A DNA stretch of 64,000 nt from Chaetoceros tenuissimus. Taxonomy: Eukaryota > Bacillariophyta > Thalassiosirophyceae > Chaetocerotales > Chaetocerotaceae. The stretch is from the NCBI GenBank assembly GCA_021927905.1, contig BLLK01000046.1:1240001-1304000 (forward strand). Direction: 5' to 3'. Positions 1 through 64,000 of the stretch are shown piece by piece. The position numbers and the translations under genes are program-made. Below the pieces are notes generated by a model. The model worked only from the letters and a program-made list of their open reading frames with translations, was not told where the DNA came from and did no database searches. Positions within the stretch are counted from its first letter, which is position 1, and each line of letters starts with the position of its first letter.

Positions 1-27
1 CTGCTTTCACCAAAATTTCAGATTTCT

Positions 28-2454
28 ATGGAAAACACATCACGTCGAACATGTGTCTACTGCCGTAAAATCTGCCCTCTATCCAATACTCAACAATGTA
101 GTACATACCTAAGATGCTCACGATGTAAAAGTACAATCTACTGCTCGAGAAATTGCCAAAAGCATGACTTTAAGCAACACAAGAGTCTCTGTAAAAAGAT
201 ACACAAAGTACAAAATGACATTCAAGAAGGGGCTGAATCATTACTTAGTTTCAACATTTCAGATGGAATGATTGGGAACCTATACTTATTTGGAGATTAT
301 CCAAGTCGCGAATTAAGATTTCAAGATATGACCGAGGAATACGAGTCGGAAGTCAAGTTCTATATTCAATATCGTGTGGTGCTTATGGATTTACTACTTG
401 AAGAAGCCACATGTCGATCTTCTGGACGTATCAATTACTTTGCTCATGATCATGTCATTCTCCATGCAGAAAATTTGTTGATGCTTGACAAGTATGATTA
501 TATTTCATCGTTTTTATGTCCAGGGCATTGTATCAAACCGTATTTACTACAGGCTTTGTTATGTTCAAACCAATTCGAAAAGTGCTATGCACTTGTTTGT
601 CATTATGTAAAGGAAGGACAGAAATACTTTCCATTTAGTATGGAAGGTGCAAAAGAATATCATGAAGCAATTCCAAATTCTATTGAGGAGATATTAGAGA
701 AAAGCGAGCCTGATATGACGAAACCTATTGAAACCTATCACCCGGAAAGCTTTCCATACACGGCCCTGAATTATTTGTATGCTCTAAAATATATGCTACA
801 CATGACTATGGAGAAGTTGAAAATCATTCAGACAAACTTTTTAGACAATGAAGATTGTATATCTGTCATTTGTGAATATTTAGGGATACCCAAAGATTGG
901 ATCATTTTGGACAAGCAAGATTGGTATTCTCGTCAAGCATTTGGGATACTACAGACCTTTGATAAACTTCAACATACAAATGTATTGCTTACTGATTTCT
1001 TCAGTACGGTGAAGGATACGTCCTATTTTCCTGAAATCTATCATGCCATAGAATCCGCAAAATCAATGTTTAGGACTGAAAAAGAAAAATGTCATTGCTG
1101 CGATGATTACAATGATGTTATGCACTGGGACTATAGGAATCATTCGGAAAGGTATGAATGTTTGAAACCTGATCAAAACGTATGGAAGAAAATTTTGAAT
1201 TATTGCGACTCTAGTTACTGTCATTACTATAGTTTCATGGAACAAGACCTTTTAGAAGCCTGTGAATATCTTAATGATTTGGCAGGCTCCGAGGAGATGC
1301 TATGTAGTTCATATGTGTATAGTCCTACGTTTCAATATTACTACATGACGAAATTTATAGCAGATGCAATGAAAATTTTGACAAAGAACTTCAAGAGGCT
1401 GCAACATCTCCTTGAAGAGTTCGATGGAGATGAAACTATGTGGGAGTATGATGGACTCGACTATGGTGACTTTTCGTATGGAGTCATTGGTTGTCTGACA
1501 TTGGAAAGAAAGATAGCCCAAGCAAATTTTTATTTGAATTTTGACAAGCCATATTTACAGAAACTTTTGAATGTAATAGTACCAAAAGATAAAAAGAAGC
1601 CATTGCGCCCAACGATTTTTGATACGGACAAGGTGGAAACCTTTTTTGAAGCAAGAGATGTACCTGGTGCTCTTGCTGTGCAGAAGACAGGAGACTGGTG
1701 TGATGATGTGACTACTGTAGTAGATTATTTATTTGAAAAGAAACTTGCAACCGATTATAATCAATGGCTATTATTTGGTCATAAGGCGATAGTGGCAAAT
1801 TACATTATATTTTTGAAATTAGATTTGGATTTGAAGAATCAGACAAAACTCACAAAGTTTTGGAACCCAGAACTAGCATTGGAAAAAGGTCAAACGGTAC
1901 ATGATGCAAAGACTGGATTGAAGATCAAATATTTAAGTAAAGAAGAGAGAAGTCAGCGATTTGATGTTCTAGATGAAGAATTAAAAGAGAAAGCAAGCAA
2001 TATGATTTTCGAGAAGGAATTTATGGCCTTTGAAAAACGTATGGCATTTGACTTCTTTTGGGAAGCAGGACCCGGAAAAAGTATGGCAGCGGCGTTTTAT
2101 CCTGCTGTCGAAGATGCCAGGGATGTGGCATTTCAATTGTTTGAAGAACAATGGCACTCTAGTCTTAATAGTGATAACTGCGAGAAGTTGTGCGAACGAT
2201 TTCTTGATACCTCACCTAAAGAAGCAGTCTATGATTTTGCTAGTGTGCCCCGTTTAGAGGTGGTCGACGTTAGCGAAAGTAAAATGTTGAAATCATGCTT
2301 TCAGCGTTTTGACTACAAACCATTTGAGAATGGGCTTCTTCTTGGTAACAAATCAATTGAAATGGGAAAGCGTGTAGTTTATACTTGTGGGTCATGGTGG
2401 GCAGATGTAAATAGTATATTTACGAAGCGTAACAAAGGTGCAGTTACAGTATGA
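28..2454 (+). CDS. MYND-type zinc-finger protein, 808 aa
   Basis: An N-terminal MYND finger lies at about residues 9-55: spaced Cys pairs, then YCSRNCQKHDFKQHKSLC, giving the Cys/His pattern of the family. MYND fingers usually mediate protein-protein contacts. The remaining 750 residues are charged, with many Tyr and Phe, and match no domain I recognise. The first ATG at 28 is used, but the frame stays open to the window edge and a possible acceptor (TTTCAG) ends at about base 22, so an upstream exon cannot be excluded. It runs convergently with the Nudix gene, 178 bp away. It differs in layout from the three MYND genes at 55-61 kb, where the finger is C-terminal. Confident as a gene; specific function unknown. 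Confidence 0.85.
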   Translation: MENTSRRTCVYCRKICPLSNTQQCSTYLRCSRCKSTIYCSRNCQKHDFKQHKSLCKKIHKVQNDIQEGAESLLSFNISDGMIGNLYLFGDYPSRELRFQDMTEEYESEVKFYIQYRVVLMDLLLEEATCRSSGRINYFAHDHVILHAENLLMLDKYDYISSFLCPGHCIKPYLLQALLCSNQFEKCYALVCHYVKEGQKYFPFSMEGAKEYHEAIPNSIEEILEKSEPDMTKPIETYHPESFPYTALNYLYALKYMLHMTMEKLKIIQTNFLDNEDCISVICEYLGIPKDWIILDKQDWYSRQAFGILQTFDKLQHTNVLLTDFFSTVKDTSYFPEIYHAIESAKSMFRTEKEKCHCCDDYNDVMHWDYRNHSERYECLKPDQNVWKKILNYCDSSYCHYYSFMEQDLLEACEYLNDLAGSEEMLCSSYVYSPTFQYYYMTKFIADAMKILTKNFKRLQHLLEEFDGDETMWEYDGLDYGDFSYGVIGCLTLERKIAQANFYLNFDKPYLQKLLNVIVPKDKKKPLRPTIFDTDKVETFFEARDVPGALAVQKTGDWCDDVTTVVDYLFEKKLATDYNQWLLFGHKAIVANYIIFLKLDLDLKNQTKLTKFWNPELALEKGQTVHDAKTGLKIKYLSKEERSQRFDVLDEELKEKASNMIFEKEFMAFEKRMAFDFFWEAGPGKSMAAAFYPAVEDARDVAFQLFEEQWHSSLNSDNCEKLCERFLDTSPKEAVYDFASVPRLEVVDVSESKMLKSCFQRFDYKPFENGLLLGNKSIEMGKRVVYTCGSWWADVNSIFTKRNKGAVTV

Positions 2455-2631
2455 TGAGATGTACTTACTTCTATCATAATCGTGCAGCTACTACCTAGGT
2501 CTCAAAGACTTGTACATGAACGATAGAAATTAAACACTTTGAAACGACACTGGAGATGCAATATGTCAAACGTACAGCAAATAATAAAGTAGTCAACTCT
2601 TTCATTGTCAATACAAACTTCTGCTTGTAAT

Positions 2632-3975
2632 TCAAACTTTGGATTTCAAAATTTTTATCCAAGCCAACCATACTAACAAACCATCTGGAACATAATCCCA
2701 TTCATCTTCTTTCAAAACTCTCTCACGATCCGTAATAGATCCAAATGCAATCTCGTCATCATCGAAATCACCGGGCCATTCGTTCCCATCTATCAATCTC
2801 TTAATACTAAGTGCTGCTGATTTTACAACAACGTCATATGGAACATAGCCTCCCCATTGCACTTCTTCCTCTTGCCATTTTATACCATCCATATTTGAAT
2901 CTACTCTGTATGTATAGACTGTGACAACACATCTATTGTAAGAGGTACAAACTGTACATTTAAACAATGCTTCTGATAACGATGGTCTCGTTAGACCCAA
3001 CTCCTCTCCGATTTCTCGTGCAGCAGTCACTTCCAAGTCCTCCCCACTTGTTGCTACACCTCCTACAAACATGTCATACAATGAGGGAAAAATTCTCTTG
3101 GAATCTGTCCGCTGATGACAATACAAATCTGGCATATTGGAATCATCATTCATCATGGTAATATGAGAATCCTTGCATACGACGATTCCAATCCCTCGAT
3201 GAAGCAAGTTTGCTTTATGTAATAGTATGCGTGGGACATATCCTACAGGCTCACCATCTCCTGTAACAAAGTCACTTAATTCCGAAGTATCAAAGTCGAC
3301 ACCTTCTGGTAATAAATTTGCAAACAATGGTACGAAACCATTTTCGGCATTGGATTGTAAATCTTGCACATTCAATGTCTCTTTTCCGTCAGGATAGTGT
3401 ATATCAATTTCATCCATGTCTGTAATTTGGGAGAATAAAGACTGCACCATGATTCTTGACAATAGTGCAATGATTGAATCTTCCTTCTTACTCACTTCGT
3501 TATGAAGTGTGACGTGAATTGCACCATTTTGAAATTTCGCATGTAATGAAAGTTCAGGTTGAATATCAATTTCAGCTTCCATTGCAGATAGTGCTACGGA
3601 GCCAACACCACCATTGATTTCACTTTTATCAACGACGTCATTGATGGGATACATGTTCCATTGAATTTCATCGTTTTGCTTTTGCATATCGATGACATAG
3701 TTTGATGCAAGCGATCGTCGTTGAAGAATAGATGATGTCTCTTCTTGATCCTTGTTTAAATTCATATACATCATTTTATTGCTGATAGTAGGTTTCAATT
3801 GTTTGCTAAGTAGTCCCTTTTGATGGAAGAAGGATTGATGCTTGACTCGCTGTTCTTTTGGTTGAAGGTGTGACAACCTGGTTTTACTCGATGCTAAAGG
3901 CGACGATGGTACAAATGCAGTATTTAGTCCAATGAGAAGAAACAGATTCACCGATGCTAGTAATCTTCCAATCAT
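2632..3975 (-). CDS. Nudix hydrolase, probably plastid-targeted, 447 aa
   Basis: The Nudix box lies at about residues 305-328 and fits the consensus GX5EX7REUXEEXGU fully (GGVATSGEDLEV, then TAAREIGEELGL). Nudix enzymes hydrolyse nucleoside diphosphates linked to another moiety, using the REXXEE helix to bind metal. The upstream region with HRGIGIVV is the start of the Nudix fold; the general look resembles the IPP-isomerase/YfcD-like or DUF4743-type branch, but substrate is not inferable. The N terminus is a signal peptide followed by TAFVPSS, which resembles the diatom ASAFAP motif, so import into the complex plastid is inferred. Residues 35-200 are poorly conserved linker. No intron seen. 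ATG start is clear. Confidence 0.85.
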   Translation of the reverse strand: MIGRLLASVNLFLLIGLNTAFVPSSPLASSKTRLSHLQPKEQRVKHQSFFHQKGLLSKQLKPTISNKMMYMNLNKDQEETSSILQRRSLASNYVIDMQKQNDEIQWNMYPINDVVDKSEINGGVGSVALSAMEAEIDIQPELSLHAKFQNGAIHVTLHNEVSKKEDSIIALLSRIMVQSLFSQITDMDEIDIHYPDGKETLNVQDLQSNAENGFVPLFANLLPEGVDFDTSELSDFVTGDGEPVGYVPRILLHKANLLHRGIGIVVCKDSHITMMNDDSNMPDLYCHQRTDSKRIFPSLYDMFVGGVATSGEDLEVTAAREIGEELGLTRPSLSEALFKCTVCTSYNRCVVTVYTYRVDSNMDGIKWQEEEVQWGGYVPYDVVVKSAALSIKRLIDGNEWPGDFDDDEIAFGSITDRERVLKEDEWDYVPDGLLVWLAWIKILKSKV

Positions 3976-4299
3976 TTCCTATTTCTCGAAGCAGTATGTC
4001 GGTGCATTAGATATGAGATGCTACTACTTTGATGATCAAGGCATGAGGTATGCATTGAGTATGTGTGGTGCAAATGAAGAGGAAAGATATTTCACTTTTT
4101 GTTCAAGCGTAGAATACAAAGATACTCTTCAATGACGTCACAGAAGAGATAAATGGGAGTCAGTTAGCCATTGTCATTGTTCTCTCTACGTCATCCACTA
4201 ATAATTTACATAGAATTTTCAACACTAAACATCTAGATAGCAGCATAGATATTTTTACTACTACAGTACACTCATAAAAATAGTAATCCTAACTCCTTC
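3976..4299. other. Intergenic, divergent promoter region
   Basis: This 324 bp gap separates the divergent Nudix and phosphatase genes. It contains only short spurious ORFs and AT-rich sequence. It must hold both promoters, but I see no convincing TATA box or other site. Confidence 0.5.
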
Positions 4300-5244
4300 A
4301 TGTACCTATTCAAGGGCAACACAATCATATTTCTACTCTTGGTCGCTTTCTTATTGCCAATTGCATCGAGTTTCACCAAGACATTCCCTACATTTCAAGG
4401 CAGATTTTTCAACAAGAGCAACAACATTTCTTCTTCTCTACAAATGGAAAACGATGCATCCTCTACCAAATCTGAAAAGAAGATTGTATTGATACGGCAT
4501 GGCTGTACCTTTATGAATGAATATCTTGACACACAAGGAACAAGATGGGGTGATGCAAACTTTACAGACATTTTCCACCCCTCTCAGCATGATATATACA
4601 AAGATTCACCATTATCTGAAAAGGGAAAGCAGCAGGCACAAGAGTTACATGACTTTTTTCATGCAAAAGATGGAAAAGATATGATAGAAAACATTGATAT
4701 TGTAGCTGTAAGTCCATTGACACGTACTTTGGAAACGATGGAGATTGGTGTATTGCCACATTTACGCAATTCGTCAAAGAATGTCCCAATTGTAGCTCTT
4801 CCACTTGCAACTGAAAGAGTGTATCTCATTTCAGATCATGGAAAGTGTCGACTTGAACTTGCGCAAAAGTATGTATATGTAGATTTTGAAAAAGAATTTG
4901 AGAAATTTGAACGAGAATGGTGGTTCACCACTCATGAACATGACGGGGGTGATCAAGATGATAACATTCATTCCTTCACTTCTTTGCATAAAGATTCTTA
5001 TCAAGAATGGCGTCCAAGTGATGAAAATCAAACGTATTCGTGTCATGGAGAACCAGATGATTTATTTGAGGCACGAATGATGGAACTTTATAAATGGCTT
5101 GAATCTAGAAATGAAGATATGATTTGCCTCATTTGTCATTGGGGGGTGCTTGACTGGCTCACAGGAAAAGATTTCAAGAATTGCGAAGTCAAACAGGTTT
5201 CTTTTTCTGATATTCAAAGGAAAGTAGAAAAAAGAATACAATGA
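4300..5244 (+). CDS. Histidine phosphatase (phosphoglycerate-mutase-like), 314 aa
   Basis: The catalytic RHG motif is at residues 66-68 (VLIRHGCTFMNEY) and the second catalytic His is near residue 280 in LICHWGVLDWL, as in the histidine phosphatase superfamily, which dephosphorylates substrates through a phospho-His intermediate. The middle motif LSEKGKQQAQEL and AVSPLTRTLETM are typical of the fold. Diatom paralogs of this type are abundant and their substrates are mostly unknown. The N terminus is a strong signal peptide ending IASSFTKTF, an ASAFAP-like cleavage with Phe at +1, so plastid import or secretion is inferred. It is an ATG start with no intron. The stop lies only 34 bp from the stop of the convergent NOC1 gene. 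Confidence 0.87.
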   Translation: MYLFKGNTIIFLLLVAFLLPIASSFTKTFPTFQGRFFNKSNNISSSLQMENDASSTKSEKKIVLIRHGCTFMNEYLDTQGTRWGDANFTDIFHPSQHDIYKDSPLSEKGKQQAQELHDFFHAKDGKDMIENIDIVAVSPLTRTLETMEIGVLPHLRNSSKNVPIVALPLATERVYLISDHGKCRLELAQKYVYVDFEKEFEKFEREWWFTTHEHDGGDQDDNIHSFTSLHKDSYQEWRPSDENQTYSCHGEPDDLFEARMMELYKWLESRNEDMICLICHWGVLDWLTGKDFKNCEVKQVSFSDIQRKVEKRIQ

Positions 5245-5278
5245 TTCTAGAGATGAACATACTCAAGTAAAATGATAT

Positions 5279-8275
5279 TTAGGCTTTAGACTTTTTCTTG
5301 CTTCTCTTGCGCTTCTTCTTTGATTTCTTGGATGTAGGAGTCTCAACGTCTTCGACATCTTCAGATTCTGATCGCTTACGCTTCTGATCCCAATTCTTGT
5401 TGATCAGCTCCTCGTAATCTTCTATGGAAGCAAAGCTAGAAAGAGTCTCTTTCTTGTCTTTCTTTTGTTGCTTCTCATCTTCTACTTCATCTTCGTCATC
5501 GGCAATGTCAAGATCGTCAGCGAACTCCATGCCCATGTCATCATCACTATCATCTTCGTCATTTTCTGGCTCTTCATCTTCAATATCGTCGACATCATCA
5601 TCATCGACGTCGTCGTCGTCGTCATCGTCACTATCATCACCTGCTCCAGTTGTCATCAAGAGTCCATCCATGTTATCAAAGAGAGGCTGATCAGCACCAG
5701 GGATTCCATCTTCATCAACTCCAGCATCCTCTTTCTCTTCATCGCTATCGTCATAGTCACTCCAGTCATCCATATCAGGGTCTTCATCGTCATAATCAAT
5801 CTTTGCACCGTGTGCTTGGCTCTTCATAAGATTTTCTGCAAGACCTTGAACAAATTTCTCTTCCTCCTCATCACTTTCCCAGTCAAAGTTAATTTCTTTG
5901 CCTTCTGCAGCATCCAAAGCTTCATCTTCGTCCCCTTTCTTAGTTCTGTCAATACCTTTAAGTTCATCACGTTTCGCTCTCTCTGTGAAAAACTTTTGAA
6001 AGAATACATCCTCATCGGCAACCTTTCTTTGTTTAGCCCAATATTCTGGATCATTGACAGGAAGAGCTTTCGCAGCCTTGAAACTAGCTTCCAATCCACT
6101 TCGACGCTCACCAACACTCTCTCCTCTTCTAAATTTGTTTTTGATCTTTTGCATCGACTTTGGATTACGGAATGCAAACTTGTCAAGAAATGGAGCGAGT
6201 GTAAAGTCTCGTAATGGATCACCATTGTACTGAATGTTACCTACATCGGAAGAAAATTTGCAAACTGATGGATGATAATGATGAGAAGTAAGTGAAATTT
6301 CCCATAGACTTGCTGGATTTGCACTTAATGACTCTTCACTTGTATCGGAAGCATCATCATCATCATCATCATCATCATCGCTATCATCTTTTTTTGTCTC
6401 ATTCGCTCCAGATGTGAATGCCGCGCTTGGTTCACGCTTTGTATGATCATACTTCACCATGTTGCCTTCGCCAGTCAGAACTGCACTTGACAAACCTGGA
6501 TGGGATCTCATTACTTCGGATACTAAAAAGATTGCCCCAGATGTAACAGCTGGACTGTGGTGAAATGCCGTATGCAGAATTCTCTTTGCAAATGCAACAA
6601 TTCGATTACTATCTGTGTCATATTTCATTGCTTTGTAGATAAGATTGAAGTACAGCGTAAGTTGCTTTCCATAAAGCATGGTAGGATCTGCAATCTTTGC
6701 GTAGAGAGCTCTATAAAACCTATCTTGACGTTTCTTCTCCATAGCAATGTCTTCATCATTCTTTGCTACATTATCGTCAGAACCTGAGCCGACAGCAAGA
6801 TGAAATAAAAGCATGAAAGCTTGTGTACATGCAGAAGGTGGTGCAACGTGTGCAATTCTATATAAGGAGTCAATGTGCTTGTCCATTCTAGTATCGTTTG
6901 AGGGTAAATATGGATGTGCACGATTTACTCCTGTCAACAACGCTCCCAATAATCTACTTTTCATAGCTTGATCTAATTCAGCCTTTGCCTTTGATTTTCC
7001 ACTAACTTTTCCGGTAGGTTTTGACTTATTCACTGCAAATTCGAATATTTGAAAGTACGAATTGATCAAAGAGGCTGGAAGAGAAACATGCTTTTTAGAT
7101 TTTTCATCACCATCATCAACGTTTTCTTCTTTTTCAAGTTTAAGCTGATTCAAAAAGATGATGCAATTGTATAAGGCTCTCGCAGAAAGATTTGGGCGGT
7201 GTGCCAATTGTTGGACCTAATGATTTTACAGTTAGACAATGATCTGTATGTTTAGATGTATGGATTACAATTCAACACAAAAACTCACCTCTCTTGCAAC
7301 AGTGGCTGTCATGGCTGGATGTGCATCTAATATTTTTCTCAATTCATGAGCTGCAGCACATGCTACCTTTTTGGTTGGATCTCCAATTTTGTTTACAACC
7401 AAGTTGAGGAGCATTTGTTCTCCTTCTGGGATCGCCTTGAGCAATTCACATGCAGTACGCAAAGCATTAATCTTGGTTAAACTTTCAGAAGAAGTCGATG
7501 TCTGAGCCAGAGTTTTGCCAATATATTGAGACAAGAAAGCAGAATATTTACTCTTGATAATCTCTTCATATCTCCAAAGCAAAAGAATGCGTGGACTAAT
7601 AGTTTTCTTGGTCTTGGAACCTTCATTCGCCTCTTCGTATTGATAGAGGGGACGAGATTCCAAACCATAAAGTTTACGATGAGTTGGCAAAAGAGTGCTT
7701 GAGAATAAATCACTCAATGCTTCAGCTGCCATATTTGCAACACGTTCATTTGTCTGTCCTCCACTTCCATTATCGTCTGTTGAAACTCCAGCAAGGCTCA
7801 AAAGCATGTCAAGAGCATATAACTTATGCACAGGACTTGATGATACAACTACAGACATGGCAGCGATACGATCCTTCAATGTACCCTTTCTCATTGTATT
7901 TTCTACCCACATTTCATCTTTACTTGATGAATTATTCTTGAAAATAGTCACTTCTTGTGAGTAAATGGAATCTGCCAAATTTCTATATTTTTGAACGAGA
8001 GCAGGTGGATTTGTACGAGGCTTGGATGACTTTTTCCCTTTTGAGTTCTTGACATTGAAAATGGTATCATCTCTACATGCAGTTCCCCTTCCACATTCGT
8101 ACCAAGTTGGAGTTTCGTCAGTCAAATGAATCAATAGAGTGTTGTGTGGTTTGTACGACAAGACACTCATGCTATCATCTGGTGATGATGTTGAAGTTGT
8201 GGTGGACTGCTTGTCCTTGCCTTTTCTCCCACGACGGCGAGGAGCCTTTCCTTGTTTCGACGTTGCTTCTGTCAT
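5279..8275 (-). CDS. NOC1: Ribosome biogenesis factor NOC1/Mak21 (CCAAT-binding factor family), 974 aa
   Basis: Two exons: 8275..7289 and 7216..5279, with a 72 bp GT-AG intron (donor GTGAGT at 7288-7283, acceptor TTAG ending at 7217), phase 0. Exon 1 starts at the ATG at 8275; the frame is open further upstream only through non-ATG codons. The CBF/Mak21 signature is seen as SLWEISLTSHHYHPSV, then DPLRDFTLAPFLDKF, with HEAT-like helical repeats before it. In other eukaryotes Noc1/Mak21 forms a nucleolar complex with Noc2 that exports pre-60S particles. The C terminus has long Asp/Glu runs and ends in a Lys/Arg-rich tail that would serve nucleolar localisation. An uninterrupted run of Asp codons near 6355-6380 is a simple CAT/GAT repeat. 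Function is confident by family. Confidence 0.9.
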
Positions 8276-8694
8276 GATAATGGACAAGATCTAATCTTCT
8301 TTCTATATGAAACAGACGTAGATCAAATACTTGATGTAATGTATTGAATTCAATATTTGTTATTTGTTCTTTTCGAGACATGCATGAAAAATGAATGGCT
8401 TTCGCAAAGAAAAAAGAGAAAAGAAGGGGTATGGAAGAAGCAATGTAAAATATTTCAAGTCGTAGTCAGACTATGAATCCATGTACATTAACACGTTTCA
8501 TGGTGGGAATATATGCATAGCGCTGAGAAAGTGAAATCTCAAAGAATTTTTTTCCAAGAGGGTTTAATAAGTGATTTATAGTATAACCTTGTCAATACGT
8601 TTGGAAATAGCATCAGAATACAAAGAAAGTGCGAGTATGTAAATTGATGATCTTGCCTTGTATTTATGTTGTCAAAATTCCGTTGGGATATCAG
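8276..8694. other. Intergenic between NOC1 and 5S rRNA
   Basis: A 419 bp stretch upstream of NOC1 (minus) and of the 5S gene (plus). It is AT-rich; I see no gene or clear repeat in it. Confidence 0.5.
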
Positions 8695-8809
8695 GAACGA
8701 CCATACAATCATGAGAACACCGATACCCGTCTGCTCATCGAAGTTAAGCATGATCTGGTCGAGGTAGTACTACGGTGGGGGACCACGTTGGAATTCTCGA
8801 TGTTGTTCT
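8695..8809 (+). rRNA. 5S ribosomal RNA, copy 1
   Basis: The segment reads GAACGACCATACAATCATGA, then CACCGATACCCGTCTGCTCA, TCGAAGTTAAGCATGATCTG, GTCGAGGTAGTACTACGGTG and ends GTTGTTCT. This is the eukaryotic 5S pattern, with the internal control region (AAGTTAAGC, box A-like, and GGTAGTAC). The ends pair as helix I (GAACGAC with GTTGTTC). A TTTT run at 8809-8812 is a normal pol III terminator. Ends are uncertain by one to three bases. It is a single dispersed gene, not part of a tandem rDNA array. Confidence 0.95.
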
Positions 8810-9156
8810 TTTCTACTTTTCCTTTTGCCATACTTCAACACTCCAGTAATTATTCTTTTTTATCATGTCTCATCTATACATATTAGTTGTGCGTATGGTG
8901 GGTTGAGAAGATCCAAAATCACCCGCAAATTTATCCTTACCGATGTCAAATATTTCGATGATTTTCGGAACTTTCCTTTTTTACACCATCGCAGCATTGG
9001 TCTTCTTTCAGTCGTCCAATGTACTTGTCAAACTTTGAAATGTTGTCCACGGCTAGTTGAGGTTGAGATATACAATAAAAGAAAAGAGCTTTTGTGCACA
9101 ATTCAAAATACATATCATACTGTCGTCTTTAGAAGTTAATCCTAGCAAGTACCACA
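8810..9156. other. 5S downstream flank
   Basis: No gene is seen. Parts resemble the downstream flank of the second 5S gene (for example AAGATCCAAAATC and CATCGCAG blocks at about 8910-9000), so the duplicated segment was larger than the 5S gene. Confidence 0.5.
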
Positions 9157-10947
9157 TTAAAAGAAATTGTCGTCGTAGCTATCATCTTCTCCCCAGTTAC
9201 CAAAGTCATCTTCACTGCTTTCGAATTCAGTCATACGTGCCATTGTTTCTATAAATTGTTCTGCGATTTCTTGTAGCGCTTCATTTGCGGACTCCCCATT
9301 TCTTAATGATTGCAGTATTTCCTCATCGTACTCTTCTCCATTCATTCTGCAATCAATGCAAAATTTCATATTAATTTTCTGCCATAGTAAAGAAGATATG
9401 GCACACAATGCATCTACACCCCTTTCGTCCATGTTACACATTCTCGTACCAATCATTAATGAGCATGTATTTTCTTCATGACCTTTATCAACATTTTGAA
9501 GATCTTGTGCAAGAATCTTATATAATTCTGAAGCTCCACACTTTGATGCTGATGACTGCTCGTCTGCAAACTCTGATCCCATAGAATCCATCATTTCTAC
9601 TTCATCATCGCTTTCTAAACTTGAGCCTACAAGACCTACATCTTTCAATCCACTTCTCAACTTTTTCTGCAAAAAGTTCATGCTGTTCATGACATTAGCT
9701 TGAACTGAAGCCTTTTTCTTCTTTTCTTTTTTACCAATTTGGTTTCCACTTATGTCAATCTCAATAGTAGGAGATTCTTCATTATTATTTGAATGCTTGG
9801 ATAGCAAATGCGCAATTGTCGTACCAAGAGCTGCAAATCCTCTCCACTTCATGGAACAACTTCGAAGAGATAATGAACGAATTGCTCCGCATTCAATTGC
9901 ATCAAATAAAGCTTCAGCTCCTTCATCTCCAATATCATTATTACTCAAATCAATTGAATCAATGCAATACGATCCATTTGATAGCTTTTTACGTCCATTG
10001 ATGAGTGCTTCTGCAAATACTACCACAGATTCATCTGTGATATCATTATTGCTCAAGTCTAGATTCATGATACAACCCGGATTCTTTTCAAAGGCAAGGG
10101 CCAAAGCCGATAAGCCTGCATCGCCTACTGCACAATCAGACACATCCAACACATCTAAAACAGGGCCATTCTTTTCCGACAAAGACTTCATAGCTGCAGC
10201 TAAAGCAGCTATACCACCATTTCCTAAATCATTGCCACACATGAATAATTCTTTTAACGTCCGATCATTTTGAATGGAATGCTGTTCACGATTCAAAAGA
10301 CCTTTGCCAATAGCTCGACAACTTGCTGCTCCAAAGCCACAATTATCAAGTCTCAATTTTGAAGGACAACACGATAATTCATTCTCAACAAGTTTTCTCA
10401 ATGCCTTGTGTAGATTTATCACAGCCTTTTTGCCTTCCTGTCCATAATCATTTCCTATATCGTTCAAACTCAAGTCTATGGAGTCAAAGTAAACTTTCTT
10501 TTGTGTTTGTAAATCATCATTCTCCGTTGTTGCGTCTAATTCTTCCTCATCATCTACTGTTGCATTCTTAGTATCATCTATAGCATTTGTAGTGTTGTGT
10601 AGATTCATGATTCGTTCGAGGAACGTCGCTGCTCCAAAAGGAGAAATCTGATTGAATCTCGCTTCTAAATTGACAATCTTTTCCTCGTCTTGCCTTGACA
10701 ACGAATCTAGAATGGAGAGAAGTCCTTCATTCCCTAATTGTGAAGCTGTAACATCAACAGAAATAGATTCATGTGATGATTGGATGTTTTGTAAATTGTC
10801 TTGAAGTCGATCTACAATTTCATTGGATCCAAGATGTGTCAAATAGGAAAGATGTATCTCGTGCCTACTGCTTTGTATTTGCTGTGGTGACGATGCTAAT
10901 GCGACACTGAGAAGTGTCCAACTTAGATGCGATATTAAAAGCTTCAT
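9157..10947 (-). CDS. Secreted leucine-rich-repeat protein (RNase-inhibitor type), 596 aa
   Basis: A signal peptide (MKLLISHLSWTLLSVALASS) is followed by ribonuclease-inhibitor-like LRRs from about residue 150 to 400, for example MNLDLSNNDITDESVVVFAE and IDSIDLSNNDIGDEGAEAL. These 28-residue alpha/beta repeats form a horseshoe used for protein binding. After the repeats come a Lys-rich segment, a Cys-containing region and a very acidic tail (ESSEDDFGNWGEDDSYDD). There is no TM segment after the signal peptide, so the protein is likely secreted or resident in the ER/endomembrane lumen. No intron was needed. The partner is unknown. Confidence 0.85.
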   Translation of the reverse strand: MKLLISHLSWTLLSVALASSPQQIQSSRHEIHLSYLTHLGSNEIVDRLQDNLQNIQSSHESISVDVTASQLGNEGLLSILDSLSRQDEEKIVNLEARFNQISPFGAATFLERIMNLHNTTNAIDDTKNATVDDEEELDATTENDDLQTQKKVYFDSIDLSLNDIGNDYGQEGKKAVINLHKALRKLVENELSCCPSKLRLDNCGFGAASCRAIGKGLLNREQHSIQNDRTLKELFMCGNDLGNGGIAALAAAMKSLSEKNGPVLDVLDVSDCAVGDAGLSALALAFEKNPGCIMNLDLSNNDITDESVVVFAEALINGRKKLSNGSYCIDSIDLSNNDIGDEGAEALFDAIECGAIRSLSLRSCSMKWRGFAALGTTIAHLLSKHSNNNEESPTIEIDISGNQIGKKEKKKKASVQANVMNSMNFLQKKLRSGLKDVGLVGSSLESDDEVEMMDSMGSEFADEQSSASKCGASELYKILAQDLQNVDKGHEENTCSLMIGTRMCNMDERGVDALCAISSLLWQKINMKFCIDCRMNGEEYDEEILQSLRNGESANEALQEIAEQFIETMARMTEFESSEDDFGNWGEDDSYDDNFF

Positions 10948-11722
10948 CTCACAATGTTTTTACTTGTTGAATTCTATTTGAGATTATAGATGCAACTGTA
11001 TTTTGACATGATTTCATGATGCATGAAGTACATGAAATACACAGCCTTTCTCCTTTTTGAGTTTCAAGTTTCAGCTGGAGCTCAGAGTGGACGGCCAGAC
11101 ATAAATGGACAGTTATTTGACCCGTCTGTCTTCCTCTGTCTTTCGAGATCGAAAATAGTTCTGTACAATCTCGGTATTTACATTTCACCGGAAATCAAAT
11201 ATATAAATATTTTATGAGTAAACAGTCCATAACTAGAAAGGATAGCAGAATTAAAAGAAAGAATGAAATAATAAGCATGTAAATGAAATTAGTCTTTCAT
11301 AATGACGTCACTGATATCCCAATGACATTTCAGGGGGATCTTCATGTATTTGTAGAGATGTCATGTGTCAATCATTATCCACGGCAGTAATGACCATGAA
11401 ATCACCAATACATATCAAAACTTTTATATCTACCAGATGGGCTTCAATTTTTTTTTCAACTTCTAGTTTTCTTCAATTCTTCTGGATCGCACGCTCGCAC
11501 AGCAAATCATTGCGAATACGTAAGTAGGTATTGAGATTTGATAAACTTCGATTTTTGAATACCCTAAATTGGGATAGTCTATGCCTGTTTTTTTTAATTG
11601 GAATACTAGCGTTTCATTGACATCAATCGGAATTGTGATTTAAAGAGACAAATATTATATTTCTACTTTTGAATTATAAAAAATATTACATTTATTTGAT
11701 ATTTTCTAATTTATGCACATTT
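10948..11722. other. Intergenic, LRR-gene promoter and 3' flank of large gene
   Basis: This 775 bp AT-rich stretch lies upstream of the LRR gene and downstream of the large gene, both on the minus strand. It has poly-T/poly-A tracts but no gene or convincing repeat. Confidence 0.5.
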
Positions 11723-14700
11723 CTATCTCTTTCTAGAAGAGCTTTTCGATTCTGTACCACCAAGTGCAAATGTATTAAAATAGATGAAACCTTTGCTTGA
11801 ACTTGAGCCTTTGCTCAAGCCCTTACCATTGCCCTTGCTGGAACCTTTGCTCAAGCCCTTACCCTTGCCCTTGCTAGAACCTTTACTTGTATTTGAACCT
11901 TTACCTGTTGGGACTAAAACTGGAGCTGATGTGGGCGATTTAGTGTCTCTCATTGTAGGAAAGCCTCCCACTGGAGGAAGAGTCTTTGAAGATGTAGGAG
12001 CACCCGTGATCACAATACTTGGAGCTCCTGTCACTGAACTAGTAGAAATGAACGTTGGAGCAGATGATTGATTCATTGATGGTGTTTGTGTAGGCTATGG
12101 TAGTCGAAGTCGATGTTTAGAAAATGTAAAGAGTGTTGAACTTCAAGATTTAGTTTTCCTCGTACTGATACTTACATTTGACGTTGGTGAAGCTATGGGA
12201 GTTTCCAATTCAGTGATTGGTTTCGTTGGTGAATCAGTTTCTTTCATTGTAGGAAAGCCTCCCACTGGAGGAAGAGTCTTTGAAGATGTAGGCGCTCCTG
12301 ACGGTGATCTTGTAGGCTAGTATGGGTTAAATTAGAAATTGAGAAAACAATGAAAAGGGACATTGCTAACAATCAAATAAAATTTCTTCATCAACTGAAA
12401 CTTACACTTGTAGTTGGTGCAATTGTAGGACTACGTGTAGGACGAGAGGAAGGGACAGCACTTGGACTAGATGATGGACATTGCCTGTACTCATTGCTGC
12501 CATTCCAAAATCCACATGCTACTGGACAACTATCTCCTACAGTTGAAGCGGTCTCGCAGACGTCGTCTCTATAGCAGTACCTACTCTTTCGTTTCTCTGT
12601 TGCATTAATATTTTTTATCAACCAAGAACATGATGTACTTTGAATACTAAAATGTTCACCGTTTGGGACTAGCCGAATAAAGACGTCATCTCCTTCTTCG
12701 TCAGTTACTTCACAATGATTACAGGAAAGTCGACATGCACTCTTGACATGAGTATAAGAGCAATACCTGTCCAAACGTATCTGCTTCTTTTGCCAGTTGC
12801 TGGTAAGCCATGCGCAGTCTCTTCTTTGTGCATCGTCGAGAGGATCGGTAGCGGATAGTAAAGGGAAAGTGAACGATGTGAAGTCTTCGCATGTATTTGG
12901 TATAGATGGTGATTCAGTGTCGCTTGTTGTAGGAAAACCTCCAACTGGGGGACGGGTCTTAGAGACTGTGGGTGTAATTGTAATTGCACCACTAGGCGCT
13001 GCTGATGGTACTTTTGTAGGCTATTGAAAACAAAATAAGATATAAGACAATTTTGAAATATCAGGTACTTGGTGGATATCGCTTCTCTTACTTACATTTG
13101 TAGTTGGTGCAATTGTAGGACTACGTGTAGGACGAGAGGTTGGAGAGCTCGTCACCTTTGAAATTGGGACAGCACTTGGACTAGATGATGGACATTGCCT
13201 GTACTCATTGCTGCCATTCCAAAATCCACACGCTACTGGACAACTATCTCTTACAGTTGAAGCGGTCTCGCAGACGTCGTCTCTATAGCAGTACCTACTC
13301 TTTCGTTTCTCTGTTGGATTAATATTTTTTGTCAGCCAAGAACATCCAACTTTTCCACTTTCTGTACTAGCTATAGCACTGGTCACAAGATTCTGATCAT
13401 CTATATTTCCATTTGATACCATTAGGCTAAAAATGTCATCTCCTTCTTCGTCAGTTACTTCACAATGATTACAGGAAAGTCGACATGCACTCTTGACATG
13501 ATTATAAGAGCAATACCTGTCCAAACGTATCTGCTTCTTTTGCCAGTTGCTGGTAAGCCATGCGCAGTCTCTTCTTTGTGCATCGTCGAGAGGATCGGTA
13601 GCGGATAGTAAAGGGAAAGTAAATGGTATCAAGTCCTCACATTTTTCTGGTGCAATAGGTGTAACAGGTGAAGCAACGGGAGACTTTGACGGTGAGGTTG
13701 TAGCGGCATCGCAACTCTCTTTCCAACTTTCATCGCAAAAACCGCATGCATCGAAACAGCTATGACCAATTGTGGTAGGAGCGCAACTTTTACTGTAGCA
13801 GTATGCATTACGTCGAATGTCACGCTTAAGCCAGTTGTTACTGATCCAGCTACATGATCTACTTTCACCACTTATGGATGTGAAAGATGCCTCTTTAGAA
13901 CTTTCGCATTTGCTGTCACATGGGTTTGAATTGTTTTCATCGCAAAACCCGCATGCTTTTTTACATACATTTCCAATATCTGATACCTCTCCACAAACAT
14001 CATCATTGTAACAATACTTTCTTCTACGAAGATCACGTTTGGAGAAGTTCTTGTCAATCCACGAACAAGTTTGACTACCCCCATCATTCACTAGTTCAAA
14101 ACGGAAGAAAGGATCATCCTCATCACATTGTATTGGAATAAAGCCAACAACAAATGGAATTGTTGGGGATTCAGTTGATCTAGTTGGAGATGGTGTTGGT
14201 GCTTGAGTTGGAGAAGAAGTTGGTGGGCCTTCACAGCGATTCATACTAGTCAAAAATTTGCCATCTGGACAATGGCAGTTTTTCTTATCTTCAGATTGCA
14301 CAAAAGTATTTTCACATTGACACACAGGCACTAATTCATCATTTACGTTCTGCACAGAGCACTTGCCATGACCACTACAACTTATACCCTCGCATGGGGG
14401 TCTTGGGGTTGGAGCTGCAACTGGTGGCAATGGAATGGGTACAGGTACATGTAAAGGTACAGGGACTGTGAGAATAGGGCTTGAAGTAGGTGCATCTGAA
14501 ATAGGTACAGATACAAGTGCTATTGGAGTATTTGTTTTCTAGATGAGGAAAATACAGAACAAAGAGTGATGCCAATTAGAAAAGTAGAGAAATGTTTAAT
14601 TTTCGATGTAAGAGTTTGACTTACGCTGATTGTAGGGCTGGCAGTAGGTGTTTGTGGAACGACTATTGCAGCAATCGGAGAAGATGTAGGCTACAACGGA

Positions 14701-17700
14701 CATGTTAGAAGTACAACGGTAAGGAAGAGAGAAGCAAAGTAGAATACAATTTCACTTACACTCTCGGTAGAACTAGCAGTAGGTGGACTTGTCGCAAAAG
14801 TAGGAGAGTTTGTGGGCTAAATTTCAATGAAACAAAGAGAGTTAGAGACTAAAACATTTAGTATAATTGCAACAAAATAAAGAAACTCACGCTAGACGTA
14901 GGAGTCGAGGTTGGAGCAGGTGTGACAATGTTAGGAGAGCTTGTCGGTGAAGACGTCGGCTTTGAATAGAAAAAGAAAAAAATGAAACACGTTAGCAACT
15001 TGTCAAAAGTAAAGAACATTTCAATTGAACTTGTACCCTAAGATGATAATAAACGTACTCCTGGGGATAGAGGTACAGTCAGATTTGGAATTGGGGGCTT
15101 TGTAGGCTGCGGTAGTATCGAAATCACAATTTAAGTGAGTGTCAAAATGAAAATTCAAAAGGAATATCACAAAAGCCGTTTGAAGAAAAGTACTTACTGC
15201 TGCTGTAGGTGAACTCGATGGACTTGAAGTTGGTTGAGGAGTTGCTGCAGTTGGTGCTTGAGTCGGAGCGCTTGAAGGCTATAGGAAAAAGAGAAACGTT
15301 AGTCTTGTTAGCTATTTCTATTCAAAAGAAAAACGAGTATCATACAAAAGATACTTACAGCTGCTGTAGGTGAACTCGATGGACTTGAAGTTGGTTGAGG
15401 AGTTGCTGCTGCTGTAGGTGAACTCGATGGACTTGAAGTTGGTTGAGGAGTTGCTGCTGCTGTAGGTGAACTCGATGGACTTGAAGTTGGTTGAGGAGTT
15501 GCTGCTGCTGTAGGTGAACTCGATGGACTTGAAGTTGGTTGAGGAGTTGCTGCTGCTGTAGGCGAACTAGTTGGAACTGCGGTCGGTGCGCTTGAAGGCT
15601 ATAGAAAACAAAAAAGGTGACTCTAGTTAGAATTTCCTTTTCAGAAGAAAGACGAGTATCAAATATATCAAATTGGACTCAGTCAATCTACAAAAACAAG
15701 AAACTTACTGCTGCAGTTGGCGAAGCTGAAGGACTTGAAGTCGGTGAGCTCGTCGGAGAGCTTGTGGGCTGTTGATAAAGAAGGAAATGTAGGAGTTAGA
15801 TATGTGAAAGCCTTGTTCTATTTTTCTTTTACATCCAAAATACTCACTGCTGCAGTTGGCGAAGCTGAAGGACTTGAAGTCGGTGAGCTCGTCGGAGAGC
15901 TTGTGGGCTGTTGATAAAGAAGGAAATGTAGGAGTTAGATATGTGAAAGCCTTGTTCTATTATTCTTTTACATCCAAAATACTCACTGCTGCAGTTGGCG
16001 AAGCTGAAGGACTTGAAGTCGGTGAGCTCGTCGGAGAGCTTGTGGGCTGTTGATAAAGAAGGAAATGTAGGAGTTAGATATGTGAAAGCCTTGCATTGTT
16101 TTGTATTATTCTTTTACATCCAAAATACTCACTGCTGCAGTTGGCGAAGCTGAAGGACTTGAAGACGGTGAGCTCGTCGGAGAGCTTGTGGGCTATTGAT
16201 AAAGAAGGAAACGTAGGAGTTAGATATGTGAAAGCCTTGTCTTTAACTAAAGTTAATATCCAAAATACTCACTGCTGCAGTTGGCGAAGCTGAAGGACTT
16301 GAAGTCGGTGAGCTCGTCGGAGAGCTTGTGGGCTGTTGATAAAGAAGGAAATGTAGGAGTTAGATATGTGAAAGCCATGTCTTGAACTAAAGTTAATATC
16401 CAAAATACTCACTGCTGCAGTTGGCGAAGCTGAAGGACTTGAAGTCGGTGAGCTCGTCGGAGAGCTTGTGGGCTGTTGATAAAGAAGGAAATGTAGGAGT
16501 TAGATATGTGAAAGCCTTGTTCTATTATTCTTTTACATCCAAAATACTCACTGCTGCAGTTGGCGAAGCTGAAGGACTTGAAGTCGGTGAGCTCGTCGGA
16601 GAGCTTGTGGGCTGTTGATAAAGAAGGAAATGTAGGAGTTAGATATGTGAAAGCCTTGTTCTATGAACTTTACATCCAAAATACTCACTGCTGCAGTTGG
16701 CGAAGCTGAAGGACTTGAAGTCGGTGAGCTCGTCGGAGAGCTTGTGGGCTGTTGATAAAGAAGGAAATGTAGGAGTTAGATATGTGAAAGCCTTGTCTTG
16801 AACTAAAGTTAATATCCAAAATACTCACTGCTGCAGTTGGCGAAGCTGAAGGACTTGAAGTCGGTGAGCTCGTCGGAGAGCTTGTGGGCTATTGATAAAG
16901 AAGGAAATGTAGGAGTTAGATATGTGAAATCCTTGTTCTATTATTCTTTTACATCCAAAATACTCACTGCTGCAGTTGGCGAAGCTGAAGGACTTGAAGA
17001 CAGTGAGCTCGTCGGAGAGCTTGTGGGCTATTGATAAAGAAGGAAACGTAGGAGTTAGATATATGAAAGCCTTGTTCTATTATTCTTTTACATCCAAAAT
17101 ACTCACTGCTGCAGTTGGCGAAGCTGAAGGACTTGAAGTCGGTGAGCTCGTCGGAGAGCTTGTGGGCTATTGATAAAGAAGGAAATGTAGGAGTTAGATA
17201 TGTGAAAGCCTTGTCTTGAACTAAAGTTAATATCCAAAATACTCACTGCTGCAGTTGGCGAAGCTGAAGGACTTGAAGTCGGTGAGCTCGTCGGAGAGCT
17301 TGTGGGCTATAGGTAAAGAAGGAAATGTAGGAGTTAGATATGTGAAAGCCTTGTCTTGAACTAAAGTTAATATTCAAAATACTCACTGCTGCAGTTGGCG
17401 AAGCTGAAGGACTTGAAGTCGGTGAGCTCGTCGGAGAGCTTGTGGGCTGTTGATAAAGAAGGAAATGTAGGAGTTAGATATGTGAAAGCCTTGCATTGTT
17501 TTGTATTATTCTTTTACATCCAAAATACTCACTGCTGCAGTTGGCGAAGCTGAAGGACTTGAAGTCGGTGAGCTCGTCGGAGAGCTTGTGGGCTGTTGAT
17601 AAAGAAGGAAATGTAGGAGTTAGATATGTGAAAGCCTTGTTCTATAATTCTTTTACATCCAAAATACTCACTGCTGCAGTTGGCGAAGCTGAAGGACTTG

Positions 17701-20392
17701 AAGTCGGTGAGCTCGTCGGAGAGCTTGTGGGCTGTTGATAAAGAAGGAAATGTAGGAGTTAGATATATGAAAGCCTTGTTCTATTATTCTTTTACATCCA
17801 AAATACTCACTGCTGCAGTTGGCGAAGCTGAAGGACTTGAAGTCGGTGAGCTCGTCGGAGAGCTTGTGGGCGAAGCTGAAGGACTTGAAGTCGGTGAGCT
17901 CGTCGGAGAGCTTGTGGGCTGTTGATAAAGAAGGAAATGTAGGAGTTAGATATGTGAAAGCCTTGCATTGTTTTGTATTATTCTTTTACATCCAAAATAC
18001 TCACTGCTGCAGTTGGCGAAGCTGAAGGACTTGAAGTCGGTGAGCTCGTCGGAGAGCTTGTGGGCTATTGATAAAGAAGGAAATGTAGGAGTTAGATATA
18101 TGAAAGCCTTGCATTGTTTTGTATTATTCTTTTACATCCAAAATACTCACTGCTGCAGTTGGCGAAGCTGAAGGACTTGAAGTCGGTGAGCTCGTCGGAG
18201 AGCTTGTGGGCTGTTGATAAAGAAGGAAATGTAGGAGTTAGATATGTGAAAGCCTTGTCTTGAACTAAACTTAATATCCAAAATACTCACTGCTGCAGTT
18301 GGCGAAGCTGAAGGACTTGAAGTCGGTGAGCTCGTCGGAGAGCTTGTGGGCTGTTGATAAAGAAGGAAATGTAGGAGTTAGATATGTGAAAGCCTTGCAT
18401 TGTTTTGTATTATTCTTTTACATCCAAAATACTCACTGCTGCAGTTGGCGAAGCTGAAGGACTTGAAGTCGGTGAGCTCGTCGGAGAGCTTGTGGGCTAT
18501 TGATAAAGAAGGAAATGTAGGAGTTAGATATATGAAAGCCTTGCATTGTTTTGTATTATTCTTTTACATCCAAAATACTCACTGCTGCAGTTGGCGAAGC
18601 TGAAGGACTTGAAGTCGGTGAGCTCGTCGGAGAGCTTGTGGGCTGTTGATAAAGAAGGAAATGTAGGAGTTAGATATGTGAAAGCCTTGTTCTATTATTC
18701 TTTTACATCCAAAATACTCACTGCTGCAGTTGGCGAAGCTGAAGGACTTGAAGTCGGTGAGCTCGTCGGAGAGCTTGTGGGCTGTTGATAAAGAAGGAAA
18801 TGTAGGAGTTAGATATGTGAAAGCCTTGTTCTATTATTCTTTTACATCCAAAATACTCACTGCTACAGTTGGCGAAGCTGAAGGACTTGAAGTCGGTGAG
18901 CTCGTCGGAGAGCTTGTGGGCTGTTGATAAAGAAGGAAATGTAGGAGTTAGATATGTGAAAGCCTTGTTCTATAATTCTTTTACATCCAAAATACTCACT
19001 GCTGCAGTTGGCGAAGCTGAAGGACTTGAAGACGGTGAGCTCGTCGGAGAGCTTGTGGGCTATTGATAAAGAAGGAAACGTAGGAGTTAGATATGTGAAA
19101 GCCTTGTCTTTAACTAAAGTTAATATCCAAAATACTCACTGCTGCAGTTGGCGAAGCTGAAGGACTTGAAGTCGGTGAGCTCGTCGGAGAGCTTGTGGGC
19201 TGTTGATAAAGAAGGAAATGTAGGAGTTAGATATGTGAAAGCCTTGTTCTATTATTCTTTTACATCCAAAATACTCACTGCTGCAGTTGGCGAAGCTGAA
19301 GGACTTGAAGTCGGTGAGCTCGTCGGAGAGCTTATGGGCTGTAGGTTATGAAAGCGAAATATGAGTTAGATTTTATCAAATGTAGTTTCAATTTTTTATT
19401 TTCAAAGTACTTACTGCATTCGTTGTGTCTGGTTGAGATGGAAAACAAATTTGTGTTTCGCAGTTTACATTTGCTGGCGAATCACAGTGTCCACCCGTTC
19501 CTTCTTTTTTAAATAATGTTCCAGGTCCACAATATTGTGTAGTTCCATATAACTGATTGTAGTTGCCACAATATTGATATCCTGTACAATCCTCGACTGG
19601 AACTAATTCGCCGTTTGTACAGGTACATTGTGGTGTCGGTTCACCATCACAATTTACATGATAGCTGTGATTGCATATTTCTAAGGAATTATCAAAGAGA
19701 GTACCAGCTCCACAAGATTGAGGTCCACTTGTAATCTCTCCATCTGTACAGTAGACGAATGACTCACAAGAATTGATTGCTTTTTTACCTGTGAAACCAG
19801 TAGGGCAGACATTTTTAAGACATACGGGTTGTATACTTTGATTTCCAGATGGCGTTTGCGTTTGACTTGTTTGAATGAAAGCAAAGGATTTAATTGCCGA
19901 ATTTCCATTGCCTTGTTTTACATAACAACCTGTTGGAAACTCCGAGATATCTGGATCACCATTATTACCATTTGATTGAAAAAATCTAGCATCGTTTGTG
20001 GTTAAAACACCTAAATATGTAAATGATGAATCATCGAATGCATCAAATGCATCTTGACATAAAGACTGATCCACAACTTGTGGCCCCCTTAAAGACTGAG
20101 AGCCTGCATTGCACCATGCTTGATTACCATTACCACCGGCTGAAGATCCACTATAAAAATCTCCAAAGTACTTGGACTGATTTGTTCGACGATTTCTTTG
20201 TTCGTTCTGAAAATTGTATATACTTTTTGTTTCAAAGTCTTCAACGAAAGAGAGGGGTTTCAGTGTTGGGGTTGTTTAAATTATTGTAATAATTCCATGA
20301 TATAAAAAGTACATACCTCTTTCAGCTGCAGATTGTACCAATGTCCTCTCCATTGAAAGTGCTACGACAAGATGAATGTATGAAACCTTCAT
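11723..20392 (-). CDS. Giant secreted chitin-binding, PT-stalk, Cys-rich protein; 38 exons, 1879 aa
   Basis: Reconstructed by hand. Exons: 20392..20317, 20238..19415, 26 array exons (19338 down to 15709, see repeat entry), 15598..15359, 15278..15198, 15106..15059, 14959..14891, 14816..14760, 14690..14625, 14538..13096, 13020..12406, 12316..12176, 12094..11723. Every border is GT-AG; all introns are phase 0 except intron 1 (phase 1), and the coding total is 5640 nt. Intron 1's acceptor (20239) was chosen because it alone keeps the frame. Protein order: signal peptide; two peritrophin-A-like Cys domains at about 170-290 (CNHSYHVNC, YQYCGNYNQLYG); P/T/S/A stalk 301-1023; EGF-like module (CSGHGKCSVQ) early in the 481-codon exon; six copies of a Cys domain with CSWxxxN, RYCY and CGFC motifs; a Lys/Gly/Ser tail (SSKGKGKGLSKGSSKGNGKG). 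By family the first part binds chitin. I infer an extracellular wall protein; the Lys-rich tail resembles silica-associated Lys clusters. Gene unity is likely but unproven by cDNA. Confidence 0.8.
15359..15598 (-). repeat. 48 bp tandem repeat inside one 240 nt exon
   Basis: About four copies of a 48 bp unit encode TAAATPQPTSSPSSSP within a single exon, without introns between copies. It adjoins the exon array and extends the same stalk. The 48 bp size equals the internal duplication in the 108 nt array exon at 17811..17918. Confidence 0.92.
15709..19338 (-). repeat. Tandem array of 26 near-identical exon+intron units
   Basis: Each unit is a 60 nt exon plus an intron of 77, 79, 80 or 86 bp; spacing is 137-146 bp, once 194. 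Exon low coordinates: 15709, 15848, 15987, 16133, 16273, 16413, 16552, 16689, 16829, 16968, 17107, 17247, 17387, 17533, 17672, 17811 (108 nt), 18005, 18151, 18291, 18437, 18583, 18722, 18861, 19000, 19140, 19279. On the minus strand each exon encodes PTSSPTSSPTSSPSASPTAA, preceded by TCAACAG or TCAATAG and followed by GTGAGTATTTTGG. All exons are phase 0 and multiples of three. Most introns carry an in-frame TAA nine codons in, and none preserves the frame if retained, so splicing is required. Confidence 0.95.
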
Positions 20393-21321
20393 ATTGGAGT
20401 GTTTGTAGATGGAATTAGAAAGTAGAATTATAAGTTATGTGGAAGAGGAACTGCGATAGTGATACAGACTTCCACAAAACATTTATGAGTGATAGGGACA
20501 AGAAGAAAAAGTGCTCTGGGAATGAAAAAATGAAGAAACGTAAGTACCGCTTCCTTCTGCGAACTAGGAATAAGTACATGCGCAATAATCGTCAGCGGAT
20601 GTTTTTGAAACAAACAAGATTGATTTAGGCCTTTTCCTCAGAAAGGTTAAATAATGTATTTGCTCCAAGATAATACTATTCCAAATAGAGCTCATTTTAT
20701 TACAAACAAATAATGACAAAGATAAATACGTTAAAGAATATTTGATATAATAGTGAAATTCTATTGGATTTGGTATTGTATTTTATTCAAAAACTGAATT
20801 GAAGGTTGAACAGATGGGAAGCTTCTTTCGTGATTCACAATGAGGTGGTTTCGTCCTTCGTCAGAAGGGAAGGCTGGAACTCTTCAAACTTCAAATTCAG
20901 GCCTGCATAAAGATACAGTCGCTTTAGGTGATACAATGGCTTTGAAATTATTTCAACAAAGTAAAAAAGGTGATTTGAATCATTTCTAAGAAATATGAAA
21001 TTTCTCTATCATTCATGGTTTGCTTCTAGAGCGTGAGTAGATTAATTTTGAAAAATACTTGATGCTTCCCATTTCTCTAAAAATATCACTTTTTTTATAG
21101 GGAAGGATCAGACTCTAGGGACCACTTATGAGGGGAATCCTAAAAAATCCTAGGGAAGCGTCGGTTGGAAGGAAAATAGCTGAGAAAAGACCAAAATAGT
21201 CAGGTTTTGAGTTTGGAACGATTCATTTCTCATTTCTTCTTCTTCCAAAATTCAAAATTTCCTTTCCTTGTCCGTTTACTTACTTAGAGGACAGGCCTCT
21301 TCCCTTCCAGCCTTCTCTTCA

Positions 21322-21426
21322 AAAAGTGATAAAGTGAAAAACTACCCCTATCTATAAAAGTGATAAAGTGAAAAACTACCCCTATCAAAATGCAGAGTGT
21401 TTACAGTACCCCTATCAAAATGCAGA
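21322..21426. repeat. Short direct repeats
   Basis: A 31 bp unit (AAAAGTGATAAAGTGAAAAA, then CTACCCCTATC) occurs at 21322-21352 and 21356-21386. The segment ACCCCTATCAAAATGCAGA then recurs at about 21378 and 21408. Non-coding; origin unknown. Confidence 0.85.
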
Positions 21427-21944
21427 AACTTTTTTGAGCTGTACCAAGAGAGCCGAAGGTAGCCAGAATAGGTTGATAAATACGTAGTAGGCAACATGGC
21501 AAAGTGGTGCAGTAAATGAGGATAGTATGACGATTTGATTCCGATCTTCTTGCCAAACTTTCGGAATGGAATACTATGTGATCGATGATTGTGCTACATT
21601 TATTTCCCAGGAATAAATGCGTATCCCCACAACATAACCTCGACTCTTACGCGAACTGCACAACACTCTGATTTATTCAGAAAGTAAGATTTCCATTTCA
21701 TCAAAATCCTTGTCGGATAGAGTTGCAAGAAAGCACACTGTATGGTGCACACTCCTATCTAATACGCATCATCAGTACTCCGATGCAAAATTTGGTTTGG
21801 ATTGAACATACCAACTAGGAACTTGATTCAAAAGAGCCAGCTATTTCAGGAAGAATATGTCACCAATAATTCAGTAAAGTGGCTGGAACAAGGTCCAAGG
21901 TCCAAGGTAGCTGTAGAAGTGACAAAAGTAGACAAACACCGCCC

Positions 21945-22195
21945 TACATGTAGGGATTTCAGCTTTGTGAAACTCTTAGCATTATTATGAAATAAGAGAT
22001 ATGTGTATCGTAAACAGAAACAGGACCTAGCAATCTTTGTTTGATTTATTTGAAATAGGGATTTCAGCTTTGCGAAACGCTTGAGTTAGCAATCTTTGAT
22101 TTATTTGAAATAGGGATTTCAGCTTTGCGAAACGCTTGAATATTATTTGGTATAATAGAAATGTATATCGTAAAAAGAAACAGGACTTAGCAATT
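21945..22195. repeat. Nested imperfect direct repeats
   Basis: TAGGGATTTCAGCTTTGCGA recurs three times (about 21951 with changes, 22057 and 22111). It sits in a roughly 55 bp unit with TTTGATTTATTTGAAA. The pair GTATATCGTAAAAAGAAACA / GTGTATCGTAAACAGAAACA (about 22165 and 22003) flanks it, so the block was duplicated in steps. Non-coding. Confidence 0.8.
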
Positions 22196-22244
22196 TATTT
22201 ATTTATTTTACTTTTCCCAAGTTTCAGGAGATTTCAATTCAGTT

Positions 22245-23542
22245 CTACATTTGAGAGAAAAAATCACTAGTCATATTTTTGAGCTTTGCAAGATTTTCAT
22301 CCTTGGTAGGTTTCTTTGGTATTGTAACTGCTGGTGCTACAGGTTTAGGAGCTTCAACAACAACAGGAGCAGTCACTACTGGCACTGGCTCATCTTCGAC
22401 CTTGGTATCATTGAAAATCAACTCTTCTTTCATTTTCTTTGCGAGTTCTGCTTCTTCTGCATCTTTCTTTGCCTTTTCTTCTGCTTCTTTGACATTCTGT
22501 CTAGTCTGTTCGATATCTTCAAAATTATCATCATCATTGGTGGCAGTTGCACTTCCAGCCACTGGAAGTTTCATGGACAATTTGTTCAATTTTGGCTTCG
22601 CCTTGGAGGATAAGGAACTCTTTTTTCTCAAGAGCATGGAAGAAGAAGTAGTGGGCTTTCTCATGGTTCCCAAATTACCACCTACCAACAATTTCGAAGC
22701 TCCTGCATGACTACTTGCCAACTTCGCTTTGGATTCCATTACACCAGCAACATTTCCCCCATTGGCAGATCTCGCCGCTTCTAACTTGGCTTTTGCCTCC
22801 AAAGCTTGATTTTTCTCATCAACTTTATCCAAATTACTCAAAAGAGAAGAATTTACTGCTGCAGGTGTATCTTCTGGTGCAGCCCCTTCACCACGTTTCG
22901 CCGCCTCTGCTTGAACCAATTTTGCCAATTCAACTTTGTAACTCTGTGCTGCTTTACTTTTGTATTTCTTATCAGTTTTACTACCGTACAAATCAGTAAA
23001 GCCGTGTTTACGAAAGTATGCTCTTGCATTCCCATTTCCACCGAGACGCATAGCGTCGATTTGCGATTGAGTCCATTCGTCCAAGTCTACCGATCGTACA
23101 AATGTGAGATGTACTCCCATGTTACGATGAGTAGCAGAACAGTCTAAACAAAGAAAAACTCCTGTGATGTATAAATGGGTGAGAAAGTATTTTGAAATAA
23201 GAGCACGAGATATGAATGCTAAAGCACAATCATGTCTATCTTGTTCAGAGTCATTGCAGGAAGAATTTCCAGCTAGAGAATCTTTTCCAAGGCTACTCGG
23301 CTATTCTTGTATCCAACATCACTACCAATGTCATATTCATATGAAATATAAACTATTGAACTGAACGTACCATATGTAACTGAAGCCCAAGTAGGCCTAG
23401 TATTTGGACAATCAAAACAAGTCTGGTTATCACGAACATTCTTGAGTTTACGAAATTGTGCATTTTTATCTGCAGTTGGAATGCACACCGCTCCCCTTCC
23501 TGCTGCTGTTACTGTTCCGTCTGCTTTTACGTTTCCGCTCAT
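22245..23542 (-). CDS. ArfGAP domain protein (ArfGAP2/3, Glo3-like), 362 aa
   Basis: Two exons: 23542..23371 and 23161..22245, with a 209 bp GT-AG intron in phase 1. Splicing joins the zinc finger as CFDCPNTRPTWASVTYG then VFLCLDC, giving the exact CX2CX16CX2C spacing, followed by SATHRNMGVHLTFVRS with the catalytic Arg. ArfGAPs stimulate GTP hydrolysis on Arf in COPI vesicle traffic. Downstream are WTQSQIDAMRLGGNGNA and a Lys/Ala-rich coiled region with a Ser-rich stretch, as in the Glo3/ArfGAP2-3 group. The ATG at 23542 lies before a short basic leader; an upstream frame extension with another Met exists but reads like 5' UTR. Confidence 0.92.
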
Positions 23543-24012
23543 TTCTATAGTTTGGACGATGAATGTGCTTGATGTGAACAGGAAGAAAGTGTATAAAAAT
23601 TCAAAGATACACACCTAGGACCATGATATTTTGTTCAATTTGTTCAATTGAATTTGGCGAAGAAAGCGGAAAGCAACGAAAAAGAAGGGAAGAAGAAGAA
23701 GAAGAAGATATTTGGCTAGAAGGATAAGGATTTGATAATTGGCTATAAAAGGAACTGAGATGCGACTTTTTTGTATTTTGACACTTCAATGTGACATTGG
23801 AGGTGCGCGAGAATGCCAAAAACATCAAAATCTTTTCGAGATGTTGTTGTGGAGTTTAATATGATGTAATGAGTAATGTTCATGGATATCATGCTTTTAG
23901 ATTTTCTACAAGTTCTAATCTTGAATTCTTAGATTAATGGTCTTGGATGCATGCATGTCTTGGCATAGAGAAATACGCATAAATTTACATTTGCCCAGAA
24001 AAATAAATAGCT
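23543..24012. promoter_or_regulatory. Divergent promoter between ArfGAP and PLA2-like genes
   Basis: A 470 bp gap between two genes reading away from each other must hold both promoters. A GAA-repeat tract at about 23690-23705 reads as a pyrimidine tract on the ArfGAP strand. No other element is recognised. Confidence 0.4.
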
Positions 24013-25158
24013 ATGACCTTCAAAGGCCATCCAGTTTTCCTTCTTCTTACGCTTCTCTCAATCTTCAACCATGCTTCGGCTGGTCAGATCAGTGGAAGTA
24101 TCAAACAATACAACACAGAATTGACTTCTACAACTCCAGTCTCAGGTGCTGATGTCAGTTGCTATGATTATGATCCATTTAATGCAGATGATTCCATGGC
24201 TTCTGGAAAAACAACTTCTTCTGGTTCATTTTGGATGAGTTATTCAAGTAGGGCATATAAATGGTGGAGATGCGGATGGGATTGTGGAACCCAAAATGTG
24301 AGTTTCTTTTCTCTACTACTCATGTGTAAATTTGATTTGTTCTTTTGAATAGAGTCTCATCCTTTTCCACTACAATCACAGTCTCAAAGACCTGATATTA
24401 TTTGTGACATCAACAAAGATGGAGCTTTCCCTCATCGGTAAGTCCGATCAAGATTTATTTTATCATCTCCAATGTATTTCTCATATTTTTAAAACTTATT
24501 TTTGGCCATGTTCTATAATAGCACTGTGAAAAAGAGCAATTATCGTGAAGATCGAGTTGCAAATTTTGGGACAGTCATCTTGTATCCTGATCGCAAAAAT
24601 GATTGTACCCTCACAAGGGATTCTCTTGGGTATTGTGGACCTGCGTCAACATCTGCAGGTAAAGTGATTCACACTATTGCATCATCCATGTCTATTACAG
24701 ATTATTACTTTCGAAAGTTTTCAGATGGATGCGCAAATCACGACTGTTGTTATTCTTCTGATGTCGGACAGAAGGAATGTGATGATGAATTCTATGATAA
24801 TTTACGATCACTCTGTAGAGACGATCAAGAAACAATTGCTGCATGCTATGCTGCTGCATATTCTTTTTACAGTGCAGTTGCAACGTTTGGACACATGTTT
24901 TACGAAGGGAATGGTAGATCATTGGCTGCTGATGAGCATAGTGAAGAAATTTTCCCAGAAGACGAAGGTTTTTCAACTATTGAGAAAGAAGAGACTGCAC
25001 TTGTAGCTCTTCTATCAACTTTTGGTTGCATAGCTTTTGCAGGTATGTACTTTCTTATACAAGCAAATATCCGTAGGGTAGAAAGTAAAAAGTCCATTGA
25101 AAAAGGATTTGAAAAGCTTGATGTTGATGATGACACCAATACTCCTCAAGATGCATAA
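24013..25158 (+). CDS. Phospholipase-A2-like membrane protein, 325 aa
   Basis: Three exons: 24013..24297, 24382..24437 and 24522..25158, with two 84 bp GT-AG introns (phase 0 and phase 2). The signal peptide (LLTLLSIFNHASA) precedes a beta domain resembling a transthyretin-like fold (VSGADVSCYDYDPF, then QRPDIICDINKDGAFPHR). A PLA2-like region follows: LGYCGP resembles the Ca-loop and DGCANHDCCYSSD carries the His-Asp catalytic pair. PLA2 enzymes release fatty acids from phospholipid sn-2. A single TM segment near the C terminus (LVALLSTFGCIAFAGMYFLI) would anchor it with a short cytosolic tail. The acceptor of exon 2 at 24381 was preferred over one at 24360 because it yields the Cys-containing reading. 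Activity is inferred. Confidence 0.82.
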
Positions 25159-25227
25159 GAAATGAAAGAATGCACAATGATATAGATATACACATACGTT
25201 CATATGTTTACATAGCTCCATAATTTT

Positions 25228-25959
25228 CTAAATTGTTCTGAAAAAGTCAACTACAGGTGGCTTCGTAAATGGATCCTTTGCAGCGAACTCTTCCCAAGCT
25301 GCGAAATGTTTTGTCAACTTGTGTGCTTCAAATCCTTCTTTACCACCGTCCTTCCCAGTGTACTCTTCATGGAATACAAATTTATTCTCTTCACTTGTAC
25401 TTTCTCCATACACATATTGTAAGCACAAAGGTTCTGTTTCAATACTACCCTTCTGATTGTTGCGAATACATTCCAAAAACTCCTCTCGCACATCTGGCTT
25501 GATACAAAGCTCTACATGCAGACCAAAAGCTTCTCTGGAAGCAGGTACTTCTTCAATCTCATGATCTCCATAGTAAAAGTCCAACACAGGCTCACCTCCT
25601 TCCTCAAAAGGATCGGAACTCTTAAACGCTGCCCAATCACCCGCATGATCCATGGCTCTATGTGCATCGAAACCTTCTTCACCGATGAACTGCTCGTGGA
25701 TGTAGAACGTGTTTGGCTTTGATAAATCTTCTCCTACTGTGTATTGTAGAGATGCAGGTTCTAGCTCGAGAGTCTTTCGTTGGTTATCTTTGATGAGTGA
25801 TAGGAAGTCTTCGCGTCTCGATGGCTTGACTGAGAACTTGAGATTGACAGCGTATGGTTTCTTGTTGTTTGTACTGCTGGTGGTACTACTACTCATGAAC
25901 ATGCTGAATGCATGGCATGAAGAAAGAACAGTGAAGAGTAAGAAGACTATTGCCCGCAT
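25228..25959 (-). CDS. Double ABM-domain protein with targeting peptide, 243 aa
   Basis: Two antibiotic-biosynthesis-monooxygenase-like (dimeric alpha-beta barrel) domains stand in tandem: residues ~35-130 (YAVNLKFSVKPSRREDF...LQYTVGEDL) and ~140-240 (HVELCIKPDVREEFLECI...LQYVYGEST). ABM domains occur in cofactor-free monooxygenases and heme-degrading enzymes, as well as in proteins without known activity. The N terminus MRAIVFLLFTVLSSCHAFSM is a signal peptide ending in HAF, an ASAFAP-like plastid motif. It is a tandem duplicate of the gene at 26501..27199. Function beyond the fold is unknown. Confidence 0.85.
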   Translation of the reverse strand: MRAIVFLLFTVLSSCHAFSMFMSSSTTSSTNNKKPYAVNLKFSVKPSRREDFLSLIKDNQRKTLELEPASLQYTVGEDLSKPNTFYIHEQFIGEEGFDAHRAMDHAGDWAAFKSSDPFEEGGEPVLDFYYGDHEIEEVPASREAFGLHVELCIKPDVREEFLECIRNNQKGSIETEPLCLQYVYGESTSEENKFVFHEEYTGKDGGKEGFEAHKLTKHFAAWEEFAAKDPFTKPPVVDFFRTI

Positions 25960-26500
25960 TTCTGTCGAGAGAGGTCTAATGTTCGTGTATATTTGTTTAT
26001 GTAAAATAGATTCTACTAATTCCTCTGTGAGAAAAGTAGTTACCTATGCATTTCATGTAATGATGATGATGTGTTCGAAAACAGCGAAAAGCGAGCCAAT
26101 GCGTACTTTAAACTTTCATTCGGACAACTGACAGACGAAAACGACGAAAAGAAAATTCTTCCAGATTTATTTTCAAATTTAGAAGATCAGGTTAGAGGTG
26201 ATTTATCTGATAATTGTTTTTGTTTTTTCCCCTATACATCAAAACTATATCTTTTATATATTTACTGTTTATAATTGTTTATATGAGAAAGAAAAGATAG
26301 TTTGCAAATCTGTCTGAACAATTTCAAAAAATAGTTCATTTCAACAACTTCATTTTACAACTTTTGAAAGGAAACATCTGCTTTCATTTTCACCATGGAT
26401 ATTCAAGCAGAAATCAAATAACGCATAAGGAAATTGCCAGTTAAACTTTTCAAATAAATATTCTAACAATTACGATTACTTCTACACGACTACATTCATT
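25960..26500. other. Intergenic between ABM paralogs
   Basis: This 541 bp gap holds the promoter of the first ABM gene and the 3' flank of the second. Only short spurious ORFs are present. Confidence 0.45.
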
Positions 26501-27199
26501 TCAAATATTCCAAAAGAGGTTGTAAACAGGTGGCTTTGTAAATGGATCCTTTGCAGCGAAGTCCTCCCACGCTTCCTCAAAATGCTGTGCATTATTACAG
26601 ATTTCATATCCATTGATTATATCGTCAATGTTACTCTCGAGAGTGTACTCTTCATGGAATACAAATTTATACTCTTCACTTGTGCTTTCTCCATACACAT
26701 ATTGTAAGCACAAAGGATTGCATTTTTTAGTCTCCCTAATGTTCTTGACATATTCGAGAAACTCCTCTCGCACATCTGGCTTGATACAAAGCTCTACATG
26801 CATTCCATAACAAATGACCGGTCTTGTATTAGGCAAATCTTCAATCTCATGATCTCCATAGTAAAAGTCCAACACAGGCTCACCTCCTTCCTCAAAAGGA
26901 TCAGAGCTCTTAAACGCTGCCCAATCACCCGCATGATCCATGGCTCTATGTGCATCGAAACCTTCTGCACCAATGAACTGCTCGTGGATGTAGAACGTGT
27001 TTGGCTTTGATAAATCTTCTCCTACTGTATATTGTAGAGACGCAGGTTCTAGCTCGAGTGTCTTTCGTTGGTTGTCTTTGATGAGAGATAGGAAGTCTTC
27101 GCGTCTCGATGGCTTGACTGAGAACTTGAGATTGACAGCGTATGGTTTCTTGTTGTTTGTACTTGTTGGAGTGCTGGTACTACTACTACTCATGGACAT
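26501..27199 (-). CDS. Double ABM-domain protein, paralog lacking targeting peptide, 232 aa
   Basis: It is nearly identical to the 25228..25959 protein through the first ABM domain and more diverged in the second (EYVKNIRETKKCNPLCLQYV, with a short insertion). The first available ATG in frame is 27199, inside what is the signal-peptide end in the paralog. Upstream, the frame still reads LLFIVLSSSCHAFSI, but the codon matching the paralog's start is GAG (27262-27260), with an in-frame stop close before it. So the presequence DNA survives yet seems untranslated, and the product would be cytosolic unless an unseen upstream exon supplies a start. Confidence 0.75.
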   Translation of the reverse strand: MSMSSSSTSTPTSTNNKKPYAVNLKFSVKPSRREDFLSLIKDNQRKTLELEPASLQYTVGEDLSKPNTFYIHEQFIGAEGFDAHRAMDHAGDWAAFKSSDPFEEGGEPVLDFYYGDHEIEDLPNTRPVICYGMHVELCIKPDVREEFLEYVKNIRETKKCNPLCLQYVYGESTSEEYKFVFHEEYTLESNIDDIINGYEICNNAQHFEEAWEDFAAKDPFTKPPVYNLFWNI

Positions 27200-27791
27200 G
27201 ATGCTGAATGCATGGCATGATGAAGAAAGGACAATGAAGAGTAAAGCAACTCCACATCGCTCCAGTCATATTGAAAGTAAAGTGCTGCATTCAGACGAAC
27301 CTATCAATCATATATATTGCAAATACATAGATGTGTATTAGAGATAAAAGAACCCTACTTACATTCAACATAAACGAAGAAAATCTTTTGAAGAACGAAT
27401 GAGAAGCTTCTTCGACAATATTTAGTTCATAAGAGCATTAATGATGGGGGGCTAGTGTGATGTGGGTACGTAACTATACAAGCCTACAAACCTTGAATTA
27501 CGCCACGATCCTAGATGCTATTTCGAACATCTGATTTCGAATAATTTATCACCAATATGGAAAGGAAAACGCATCTGAATAATCTTCAATAGATTTTTCT
27601 TCCTCACAAGATATTTTGTGAGGAGTGGCAGAACAAAAGAAGACAACTCAGTACATACTAAATACTAACTACTAATTTTATCCTCAACTCTTTCTAAACG
27701 ACCAAGAAAGTGCATCAGTACGACTTTATTAGTCATTTCATTAATAACCAAGATTGAATTCTCATAAAGTACAATAACACACTTCCATCGC
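27200..27791. other. Intergenic, with remnant presequence
   Basis: A 592 bp divergent gap. Its first 60 bases hold the decayed signal-peptide reading of the ABM paralog. The rest is AT-rich with nothing recognisable. Confidence 0.5.
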
Positions 27792-29480
27792 GTGACCTTT
27801 TATCACTTCTTTTTCGTTTTTATTTTCATTCGTACACCACCCACACTCTTACTGACACAAGCACATATTAACAACAACAGTAACTCCTCTAATTATCTTC
27901 ATTCTTCCATTCGAACTATGATACGCATGAGAAGTTTGAGAAAGGTGCACGGGCAAAATGTTTCGTGTCGGTCTCTAGATGCAACAAGTGATTCGTCCAA
28001 CCATTCCGATTCACCAAACATATCCCAAGCCGTTCGAAGGGGTAGTCTAGTTGAAGAATCAATAGAAGAGCAACCGATGCATATCCCGAGAAAGATTCCT
28101 ACTAGAGGACTACAAAGGCAGACATCGTTCCAAAAGACTTCCTTCCGAAGATCAAAGAAGAGTGATCCTACGAAGATACTTCTCATCGTCACTATATTTT
28201 CATTCTTTGGTATGTCTATCTTGACGTTCCTTCTTTTGCATCCTGAATACCAACGTGACATACGGCAATTGACAAAGCAATGGTCGTTCAATTCAGTTGA
28301 TAGTATAGCTAGTGAATATATGCAATATCCGAAGCAGTGTACAATTGATCAACTTAAAGAAATACGAAGACAGCTAGATCCAAAAGCATGTGCCGAAACG
28401 GGTATTTCAAGGCCTTTTCAAAATTATTGCAGTTTGACGAAAGCTACTAGCTGTCCTGATACTACGAATTACCTTGAAGAATATTATCATGAATTGCAAG
28501 AGGAGTATATAAAGCAGAAAATGAAACCAAGTGATATTGAACCATTTGTTGGAATTTCCGTTGGGTGTAATAAAGGCTATGATGCTTTAGATATTTTTAG
28601 AATGGGTACCTTTGATAGAAATCTTAAGAAAGCAGATTGGAAAAGTCAAATGGATACAAGGATAGCTAAATCTCGATGTGGACAAGATAAATCACCATCC
28701 TTTGAGGTAGACGAAAGAATAAAAATACCCAGACGGGGACAAATGCATTGTATAGAGCCAATCCTCACCACTATTGCTCGTTTGAAGTCGGTGTCTGCTC
28801 GAACGGGATACGAAAGAAAAGGTTTCAATGTTGTCTATGCTGCTCTCGATGATCGAAACTGGACAGCAAAGATGCCTTTCAATAAGAAAATGGGATCAGA
28901 GGAAAATGGTCTTGATGAGGATTGCAACAGTCAAACTGCAAATCAAAAAGACTGTGAAAAAGAAACTACTGAGGTTGATGTCATGACACTTCAACAATAC
29001 GTTACAAAAAACGTACCTGATTCTTATCCGATCCACGTTCTGCATATTGACGTTGAAGGTTATGATGCAAATGTGATTCTTGGAGCTGGGAAAGATATAC
29101 TTGAAAGAGTCGAGTTTCTTCAATTTGAATATAATTGGAAAGCAGCATGGAAATTGCATCACCTAGCTGATGTAATTGACTTGCTTGACGAAAATGAATT
29201 TACCTGCTATTGGGCTGGGAAAGATCAAAGACTATGGAGAATAACGGGTTGCTTCATGCTCTATTATGATATCAAAGTTTGGAGCAACATTGTTTGCGTA
29301 AATAGAAGAAGGAATCAAGCATTACAGCAGAAAATGGAAAGAGTTTTTGAAGAAACATTGAGATTCAGAAAAAGCTATAGAACAAGGGTCTTGTATCAGA
29401 AATTGAAACTTGATGTTGTTGCCACCGATGCACTTAGTACAGATGTAGAAATGATGACATCAAAGTATTTGAAGATTTAA
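27792..29480 (+). CDS. FkbM-type methyltransferase, type II membrane protein, up to 562 aa
   Basis: A single TM segment (ILLIVTIFSFFGMSILTFLL, about residues 129-150) follows a basic cytosolic N terminus. The lumenal part carries FkbM-family SAM methyltransferase motifs: ISVGCNKGYDAL (SAM-binding loop), CIEPILTTI, and HVLHIDVEGYDANVILGA with the DVEGYD signature. FkbM enzymes O-methylate glycans and related substrates. The first ATG is at 27792, but the first 40 residues are Asn/Ser-rich and UTR-like; the ATG at 27918 (MIRMRSLRKV) is an equally likely start. No intron. It is one of four type II glycan-type enzymes nearby. Confidence 0.83.
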   Translation: MTFYHFFFVFIFIRTPPTLLLTQAHINNNSNSSNYLHSSIRTMIRMRSLRKVHGQNVSCRSLDATSDSSNHSDSPNISQAVRRGSLVEESIEEQPMHIPRKIPTRGLQRQTSFQKTSFRRSKKSDPTKILLIVTIFSFFGMSILTFLLLHPEYQRDIRQLTKQWSFNSVDSIASEYMQYPKQCTIDQLKEIRRQLDPKACAETGISRPFQNYCSLTKATSCPDTTNYLEEYYHELQEEYIKQKMKPSDIEPFVGISVGCNKGYDALDIFRMGTFDRNLKKADWKSQMDTRIAKSRCGQDKSPSFEVDERIKIPRRGQMHCIEPILTTIARLKSVSARTGYERKGFNVVYAALDDRNWTAKMPFNKKMGSEENGLDEDCNSQTANQKDCEKETTEVDVMTLQQYVTKNVPDSYPIHVLHIDVEGYDANVILGAGKDILERVEFLQFEYNWKAAWKLHHLADVIDLLDENEFTCYWAGKDQRLWRITGCFMLYYDIKVWSNIVCVNRRRNQALQQKMERVFEETLRFRKSYRTRVLYQKLKLDVVATDALSTDVEMMTSKYLKI

Positions 29481-29678
29481 AAAAATTCTTGTCGAGTTGG
29501 GGTTTTGGGGTAGATGTGCTATTGAGCTTCTGTGTAGAGTAAACTTAGACAAAAGCTTTTACGTGCACATCCGTTGGTATCCAAAAATAATCCCCATCTA
29601 GACAAGTACGGTATGCTTCATGCTCTGCGTAAGTTGGTCTCCGAAAGGATTGAAATTTCAATGCTTTGAGAGCTTAAA

Positions 29679-31004
29679 CTATTTTTGTGAATTACAAAGC
29701 ATATTCAACATTAAATTGTTCAGTTCTTCATACACCCAAGGAACGTAATGTACAGCATCCCAAAAAATACTTGAGTACTCGTAACTCAATCGGCTTCGTG
29801 GAGGCTTGGGAAACCTGAACAACATTCTACTGAATTCATCTGTTACATGAGCTATGTCAAAATATTCACAGCCAGCATCATATGCAATATCGCGCACAAA
29901 TCCATATTCTATCTTCTCGAGATTACTATCTCTCGACCTCTCGCTTCCTGTTGTACTTCTGAAAAAGCATCGGTTCGATTGATTTTCATCTCCCCCTGTC
30001 AATGCATTGAGTGCAACCAACATCACGTGAGCCTTTGCAATTGGTATCTTACCCCAAAGTCCTCGGTTATAGAAAACGTAATTAGTATACGCATATTGGG
30101 AATGAAAGTCTGTGCCTTCCGAAAAGGCAGAAGTAATATTAGAATAGCTCCAATCAAATTCATTCTGCTCATATTTTCTCATGTTTTCATCATATTTTTC
30201 TTGTGTGTACCGGCATGTAGCATTATATGCACAACCTGAAAAATTCCAACCCTTCCATTCTTCATCTTCATTCCAGCCTACTTCTTCTACAAATGTTGCT
30301 TTTATCCTTCCATCTACTTCGGATGCTACATATTGCATTGCATTTGCCATTACATCAGGACTGCGGACATACTGAGCTTCCATGCGACCATGGTAAATAC
30401 CTCCATCATTTCCACCGCCTAAAGCTTGTAAAAACTCTGGCCAACCTTTCCAATCTCCCTCTGCGCATACACTAGGCTCTTCGGCCTTGGAACAAGTTTC
30501 ATTACTATACTCATCTATATGAAGACATGGGTTATTTCGTTTAGCTTGAAATCGCATGGGCCATTTTTTATGCTCGAAAAAGTATGTCAAACTCAAATAT
30601 TGATATCTGGTCAAGCTATCACCTATATATAAAAGACTCTTATCCTTCAAACATTTTCCAGCTTCGTGAGCTGTATATCGTTTCAAACGGCAGGTAGTTG
30701 GTAAAGTCAATTCCCTTGATCCATCTCGTCTCATCTTCCATACTACTTGTGTTGTTTTCCGTGTTAAGAAGGCACCATCTGCGAAAGGACTATGAGGTTG
30801 CTGCATCAATTCTTCACATAATGGAATTTGATCATCGTAGCTAGGTTGCATTTCATCTATTCTCTTTTGATGAATTGCTGTGACAACTTCATTTTCCAAG
30901 TAAGATGAGTGCTTGATCAAGAAATAGTAATTTATCCATAGAGAAACTGAAAATATTACAAAGGTAACTAAAAAGACAAATAGATTCCGATCTCCCTTTT
31001 TCAT
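29679..31004 (-). CDS. PC-esterase/TBL-like SGNH enzyme, type II membrane protein, 441 aa
   Basis: An N-terminal TM (FVFLVTFVIFSVSLWINYYF) anchors a lumenal SGNH-type domain. The GDS block is LLYIGDSLTRYQYL (about residue 125) and the C-terminal catalytic block is WDAVHYVPWVYEEL, which fits the DXXH motif. This pair defines PC-esterase/trichome-birefringence-like proteins, which in plants and fungi transfer or remove O-acetyl groups on wall polysaccharides. The substrate here is unknown. It is an ATG start without introns, convergent with the FkbM gene 198 bp away. Confidence 0.8.
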   Translation of the reverse strand: MKKGDRNLFVFLVTFVIFSVSLWINYYFLIKHSSYLENEVVTAIHQKRIDEMQPSYDDQIPLCEELMQQPHSPFADGAFLTRKTTQVVWKMRRDGSRELTLPTTCRLKRYTAHEAGKCLKDKSLLYIGDSLTRYQYLSLTYFFEHKKWPMRFQAKRNNPCLHIDEYSNETCSKAEEPSVCAEGDWKGWPEFLQALGGGNDGGIYHGRMEAQYVRSPDVMANAMQYVASEVDGRIKATFVEEVGWNEDEEWKGWNFSGCAYNATCRYTQEKYDENMRKYEQNEFDWSYSNITSAFSEGTDFHSQYAYTNYVFYNRGLWGKIPIAKAHVMLVALNALTGGDENQSNRCFFRSTTGSERSRDSNLEKIEYGFVRDIAYDAGCEYFDIAHVTDEFSRMLFRFPKPPRSRLSYEYSSIFWDAVHYVPWVYEELNNLMLNMLCNSQK

Positions 31005-31444
31005 TGTATTATTTTTGAACTAGTTGGGAGTTCATTCCAATTGAAATTTCAATTGTAAAAGGAAGAGCAGAAATCATCAATGTGTATTATTTTTTCTTCT
31101 ACGCTCGCCAAAATATCGCTTTAGATGAGTTAATCCTGTTTCAAAAAGACGGGTCTTCTTTTAAAATCCTACCTTTTGTCCTACCAAGTTCGGCCAAAAG
31201 CTTTCAATTTCGCTTTCGAAGTCGCTTGATATTCGTACTTCATCAATTAATGAATGCGAAGACTATTGTCAAGTAATTGCTTTTTATAAAAGTGCATTAT
31301 TCATTGACCCGATTCAGGAATTTAAGGGGTTAACTGAGATATGCTGGTGGTGTCATTAGTAGAAACGGGAAACGACCTCATTGCTTCACTTTGAACTTAT
31401 TACAAAAAAGAAGAACACTATTTTCAATTTTTGAAGACGACCGC
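31005..31444. other. Intergenic, divergent promoter region
   Basis: A 440 bp gap between the PC-esterase gene (minus) and the small ORF (plus). A TATAAA at about 31285 could serve the small ORF. Nothing else is recognised. Confidence 0.4.
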
Positions 31445-31879
31445 ATGCTTCGACTACAGCCACTTTGTCGACGATATCTTATTCGATATGCATTCATAAA
31501 TAAACCTAAGAGGTTGAGTTCATACAAGATAGTGCCTAGCCTTTACAAAGACCAAAGATACATAACTACAAATAATGAGGGTTCTCATTCCAAAGATCAA
31601 ATGTATTTACATATTGCACCATGTGGAGATTTCTGGACCGATACTGAGATCTTTGCCGCCAAGCACTTGCAACCAGATTATGTCAAAAGCATACCGATAT
31701 CTACAAGCTTATCTATTGATTTGGAAGAAGTTCATGGGTCTGTGGATGTAGATTTGGATTCTGTCTTGAAAGAAGTTTATGATACGGGTGATGTTTCCAT
31801 TCTTGAAGAAGTGTTGGACATTGAAGATTCTATAATGGAAGATATTGTAGATAGTGGCGATGATGCTGGAAGTACATGA
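31445..31879 (+). CDS. Hypothetical protein, acidic C terminus, 144 aa
   Basis: Not recognised. The open frame extends to 31391, but only through a TTG; the first ATG is 31445 (MLRLQPLCRRYLIRYAF). That start is Arg-rich and without acids, so it could be a mitochondrial presequence. The middle part reads LHIAPCGDFWTDTEIFAAKH; the tail is very acidic with a loose repeat (LEEVHGSVDVDL, LKEVYDTGDVSI, LEEVLDIEDSI). No intron seen. A real gene is moderately likely from the biased composition. Confidence 0.55.
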   Translation: MLRLQPLCRRYLIRYAFINKPKRLSSYKIVPSLYKDQRYITTNNEGSHSKDQMYLHIAPCGDFWTDTEIFAAKHLQPDYVKSIPISTSLSIDLEEVHGSVDVDLDSVLKEVYDTGDVSILEEVLDIEDSIMEDIVDSGDDAGST

Positions 31880-32173
31880 GTGAGAGATGGGTCATAACTT
31901 AAAATATGAAAGTTTGCAGCTTCTAGGTAAATTTTTTTGAATACAGATTTAAAATCACAACTTTGTTGCAAGTTGCAATGGGCTGATGAAGTCCGAAAAT
32001 TAGACAAAAGTTCGACTACTATAATTTGACAAGTTTTGTCATGCACAAAATAGGTAGATGATTCCGTGCCCCGAATATGCGTGTGTTCTGCTAGGGTGCA
32101 TGGAATGCAACATTCAACTGACATCATTTACTGACAGCTACAATATGGAAATTTGCGTGTGACACAATTTACT

Positions 32174-34114
32174 TTAATAATCACAACTACCGCAATAGTC
32201 AGTGTGGATACTGTCATCTGAATCATAATCATAGTCACTGGGTTTCACTATACTCCAATCGCTTGCATCTGGTTTTGGGCAATTATGTCTTTCAAGATAC
32301 TCGAAGATCTTGTCTGAGCAACAACGATCCCTCGACGGCACCTTAAAATAATCTCCATCAAGACCATACTCAGGCATTATGGTATAGGCGTAAGTTTCCT
32401 TTGATAAAGGACACCCATTTCTGTGCGCATAGACCAGTATCTTATAATTATCTTCCCGGACTGCTTCATTGCACACACGTTCATCTGATGGACACCCACG
32501 ATCCATCAACCATTTTAGACTTGTAAGGTCTCCCTTGCTTGAAGCTTTAGCACAAGCGTTCGTTGTGAATGAAATCCCATTTTTATGAAGAATCTCTAAA
32601 ATAGGAATAGTCTCCTTCACAGGAAAGCAAAAGGCATAATCATATACATGTTCAGCATTGAAAGGACAATGATTGTCAATACAATATTGAATCAATGACA
32701 AGTCGGTCTCTTCTCTTGTCACTGCCTCCCTAAAGGTGTCTTCATTCCAAGGAAAGCCCTCAGATCTAGCCCATTTCAAAGTTTCCAAACTCCCATGTTT
32801 AGCAGCTTCTGTGCATGTTGATTCATCCACTGGCACTGAATATCTCCTCAGTAATTTTAACATATTCACCGACTTTACTCCATCTCGACTTATTGCATCA
32901 AGATAAAGTTGTGATGTGGATGGGCAGCTATGTTTTAGACAGTATTCTACGATGTGAAAGTGACCGTATGTTACTGCTTTTTGAAGGGTATATTTAGTCC
33001 AAGGACAAGCCTTTGATCTCGCATAAATCAAGGCATCAAGATTGCCCCATCTTGCAGCATTGGTACAAGTGCTTGAGTCCCAGGGAATACCACGTTGATG
33101 CAGTAAGATTAAAATATCTGTAGCCTTCTTGTGACAATCATGATCTACCGCAGCGGAACATGCTTCAGCTTCAGAGCGAGGGCATTCATTGTCAAGAAGA
33201 TACTTGACCAACTGAATGTTTCCACTTTCAACTGCATTAGTAAGTGAGTATTTCGTCCATGGAGTATTTTGATCTCTGAACCATTTCACTAACTCAAGAT
33301 TGCCACTTTGAACTGCATCATCGATATAATCCTCTTTTCGAAATTCCAATTCTGCATATTCAATCCCCCATTTAATGATATTGAGATGACCTCCTCTTGC
33401 AGCAGTCGAAAACAAATCCTGAAAAGTACATTCAATAGCTTCATAACATTCTCGTTGAAGTTCAAAGTGTATTGAGTCTATGAAATCTAATTGACCGTAC
33501 TCTGCAGCCACATCCACAACAGAAGCATAATGATCACAAAGAGGATTGGTAGATTGATCCATATTTTCCACCATTCTACAATGCAACCGAAATAAACGAT
33601 CCGAGCCACTGTGACGTGCTGTCATCTCAAAAATATATGTATGGTTAAAAATATAATCGTAATTGTCGTCTCGAGAAAACAAATCGAAAACATTTCTTTT
33701 TTCTAATAAGTCAAGCATTGCAAAGTCGTTCCTTTCTACTATTTCGCCCAATAATTTTCTTTGAAATTCATGTGCAGCATTTCGAAATGCGTCTTCTGCT
33801 ATTTCAATGGAAGATGAAGCAGCTGCTGGGGTGATCTGTTTGCTATTATGAAAAAAGAATTTACATACTGGCGCAACATAATGGTAATGTCCTTCGCCAA
33901 TATAGCTGAAAATATTCTTAATTGCGTCACTCGGCAAGTTATTAATCGTAATATATGATTGTTGCGACGATCCGTCTAAACTTTTACGAGTATCTTGCTT
34001 CGGATTCACTTTTTTCCTAATGAGGGGATGATCTTGCAAATCTTCGGAGGCTGGCAACGATGTTTCGTTGCTCTTTTCTGCACAGTTCATTTGATTCACA
34101 TTTCGTTTGGACAT
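32174..34114 (-). CDS. F-box-like ankyrin-repeat protein, 646 aa
   Basis: A short F-box-like helix pair near residue 55-90 (NLPSDAIKNIFSYIGEG, then YVAPVCKFFF) is followed by about twelve divergent ankyrin repeats. Examples are AARGGHLNIIKWGIEYAEL, AVESGNIQLVKYLLDNECP and AAKHGSLETLKWARSEGFPW, with the TCT(N/E)AA...G pattern. This is a large family in diatoms and other stramenopiles. If the F-box is real, the protein would recruit clients to an SCF ubiquitin ligase, with ankyrins binding them. The C terminus ends in a Ser/Asp/Tyr tail. ATG start, no introns. Confidence 0.85.
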   Translation of the reverse strand: MSKRNVNQMNCAEKSNETSLPASEDLQDHPLIRKKVNPKQDTRKSLDGSSQQSYITINNLPSDAIKNIFSYIGEGHYHYVAPVCKFFFHNSKQITPAAASSSIEIAEDAFRNAAHEFQRKLLGEIVERNDFAMLDLLEKRNVFDLFSRDDNYDYIFNHTYIFEMTARHSGSDRLFRLHCRMVENMDQSTNPLCDHYASVVDVAAEYGQLDFIDSIHFELQRECYEAIECTFQDLFSTAARGGHLNIIKWGIEYAELEFRKEDYIDDAVQSGNLELVKWFRDQNTPWTKYSLTNAVESGNIQLVKYLLDNECPRSEAEACSAAVDHDCHKKATDILILLHQRGIPWDSSTCTNAARWGNLDALIYARSKACPWTKYTLQKAVTYGHFHIVEYCLKHSCPSTSQLYLDAISRDGVKSVNMLKLLRRYSVPVDESTCTEAAKHGSLETLKWARSEGFPWNEDTFREAVTREETDLSLIQYCIDNHCPFNAEHVYDYAFCFPVKETIPILEILHKNGISFTTNACAKASSKGDLTSLKWLMDRGCPSDERVCNEAVREDNYKILVYAHRNGCPLSKETYAYTIMPEYGLDGDYFKVPSRDRCCSDKIFEYLERHNCPKPDASDWSIVKPSDYDYDSDDSIHTDYCGSCDY

Positions 34115-34868
34115 AGCTCGGCTGAATAAGTGCTTACTTATGAAATACCCTGGCTTGTCTTCTCAGTTGTTGACTCTAACACTTTGAGGTAGATTAGATC
34201 CTGTGTAAGGTAGATATAGATACTTTTGTGTTTGATGAAATAGAATCAGATGATACAGTTCAAAGTTCAAGTCACATCAACAAGAGAACCTATTCAGTGA
34301 AATAAAAAATGAAACAAACGAATATTTTTGAAATTAGCTTTGTAAGTATGCGTCCGAGTACCAATAGCTGGATAACATAATGTAGCTACTGAGTCGTCTG
34401 ATGATAGAAGATAATAATTTTAATATCGATATTATGTCGATGATGATGACTTGTTTGCTCGCTTTTGGACTACTTTGAAATTTATTCTACTCTTTTTATA
34501 AGTACCAAAATTGACCTGTGTTTCAGGGCATATAAAACTTGGTCGCAGATCATAAACTTGTTAAGAGAGTGAGACTGAGAACGTTAGCAGTATGAGTCTC
34601 TATACTTGTAGCTCTGCAGTGAGTTGCAATGAGTGCTTGTTCCTAAGGATATTTCCCGGTGAATGAATGAAAGTGGTAGTATCACGAAAACATTCATTTC
34701 CTCGTATCAAATGAGAAAATGACGAAAACAGTTCATTCCATCGCACCAAAGTAGAAAACATATTCATTTACTCGTCTGTCACTACTTCATCTGAGCGCTG
34801 TGTTGAGCATATTTGATAGGAATGATACTGTCAAATCGATATTTCTTCCACACTACATTATCTAATCA
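34115..34868. other. Intergenic, with a short imperfect repeat
   Basis: No gene in 754 bp. Between 34685 and 34775 a roughly 38 bp unit (CGAAAACATTCATTTCCTCG-like) occurs in two to three degraded copies. Confidence 0.5.
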
Positions 34869-35711
34869 TCATTCCAACAAGTCCAAAGTCTTTAAAAGTG
34901 CTTGATGTGAACCATTCTGCTTATTTTTGGAGATATTTTCTTCGGTAGTAGACATGTAGTCAATTAATACTTTGCAAACAAAGTAATTGCTCAGAAAAGG
35001 GGGTATGTATCCATTCAGCTGTGTCTGGCATATCAATGTCACTTTGCTTTTGCCATTTCCAAGTGGCGTCAACTTATAGGCCCAGTATCGATCGACAGCT
35101 TTGAGTGCACCCGGCATGGAAACAAATTCATCCTTTCCCCTTGCTGAAACAGCAAGCTGCCACATGGTTCCATCATCATCTTTTCTGTATCCCGATAAAT
35201 CAAAACCATCTCGATATACAAACGGAAAGCCAGGATTGTTACACCAATACGCTGCACATACAAAATCTTGAGGATTCTTATAAGTTTTCATCACCTTCAT
35301 GTAAACAACTGTCGGATCCGATTCAGCAGTCTGAGAAAAATTAAACATGGCAGCCACCATATCCCTCGGTTCTAATTCTAGTTCACCTTCCAGTAAGAAG
35401 AAGCCGTACCCACGTCCTTCTTTTGTCAATTCATCATGTATGAAATACTTGATTCCATTCTTTTCTCCATAAGGTCTATATTCATTGCGTCTTTCTTGAG
35501 ACATGAGAGATTTCGCGTTGGTGTATATCCAGTCCATGTGAGATTCGGCTGTGCCTTCGACGCCATCCCATCGAACCCAATGGTTCTTTTTGATTGCAGT
35601 TTGCAGGCTTTCATTGTTGTCTAACCAAGGCGCACTGTCTTCAGAATACCACTTTCTATACTTTTGACCAACCGCTGCAGTCGTAAATTCAGAATCATCA
35701 GAGGTTGTCAT
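34869..35711 (-). CDS. START/SRPBCC-like lipid-binding-fold protein, 280 aa
   Basis: No signal peptide. The central 180 residues follow the START-like order: ELELEPRDMVAAMFNFSQ (helix after the first strands), VVYMKVMKTYKNPQDFVCAA, and a C-terminal WAYKLTPLGNGKSKVTLICQ before the long final helix (LSNYFVCKVLIDYMSTTEEN). Such domains bind lipids or other hydrophobic ligands in the cytosol. No ligand can be predicted. ATG start and no intron. The assignment is by pattern only and should be treated as moderate. Confidence 0.65.
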   Translation of the reverse strand: MTTSDDSEFTTAAVGQKYRKWYSEDSAPWLDNNESLQTAIKKNHWVRWDGVEGTAESHMDWIYTNAKSLMSQERRNEYRPYGEKNGIKYFIHDELTKEGRGYGFFLLEGELELEPRDMVAAMFNFSQTAESDPTVVYMKVMKTYKNPQDFVCAAYWCNNPGFPFVYRDGFDLSGYRKDDDGTMWQLAVSARGKDEFVSMPGALKAVDRYWAYKLTPLGNGKSKVTLICQTQLNGYIPPFLSNYFVCKVLIDYMSTTEENISKNKQNGSHQALLKTLDLLE

Positions 35712-36113
35712 TCTATTATGATGGATATAATGTGCTTTTCAGCCAATAGAAGGTAGTGTAGTGTGTAGTACCTTGGCAATTCGTTCCTTGTTATCTGTCT
35801 AAGAGGGACGTCATAGTTGAACGTAAAATAACGTCATCTCTGACTATCACAATTTCGAAAAAGTCAATTTTTGTAAGGTATGCGAAGATGCAATAGCTGT
35901 CAAGATATTTATTCCTAGCAAATAAAAAATCATTTAATTTATAAAATAAACTTTTTAAAAATAGAACATCTGCATGAAAAACATCTCATCTTCATCGCAA
36001 TTGGATAGGCAGACACACTATGGACAACATATTCTCACGTATCATGTTATTTGATACACTAAACTAATCTCCTAATTGGTCATCATGGAACAATTCTACA
36101 AAGTATATTCTAT
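35712..36113. other. Intergenic, 402 bp
   Basis: AT-rich sequence containing the START-like gene's promoter and the 3' flank of the TMEM65-GAF gene. Nothing else is seen. Confidence 0.4.
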
Positions 36114-37151
36114 TCAATCCCCTCCCACGATACGAATAAAAGATGTGACATGACTTGCCATCATTGTTACTAACTTCTCATCATCTTTTGTAAATTCCGC
36201 ATCCTCACCGTCTTTTGTTTTCTTATTAATCATCTGAATAGCTCCAATGATTTTCCCATTTTCATCCTTGACTGGAATGACCAATATACTTTTGGTTCTA
36301 AATCCCGATTCTTTATCTACAGCTGCATTAAATCTATCATCTTCATATGCATCTCGTACATTGACAATATCACCACTCTTGACACTTTCTCCAAGAAGAG
36401 AAGTCTGATTGAGATCCACTTTGATGATTCCCTTTGTTCCCGTTGCAACTTGTGACCATAATTCCTTTTTCTCTTCATCCAACATGAATAACGAAGCACG
36501 TTCTGCTTGAAACAGAGTCTTTCCTTCTTTCATAACCGATTGAAAAATAGATTCTAATTCCTTTGCTCTTCGTGCACGATCTGCTGCATCGGTATCCATA
36601 AACAATAGACAACTCATGCCCAATAAACAACCAATCACTACTCCGACACAGGCACCCGCAGTCCTGTAATACCTTGTAATTCTCATGTCTAATTGTGCTT
36701 CCGTCAAGTGATGTTTGGGTAGATTTAGTTTCGCACATAATGCATCCACGAACCCTCCTGATAAATTACCCGCAACGTCTGAACACACTTGACCAAATCC
36801 TGCAGCTGTCATGGTCGATATTCCGAGTGTCACTCCAAAAGTTTGATCAATGGCTTCACCAGCTGTAATCATCACTAGATTATCTGTGAATCCGAAACCA
36901 ATCATTGGTACGGCATATCGTAATGCAACAATTTTAAGCTGTTCGGGAGTAGGCGTTACCTCTGAAGCAGATGAAGCTTTTGAAGTAGAAGACACCGAAG
37001 AGCTAAAATATCTTTTCGTTAGCCTTAGGTTTTGTTGGAGTTTGACAGAAGAAGGAGAGATTAATTCTAGCTCTTTGGTCTTTTTCCCTTGTAGCATCTT
37101 TCTTGCCATCATTCCATGTCCAGCACCGCATTTTCGCATGAAGCTCTGCAT
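36114..37151 (-). CDS. TMEM65-GAF fusion protein, probably mitochondrial, 345 aa
   Basis: The first ATG in frame is 37151 (MQSFMRKCGAGHGMMARKML); the longer open frame has only a TTG. The N-terminal 60 residues are basic and Ser-rich, fitting a mitochondrial presequence. Residues ~65-185 look like TMEM65 (VPMIGFGFTDNLVMITAGEA, GVTLGISTMTAAGFGQVCSD, then GACVGVVIGCLLGMSCLLF), an inner-membrane protein linked to ion handling in animals. Residues ~190-345 are a GAF domain (RASLFMLDEEKKELWSQVA, SILVIPVKDENGKIIGAIQM). GAF domains bind cyclic nucleotides or other small ligands. The fusion implies ligand-gated control of the membrane part; that is inference. No intron. Confidence 0.83.
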   Translation of the reverse strand: MQSFMRKCGAGHGMMARKMLQGKKTKELELISPSSVKLQQNLRLTKRYFSSSVSSTSKASSASEVTPTPEQLKIVALRYAVPMIGFGFTDNLVMITAGEAIDQTFGVTLGISTMTAAGFGQVCSDVAGNLSGGFVDALCAKLNLPKHHLTEAQLDMRITRYYRTAGACVGVVIGCLLGMSCLLFMDTDAADRARRAKELESIFQSVMKEGKTLFQAERASLFMLDEEKKELWSQVATGTKGIIKVDLNQTSLLGESVKSGDIVNVRDAYEDDRFNAAVDKESGFRTKSILVIPVKDENGKIIGAIQMINKKTKDGEDAEFTKDDEKLVTMMASHVTSFIRIVGGD

Positions 37152-37550
37152 TATATGTATTTCTAGAAGTATAGATATTGGACTGACAAAGTATTGAATC
37201 ACTTTGTGTAGTTGCAAAGGAATCAGTGAATAGAAAGGGCCTTTCGCGTTGTTGCTTTTTTGTTTTGTTGAAGAAAAGAGAAAATCCCATCTTCATTATT
37301 CTTCTTTGACACGTACTTACTAATTATTTGCAATAGCTAAAATAGCTTGCAATCAACTCTAAAAATGGGACTAACTGTGCCAATGCTTTTGGTGATCAGC
37401 ACAGTCTTTCCATCTTTCATCATACAAGTCTTTCCGTCTTCATAAAACATACCTTATTACCAATTCCACCACCATTACAGTAATAAAAAGGGACCTTATT
37501 CTTTCCTTTGATCTCTTTTTTCTTCTATATATTTTTAGAACTTTTCACCA
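37152..37550. other. Intergenic, divergent promoter region
   Basis: A 399 bp gap between divergent genes. No gene or clear element was seen. Confidence 0.4.
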
Positions 37551-38657
37551 ATGAAACTCAAGAAACTTCCCTTTCATAGCTTCTTTTATGTTTCTCTTGC
37601 CATCTGGCTTTTCTCGGTGATGGTCTTAATCGAAAGATTTACAACACCAGATACAAATAAAGAAATATATGAACTAAATATACGAGCAGCACAGCAAAAG
37701 CTACTACTTGAGGATCATGTCGATATGGAAGACTTGTGGCAAAATGATCCCTCCAAGAACTACACAAAACAAGATCCTGTCCTAGCATCATTCAATGTTG
37801 ACAAAACATCACCAATCGACGAGTCACTGTGGTTACTAGACCAATCTATTGAAAAAGGAAATGCAACAACTGGAACCATTCCAAAAATCATTCATAAAAT
37901 TTATATTGAGGAGAAGGGAACTTTTCCTACATTGGACAACATGAAGCGATTTGGGTCTGGATCACTGGAAAAGGCTCATGCGTCATGGAAACACCATAAT
38001 CCAGGCTATGAAATTAGAATGTATAATTTACATGCGTGTCGTGATTATTTGAGAAAGTATTTTCATCCAGTCTTTCTTAGAGCATTCGATTGCCTCCAGG
38101 CATTCTCAAATAAAGTCAATTTCATGCGTATGGCCTTGGTATACAGAGAAGGAGGTTGGTATAGTGATTGGAAACAAGAATGTCTACAAGAAGGGTTGCT
38201 TGATAAGCTGGCTTCAAATGTAACTCTGTATACGGTATGGGATCGCGGTAATGATGTCAGCGTGAGAAGAAAATGCATGCAGAACAATTTCTTTGGAGCT
38301 GTTAGAGGTCATCCATTGATTGCTATCCAGATTCGAATAATGATGGAGCATATTCAACAAAAATATTATGGACAAAGTACGTTACATGCAACGGGACCAT
38401 GCGCATTTGGGATGGCTTTTCAAGAATACGAGAAAACATTTCCAGAGCTTAAGAAATATGGAAGACATGGTTATCATTTGGGTGACTTGCAAGTTCATTC
38501 AAGTCCGGTGGCAAAATCGGAATCTTTAATTCTGCACAAGTGTAAAGGATGTGGATCTGGCCAAGCGTGGTTAGGCGGAAATAATTACAATGACTTGTTT
38601 GCAAAGAAAGCATACTATTGTGCAGATGCACCATCCATCTTTTCTTCTGTTGAGTAA
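37551..38657 (+). CDS. GT32-like glycosyltransferase (Gly_transf_sug), type II membrane protein, 368 aa
   Basis: A TM near residues 10-30 (FFYVSLAIWLFSVMVLI) anchors a lumenal domain of the OCH1/alpha-1,4-GlcNAc transferase type. It shows IPKIIHKIYIE at the start, WKHHNPGYEIRMYN, and AFSNKVNFMRMALVYREGGW before the nucleotide-sugar site. That site reads GGWYSDWKQ, with SDW where the family usually has DXD. The C-terminal part has HATGPCAFGMAF. It likely acts in the Golgi on protein or polysaccharide glycans. ATG start, no introns. Confidence 0.82.
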   Translation: MKLKKLPFHSFFYVSLAIWLFSVMVLIERFTTPDTNKEIYELNIRAAQQKLLLEDHVDMEDLWQNDPSKNYTKQDPVLASFNVDKTSPIDESLWLLDQSIEKGNATTGTIPKIIHKIYIEEKGTFPTLDNMKRFGSGSLEKAHASWKHHNPGYEIRMYNLHACRDYLRKYFHPVFLRAFDCLQAFSNKVNFMRMALVYREGGWYSDWKQECLQEGLLDKLASNVTLYTVWDRGNDVSVRRKCMQNNFFGAVRGHPLIAIQIRIMMEHIQQKYYGQSTLHATGPCAFGMAFQEYEKTFPELKKYGRHGYHLGDLQVHSSPVAKSESLILHKCKGCGSGQAWLGGNNYNDLFAKKAYYCADAPSIFSSVE

Positions 38658-38754
38658 GAGTTTTATTGAGGGCCGACTCACGTTTGAATTTGAGCCATGA
38701 TCAAAGTTCCATCACCTGTAAAGATAGCGGTTGAACTAGAATTTGTGTAATATA

Positions 38755-38950
38755 ATACTATAAGTATTAGGCGAGGTATTTTACTACTCTGAAGACAATA
38801 CTGAAGTTCAGCCGTGTATTTAGGCTGAAGATTTTCATGCAACCGAAGTTGAAGACTGAGGTTGCATGAAAATCTGAAGCCTAAATACAAGACTCGAACT
38901 GAAGTTGTCTGAAGAGAGGCTAAATACCTGCCTTGTATTTCTATATGTCC
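38755..38950. repeat. Foldback (long imperfect inverted repeat)
   Basis: Two arms of about 90 bp are separated by a loop of about 15 bp centred near 38852. The innermost arms (38816-38844 and 38860-38888) pair over 26 of 29 bases: GTATTTAGGCT, then GATTTTCATGCAACC, with their complements. The outer arms pair more loosely. The hexamer CTGAAG occurs at symmetric places in both arms (38789, 38801, 38825 and 38874, 38899, 38909), where it gives tandem G-A mismatches flanked by normal pairs. No ORF lies inside. It could be a MITE-like insertion or a structured RNA. Confidence 0.85.
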
Positions 38951-39406
38951 AAGTTATGAAAAATAGAAGTTTTAACAGTCCATTCCCATTTCAGTCCCAG
39001 TACCTTAAGAGAGGAGAATTTCAATTCTGTATGATTTGAACGTTACTCTTTTTAAATAAGAGTGCTTATGTTTCTTCACCAACAGCCAAAATCTGCTACA
39101 ACGATCACAAAAAACTATTGCATGACCACATTTCTTCATAATTTTCATCAACATCCATTTTAAAACCTTTATTTACATTACGAAACAAATGCACGAGAGC
39201 ATACAAAAGGTATGAAAACAGCTATTTCTCTATATCTTGTTCCTACTTATGATTCTTTTTACTTCTATAGAATGCATGGAAAAAGGTTTGCTAGATGAAG
39301 TGCTTTGGAAGGAAGGAGCGAAGTTTGCGGAACGAATCAAGTCGTTAACTAAGATGGTACACCATTTGCATCTGCATTGTATCTGGTACACGCAAGAAGC
39401 TTTTCG

Positions 39407-39448
39407 AAGGATCAAAGGAGAAGGATCAAAGGAGAAGGATCAAAGGAG
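39407..39448. repeat. 14 bp unit repeated three times
   Basis: AAGGATCAAAGGAG occurs three times without gap, followed by AAAAGGAGAAAAGG. Lies in a weak open frame without an ATG that I do not call. Confidence 0.95.
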
Positions 39449-39865
39449 AAAAGGAGAAAAGGCGATTTTCTATGATTTGATTGATATGAACTGAATTCTT
39501 CCTGGACTTGTTGTTATTTGACGATGCTACTAAATAATCATGTCTCTATGCGCTTGGTAAGTGAAGTCATATTTTTCTATATTGCCTTTGATTTAGAAAT
39601 CATGGCTTATTCTAACATATCTTGTCTCTTTTCCTACCTTTTTGCTTCTCGCTTGCTATTGCGTCGTTTATTTGTTTCCGTTGAATCTTTGTGTTGTTGT
39701 TGCGTCTCTTTTGAATATGTAAAAAACGTAAACACAAATAAAATAAAGAGAGAAAAATCAACCAAAATGCAGATTTCCGGCTGTGTATTTAAAACTGAGA
39801 TTTTTCAAAACTCGGCATATACAATGTGAATATGATATACTACAATCTTATATTTTTTTAAAAAG

Positions 39866-39990
39866 TATTCTGGATATGTATGTATGTAGAGTAGCAGCAT
39901 TTACGAGATGAAGGCATTATTATTGACAAAGATGAGACAAAGATGTGAGATGTGAAGGTTAAAAGATGGGACTCAAAATCCATTTTTTGT
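39866..39990. repeat. Local repeat family, copy 1
   Basis: Contains TATTCTGGATATG, then GATGAGACAAAGATGTGA and AAAAGATGGGACTCAAAATC. Matches copies at 41.4, 41.8 and 42.0 kb. Non-coding. Confidence 0.75.
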
Positions 39991-40284
39991 ACGTACGTAG
40001 GACTAACGGTGGAGTCACATATCCTGATCTGACACGGTACTTGCTACGTCGGTCGCGAAAATGCGAAGAATTTTTCTTAATCGTTCGTTGTATCACTAGC
40101 AGCTCAATAACTATTAGCACGGCAGAACTGTGACCGACGAGAGACCGACGAAACAATTGATTCTTTGTTCTATTTCCATATTCCAGCCTTTTGTTTTTCT
40201 GTTGTTCTACATAAAGGCTCGTATTCCTATTGATCCTACTCGTATAGTAATCAAGTTTAGAGCGGACTTGAAATAAGTTTGAAA

Positions 40285-41121
40285 ATGGTTAAAATCAGAG
40301 TAAATAATTCCCAACAACTTCGAGGCATACATTCAAGTCAGAAGTGCCTGTTCTGCCTTTTATCAACTACTATGTTTCTAATTGGGTTACTAGGAGGAAT
40401 GCAATATTCCCAATATAATACTATGAGTAGAAGTCTGGATACACCAAAGAGTCAGACTAAAGTGACAGTGAGTTCATCCATTCCTAGCAGTCCATCCTGC
40501 CGTCCAAAAATGGCTCCAAGACCTCTCAAGAATAGGAATGAGTTGCCCCAATTATTGGAAGATTTTAAATTCAAAACAGGGATTGAGATTGGAGTACAAG
40601 AAGGGAAATTTTCAAAAATTGTTCTAGATACATGGAAATCGTGCGAAAAGTACCATCTAGTTGATGTGTGGGCACAGCAAAAAAATTATAAAGATCAGGC
40701 CAATGTAGACGATGCCGCCCAGGATAAACTATTTAGGACTACAAAAGAAAATTTGAAAGAGTATGAAGAAAAGGTGCAGATTCATCGAATGTTTTCTACA
40801 GAGGCTGCAAAATCTTTTGAAAATGAATCAATTGATTTCATTTATGTTGATGCACGACATGACTATTGTGGAGCTAAAGAAGATCTTGAATATTATTGGC
40901 CTATTTTAAAGCCTGGTGGAATAATGGCTGGACATGATTACAATGAAAATAGTGAAATTGGGAGTCAGGATTGGGGATTATGTGGAGATGGATCACGAAA
41001 TGAGCTAGCCGTGAAAGGAGCAGTTAATGAGTTTTTCCTCCCAAAAGGTTTGACAATTAGTGTGACATACTACCGTGAGCGAAATTTTATGTCTTGGTTT
41101 GTTCAAAAACCTTTGTGTTAG
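40285..41121 (+). CDS. Class-I SAM methyltransferase (Methyltransf_24-like), type II membrane protein, 278 aa
   Basis: The open frame begins with TTG six bases earlier; the first ATG is 40285 (MVKIRVNNSQQL). One TM (CLLSTTMFLIGLLGGMQYSQ) precedes the lumenal enzyme. Motifs: TGIEIGVQEGKFSKIVL (SAM loop), YHLVDVW (acidic strand 2), FIYVDARHDYCGAKEDLEYY with the family's D-RH-Y, and LKPGGIMAGHDY. Such enzymes methylate sugars or other small substrates. It forms part of a group of four membrane-anchored enzymes in this region. No introns. Confidence 0.82.
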   Translation: MVKIRVNNSQQLRGIHSSQKCLFCLLSTTMFLIGLLGGMQYSQYNTMSRSLDTPKSQTKVTVSSSIPSSPSCRPKMAPRPLKNRNELPQLLEDFKFKTGIEIGVQEGKFSKIVLDTWKSCEKYHLVDVWAQQKNYKDQANVDDAAQDKLFRTTKENLKEYEEKVQIHRMFSTEAAKSFENESIDFIYVDARHDYCGAKEDLEYYWPILKPGGIMAGHDYNENSEIGSQDWGLCGDGSRNELAVKGAVNEFFLPKGLTISVTYYRERNFMSWFVQKPLC

Positions 41122-41354
41122 TACGATTATAGGATTAAGATGGAGGAAATTGATGAAATGGAGAGACCTGTCGGAGAAGAGGTCTATGATATCAATACTC
41201 CCCAGTAAATATAGAAACTGTATTGTTTTTTGTTGATCCATCCACCATGTTCTCCATCATAGCGCATCAAAGTTGCTGATTTGTTGAAGAAGTACCAAGT
41301 GATTAAAATGTACACTGCAGCTTCAAGGCATGAATGGAAGCATTACTAGCGTGT

Positions 41355-41535
41355 TTCAAAGATGAGACAAAGATGTGAAGTTTAATAGAGATGCTACTCA
41401 ATGTCCTTTTGTAATTTTGTTCTTCGAAACTCCATGCCAATGCTGTACAACAGCGACGGTAAAAAGAATGATAAAACAATGACAATAGATAACTAATACA
41501 TACGTAATCTTGTAGGCTTGACACATGTGTTGAGA
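41355..41535. repeat. Local repeat family, copy 2
   Basis: Holds GATGAGACAAAGATGTGAAG, ACTCAATGTCCTTTT and, 90 bp on, CAATGACAATAGATAACTAA with TCTTGTAGGCTT. The last blocks recur in copy 4. Non-coding. Confidence 0.75.
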
Positions 41536-41810
41536 AACAAACTTGTAGGATCAAGAATGAAAGCATCATATCTCAAAAATTATGTATGCTCGCTTTTGTT
41601 CCTTGTAATGTGGATAAAGTGGATCAAGAGAGCGGGTCAAGACAAGCAATAGCAAAAGGAAAACAAAATACTTTCTTTTTCTATCCCTTCGTGGGTTGCT
41701 CTCTACAGGTCCTATGTATGTCCTAATCAATCTTTCTTTGTAAAATTGCAAAAATACAATGCTGAAAAAGACAAAGGTTGTGATGTAATTTACCATCATG
41801 GTGTATGTTT

Positions 41811-41965
41811 TCAATATTCTGGATATGCAGATAGAGTTGTAGTATGAGTAAAAAGATTGCTGACAGTTCCAAAGATGAGACAAAGATGTGAAGGTGAAGA
41901 GATGGGACTCAATGTCCTTTTTTCATTTTGTTCCTCGCAAACTCCATGTGTCATTTCTAAATGCT
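41811..41965. repeat. Local repeat family, copy 3
   Basis: Shares TATTCTGGATATG with copy 1 and GATGAGACAAAGATGTGAAG plus ACTCAATGTCCTTTT and AACTCCATG with copy 2. Non-coding. Confidence 0.75.
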
Positions 41966-42029
41966 GTCGGTCTCAGTAGATGTGAATTAGCAATAAAAGA
42001 TAAGGAAAGTTTGCCTCCGAGGGATTCAA

Positions 42030-42215
42030 CTTGAGACAAAAATGTAAAGGTTAAAAGATTGGACTAACTCATGCCATACGTACGTATGTGAATTGGTTCT
42101 TTTCAATGTATTCCAATGCCATGTGATGGCATTCAAATAGATGGAAAAAAGACAATGCTCCAACAATGACAATGGATAACTAATGCAAATGTACTAGTAG
42201 TCTTGTAGGCTTAGT
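42030..42215. repeat. Local repeat family, copy 4 (diverged)
   Basis: Shows TTGAGACAAAAATGTAAAGG, AAAAGATTGGACTAACTCAT, then CAATGACAATGGATAACTAA and TCTTGTAGGCTTA repeated twice. Most diverged member. The 41122-42763 stretch holds no supported gene besides these repeats. Confidence 0.7.
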
Positions 42216-42763
42216 CTTGTAGGCTTAAAAAGTGCGCAGGGATCAATACTACAAGGTCAACAATGAGAATACCACATCTCAAGATATAGATGCTCAATGG
42301 AATTCGTTCTGGCAAAAGCAAAAGCTACAAAAGAAGGGTGGTGGCATTGATGCCTTTCTTGGAGGATTATGCCTTCTACTATTCTTTCCCATGGCATCTA
42401 AATTTGTAAAGGATGAAGAGAGAGTGATTGGATTTTGATTTTGAAAAAGTGTACGAGTTTTGTGTGAGAAATTCGATTCGAATGAAATGAATGCACTTGA
42501 AACACTACAACCCAGAGTGCTGAAGATAATAAGAAACACAATGAATGCTCTTTTGTAGATTCGAATAAGAAGTAAGGTACTAAATACTGCGTACAAACTT
42601 TTTTCTTTTTTCGATACGGTTTCGCGCGTTGAAATGTTTGATGATTTTTAGAAAGTACTTACAGTACATTCACAAAGTGTGAATATCATTTGTTTTCATT
42701 ATTTCAGGCATAAAAACATGTGGATGAAGCTGATCAAGAGCGGTAAAAGCAAAAAGAAGGTCT

Positions 42764-42835
42764 TCCGATACAGGGACTCGAACCCTGGTTTGGAACGTGA
42801 GAGGCTCCTGTGATAACCACCTACACTATATCGGA
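42764..42835 (-). tRNA. tRNA-Glu (anticodon CTC)
   Basis: On the minus strand 72 nt fold as a full cloverleaf: acceptor TCCGATA/TATCGGA, D-arm with TAGGTGGTTAT, anticodon stem GGAGC/GTTCC with loop CTCTCAC (anticodon CTC), and T-arm CAGGG TTCGAGT CCCTG. There is no intron and no encoded CCA. The TTCGAGT and TAGGTGGTTA segments are the usual B and A boxes for pol III. Confidence 0.95.
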
Positions 42836-43036
42836 TGTTGTTACAAGACGTATCGATATTTGCCTACATAATTTGTAATTTAGGGCATATCATGAGGCGA
42901 TGTACCCATTACAGTTTTTGTAAAAGTATGATCGACCATGCTACAATACTAGATGAAGATGAAGTTTTGTCAGAAATATTGAATCATCTTCATCTACTAT
43001 TGTTGGTTCAGAATAATCATCAATCGTAATAAGTGA

Positions 43037-44067
43037 ATGAGTGGCGGACAATTGTCAATGACGTCATCGTCGAGATTGGAGATTCTCCGCTCTCCTCTCA
43101 TCTCTCTCATCTCTCTCATTACTACTCTTCATTCCATTTCAACAATACTAATGTTTATCAACACTGCCAACTTCTTCATATCTACAAATATCCTCCTCTT
43201 CCTCCTCCTTTTGAACAATTTCTCCAATGGATATGTATTCACAGGAAAAAAGGCGCTCGTCACTGGCTCCAGTGGAGGTATTGGAGCTGAGATTGCCAAA
43301 GAGCTTGCCAAAAAGGGATGCCGAGTCATGATTCATTACAATTCTCGATATGAAGGTGCAAAAGCAACGCAAAAGTGCATCCTTGACAACGATAACATTT
43401 GCAATGGTGTCATTCAGTGTGATTTCAGAGATCCATCCAATATTCCTAAATTAAAATTATCGATCAAGAATGGGATGGAGAAATTGATATATTGGTTAAC
43501 AACGCTGGTTTGATTACTAAACTTGCTGCGGAAGACGAAGATGACGATTTTACTTCATGGATGGATACCATACAAGTGAATTTGAATGCTCCATATCAAT
43601 TATCCAAACTTGCATATGATAGGATGAAGAAGAAGAAACATGGAAATATCATCAATGTCAGTAGTATCCATGGAAGTGTTAGTTGTGAATACATGGTTGC
43701 TTATGCATCTAGCAAGGCTGCGTTGGACAGAATGACTGCTGGATTATCATCGGAATGGGCACGAAATGGTGTACGCGTGAATTCGCTAGCCCCAGGAATC
43801 GTTCCAGTGGAAAGGACACAAGATATTTTGTCTCAACAGAGTATTCAAGATTTGTGGCATCCACACCTCCCAGTTGGGAGAATGGGAACGACTCAAGAAT
43901 GTGCACATGCGGTTGTCTACTTGCTTGAGAATGAATGGACAAGTGGAAGTATTCTAACATTGGATGGAGGAATGACTGCTAGAATCAACATGCCGTTCCG
44001 ACCCAAGCCAGAGCCTCAAGGTAAAGAAAAAGAAAGTATTACAAAAGGTGCAAGTTTTGAAAAATAA
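43037..44067 (+). CDS. Short-chain dehydrogenase/reductase (FabG-like), frame broken once
   Basis: The N-terminal part carries the Rossmann motif KKALVTGSSGGIGAEIAKEL after a hydrophobic leader; the C-terminal part has ILVNNAGLITK, the catalytic Ser in INVSSIHGS, YASSK (YXXXK), and LAPGIVPVE. The two parts lie in different frames (43037-~43455 and ~43457-44067). The change falls at TTAAAATTATCG (A-run 43453-43456): one missing base there would join IPKLK to IDQEWDGEIDILVNN. Domain order and spacing then fit a normal SDR of about 340 aa. This is either an assembly indel or a recent pseudogene. The leader suggests ER or plastid targeting. Confidence 0.75.
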
Positions 44068-44119
44068 ATTTAAAAGTTGCCCTTGCTAAGAACGACCATA
44101 TTATATATGTATTCATATC

Positions 44120-45121
44120 TTACTGCTTGACAGCAGGAGGCTCATAGTCGTCATCCTTCTTATCACGAGATCTGTTTGAGACATCCTTTTGACTTCCAAA
44201 TCCAGATCCTTCTTGTCCCTGATACTTTTGAACATCTTCTCCTTCAAAAGCTCCAATATCTGCATCTTGTCCAGTAGTCGCTCTCTTCTTTTTTGCTGGC
44301 AACAATACCTTATCAATCAATCCATATCTAACTGCTTCATCACTGCTAAGATAAAAATCACGCTTCATATCAGCCAACACTTTCTCAGAAGTCTGTCCAG
44401 TCATCTTCATCAACTCAACCTCCATTTTATCATTCATCTTTTTCATATTTGCAACTTCCAGTCCAATATCTGAGGCTTGTCCCTGAAACGGAGTCTCCAT
44501 TCCAGTTCTCTGAAGCAAAAATCTAGCATTAGGCATTGCACATCTCCTTCCCTTTGTTCCAGCTCCACAAAGAAGTGCTCCCATACCAGCACACAGTCCA
44601 AGGTTCACAGTAGTTATTTCGCAATTTTCTCTAGTTTGCATAAGAAGATCGTATACTGCAAGACATGGGCGTAAATCACCACCAGGTACATTGAAATAGA
44701 GAGTAATTGGTCCTGTTGAGTCCTCTTTTCTAAGATAAAGAATAATGGATATGATTTCATTCGCTGCGTTTTCGTCAATGTATTTTCCAATCATCATGAT
44801 ACGGTCACGGTAAAATCTCGAGTAAATGTCGATGAATTGTGCATAATCGGAACCAGGTGGCTGTGACACGAAGAAAGGTTATGAGTTTTGAATTATTGAT
44901 TCTATGGTAAAATTAAGTGTAAACAGAAGTATGGAACGTACCTTGTATGGAACCATGGGAGTCTCAGTCGGCATCTTTAGGATATCTCTCTTGACAGCCG
45001 AAAGAGAAAGATCTGAGGATCTAACTCCAGCGTTTATTCTTGGGCCAGTGCTCAACGAAAAGGCCGAGCAAGATGCGCTGAGCATCAATAATGAAACTAC
45101 ACTTTTGCAAAAAGAAAACAT
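44120..45121 (-). CDS. clpR: ClpR-like inactive ClpP subunit, plastid-targeted, 306 aa
   Basis: Two exons: 45121..44942 and 44860..44120, with an 81 bp GT-AG intron in phase 0. The presequence MFSFCKSVVSLLMLSASCSA is followed by F, the ASAFAP-type plastid signal. The Clp fold is clear (TLYFNVPGGDLRPCLAVYD, KGRRCAMPNARFLLQR, RDFYLSSDEAVRYGLIDKVL). The catalytic Ser position reads CAGMGA (Gly instead of Ser in ASMGA) and the catalytic His position reads LLQRTG (Gln for His). ClpR subunits assemble with ClpP in the plastid Clp protease core without being proteolytic themselves. The final 40 residues are polar and extra to bacterial ClpP. Convergent with the SDR, 52 bp apart. Confidence 0.9.
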
Positions 45122-45644
45122 TTTTCAATTCGTTGTTTTGGATGAATGTCCTTGAGCAGTAATTGCATTAGCAGTAGTAGAGCTTTCTTATACTGATGAT
45201 GGATGTGTTGCTTTTCTTCGCGGCTGTCGCACGAAAAGTGAAGATCCACCTGTACTATCGAAGTCCCTACATAACAGTGGAGAATGATGATATGTGTCCT
45301 CAGAACCTGTCATTGACTATCAAATACTGTGATATCAGATGACACAGTGACGCATAAAGAAAGAAGGGCTTCTTCAAAATACAGAAAATGAAAACAAAGA
45401 AATATGAAAAAGAATTTTGGAAATTGCAACTCGATAATGTTGATTAAATTAGTGGTGAACAAATATATGTAGTTCAAGGGTTTATAAAGAGAAGATTGGT
45501 TCTCATGTCTAAAAATAGTAATGATACATTCATGCCTTTCTATTTTCTATAAAAACATGTTTGTACACAGTATTTTGTTTTGCTGCAAAAAGAGTATGCA
45601 TTCTAACACGCTGCACTAGCTTTGTTTAGAAAAGTACTGCATAT
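45122..45644. other. Intergenic between clpR and psbO
   Basis: 523 bp holding the clpR promoter and the psbO 3' flank. No gene recognised. Confidence 0.45.
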
Positions 45645-46939
45645 TTACTCAACCTTAGCGTAGAAGATTCCCTTAGTAAGGATCTTCTTTGGAACCTTGG
45701 ATCCCATATCGGTATCTCCAAGCTGAGTAGCAACGAATACTCCTCCAATCTCGGACTCTTCAGCGTTAACCTTGTTGACCTCCATCTCGATACGTCCCTG
45801 GGTAACATCGAAAGTCTTGTTGTTCTCTCCGAAAAGCTCCTCATCTCCCTCCTCTCCAGATTGAAGACCTGGAAGAGCTACAGCCATATCGTATCCGGTG
45901 GTTCCTCCACGTCCCTTAGGGTCAAGGAAAAGTCCAGTACGGTAGGATGGAGTGTTGAAGTCTCCTCCCATCTGGAAACCTGGCTTAAGAGAATCTCCGT
46001 TACCCTTAGCAACAAGGTCCTTTACGGTGAAAAGGAAAGGAACACGCTCTCCTCCTGGAAGCTGAACAGTGGTTGGAGCGTAGTCAATTCCCTCCTTCTC
46101 CTTGAATACAAGCTTTCCTCCCTCGTTAACGAGTGGTCCCTCAATTCCCTCAAGAGTGTAAGTCTGACGAGTCATAACCTTGGAGTTTACGAACTTCTTC
46201 TCGGTCTTTCCGCCCTTTCCGATCTCTTCCTCAACAGCCCATGCCTTTGGCTCAATGCACATGTCTACAAGCTTTGCTCCAGTAGATGGCTTGATGGTGT
46301 CCTCTCCGATAACCTCAGCACATCTGTTAGCAAGACCAGTTCCCTTAACCTGAAGGTAGGAAAGCTCGTTAATCTGGGACTTGGTAAGAGCCTGAGCTGG
46401 AGCAGCAGCAACTCCTACAGCGATAGCTCCAGCAAGAGCAGCCTTTCCAAGGTTAGCCATATCGTCCTTAAGGGACATCTGAAGTCCAGTGGAACGCTGT
46501 GAAACAAGAAATCAGTGAGTAAGTAAGTTCATGATGTGATAATGTTTCAATAAAGGGTATGAATGGTGTAAAGAGAAGACTGGTCTGAAAAGGATCTTGT
46601 GGCTGATGGCTGAGATGCAGTCAAAGATATGCTGTGTCAATGAATCATCTTTCGTCTCGATTCCCTATGTTCCCTAATGTATCAATCGCATCGTCATCAT
46701 CTTCTCTCTTTTGATTCTGTCACTGTCTCCTCCTCATTATAGATGGATCTTTCTCTTGCATCGTCCATATTTCCTTCATCGCTCAGTCAACGACCTCGTG
46801 CTTTCTCGATTCCAACCACAGTTTCAGTCCCCTCCTACACCATTCCCTTCTTCTGAATCAAGAAACTCACGCTGTTCATGGATGCTGGTGCGAAAGCGGT
46901 TGCGGAAGCAACAAAGATGGATGCAAGTGCGAGCTTCAT
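45645..46939 (-). CDS. psbO: PsbO, oxygen-evolving enhancer protein 1, 306 aa
   Basis: Two exons: 46939..46871 and 46496..45645; the intron is 374 bp, GT-AG, phase 0. Exon 1 encodes the ER signal peptide with the classic motif (ASATAFAPASM). Exon 2 adds a transit segment and a thylakoid signal (AGAIAVGVAAAPAQA), leaving LTKSQINELSYLQVKGTG as the mature N terminus. Downstream blocks KAWAVEEEI, GDFNTPSYRTGLFLDPKGRG and the C-terminal IFYAKVE are PsbO hallmarks. The protein stabilises the Mn4CaO5 cluster of photosystem II in the lumen. Codon use is strongly biased to C-ending codons and AAG (for example TCC, ACC, AAG), as expected of a highly expressed gene and unlike its neighbours. Confidence 0.97.
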
Positions 46940-47397
46940 GTTGACAAGTTATTGAGTATAATGGGTTATGTGAAGTAGAGGGTGATAGAAGAACGCTGAT
47001 TGCTTTCGCTCTTCGATGCTTCAGGCAGTTCGAGCGAAAAGGCAGCAACAAATCTTTGGATCTCAGCCTTCAACTTGTTCAACTTACGTCGAGCAAAAGA
47101 TGTCCCACGTCGATAGGGATAATATTTAGGTGGCTACGCGATATTATTTTGTAGTCATATAAGGATGGAAGGGAAAAACACCGAGATTGATGTCATGAGG
47201 GTCATTGTAACCAGAACAGTACCAGAACCAAGGAAAATAGCGGAACTCTAGTTGAATGCAAAATGGAAATGTTGTGTTACAACTACCTTACATAGGACCC
47301 AACTAACACGTTTTTCAAATAACTCATAACATAAATTGCAGCAGCGCAAGCTGTTTGATTATTATTCATAACATAAAAGGAATGGAAGGAAGATAGA
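46940..47397. promoter_or_regulatory. Bidirectional promoter, psbO and beta-helix gene
   Basis: 458 bp between divergent starts. One side must drive strong light-regulated psbO expression (known of the gene, not seen here). No individual site was identified. Confidence 0.45.
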
Positions 47398-50300
47398 ATG
47401 AGGTACACGAGTATCAAGAGAGCCTACTGCTCCAAGACATTCATGATGTGTTCGCTAGTAGTGATAGCAGCACTGCATCTTCAATCACACTTGGCTTTTG
47501 CTGAAAGGTCAAGCTTGCGAGGTAGAAAACACTTGCAACGAACAGATACCTTCATCTCGAATAATTTGAATGAATCAATACTGTCGATCAAAGTCGATGA
47601 TACAAAGAATGACCACTACATAATTACTTCTACAAACACTGATAGAGAAAACGTCAAGAATCGAAAGTCATCTAGTCAAATAATAAGAGATGAACATTCT
47701 TTTATTCAGAGTCATCGCAAATTACAAAAACCGGATTATACATATGATTGCCTAGCTGATTGGACTTCCATAAAATCAGCAATCATTCTAAGCTCCGTTC
47801 TCTCTCCAGACGACCCACCTGATTTTGTTCTGTGTCCAGATACAGTGATTTTACTGCAAATTGATGAAACGACACAAATGGAACCGGTTGACATCAAAAT
47901 AGATAATGCAAAATTTAAATGTGGAGAAAATGGAAAACAAGATGATAAATGCCTCATTGTAGGGGGGTATGCTCATTTTCGTCTCATTGGAAATGTAAAG
48001 GGGGTTACGTTTCAAGGAATCACATTTTCAGGTTCCTCCATGGCGTCTATACTAGCAACGGGAGAATCGAATGCCAATGCTGAATTTCTAGATTGCGCAT
48101 GGATTGATAATAAAGGTCTCACTGCTGTCTTGATTTACAATGAAGATAAGGGGGTACCAGTTGATAAATTGTCGAAAATTCAAGACTTGGTCGAACCTCG
48201 AGCGAAATCCATGACGCTTACTTTTCGAGATTGTGTTTTCTCGAGAAATAAGAACAAATATAGTACAGTGCTCAATCTAGCGGGTAAAGCGAATTTTGTA
48301 TCGACCGTATTTGTCAATAATAAGTCTCTTGGCGGTTCGATACGGATCAAATTTTCAAGTAATCTGAATATGGTCAAGTCATGCTTCTTTGAAGATAAAG
48401 CAGAATATGCAGGGATCGTCGTGATAGAAGAAGGAAGTGAAATTGACGTTAATAAGGATACCTACGGAGAAGCAAATTCAGCAGAAGTAGGTATTTGCTC
48501 TAGAATTTTCTATGAAGTTGGTGATAGTTGCATCGATAATGAGGATGAAATATCTTGTGTTGGTATGTGTGGTTTCTTTACCGCTGATACATGTGAAGTT
48601 GACTTGAAGAGGGTTGCGTCGGATTCAAATGTTATCAAGAGCATTTTAGATAATACCTATGATGAGAGTGGCATGGGTGGTGGCGGCGGAAATTTCCTAG
48701 GTAAAATGTCCCTTGAATTGTTGATTGCTGGAGGAATAGGTTTCGTCATTTTTATATTCTTCCTTGTATGTTGCACCGGACGATGCTGTTACAGATCTGG
48801 AATGAAGAAGGGTAAAGCAGACTATCAACTTTTGCAAAGCCATGATCATAATCAAGGCCCAGGTGGGCCGTCTGATAGCTGCGGTACTAGTGGAACTAGT
48901 GCTCCTTCTGAACAACCTGCCACTAACATTCCTGTTGCTACGCCAGCCAGCCAAGATATCTTTGAGGATAATGGTATTGTTGCATCTACAGTAGCACAGG
49001 TAGATAATGATTCAACTGTAGCTATTTCTCAAGACAAAAAAGAGAAAAAGTCAGAGGAAGGCAAACCAAAACCTTCTATCACATCACCACCACCATCAGC
49101 GCCTGTAAATCGCCAAAGTACTAATGTGAAGAAAGCATCAGAAGATTATCTACCTACATTTAAGAGAAGTAAGCGAAGAGAAAGCAATGCCAGTGACGCT
49201 TTTGCTTTTGGTGGATTAATGAAGAACGGTGCAGACGATGATGATAGTGAATTAGGAGTTTTGGGTAAAAAAGTCAAGAAGAAAAGTGAAAGTGCAGACG
49301 ATGATGATAGTGAATTAGGAGTTTTGGGTAAAAAAGTCAAGAAGAAAAGTGAAAGTGATGGTAAAAGAAAAATCCGAAAGAAAAGTCCGTATCAAAGACG
49401 AAGATCCTTCTTCCGGAGAAGAGTCAGACAGTGATGAGTCAAAGGATGAAAAAGATAGTAAGAAGAAAAAGAGTAGAAAGAGCCTGCGTAAAAGCCGTAG
49501 ACATTCCACTGATGAAGAGGCAACAGACGATAATGAAGAGCATCGCAAGAGCCGTAGACATGCCAGCGATGATGAAGATGCTGTCAAGAAAAGCAAAAAA
49601 GTAGTCTTCGAAAGAGTCGTAGACATGCTAGTGACGACGAAGATGCTGTCAAGAAGAGCAAAGATGAACTACGAAAGAGCCGTAGACATGCTAGTGATGA
49701 TGAAGATGCTGTCAAGAAGAGTAAAGACGAACTGCGAAAGAGCCGTAAAAATGCTAGTGACGATGAAGATGCTGTCAAAAAGAGTAAAGACGAACTGCGA
49801 AAGAGCCGTAAAAATGCTAGTGACGATGAAGATGCTGTCAAGAAGAGCAAAGATAAACTTCGTAAAAGTCGCAGACGTGCAAGTGATGATGAGGAGGCAA
49901 CAGACGATAATGAAGAGCATCGAAAGAGTCGTAGACATGCTAGCGATGATGAAGATGCTGTCAAGAAAAGCAAAGACGAACTGCGAAAGAGTCGTAAACA
50001 TGCTAGCGATGATGAAGATGCTGTCAAGAAAAGCAAAGACGAGCTACGAAAAAGCCGTAGACATGCTAGTGACGATGAAGATGCTGTCAAAAAGAGTAAA
50101 GACGAACTGCGAAAGAGCCGTAGACATGCTAGTGACGATGAAGATGCTGTCAAGAAGAGCAAAGATAAACTTCGTAAAAGTCGCAGACGTGCAAGTGATG
50201 ATGAGGAGGCAACAGACGATAATGAAGAGCATCGAAAGAGCCGTAGACATGCTAGTGACGACGAAGATGCTGTCAAGATGGGTAAAGAAAGTCTTCGAAA

Positions 50301-51951
50301 AAGTAGACGGCGAGCTAAGGACGGCGAAGATGATGATAAAAAGAAATCTAAGGAGAAAGATTCCAGTAAGAAAGACTTGGTCGACAATGATCATATTGAT
50401 AAGAGGAAGAAACTAGAAAAAAGATCTAGTGTGACTAGGTTATGCAGTGATGACGATCAGAAACAAAACGTCAAGACTCCAAAGACCGGTGAAACTAGTA
50501 AGCGGAAGCTGGATCGATCAGAAAGTTCTTCAAAACTTAATAGAAGCGAAAGTTCTCGAAAATTAGATCGATCAGACGGCACTTCAAAGCTAAAGAGAAC
50601 CATGAGTGATCGAAAATTAGATCGATCAGAGAGCTCTTCCAAATTGGAAAAGAGTGATGGTGAGGCTAAAAAATCACACAAATCTGATAGACTCAAACTT
50701 GAAAGGCAACTGTCGAGGTCCAGTAGTAAGATGAATGTGGATAGCGAAAGTGGATCAGAAAAACCAAAGTTACCGAAAAGAACAAGTCGACGATACTCTC
50801 GCCGCTTGAGTGCTAGTGACTTGTTTACAGATGACGACGAAGCAGATGCAGCATCATTATCTTCAGGATCATCTGCATGGCAATCTAGTATTGAAGGATC
50901 TATTCATCGAAGCACAAGTTTGACTGATATGGTGGGCGAGGCTAAGGCAGCAGCATTTCGAAGAACTAGTTTGGCTTCCAATAGAAGTCAAAGTTTCTCA
51001 ATACCAAATAGGAAAAATTTACTCGATAAAGAGTCTGTGGAAAGACGTCGAGCAAGCATGGATTTCAGCATTGCTTCATCTATGGATGAGTCAATGGGTA
51101 GAAGAGATTCTTTGGAGCATAAAAGTACACCAAAGAACAGACGAGATAGTATAAAATCCGTTCAATACGATAGCAAAAAGAAGTTGAATGAAGAAGAGAA
51201 GGCACAGATCCAGAAGAGAACCAGAACTCGATCTGTAACTCCTATCAAGAGTAGGTCGAAGGATGGGAAATCGTCGCCATCCAGTGATGAGAAAAAAGAG
51301 TCTTCTTCTCGTTCCAAGAGAGCCTCAACTGAAAGGAAAAGAGAAAAGTCGTCTGAGCCTAGATCCAAGCGATCATCCACTGAGAAGAGTAGAGATCGTT
51401 CAGAATCTCCAGTGCCACCCAAGAAATCCAGTAGAAGCAAAAGGTCTGATAGTTCCAAGGAGAAATCCCGAAAGTCATCTACAGGAATGGACTCAAAATC
51501 TCGTGACCGTTCCAAATCTCCACCCTCTAGATCCAAGAAAGAGTCAAAAACTCGTACAAGAGAAAGGGATGGTTCCAAATCCAAGAAATCTGAAAATGGC
51601 GGTGATTCTAGAAAGCGTAGTGGACTTAGTTCTTCCATGCCAGAGAAGAAATCAAGTGATTCTAAGCCTAGTGCAAATCTTCGCTCATCCGTGCCTGTTT
51701 CGTCATCCAATAGACGCGAAGCAATGAAGGAAAGTCGAAGAGCCAGTACAACTTCTATCGAAGAAGAAGGTAAAAAGAGCTCTAGTAAGATTACAAAAGA
51801 GAAATTATTGGAAGATTTGAACAAAATGCCAAAGCAAAAGCCAGATCGCTTTATTACTAATCGTAAGAAAGTTGAACAAAAAGCACCTCGAGATATGAGC
51901 AAGCTAGCGGCATTCAGTTTGAAGGATTTGAAAAAATCATCCAAGAAGTAA
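47398..51951 (+). CDS. Beta-helix / TM / charged-repeat protein, about 1517 aa, with two compensating frame changes
   Basis: Signal peptide (CSLVVIAALHLQSHLAFAE), then about 350 residues resembling a parallel beta-helix (IVGGYAHFRLIGNVKGVTFQ, RDCVFSRNKNKYSTVLNLAG) and a Cys-rich knot. One TM follows at ~440-464 (LLIAGGIGFVIFIFFLVCC). The cytosolic part is long and highly charged, with 21-residue repeats (SRRHASDDEDAVKKSKDELR) and then a Ser/Arg/Lys-rich tail. The frame changes from 1 to 2 at about 49363-49372 (A-runs) and back at the A6 run 49595-49600. The middle segment has the same repeat peptide, so one extra and one missing A explain it. I treat it as a single gene. Function unknown; an outside-binding, inside-scaffolding role is a guess. 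Confidence 0.72.
49480..50300 (+). repeat. 63 bp coding repeats
   Basis: Roughly twelve units of 63 bp (21 codons) encode variants of RKSRRHASDDEDAVKKSKDEL; some units contain EEATDDNEEH instead. Copies differ by scattered substitutions. Shifted-frame readings of this block are artefacts. Confidence 0.9.
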
Positions 51952-52209
51952 ATAGTTCATAAATGTAAATTAGAAAAGGAGTTTTAATAGTAGAAAGGTA
52001 CCTATGGTAGGTATGTTTTATTCCATCATCATATCATCATTGGAAACCATTCGACTAGCTAAATAGTATGTATGGAAAATATCTAGCTAGCGTAATTTGT
52101 CCATTGGGTTATGAGCTTTCTTGCTTTTGTTCCATCGCTTGGTTCCACGCTCCGATACAATAGATTCAAGTTCCATAGATCACATTCTTTGTAATAGAAT
52201 AAAGTCAAG

Positions 52210-54141
52210 ATGCCTACCTTAGCAGTAGAAAAAGACGCTCTCTTTGCGAGTCTTGGACACACGTACACTGATGAGGAGTTTGACGAGCTCTGCTTCGAAT
52301 TCGGAGTAGAGTTGGATGAAATCACATCTGAACGTGAAGAAGCTCTCAAGTCTTCTACAGTAAAGCTTAGTAAAGAAGAAATTGCAGCTCTCAGTGAAAA
52401 GGTTATTTACAAAATTGATATGCCAGCAAACAGATATGATCTTCTTTGCATTGAAGGACTTAGTCGTGCTTTGAAGATCTTCCTTGGAGAATGTGATGCT
52501 CCAGTCTACGAAGTCGTTTCGGTTCCAGAAGCAGATATGCAAGTCATGAATGTTCAGCCGGCAACTTCGTCTATTCGTCCATTCGTTGTCTGTGCAATTT
52601 TGAGAGATGTCAAGTTCACTCAGGAGCGCTACAACTCCTTCATTGACCTTCAGGATCAACTTCATAGAAACCTTTGTCGTCAGAGAACTCTCGTGGCTAT
52701 TGGAACACATGACATGGACACTGTCCAGGGACCTTTCATCTATGATGCAAGAGCTGGAGAAAATATCGAGTTTGTGCCTTTGACTCACTCTTCTACTGGA
52801 GAATCTTTCACTGGAAAGGCTTTGTTGGAGCATTATGAGACTGAACCAGCATGTAAACATTTGAAGCCATATGTACCAATTATCAAAGATAGCCCAGTTT
52901 ATCCTGTTGTGCTTGATGCAAGCGAGACTGTCATGTCTTTGCCTCCTATTATTAATGGAAGCAAGTCAAAAATTACACTTGATACTACCAATGTTTTCAT
53001 TGAGTGTACAGCAACTGATTTGACCAAGGCAAACATTGTTCTTGACACTGTTGTTACCATGTTCTCGGAGTATGCTGCAAAGCCATTTACTGTAGAGCCT
53101 GTCAAGGTTAACTTCCTCAATGAGACTGGTGACGTTACTAAATCTTATGTGACTCCACAAATGTACACCAGAAATGAATGCGCAGAAGTTGACTTTGTAA
53201 ACTCAATTATTGGAATTGATATTACTGCAGAAAAGATGGTGGGACTATGTAACAAGATTCAACTTGGACCTGCGAGTCTCGTGACAGATGATGGAAAGAC
53301 AAAACTTCAAGTGACTGTACCACCAACTAGATCAGATATTCTTCACCCTGTAGACATTGCTGAAGATATCGGAATTGCATATGGATACAATAACATTGTC
53401 AAGAAGGTACCTACTACATCAACTGTTGGAAAGGAGCAACCACTTCATGCTCTTGGAGATCTTCTTCGTGAAGAAATTGGAAGAGCGGGATACATTGAGG
53501 TTCTCTCACATGGACTTTGTTCTATTCGTGATAACTTTACTGCACTTCGTCGTACCATTACTGCAGCTGTATCACTTAGCAACCCTGCAAATGTTGAATA
53601 TCAAGTTGTTCGTACCACACTTCTTCCTGGTTTATTAAAGACTTTGCAACATAACAAAAGTGCTTCCTTTACTTCTGGATTCAAATTGTTCGAAATCAGT
53701 GATGTTGTACTTCCAGATAATGAGCATGTTGTAACAGATACCATTGTAGGAGCAAGAAATGAGAGAAGACTTTGTGCAGTTTACGCTGGGCCTACTTCTG
53801 GATTCGAGATTATTCATGGATTGGTTGATAGAATCATGACTTTGACTGAGGTTGCACCAGAAGAGGAATACATCAAGAATTCTGCAAAGGGTAAGGAGGA
53901 ATTGTATCGTGTAGCTAGGGATGGATGGTTCTACACTATTCGTGAATTGACCGAGGAAAGTGGACATCACTGTGCAGGAACTTACTTCCCTGGAAGAGCT
54001 GCTGAGATTCTTTTGACAAGACCTGGGAAAGAACAGATTAGTATTGGAACTTTTGGTATTTTGCACCCTGAAGTTCTTGGAAACTTTGATATCCAATATC
54101 CATCATCGGCTCTTGAACTTGACTTGGAAGCTTTGCTTTAG
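52210..54141 (+). CDS. FARSB: Cytosolic phenylalanyl-tRNA synthetase beta subunit, 643 aa
   Basis: The eukaryotic PheRS beta pattern is clear: MPTLAVEKDALFASLGHTYT at the N terminus, IYKIDMPANRYDLLCIEGLS (B1 region), RPFVVCAILRDV and FTQERYNSFIDLQDQLHRNL (B3/B4), VTVPPTRSDILHPVDIAEDI with AYGYNNI (B5), and a degenerate class II core (VRTTLLPGLLKTLQHNK, LFEISDVV, GTFGILHPEVLGNFDI). The subunit pairs with alpha to charge tRNA-Phe. No presequence, so cytosolic. Single exon with an ATG start. Somewhat longer than the about 590 residues usual in animals. Confidence 0.95.
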   Translation: MPTLAVEKDALFASLGHTYTDEEFDELCFEFGVELDEITSEREEALKSSTVKLSKEEIAALSEKVIYKIDMPANRYDLLCIEGLSRALKIFLGECDAPVYEVVSVPEADMQVMNVQPATSSIRPFVVCAILRDVKFTQERYNSFIDLQDQLHRNLCRQRTLVAIGTHDMDTVQGPFIYDARAGENIEFVPLTHSSTGESFTGKALLEHYETEPACKHLKPYVPIIKDSPVYPVVLDASETVMSLPPIINGSKSKITLDTTNVFIECTATDLTKANIVLDTVVTMFSEYAAKPFTVEPVKVNFLNETGDVTKSYVTPQMYTRNECAEVDFVNSIIGIDITAEKMVGLCNKIQLGPASLVTDDGKTKLQVTVPPTRSDILHPVDIAEDIGIAYGYNNIVKKVPTTSTVGKEQPLHALGDLLREEIGRAGYIEVLSHGLCSIRDNFTALRRTITAAVSLSNPANVEYQVVRTTLLPGLLKTLQHNKSASFTSGFKLFEISDVVLPDNEHVVTDTIVGARNERRLCAVYAGPTSGFEIIHGLVDRIMTLTEVAPEEEYIKNSAKGKEELYRVARDGWFYTIRELTEESGHHCAGTYFPGRAAEILLTRPGKEQISIGTFGILHPEVLGNFDIQYPSSALELDLEALL

Positions 54142-54406
54142 ATAAAATTTTTATAATTAAGAAAAAGTTAAATTCTTTGCTCGAGCAAGTAGAACTAGCG
54201 TAGAAACGTCATTTTCACAATGTAATTTGACTAAAGAAATTAAGAGCGAAATATCAGAAGGAGAAGAAACAAGTGTTTCCGTAGAAGTATGATTTTTCGT
54301 AGTAGTTCATACTTTCGAAATGAAAGTGCGAGAAGTACAGAGAAGCACGAGTAATGCTGATGGATATTAGAGTCTTCATAGTTTGTAAAAATCGCCATAG
54401 AAGCAG

Positions 54407-54521
54407 GAACGACCATACAATCATAAGAACACCGATACCCGTCTGCTCATCGAAGTTAAGTGTGATCTGGTCGAGGTAGTACTACGGTGGGGGACCACGT
54501 TGGAATGCTCGATGTTGTTCT
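54407..54521 (+). rRNA. 5S ribosomal RNA, copy 2
   Basis: Almost identical to copy 1 at 8695. It starts GAACGACCATACAATCATAA and ends GTTGTTCT, with a few changes (CATAAGAAC, AAGTGTGATC, GGAATGCTC). The stem GAACGAC/GTTGTTC is kept. The first T-run is only TTT; TTTT and TTTTT lie 9-17 bases further and may be the terminator. Confidence 0.94.
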
Positions 54522-55214
54522 TTATAACTTTTCTTTTTCCGCTTTCTGCTCCTTCATTTATGCTTCTTGCAAAATACGAGTACGTATGCTAAACCTAGAT
54601 TTTGCTTGTGCATGTGGAGAAGTGAAAGATCCAAAATCCTCCTCAAAACTGAAGTCGACCATTTGAGGGACTTCTTCGGAAGTCTTGTTCTAAATTTTAT
54701 GTATCATCGCAGTGTTTATCTTGTTGCTATCATTCGATCTAGCTTCTGTCAGTCTCACTTGCAACATCAGAACTATTTTGAAAAATGTTACATCTATAAT
54801 TAAGCTAAAGCTTTGAAAGAGTTGGTGAAATATAACTTAGAAATATGAAATGGTTGGCATTGATTACTCTACTTGACCCTGTTATTTGCTTTCTCTTCTA
54901 ATATGGTATCTTCCTTATAAATATCCATGGCTGTGCAAAATTATTCCTCGAGAGCTTTGTTTTACTGGAAAGGCCATAAATGACATGATCCCCAAAAATT
55001 CAAAATTGGAAATGTTCCTACGGCTTCTTTTTGTCTTTTGCCTCCAAAGTGAATCGAATCCATCGAATCGAATCGCATAGAAATAGCTTCAATACCTAAC
55101 TAAAGCCATATTGTCAGTGTTGGCATCATTGACCCAGGCTTTGTTTTAGCCATTCGATGTACGACACGGAATAGGGATAGTAAAAGTAGAAAGGTAAAGG
55201 AAGCATTCGTAGAG
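54522..55214. other. 5S downstream flank and MYND-1 upstream region
   Basis: The part up to about 54790 resembles the flank of 5S copy 1 (AAGATCCAAAATC, ATCGCAG blocks). Around 54970-55050 a segment (GGCCATAAATGACATGA, GGCTTCTTTTTGTCTTTTGC) is a diverged form of the block upstream of the next two MYND genes. Confidence 0.6.
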
Positions 55215-56612
55215 ATGGGGAAGAAGACTAAGCGCCTTGAGGCAAATAGAAAGAATCAAACGATACAATCTCGAACTAGAGGTATCTCTACAGCAAATGG
55301 TGAGTACTACATAAGCAAAGTCATATTCTCTCCGCTCTATTTCTTCTGGGAGTCTGTACAAAATTCATTCGGTCATTTCATTTCAATAGATAAATTTCAA
55401 CGAATTGAGCAAGCTGTAGATGCTCTGTATGAAGACGCATGTAACATGTACAACGATTTCCTATACACTCAGGCTCAAGCAAAAATATCAAAAATAGCTT
55501 CTCTCCTAGAGGCTGAGAAAGACATGCTCATGAAGAATCATTCAGATTATTACAAACAAAGAAATATCCATGCCCATGAAAAACTCGCGCACGTGGAGAT
55601 TCTTCGAAGGAATTTCCAAGCCGTCATACCAATCCATGACTTTTGTGAATCCATTGCCATTATGACAGACAAGTTGTATTTGATGTACTGTCTTGCTCTC
55701 ATGGTCACAGGGAAGGAAAACTCATTTCAAGCTTCTAATGCAGCCCTCGAGTATTTACACTCGATTCATACATCCAATTCAAATGGAAATCATTTGGGAG
55801 TATTAGGAATATATTGGCATATGTTTCTTATTGAGCTTCGTCGTAAGAGAAAGTGGGATGAGGCCTTGGACTTTACCATCAAATTGGGGAGCAATATTGA
55901 GGTATCTACATTGTATAGCTCACCATTCATGCTTGCCACGACTTACATCGAGAGATACCGAGTAGATGCCAGAAAGAGACCAAGAAGCAAGCAGAACCAC
56001 ATGTCAGTCTCCTTATACAAGTATATTTCCACACTAATATCTGAAGGGTATGATCAGACGAGAAAAGGTCTTTTTTGTGCACATGAAAATCACGATTTAC
56101 TTCTTGCACAATGGCTGTACCTGAACCATCACGGATCTTCTAAGATCTTCAACAATTTTAGAGAATATGCAATCCAACTTGTTGAAGATTATATCAGAAA
56201 TAAAAAAACGGGTATTTATAGAATGGAGCTATGCTTGGGTTGTAGGCAAAAAACAGCGAGTTCCGATCCTGGACTGGTATGTAGCGGCTGTCGTGTTGCT
56301 TGCTATTGTAGCCATGAGCACCAACGTAGTTCTTGGAAGAAGGAGCTAGATTGGGGTGTTGGTATTGGACACAAGATGCTCTGTCCGCTCTACAAAGCCC
56401 TTCGAAAATGTAGGGAGGCACACGAGAGATGCATATCTGACACGAGAAAGTACAACCTGCGTCTGGAGAAAGAATGTGAGAAGTTTTTATCGAATGGTTT
56501 AGGTCTGAAAGATCTTTGTTTCCCTCAAGAATTTGTTGATGAATACGGGGAAGTTTTCGGGAATGCAAAATGGAAATCACTTTTAACTGGAGCACCGAAA
56601 GTTTGGTTCTAA
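55215..56612 (+). CDS. MYND-finger protein, tandem copy 1, 435 aa
   Basis: Two exons: 55215..55299 and 55390..56612, phase 1. The 90 bp intron has no stop in frame. A basic first exon (MGKKTKRLEANRKN) precedes a helical, TPR-like region (KISKIASLLEAEKDMLMKNH, LRRKRKWDEALDFTIKLGSN). A C-terminal MYND finger lies at about 330-385: CLGCRQ, LVCSGCRVACYCSHEHQRSS and HKMLC. It ends with LGLKDLCFPQEFVDEYGE. MYND domains bind proline-rich peptides; no enzymatic domain (for example SET) is seen. The exon/intron layout is shared by the next two copies. Confidence 0.87.
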   Translation: MGKKTKRLEANRKNQTIQSRTRGISTANGEYYISKVIFSPLYFFWESVQNSFGHFISIDKFQRIEQAVDALYEDACNMYNDFLYTQAQAKISKIASLLEAEKDMLMKNHSDYYKQRNIHAHEKLAHVEILRRNFQAVIPIHDFCESIAIMTDKLYLMYCLALMVTGKENSFQASNAALEYLHSIHTSNSNGNHLGVLGIYWHMFLIELRRKRKWDEALDFTIKLGSNIEVSTLYSSPFMLATTYIERYRVDARKRPRSKQNHMSVSLYKYISTLISEGYDQTRKGLFCAHENHDLLLAQWLYLNHHGSSKIFNNFREYAIQLVEDYIRNKKTGIYRMELCLGCRQKTASSDPGLVCSGCRVACYCSHEHQRSSWKKELDWGVGIGHKMLCPLYKALRKCREAHERCISDTRKYNLRLEKECEKFLSNGLGLKDLCFPQEFVDEYGEVFGNAKWKSLLTGAPKVWF

Positions 56613-57235
56613 GTTAGCATGTACATAGCCGGAGAGTACGAAGGTCGCTATTACTTGATTGAAAAATTTCATCTTGAGTGAATTAAATTTGTACATGAAA
56701 CTAGCCTCCAAGATTTCCCCTTCTGAGAGCTGCTATTGCTTGACTTTTTGAAGGGAGAATGACCAAACCTGATTTCAAAAGTAGACAGTGTGAGATAAAT
56801 AGATACAGCAATGCTTTCCATAATATCTTCCTATACTTTATCGATTCTGAATAGCTCTACCAGTATTATAATGTATTTACACTTGGTTTTATTCTAAACC
56901 CCATTGTTGGCAATCCTACCCGTCTTCATTACGTAGACTACCTTAACAATAAATTGCATCCTTGCAATGAAGAAGAAAGAGAGTGCGTCGACTTTTGCAA
57001 TAGGCCATAAATGACACTACGAAAATATAGTCATGGGAATGATGTTCTTTCGGCTTCCTTCTGTTCTTTTTGCCGCCAAAAGTGGATCGTGTAGAGACGC
57101 AGATCACTACAGGTTCGTTTCTAGCAAATTATCAACTTGAGTATAACACAGTACCACTGATACCTTCAATCACCTAACCCTCCTTAGTAGACGTTGCAAT
57201 AGGAAATTAGTGAAGTACTAGTTTTTGTACTAGAC
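56613..57235. other. Intergenic between MYND copies 1 and 2
   Basis: 623 bp. The 3' part is the conserved upstream block (see 56951). The 5' part, at about 56715-56800 (TTTTTGAAGGGAGAATGACC), resembles the 3' flank of copy 3 near 61040, showing that flanks were duplicated with the gene. Confidence 0.6.
56951..57125 (+). promoter_or_regulatory. Conserved upstream block of MYND copy 2
   Basis: About 175 bp nearly identical to 59250-59424, including GAGTGCGTCGACTTTTGCAA, GGCCATAAATGAC, AGTCATGGGAATGATGTTCT and GTAGAGACGCAGATCACTAC. It lies some 110-285 bp before the ATG. Conservation while other intergenic parts diverge suggests promoter function or recent duplication. Confidence 0.6.
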
Positions 57236-58650
57236 ATGGGAAAGAAGAGCAAGCGCCGTGGGGGCAATAGAAGCCAAACGAGCCACCAAACTCGAACTAG
57301 AGGTATCTCTACCGTAAATACAAGAGGTAAGCCACATGGATAATGCGATATTCTAACCGCACTATTTCCTCTGTAATCTGTACAACACTGATTCATTTGC
57401 TTTCAATAGATGAATTTCAACAAATTGAGCGAGCAGTAAAAAGTCTGTTTGAAGATTCATATGCTATGATTTGTAAAGCCCTATTATTCTCTCAGGGTCG
57501 AGTGAAATTGTCAAAAATAATATCTCTTCTAGAAGCTAATAAAGACATGCTCGTGAAGAATCATCCAGATTATTACAGAACTACAAATATCTGTGCTTAT
57601 GAAAAGATTGCAAATTTGGAGGTTAGACGAAGGAATTTCCAAGCCGTCATACCTATCTATAAATTTTGTGATTCCATTGTTATTGAATCTCATGTCCTTA
57701 TGACAGATAAGTTGTATTTGTTATTTTGTCTTGCTCTCATGGTCACAGGAAAGAAAGACTCGTATCTAGCAACTGAAGCTGCCCTGAAAAATGTACATGA
57801 TATCCATTCTGTAGATGAACTCGATCCAAGTAAGCCTCACTTGCATTCAATAAAAGCTCACTTGGCTTCATTGGGACCACATTGGCATATGTTTCTAGTT
57901 GAGCTCCGCCGTACGAAGAAGTGGGACGAAGCCTTGGACTTGACAAACAAATTTGGTAGATATATTGAGGAATCAAAATATTGTGGCTTATCGTTTATGC
58001 TTGCAGTAACCTATCTTGAAAGATACCGAGTAGAAGCACGAAAGAGACCAAAGGACGAGCGGAACAAGATGACAGCCTCATTGTACAAGTATATTTTTTC
58101 CAAAATCAATGAGAGTTGTGAAAAGGAAGAAACAGACGAAGTATTTCAACAGCCCTTCATGATATTAGTGCTAGCGCAGTGGGCATACCTCAATCATCAT
58201 GGTTCCGGAGAACTAGGTTTAAGTTGCAAAGATGCTGCAATCGACCTGGTATTGCAGTATATGGAAGCACTGTATGCTCAAAATGCTGCAATGATGAGTT
58301 GTATAGGGTGTTTGCAAAAGTCAACTACCGCAGATCCATTACTTGTATGTAGCGGCTGCCGTGCGGTATGCTATTGCTGTATTGACCATCAACGTAGTTC
58401 TTGGGAAAAGGAGCTTGACATGGGTGTAGGAATTGGTCACAAGATGCTATGTCCATTGCACAAAGCCTTCCGAAAGATGAAGCTTGCATACGAAGGAAAT
58501 AAAGGGAATGTGGATGGGTATGTCGCACGCTTTCAAAATGAATGTGAAAGGTTCTTATCAGATAATTTAGGCCTGAAAGATCTCTGTTTCCCACAAGAAT
58601 TCGTCGATGAACATGGGATGCAGAGCATGCACCATAATGCAAAATGGTAA
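57236..58650 (+). CDS. MYND-finger protein, tandem copy 2, 443 aa
   Basis: Two exons: 57236..57326 and 57410..58650, with an 83 bp GT-AG intron in phase 1. Exon 1 reads MGKKSKRRGGNRSQTSHQTR. The body matches copy 1 closely (FQAVIPIYKFCDSIVI, LRRTKKWDEALDLTNKFGRY). The C-terminal finger is CIGCLQ, LVCSGCRAVCYCCIDHQRSS, HKMLC. The C terminus is shorter and ends HGMQSMHHNAKW. Role unknown. Confidence 0.88.
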
Positions 58651-59530
58651 TCTCTTGTTGTCACAAATTAGATACGTAAATTTTGATAGGGGTGTGACTT
58701 CATATAATTAAAGTCGGTAGAAGGTAAAATTTGAATGTTTCTTAGGTCTGTCTTTGTCATGGGAGGGTGTAATCTTAGAAGTTGAATCAACTTTAAAAAT
58801 ACATTAGATCAGAATAATAAACATCTTAGACTAGATGAAACTGAAATGTTGATACCAGTACTTCTATACGTCGAACATGGTCCTATGAAGTAAAGTAGAA
58901 TCGAATCATACAAGTATTTGACCTTGTTTTGTCTAATGTGGAAAAGTATCTTTTAATCTCGGAAGGAAAAAGATAGTGCCATTGAGGTTCGAGGTATCTG
59001 CACATGAACATGGTATAATTCAATCTGAAAAAATCGATTAGTCCATTTTCAAGAAAAAGAATGGACCGAATTCTTTATACCTGCTTTTATCTTGATTCTA
59101 ATAGCTATCCCAGTATGAAGAGACACTGGGTTTTCTCAAACCTCAATTTTCATTCATCTCTGCCCACTTTTTCTGTTCATATTGAACAAGTAGAAGTCAT
59201 GTTGAAATATAAAATTTTAAAATAGCTCCTCGTATCTTGGTTTCTATGCAAATTGCATCCTTCGTAAAGAAGTAGAAAGAGAGTGCGTCGACTTTTGCAA
59301 GAGGCCATAAATGACTCTACGAAAATATTATAGTCATGGGAATGATGTTCTTTTGGCTTCTTTTTGTTCTTTTGCCGCCAAAAGTCAATCTTGTAGAGAC
59401 GCAGATCACTACAGGTTCGTTTTTAGCAAATCACTTGAAGAAGAATAGTCCAGTAGCACTGCTACATTCAATCACCGAACCCTTCCTACAGACATTGGAG
59501 TATCAGTGAAGCAATAGTATTGTACTAGAA
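58651..59530. other. Intergenic between MYND copies 2 and 3
   Basis: 880 bp. Only the conserved block at 59250 stands out; the remainder is AT-rich with no gene. Confidence 0.55.
59250..59424 (+). promoter_or_regulatory. Conserved upstream block of MYND copy 3
   Basis: Counterpart of 56951-57125, with the same order of blocks and the same distance to the ATG (start about 280 bp upstream). Differences are mostly single bases and one small insertion (AATATTATAGTC). Confidence 0.6.
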
Positions 59531-60945
59531 ATGGGAAAGAAGAGCAAGCGCCGTTGGGGCAATAGAAATCAAACGAACCAAACTCAAACTAGAGGCATCC
59601 CCACAGCGAACACAAAAGGTAAGGAACTCAGATAAGGCGATATACTCGCCGCTACTTCTCTCTTTTTGTACAACTGATTCATTTACTTTCAATAGATGAA
59701 TTTGAACGAATTGAGCGAGCTGTAAAAAGTCTGTATGAAGATTCGTGTGATATGCACAGGAAGTGCCTTTACTCTCAGGCTCATGAAAAATTGTCGAAAA
59801 TAGCAGCTCTCCTAGAAGCTAAGAAAGGCCTTCTCATGAAGAAGCATCTAGTTTATTACAAACAAACAAATGTCTATGCTTATGAAAAGATAGCAAACTT
59901 GGAGGTTAGACAGAGGAATTTCGAAGCCGTCATATCTATCTATGACTTTTGTGAATCCATTGTTACCGTCACAGACAAGTTATATTTGTTTTACTGTCTT
60001 GCTCTCATGGTCACAGGAAGAAAAGATTGGTATCAAGCAACTGGAGCAGCCTTGAAGTATGCGCAGTATGCCTTTTCTGTACATCAATCTGATCAAAGTA
60101 AGCCTCACTTGCATCCAAGAAAAGCTCACTTGGCTTTATTAGGGCCATATTGGAATTTTTTTCTAGTTGAGCTCCGCCGTATGAAGAAGTGGGACGAAGC
60201 TTTGGACTTTACAAATAAATTTGGCATTTACATTGAGGGATCGAAATTTTTTGCCTCAGCTTTTCTGCACGTCGCAACTTACATCGAAAGATACCGAGTA
60301 GAAGCACAAAAGAGACCGAGGGACGAGCGAAACAAGATGTCAGTCTCATTGTATAAGTATATATTTGCGAAAATTGGTGATGGCTTTGCGAAGTTCGAAA
60401 CGCGTAAAGTAGGGTCACATCCCTATATGGTATTGTTGGGTGCACAGTGGCTATACCTCAACCATCACGGGACGAAAGAACAAAGAGTCAAGGAAATTGA
60501 CACTGCAATCTTCATTGTTGAGAAGTATATCAAAACACAATATGAAGACACTGACACAGTAATGCACAACTGTTTAGGATGTGAGCAAAAGTCAACTACT
60601 TCAGATCCATTACTTGTATGTAGCGGTTGTCGTGTTGTTTGCTATTGCGGCCTTGACCACCAACGAAGTTCTTGGAAGAAAGAGCTTCACTGGGGAGTAA
60701 GTATTGGTCACAAACTTCTCTGTCCACTCTACAAAGCTTACCACAAATACAAAAATGCACAGAAAAGCCATGGAAAGAATACGTATGAGTATCATTCACG
60801 CTTTCAAAGAGAGTGTGAGAAATTTCTGTCAGATGGTTTAGGTCTGAATGATCTTTGTTTCTCTCAAGACTTTGTGGACAAGAATGGTGAGGAGTTCAGA
60901 TTTGCAAAATGGAGAACAGCTCTTAGTAGACCTCGTGGTTTTTGA
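59531..60945 (+). CDS. MYND-finger protein, tandem copy 3, 445 aa
   Basis: Two exons: 59531..59618 and 59696..60945, with a 77 bp intron in phase 1. Exon 1 reads MGKKSKRRWGNRNQTNQTQT. The helical body (FEAVISIYDFCESIVTV, LRRMKKWDEALDFTNKFGIY) and finger (CLGCEQ, LVCSGCRVVCYCGLDHQRSS, HKLLC) align throughout with the other copies. It is convergent with the helicase gene, 182 bp away. Confidence 0.88.
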
Positions 60946-61127
60946 AAACAAGAATGTTTATGCATATTTCAGCTAGAAAGAGTTGAATTATACAAGAACC
61001 TATCCGCGAACATTTTCTCTGAGGCACGCGGTCCCTTGACTCTTTGAAGGGATCATGACCAAATTGATTTCAGCAGTAGACATTGGGACATTTTTATAGA
61101 TACAGTATTCTATAATATGTTTACACA

Positions 61128-63367
61128 TTATGCTTTAAATTTTGCCTTGAATTCCTGATCACTGATGATGCGGAGACCCTTCGTTCCCTTCAATCCCATT
61201 TTTCCGATAGTTCTTTTTGTAAGACCTGGCTGTTCTTTCAACCCCATCACTTTGGCTAAAGTGTTTGCTGTACTGACAAGGTCATCGTTATTTCTCATGC
61301 TTGTTCTTTTCATTGCTCCACGGTAGTATCCAAGGAATGCTGCGTAGGATTGTTCTGCACTTTTGGTTAGCTGGGCATCGCCACTTTTTACTCTAGCAAG
61401 CGCCTTGTTTACTGCATCCTCAATCTTTGCTTCGGGAGGAGTAGATAGTTTCTCAGTAACATCTTTGTTCATGCTGATATCAATGTTGGTCAACTCATTG
61501 ATGAACTTCTTCTCAAATGGCGACAATACAAGAATCCCTTCTCCAACCTTTCCAGCACGCCCTGTTCTACCTAGGCGATGGATGTATTGCTCTCTACTCT
61601 CTGGAAGACCAACCTGAATGACATGGGTAACATTAGGATAGTCAACACCACGGGCAGAAACATCACTTGTAAATAAGATTCCCCTCTTTGCCTTTCTGAA
61701 CTTGTCCGATGCTTTATTTCTGTATCCCTGACTCTTTTTTGAATGAATCTCAATCACTTCAGTTTTCAGTCCAAGATTGAAGAAATCTGCATAATAGCCA
61801 ACCATTCTAGCTGTTGGAAAGAAGACTACAATCTTGTAATTGGGATCAGACTTCATTTGCTGCTCTACAAGTCTTACAACTGATATGATTTGCGATTCAA
61901 AAGTAGGAAGAATGGTATATGTTTGATGCACCAGGTCGTTTGTATGCTTTCCTCCTTCATTGTTTCCTCCATCTTGGATACAATCAACTTCAACGAAATT
62001 ACTATCCATATTTTCTGCCATGATTGATTTCAATTCACTTGGAACAGTAGCCGAGAATAGAAGAGTCTGTCTCTTTTCCTTTTTAGGAAGGAAATTCATA
62101 ATCTTTTGAATGTCTCTACGAAATCCCATTTCCAACAGACGATCAGCCTCATCGAGTACTAGAATATGAGTTTCTCTCATGATATCGTATCCAAACTTCT
62201 TTCCATTGCCCAATTTTGTATTCTCCATATGATCTAGCAAACGTCCAGGAGTTGCCACCAAAATGGTTGGTAATTTTTTATTCAAAACATTGGTATCACG
62301 TCCCATCTTAGTACCTCCATACATGACTTGACATTTGAGTCCATTGTGATGAGTAAGAAGTTTCTCAGCTTGATCTCCGATCTGTGTAGCAAGCTCTCTA
62401 GTAGGAGATACAATCAAGATTCCTACGCTTTCTCCGACTTTGTAATCTTCCTTAGTCAATAGTCTCTCTAGTGCTGGTACCAAGAAGGCAAGTGTTTTTC
62501 CTAGGTTCATGTGATAAGGTCAGTTATCACAACAATGAAAAAAGAATAACGTGAATACTATTGCAAATACGACTCACCTGTTCCAGTTCTCGCTCTTGCC
62601 AATACATCTGTCCCAGAAGCAGCAGCAGCAAATGTCTTGGACTGAATCTCAGTCATGGAACTTAATTTCAAAGTTTGTGTCAATGCCCTTTTAGTCTTTG
62701 GATTCATTTGTACATCTTCAAACTTGACATCACTTAATAAACTAGGATCTACAACTGCATCTCCACCATCAGCCATTTCTTCATCCTTTTCAATTTTATC
62801 ATTTTGCTCCTCCGCTGCTTTTGATATGCGTTTTGGACGCACCACTCTCTTTTTTGCTTTTGGTTTCTCATTAGAAGTATTACGAGTGGATACAACATCA
62901 TCATCATCATCCTTTTTCTCCTCCATACTAGGTTTTCTATTTCTTTTATTTGTTTTGGATGATTCACCTTGACTTTTAGAATCCATGATCCAATCAATAT
63001 ATGCAGCCTTTTCAGGATCCACTTTTGACAATTTTGTACGTTGTTTCTTCAACAATGCTTTGAGTTTCGGTACGTCAATGTCCATGGAAGAAGCAAGGCG
63101 TTTCAATTCCTTGGAACGATTTTTAGTAGAATAGTCTCTTACAGCATTCTTACCATCTTTGGCAAACAGAGCCGTGATTCTTTTCTTGGTCGCTTGTTGA
63201 AATACTTGATGATCGTCCATGATTGAAAAAGTATGAAATGGAAATGAGACAATGGAAAATGTTCTTGCTGGTGTTTTTCTTTGGATTGAACAGATGGATT
63301 GAAAGGCAGATGCTGGTCTTGAATAGGTTAGAAATAATGCTAGTGCTGACCTCTTCATATAAAACAT
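61128..63367 (-). CDS. DEAD-box RNA helicase (Mss116/CYT-19-like), 720 aa
   Basis: Two exons: 63367..62578 and 62500..61128, with a 77 bp GT-AG intron in phase 1 that cuts motif I; splicing restores ARARTGTGKTLAFLVP. Other motifs: Q-motif region (LSSMTEIQSKTFA), PTRELA, TPGRLLDH, VLDEADRLLEMGF, SAT, TSDVSARGVDYPNVTHVIQV and HRLGRTGRAGK. The RGVDYP form and C-terminal extension resemble organellar Mss116-type group I/II intron chaperones. The N terminus (LFLTYSRPASAFQS) has an ASAF motif, suggesting plastid import. A second ATG, at residue 50 (MDDHQVFQ), would give a form without it. Residues 130-190 are Lys/Glu-rich and disordered. Confidence 0.9.
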
Positions 63368-63778
63368 TGGCTAGATGGATCAAATAAATTGATATTCGTT
63401 CCTGCTATTGATTGAATAGTACAAATGGAATAAGTACAAGTACATGCTGTTCCATTGAATTCAAAAAGGAACAAAGAAAACATGAAAACGTGTCGCGAAT
63501 TTTCAATGGCTGCCATGAGGTCTGTTGCCAACCGTTATCTTAGAGTCACTCTTCTCTATATGATAGTCACTCTATTTAGACATGAACATGTCGGATACAA
63601 TGACACAATGACGCATGGATGAAACTACGCGTGAAAACAAAAGAAAACCAGAAAAAAACGAAAGTATCTTTTCTTTGTTGGAGCATATTCATATGCGAGC
63701 TGATATGTATGCGAATGAATTACAAACACATCATACTTATTTGATAAATAGGAAATAAAGAATCAAAAAGTCAAAGCC
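63368..63778. promoter_or_regulatory. Divergent promoter, helicase and right-edge gene
   Basis: 411 bp between divergent starts. No gene; no specific site identified. Confidence 0.4.
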
Positions 63779-64000
63779 ATGCCATCTTCATCTAAAAAGA
63801 AAGGAAAGCTCAGCAAAGAACAAAAGGAAAGAAAGAAACAAGAACGAAAACTTTCCAATCAAATACATGCATCCATCCTAGGCAAAGGTGAATCCCTACA
63901 GGCTGCAATCACTCCAGCAGAGATTAACAATCTTTTGGCTGAACTTTCAAGACCTAGATCTGTATCTGAAACACAGGTTACAATACGAAAATTACTCACT
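63779..64000 (+). CDS. Partial CDS, Lys-rich N terminus, runs off the window
   Basis: ATG at 63779 opens an uninterrupted frame of 74 codons to the window end: MPSSSKKKGKLSKEQKERKK, then a helical stretch (ESLQAAITPAEINNLLAELS). The basic start and absence of a signal peptide suggest a nuclear or cytosolic protein. Too short to identify. Confidence 0.6.
   Translation, partial: MPSSSKKKGKLSKEQKERKKQERKLSNQIHASILGKGESLQAAITPAEINNLLAELSRPRSVSETQVTIRKLLT

What the first reader, a model, noticed from the sequence alone, without database searches (positions are those of the whole stretch)
15709..19338. 26 tandem, near-identical exon-intron units encoding a mucin-like stalk
Seen directly: the repeating unit is not a simple coding or non-coding satellite but a complete splicing cassette of 60 nt exon, GTGAGT donor, 77-86 bp intron and (C)AG acceptor. 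All exons are phase 0 and multiples of three. Each encodes PTSSPTSSPTSSPSASPTAA. Because the cassette is symmetric, unequal crossover, exon skipping or any change in copy number leaves the downstream frame intact. The stalk could therefore vary in length genetically and by splicing, while each intron stays short enough for intron definition. Symmetric exon duplication is known, but an array this long and homogeneous is unusual for a compact diatom genome.
Basis: partly seen in the sequence, partly recalled or inferred. Interest (0 to 1): 0.93.

Follow-up and report, generated by a model that had tools for sequence, protein, structure and literature searches.

The report
Repeated exon-intron cassettes in diatom genes
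A diatom gene builds a long flexible, mucin-like stalk from 26 nearly identical small exons separated by nearly identical introns, and the same exon-plus-intron module, still recognisable in both parts, also sits in other genes of the genome, most of them with different domains.

Summary
On the minus strand, 19338 to 15709 carries 26 tandem symmetric phase-0 exons (25 of 60 nt, one of 108 nt) separated by 25 introns of 77-86 nt. They sit in an open 38-exon, 1879-codon gene model: CBM14 chitin-binding region, P/T/S stalk, Cys-rich modules, K/S/G-rich tail. The genome is Chaetoceros tenuissimus. The array is not solitary. Its exon and intron, together, recur in six other genes (two are paralogs, one is damaged, one shares a Cys-rich module with the window gene). 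A 25-nt intron motif (up to 3 mismatches) occurs 50 times genome-wide, each time before a P/T/S exon, and 0 times in the reversed control. The array's 25 introns form one clade (99/96). Two further cassette families with unrelated introns have the same layout. Best reading: dispersed phase-0 exon-intron cassettes spread between genes by recombination, then expanded and homogenised locally, lengthening disordered stalks. Splicing, length polymorphism and glycosylation were not testable. Close precedents: Tetrahymena LRR exon arrays, Argiope MaSp2 introns, brown-algal ROCO exons. New variant of a known kind.

The parts
15709..19338 (-). Array of 26 phase-0 P/T/S exons and 25 near-identical introns (family-1 cassettes); encodes 536 aa of stalk
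17811..17918 (-). 108-nt variant exon with an in-exon 48-nt tandem duplication (no intron inside)
19279..19338 (-). First array exon, PISSPTSSPTSSPSASPTAA
15709..15768 (-). Last array exon; donor GTAAGT; followed by a 110-nt intron that is not of the cassette type
20317..20392 (-). Exon 1, start codon and short hydrophobic leader (weak signal-peptide candidate by eye; boundaries are my choice of frame-compatible splice sites)
19415..20238 (-). Exon 2, N-terminal domain with CBM14 (Peritrophin-A) chitin-binding match
15359..15598 (-). Exon 29, 240 nt: intronless 48-nt repeats (PTSSPSSSPTAAATPQ), a similar stalk made without introns
14625..15278 (-). Exons 30-34, P/T-rich phase-0 exons of 48-81 nt with introns unlike those of the array
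13096..14538 (-). Exon 35, Cys-rich modules (relatives in C. tenuissimus and C. debilis; also in the cassette-bearing C16 gene)
12406..13020 (-). Exon 36, repeats part of the Cys-rich block of exon 35 (read by eye)
11723..12316 (-). Exons 37-38, P/T-rich end and K/S/G-rich tail, stop at 11723

Best explanation
The array is a local expansion of a dispersed exon-intron cassette. Each cassette is one phase-0 exon, mostly of 48 or 60 nt, encoding PTSSPTSS(PTSS)PSASPTAA or a close variant, plus a short intron with its own donor, branch point and acceptor. SHOWN by sequence: cassettes with homologous exon and homologous intron lie in seven C. tenuissimus genes of at least four host types; within the window gene all 25 introns form one clade and units carry mixed combinations of variants, as exchange between units would give; every unit keeps the frame. 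INFERRED: P/T/S-coding repeats, common in this genome, serve as homology for ectopic recombination or gene conversion that moved a cassette into new genes; unequal crossover then multiplied it. The introns are spliced by intron definition and the units are translated as one 536-aa disordered stalk, probably O-glycosylated or phosphorylated, that separates a chitin-binding head from Cys-rich modules and a K/S-rich tail in a secreted or cell-wall protein. Copy number, hence stalk length, is free to drift or be selected without breaking the frame.
For: Intact array and gene model, CTAAC at a fixed distance from the acceptor in 25 of 25 introns. Intron retention shifts the frame in 25 of 25 and adds an in-frame stop in 19 of 25. 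Intron motif: 50 hits, 0 in the reversed control, split C33 25, C18 17, C47 5, C54 1, C16 1, C59 1; 50 of 50 are followed by an acceptor and a P/T/S/A-rich exon start. Cross-gene alignment to the first array intron, splice sites trimmed: z 12.6 to 38 for 8 of 8 representative introns from the six other genes, against -1.2 to 2.5 for 12 non-array introns of the same gene (mononucleotide shuffles). Introns of the window array one clade 99/96, three of C47b another 99/98. Inside the array 9 of 15 marker pairs show all four combinations. In a tandem triplet of M11-like protease genes only the middle one has the cassette intron in its P/T linker; the other two read through their linkers without an intron. 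Between arrays, 11 of 11 distinct exons have more synonymous than non-synonymous codon changes against the window exon (not independent). Host types: CBM14/Cys-rich (window; C16 shares the Cys-rich module), M11 peptidase (C54), reprolysin-like zincin just under Pfam's cut-off (C47), Cys-rich repeat protein without a Pfam name (C18); the tested pieces of C18, C47 and C54 do not match the window protein or each other beyond E 0.011.
Against: No RNA evidence; splicing is inferred from sites. Within the array all exon codon differences (four distinct changes in five exons) are non-synonymous, so the array itself shows no purifying selection on protein. A three-unit higher-order period is weak: 80 of 2000 shuffles as high for C18, 330 of 2000 for C33. 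The C59 copy is damaged (52-nt exon, truncated aldolase fragment). C16 and the window gene share a Cys-rich module (E 2e-16), so their cassettes could be inherited from a common gene. Mixed marker combinations could partly be repeated mutation. Direction of movement and recombination mechanism are not shown. No signal-peptide predictor was run. Array copy number rests on one assembly.
Confidence: 0.73

Rival explanations
1. The introns are introners (mobile introns that insert by themselves), and the P/T/S exons are simply what is left between insertions into a coding minisatellite.
For: Near-identical introns in different genes; the genome has many P/T-rich open frames into which introns could insert; only the middle of three protease paralogs has the intron.
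Against: All 50 motif hits are followed by a P/T/S/A-rich exon start; the motif has no other hit in the genome. The exon sequence is shared along with the intron in the BLAST matches. The window introns are one clade apart from other loci, as expected of local duplication. No search for target-site duplications was made.
Confidence: 0.12
2. An ordinary single-gene tandem exon duplication, with no dispersal; similarity to other loci reflects duplication of whole genes or of common ancestors.
For: The window array is one clade; the C16 host shares a Cys-rich module with the window gene; C47a and C47b are paralogs.
Against: C18, C47 and C54 hosts do not match the window protein in the pieces compared, while their introns still align with scores 46-99 against shuffled means of about 14-15; introns outside the array in the same gene show no such likeness.
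Confidence: 0.09
3. A non-functional or unspliced tandem repeat: satellite-like DNA or a decaying gene.
For: Low unit diversity could be recent neutral amplification, and exons show no synonymous variant; the C59 copy and part of the C27 array (L046) have broken units.
Against: 1879 open codons over 38 exons, fixed donor and branch-point positions, exon diversity 0.007 against 0.092 per site in introns.
Confidence: 0.04

Closest known systems
Tetrahymena 90-bp LRR exon arrays (PMC6564038; abstract and 12 passages read)
   Same: Tandem arrays of same-length exons with one intron phase and characteristic intron lengths, local clonal expansions, exon shuffling, ectopic recombination proposed
   Different: There: phase 2, LRRs, tens of thousands of exons of exactly 90 bp in one large gene class. 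Here: phase 0, P/T/S stalk, exons mostly 36-120 nt, at least three intron families, hosts of several unrelated kinds
Argiope MaSp2 spidroin repetitive introns (PMC9779670; abstract and 12 passages read)
   Same: Structural repeat protein with near-identical introns between similar exons, homogenised within a gene, divergent between genes, signs of exchange between paralogs; the authors propose that introns aid homogenisation
   Different: Spider silk paralogs, mostly in one genomic cluster; here dispersed in a unicellular alga, and introns are more variable than exons within the array
Brown-algal ROCO LRR exons (PMC11378527; 12 passages read; Zambounis et al. 2012 known only through it)
   Same: Stramenopile, tandem symmetric small exons, one repeat per exon, exon shuffling
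   Different: 72-bp phase-2 exons encoding LRRs under diversifying selection; not mucin-like; dispersal to unrelated genes is not described in the passages read
Introner elements (Micromonas, fungi; PMC3879977 and PMC4457414 seen only in a search listing)
   Same: Families of near-identical introns in one genome (recalled)
   Different: Here each intron found comes with a P/T/S exon
CBM14 proteins with P/T-rich linkers, e.g. P0003 (CBM14 + GH18, 48% identity over 40% of the query region; source organism not given)
   Same: CBM14 modules joined by P/T-rich linkers
   Different: Much shorter linkers; gene structure unknown

Membership tests
CBM14 (Peritrophin-A) chitin-binding proteins | Pfam PF01607 above its curated cut-off | tested here: met
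   Exon 2: 40.3 bits, cut-off 22.1, E 3.5e-10
CBM14 (Peritrophin-A) chitin-binding proteins | Binds chitin | not testable with these tools
   needs a binding assay
Mucin-like (PTS-domain) proteins | Long tandem repeats rich in Pro, Thr, Ser | tested here: met
   536 aa in 26 exons; unit has 5 P, 4 T, 8 S, 3 A of 20
Mucin-like (PTS-domain) proteins | Secreted and O-glycosylated | not testable with these tools
   leader inspected by eye only; no glycan data
Tandem symmetric exon array / exon shuffling | Exons multiples of three, same phase on both sides | tested here: met
   26 of 26 array exons; 36 of 37 introns of the model phase 0
Tandem symmetric exon array / exon shuffling | Module with its intron found in non-homologous genes | tested here: met
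   C18, C47 (two paralogs) and C54 hosts do not match the window protein in the pieces compared but share the intron. C16 shares a Cys-rich module and C59 is damaged, so these two are weaker cases
Introner elements | Introns occur in many genes independent of neighbouring exon sequence | tested here: not met
   50 of 50 genome-wide motif hits precede a P/T/S/A-rich exon; motif search only, no whole-genome intron catalogue
ShK-domain proteins | Pfam PF01549 match in the Cys-rich exons | tested here: inconclusive
   No PF01549 match in exon 35 or 36 up to E 1; a relative, P0008, carries PF01549 in the precomputed table
Argiope-type homogenised introns | Introns of one gene form a clade apart from other genes | tested here: met
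   C33 clade 99/96; but C18 is not a single clade (4 changes)

The most novel reading that the evidence does not exclude
C. tenuissimus has a standing system of modular coding cassettes: at least three independent families of phase-0 P/T/S exons, each tied to its own intron, that are moved between unrelated secreted-protein genes and amplified on the spot, so that introns act as recombination platforms for building and retuning extracellular stalks. It would be exon shuffling caught in progress in a unicellular alga, with donor, exon and acceptor still alignable between host genes.
Probability: 0.42. Interest if true: 0.76.

Novelty: new variant of a known kind. Interest (0 to 1): 0.63.

Why it matters
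Exon shuffling is usually inferred from ancient domain arrangements in animals (recalled). Here exon and intron sequence are still alignable between genes with different domains, which makes the process testable in a culturable diatom. It also offers a natural test of the idea, proposed for spider silk (PMC9779670), that repeated introns help to homogenise repetitive coding DNA: the same genome holds intron-bearing and intronless versions of similar stalks. For diatom biology it points to a set of probably extracellular proteins (chitin-binding, proteases, Cys-rich, K/S-rich) whose stalk length may evolve fast.

Tried and rejected
Rejected: a period of three units as a firm feature (80 of 2000 shuffles for C18, 330 of 2000 for C33). 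Rejected as too weak: an exon-versus-intron contrast as proof of selection; within the array there is no synonymous change at all, so low exon diversity may reflect homogenisation as much as selection. Exact searches outside the genome with the core of the intron motif gave 0 (prokaryote and viral collections, where a diatom is not expected). Two protein searches (only about 8000 best candidates scored each, length-limited) did not return an annotated C. tenuissimus protein for this gene, so its public annotation could not be compared. Literature: a diatom chitin-binding mucin (0 papers), Chaetoceros chitin and setae and Thalassiosira p150 gave nothing that I read further. Searches for diatom exon duplication, exon shuffling, repeated exons and repetitive introns (4 of 4, 12 of 120, 15 of 121 and 12 of 1394 papers listed) showed, in titles and abstract starts, nothing on these cassettes; only open-licence texts are held, so this is no proof of absence.

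Rows dropped: from the tree I left out the three measured C34 introns, C18's 100-nt intron, two of three measured C47a introns and two of five measured C47b introns, because these lack the family-1 motif. In one search only exons starting with CC and at least 68% P/T/S/A were kept, so counts for other loci are lower bounds; L054 and L058 gave no exon under that filter. One search lists only part of its 124 hits. In one search one to three introns per locus were compared, chosen by me.

Full report
WHAT IS THERE. The sequence at 19338-15709 (minus strand) is a run of 26 exons separated by 25 introns. Twenty-five exons are 60 nt, one is 108 nt through an in-exon 48-nt duplication (17918-17811). 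Twenty of 26 are identical in DNA and encode PTSSPTSSPTSSPSASPTAA; five others carry T2I, T10S (two exons), A19V, or P9L with T10S. Introns are 77, 79, 80 or 86 nt, 15 distinct sequences in 25, in three classes that differ in a central stretch and share the donor end and the 3' half. All 25 carry CTAAC starting 31 nt before the exon. None is a multiple of three and 19 of 25 give an in-frame stop if retained.

THE GENE. A 38-exon model from 20392 to 11723 is open for 1879 codons, with 36 of 37 introns in phase 0. Exon 2 has a CBM14 chitin-binding match (40.3 bits, cut-off 22.1). After the array come more P/T-rich phase-0 exons with introns unlike those of the array, one of them (15598-15359) made of intronless 48-nt repeats, then Cys-rich modules in exons 35-36, partly duplicated, and a K/S/G-rich tail. 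No Pfam family passes its cut-off in exons 35-36; relatives occur in C. tenuissimus and C. debilis, and one relative has a ShK domain in the precomputed table. Exon 1 and its leader are the weakest part of the model.

THE ORGANISM. The window lies in a 41,027,912-base assembly. Table 1 of the C. tenuissimus genome paper gives 41.0 Mbp and 38.9% G+C (PMC8613185, passage read). Two annotated C. tenuissimus proteins lie on contigs of 1,557,594 and 4,456,483 bases, the lengths of contigs C13 and C34 of this assembly. So the genome is C. tenuissimus.

NOT ALONE: FAMILY 1. DNA searches with about two and about four units found related places in C18, C47, C59, C54, C16 and C34. Reading them: C18 has a second long array, 18 exons (12 of 48 nt, 6 of 60 nt) with several intron types; C47 holds two tandem zincin-protease paralogs, with one and four motif-bearing introns in their linkers; C54 has one in an M11 (gametolysin-like) protease; C16 one in a Cys-rich protein; C59 a damaged pair (one exon 52 nt) next to an aldolase fragment. 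C34 has similar exons but introns without the motif. The 25-nt intron motif ATCTAACTCCTACATTTCCTTCTTT, up to 3 mismatches, occurs 50 times in the genome: 25 in the window array, 17 in C18, 5 in C47, 1 each in C54, C16, C59; the reversed pattern 0 times. All 50 are followed by an acceptor and a P/T/S/A-rich exon start. With splice sites trimmed, representative introns from these genes align to the first array intron with z 12.6 to 38 (8 of 8, 0 of 200 shuffles as high), whereas 12 non-array introns of the same gene give z -1.2 to 2.5 (the highest is the intron just before the array). So the likeness is not a splice consensus. The hosts: C16 shares a Cys-rich module with the window gene (E 2e-16); the compared pieces of C18, C47 and C54 do not match the window protein, nor C54 and C47 each other (best E 0.011).

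FAMILIES 2 AND 3. A donor-junction pattern (SPTAA followed by GTRAGT) gave 124 hits, control 0; an acceptor-junction pattern 95 hits, control 0. They led to further arrays. Family 2: C27:2.054 Mb, at least 16 exons, fifteen of them only 36 nt (PTSSPTESPTEA type), with introns of about 100 nt, in a gene with a K-rich leader, with several broken units; its intron motif occurs 19 times there and once in C32 (20 hits, control 0; alignment z 30.7). Family 3: exons mostly of 72-120 nt (PTKSPTVPPTNPPSPAPTSS type) in C14, C32, C27, C13 and C46; three of these hosts (C32, C13, C46) match M11 peptidase. The intron of C14 matches five of six others with z 8.3 to 19 and one (C27:1.384 Mb) only weakly, z 3.4; these introns are T-rich and the shuffles keep single-base content only, so the scores are to be taken with care. 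C18's last measured intron is of family 3 (z 10.3), so two families meet in one gene. One intron each of families 2 and 3 did not match family 1 (z -0.2 and -0.6).

HOW IT EVOLVED. In a tree of 51 family-1 introns the 25 of the window form one clade (99/96) and three of C47b another (99/98); C18 needs four changes. Thus the window array grew within its gene after the cassette arrived. Inside it 9 of 15 marker pairs show all four combinations, as exchange between units with breakpoints within introns would give. Exon diversity is 0.007 per site, intron diversity 0.092 overall and 0.028 in the last 40 nt. Between arrays exons differ mainly at silent sites (11 of 11 distinct exons with more synonymous than non-synonymous codon changes; these are not independent), but within the array all codon differences (four distinct changes in five exons) are non-synonymous. 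In a triplet of M11 proteases (L013) only the middle paralog has the cassette intron in its linker, which suggests insertion of the cassette there, though loss in the others cannot be excluded.

HOW IT MOST LIKELY WORKS. Shown: symmetric units, intact sites, common ancestry of exon and intron between genes, one clade for the window array. Inferred: splicing by intron definition; exchange between units; a disordered, probably modified stalk of 536 residues between a chitin-binding head and Cys-rich modules; movement by ectopic recombination or conversion anchored in P/T/S-coding repeats; copy number free to change.

COMPARISON. Tetrahymena has arrays of exactly 90-bp phase-2 LRR exons with clonal expansions (PMC6564038, passages). 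Argiope MaSp2 silk genes have homogenised repetitive introns, sometimes alternating, thought to aid homogenisation (PMC9779670, passages). Brown-algal ROCO genes have 72-bp phase-2 LRR exons with shuffling (PMC11378527, passages). The diatom case shares the principle, and differs in phase, in the P/T/S product, in several parallel cassette families, and in dispersal to hosts of several unrelated kinds. I therefore rate it a new variant of a known kind.

Noticed in passing
L046:4638-7395 (C27:2.0546-2.0574 Mb): Array of at least 16 small exons, fifteen of 36 nt, with about 100-nt introns; several units are frame-broken and a copy of the terminal exon with its 3' flank sits inside the array, a possible early-termination alternative (read by eye).
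   Followed up: partly
L012:4577-5430 (C59): Two cassette exons lie in front of fragments of a class II fructose-bisphosphate aldolase (PF01116); the first exon is 52 nt and the aldolase is truncated, so it looks like a decayed fusion.
   Followed up: partly
L014:4450-8199 (C16:2.478 Mb): Single open frame of 1249 aa made largely of near-identical intronless repeats, downstream of a cassette intron: the opposite architecture in the same genome.
   Followed up: no
L009:2-4828 (C18): 1609-aa open frame, much of it intronless PSLIPSNLPT-type repeats, directly downstream of the 18-exon cassette array.
   Followed up: no
window 49543-50278: 63-bp coding repeat (11.7 copies) in a K/S/R/D-rich region where the open frame appears to switch between ORFs; an intron, a frameshift or an assembly indel.
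   Followed up: no
window 11723-11910; L051:3212-3815; P0009: K/S/G-rich stretches (SKGKGKG type) shared by proteins with P/T stalks; reminiscent of silaffin-like sequences (recalled, not tested).
   Followed up: no
L050 (C27:840-842 kb): Family-3-type cassette exons on both strands of neighbouring stretches, as in an inverted gene pair.
   Followed up: no
window 19339-19414: The intron just before the array has a weak likeness to the array introns (z 2.5, 5 of 200 shuffles), perhaps a degraded cassette intron.
   Followed up: partly
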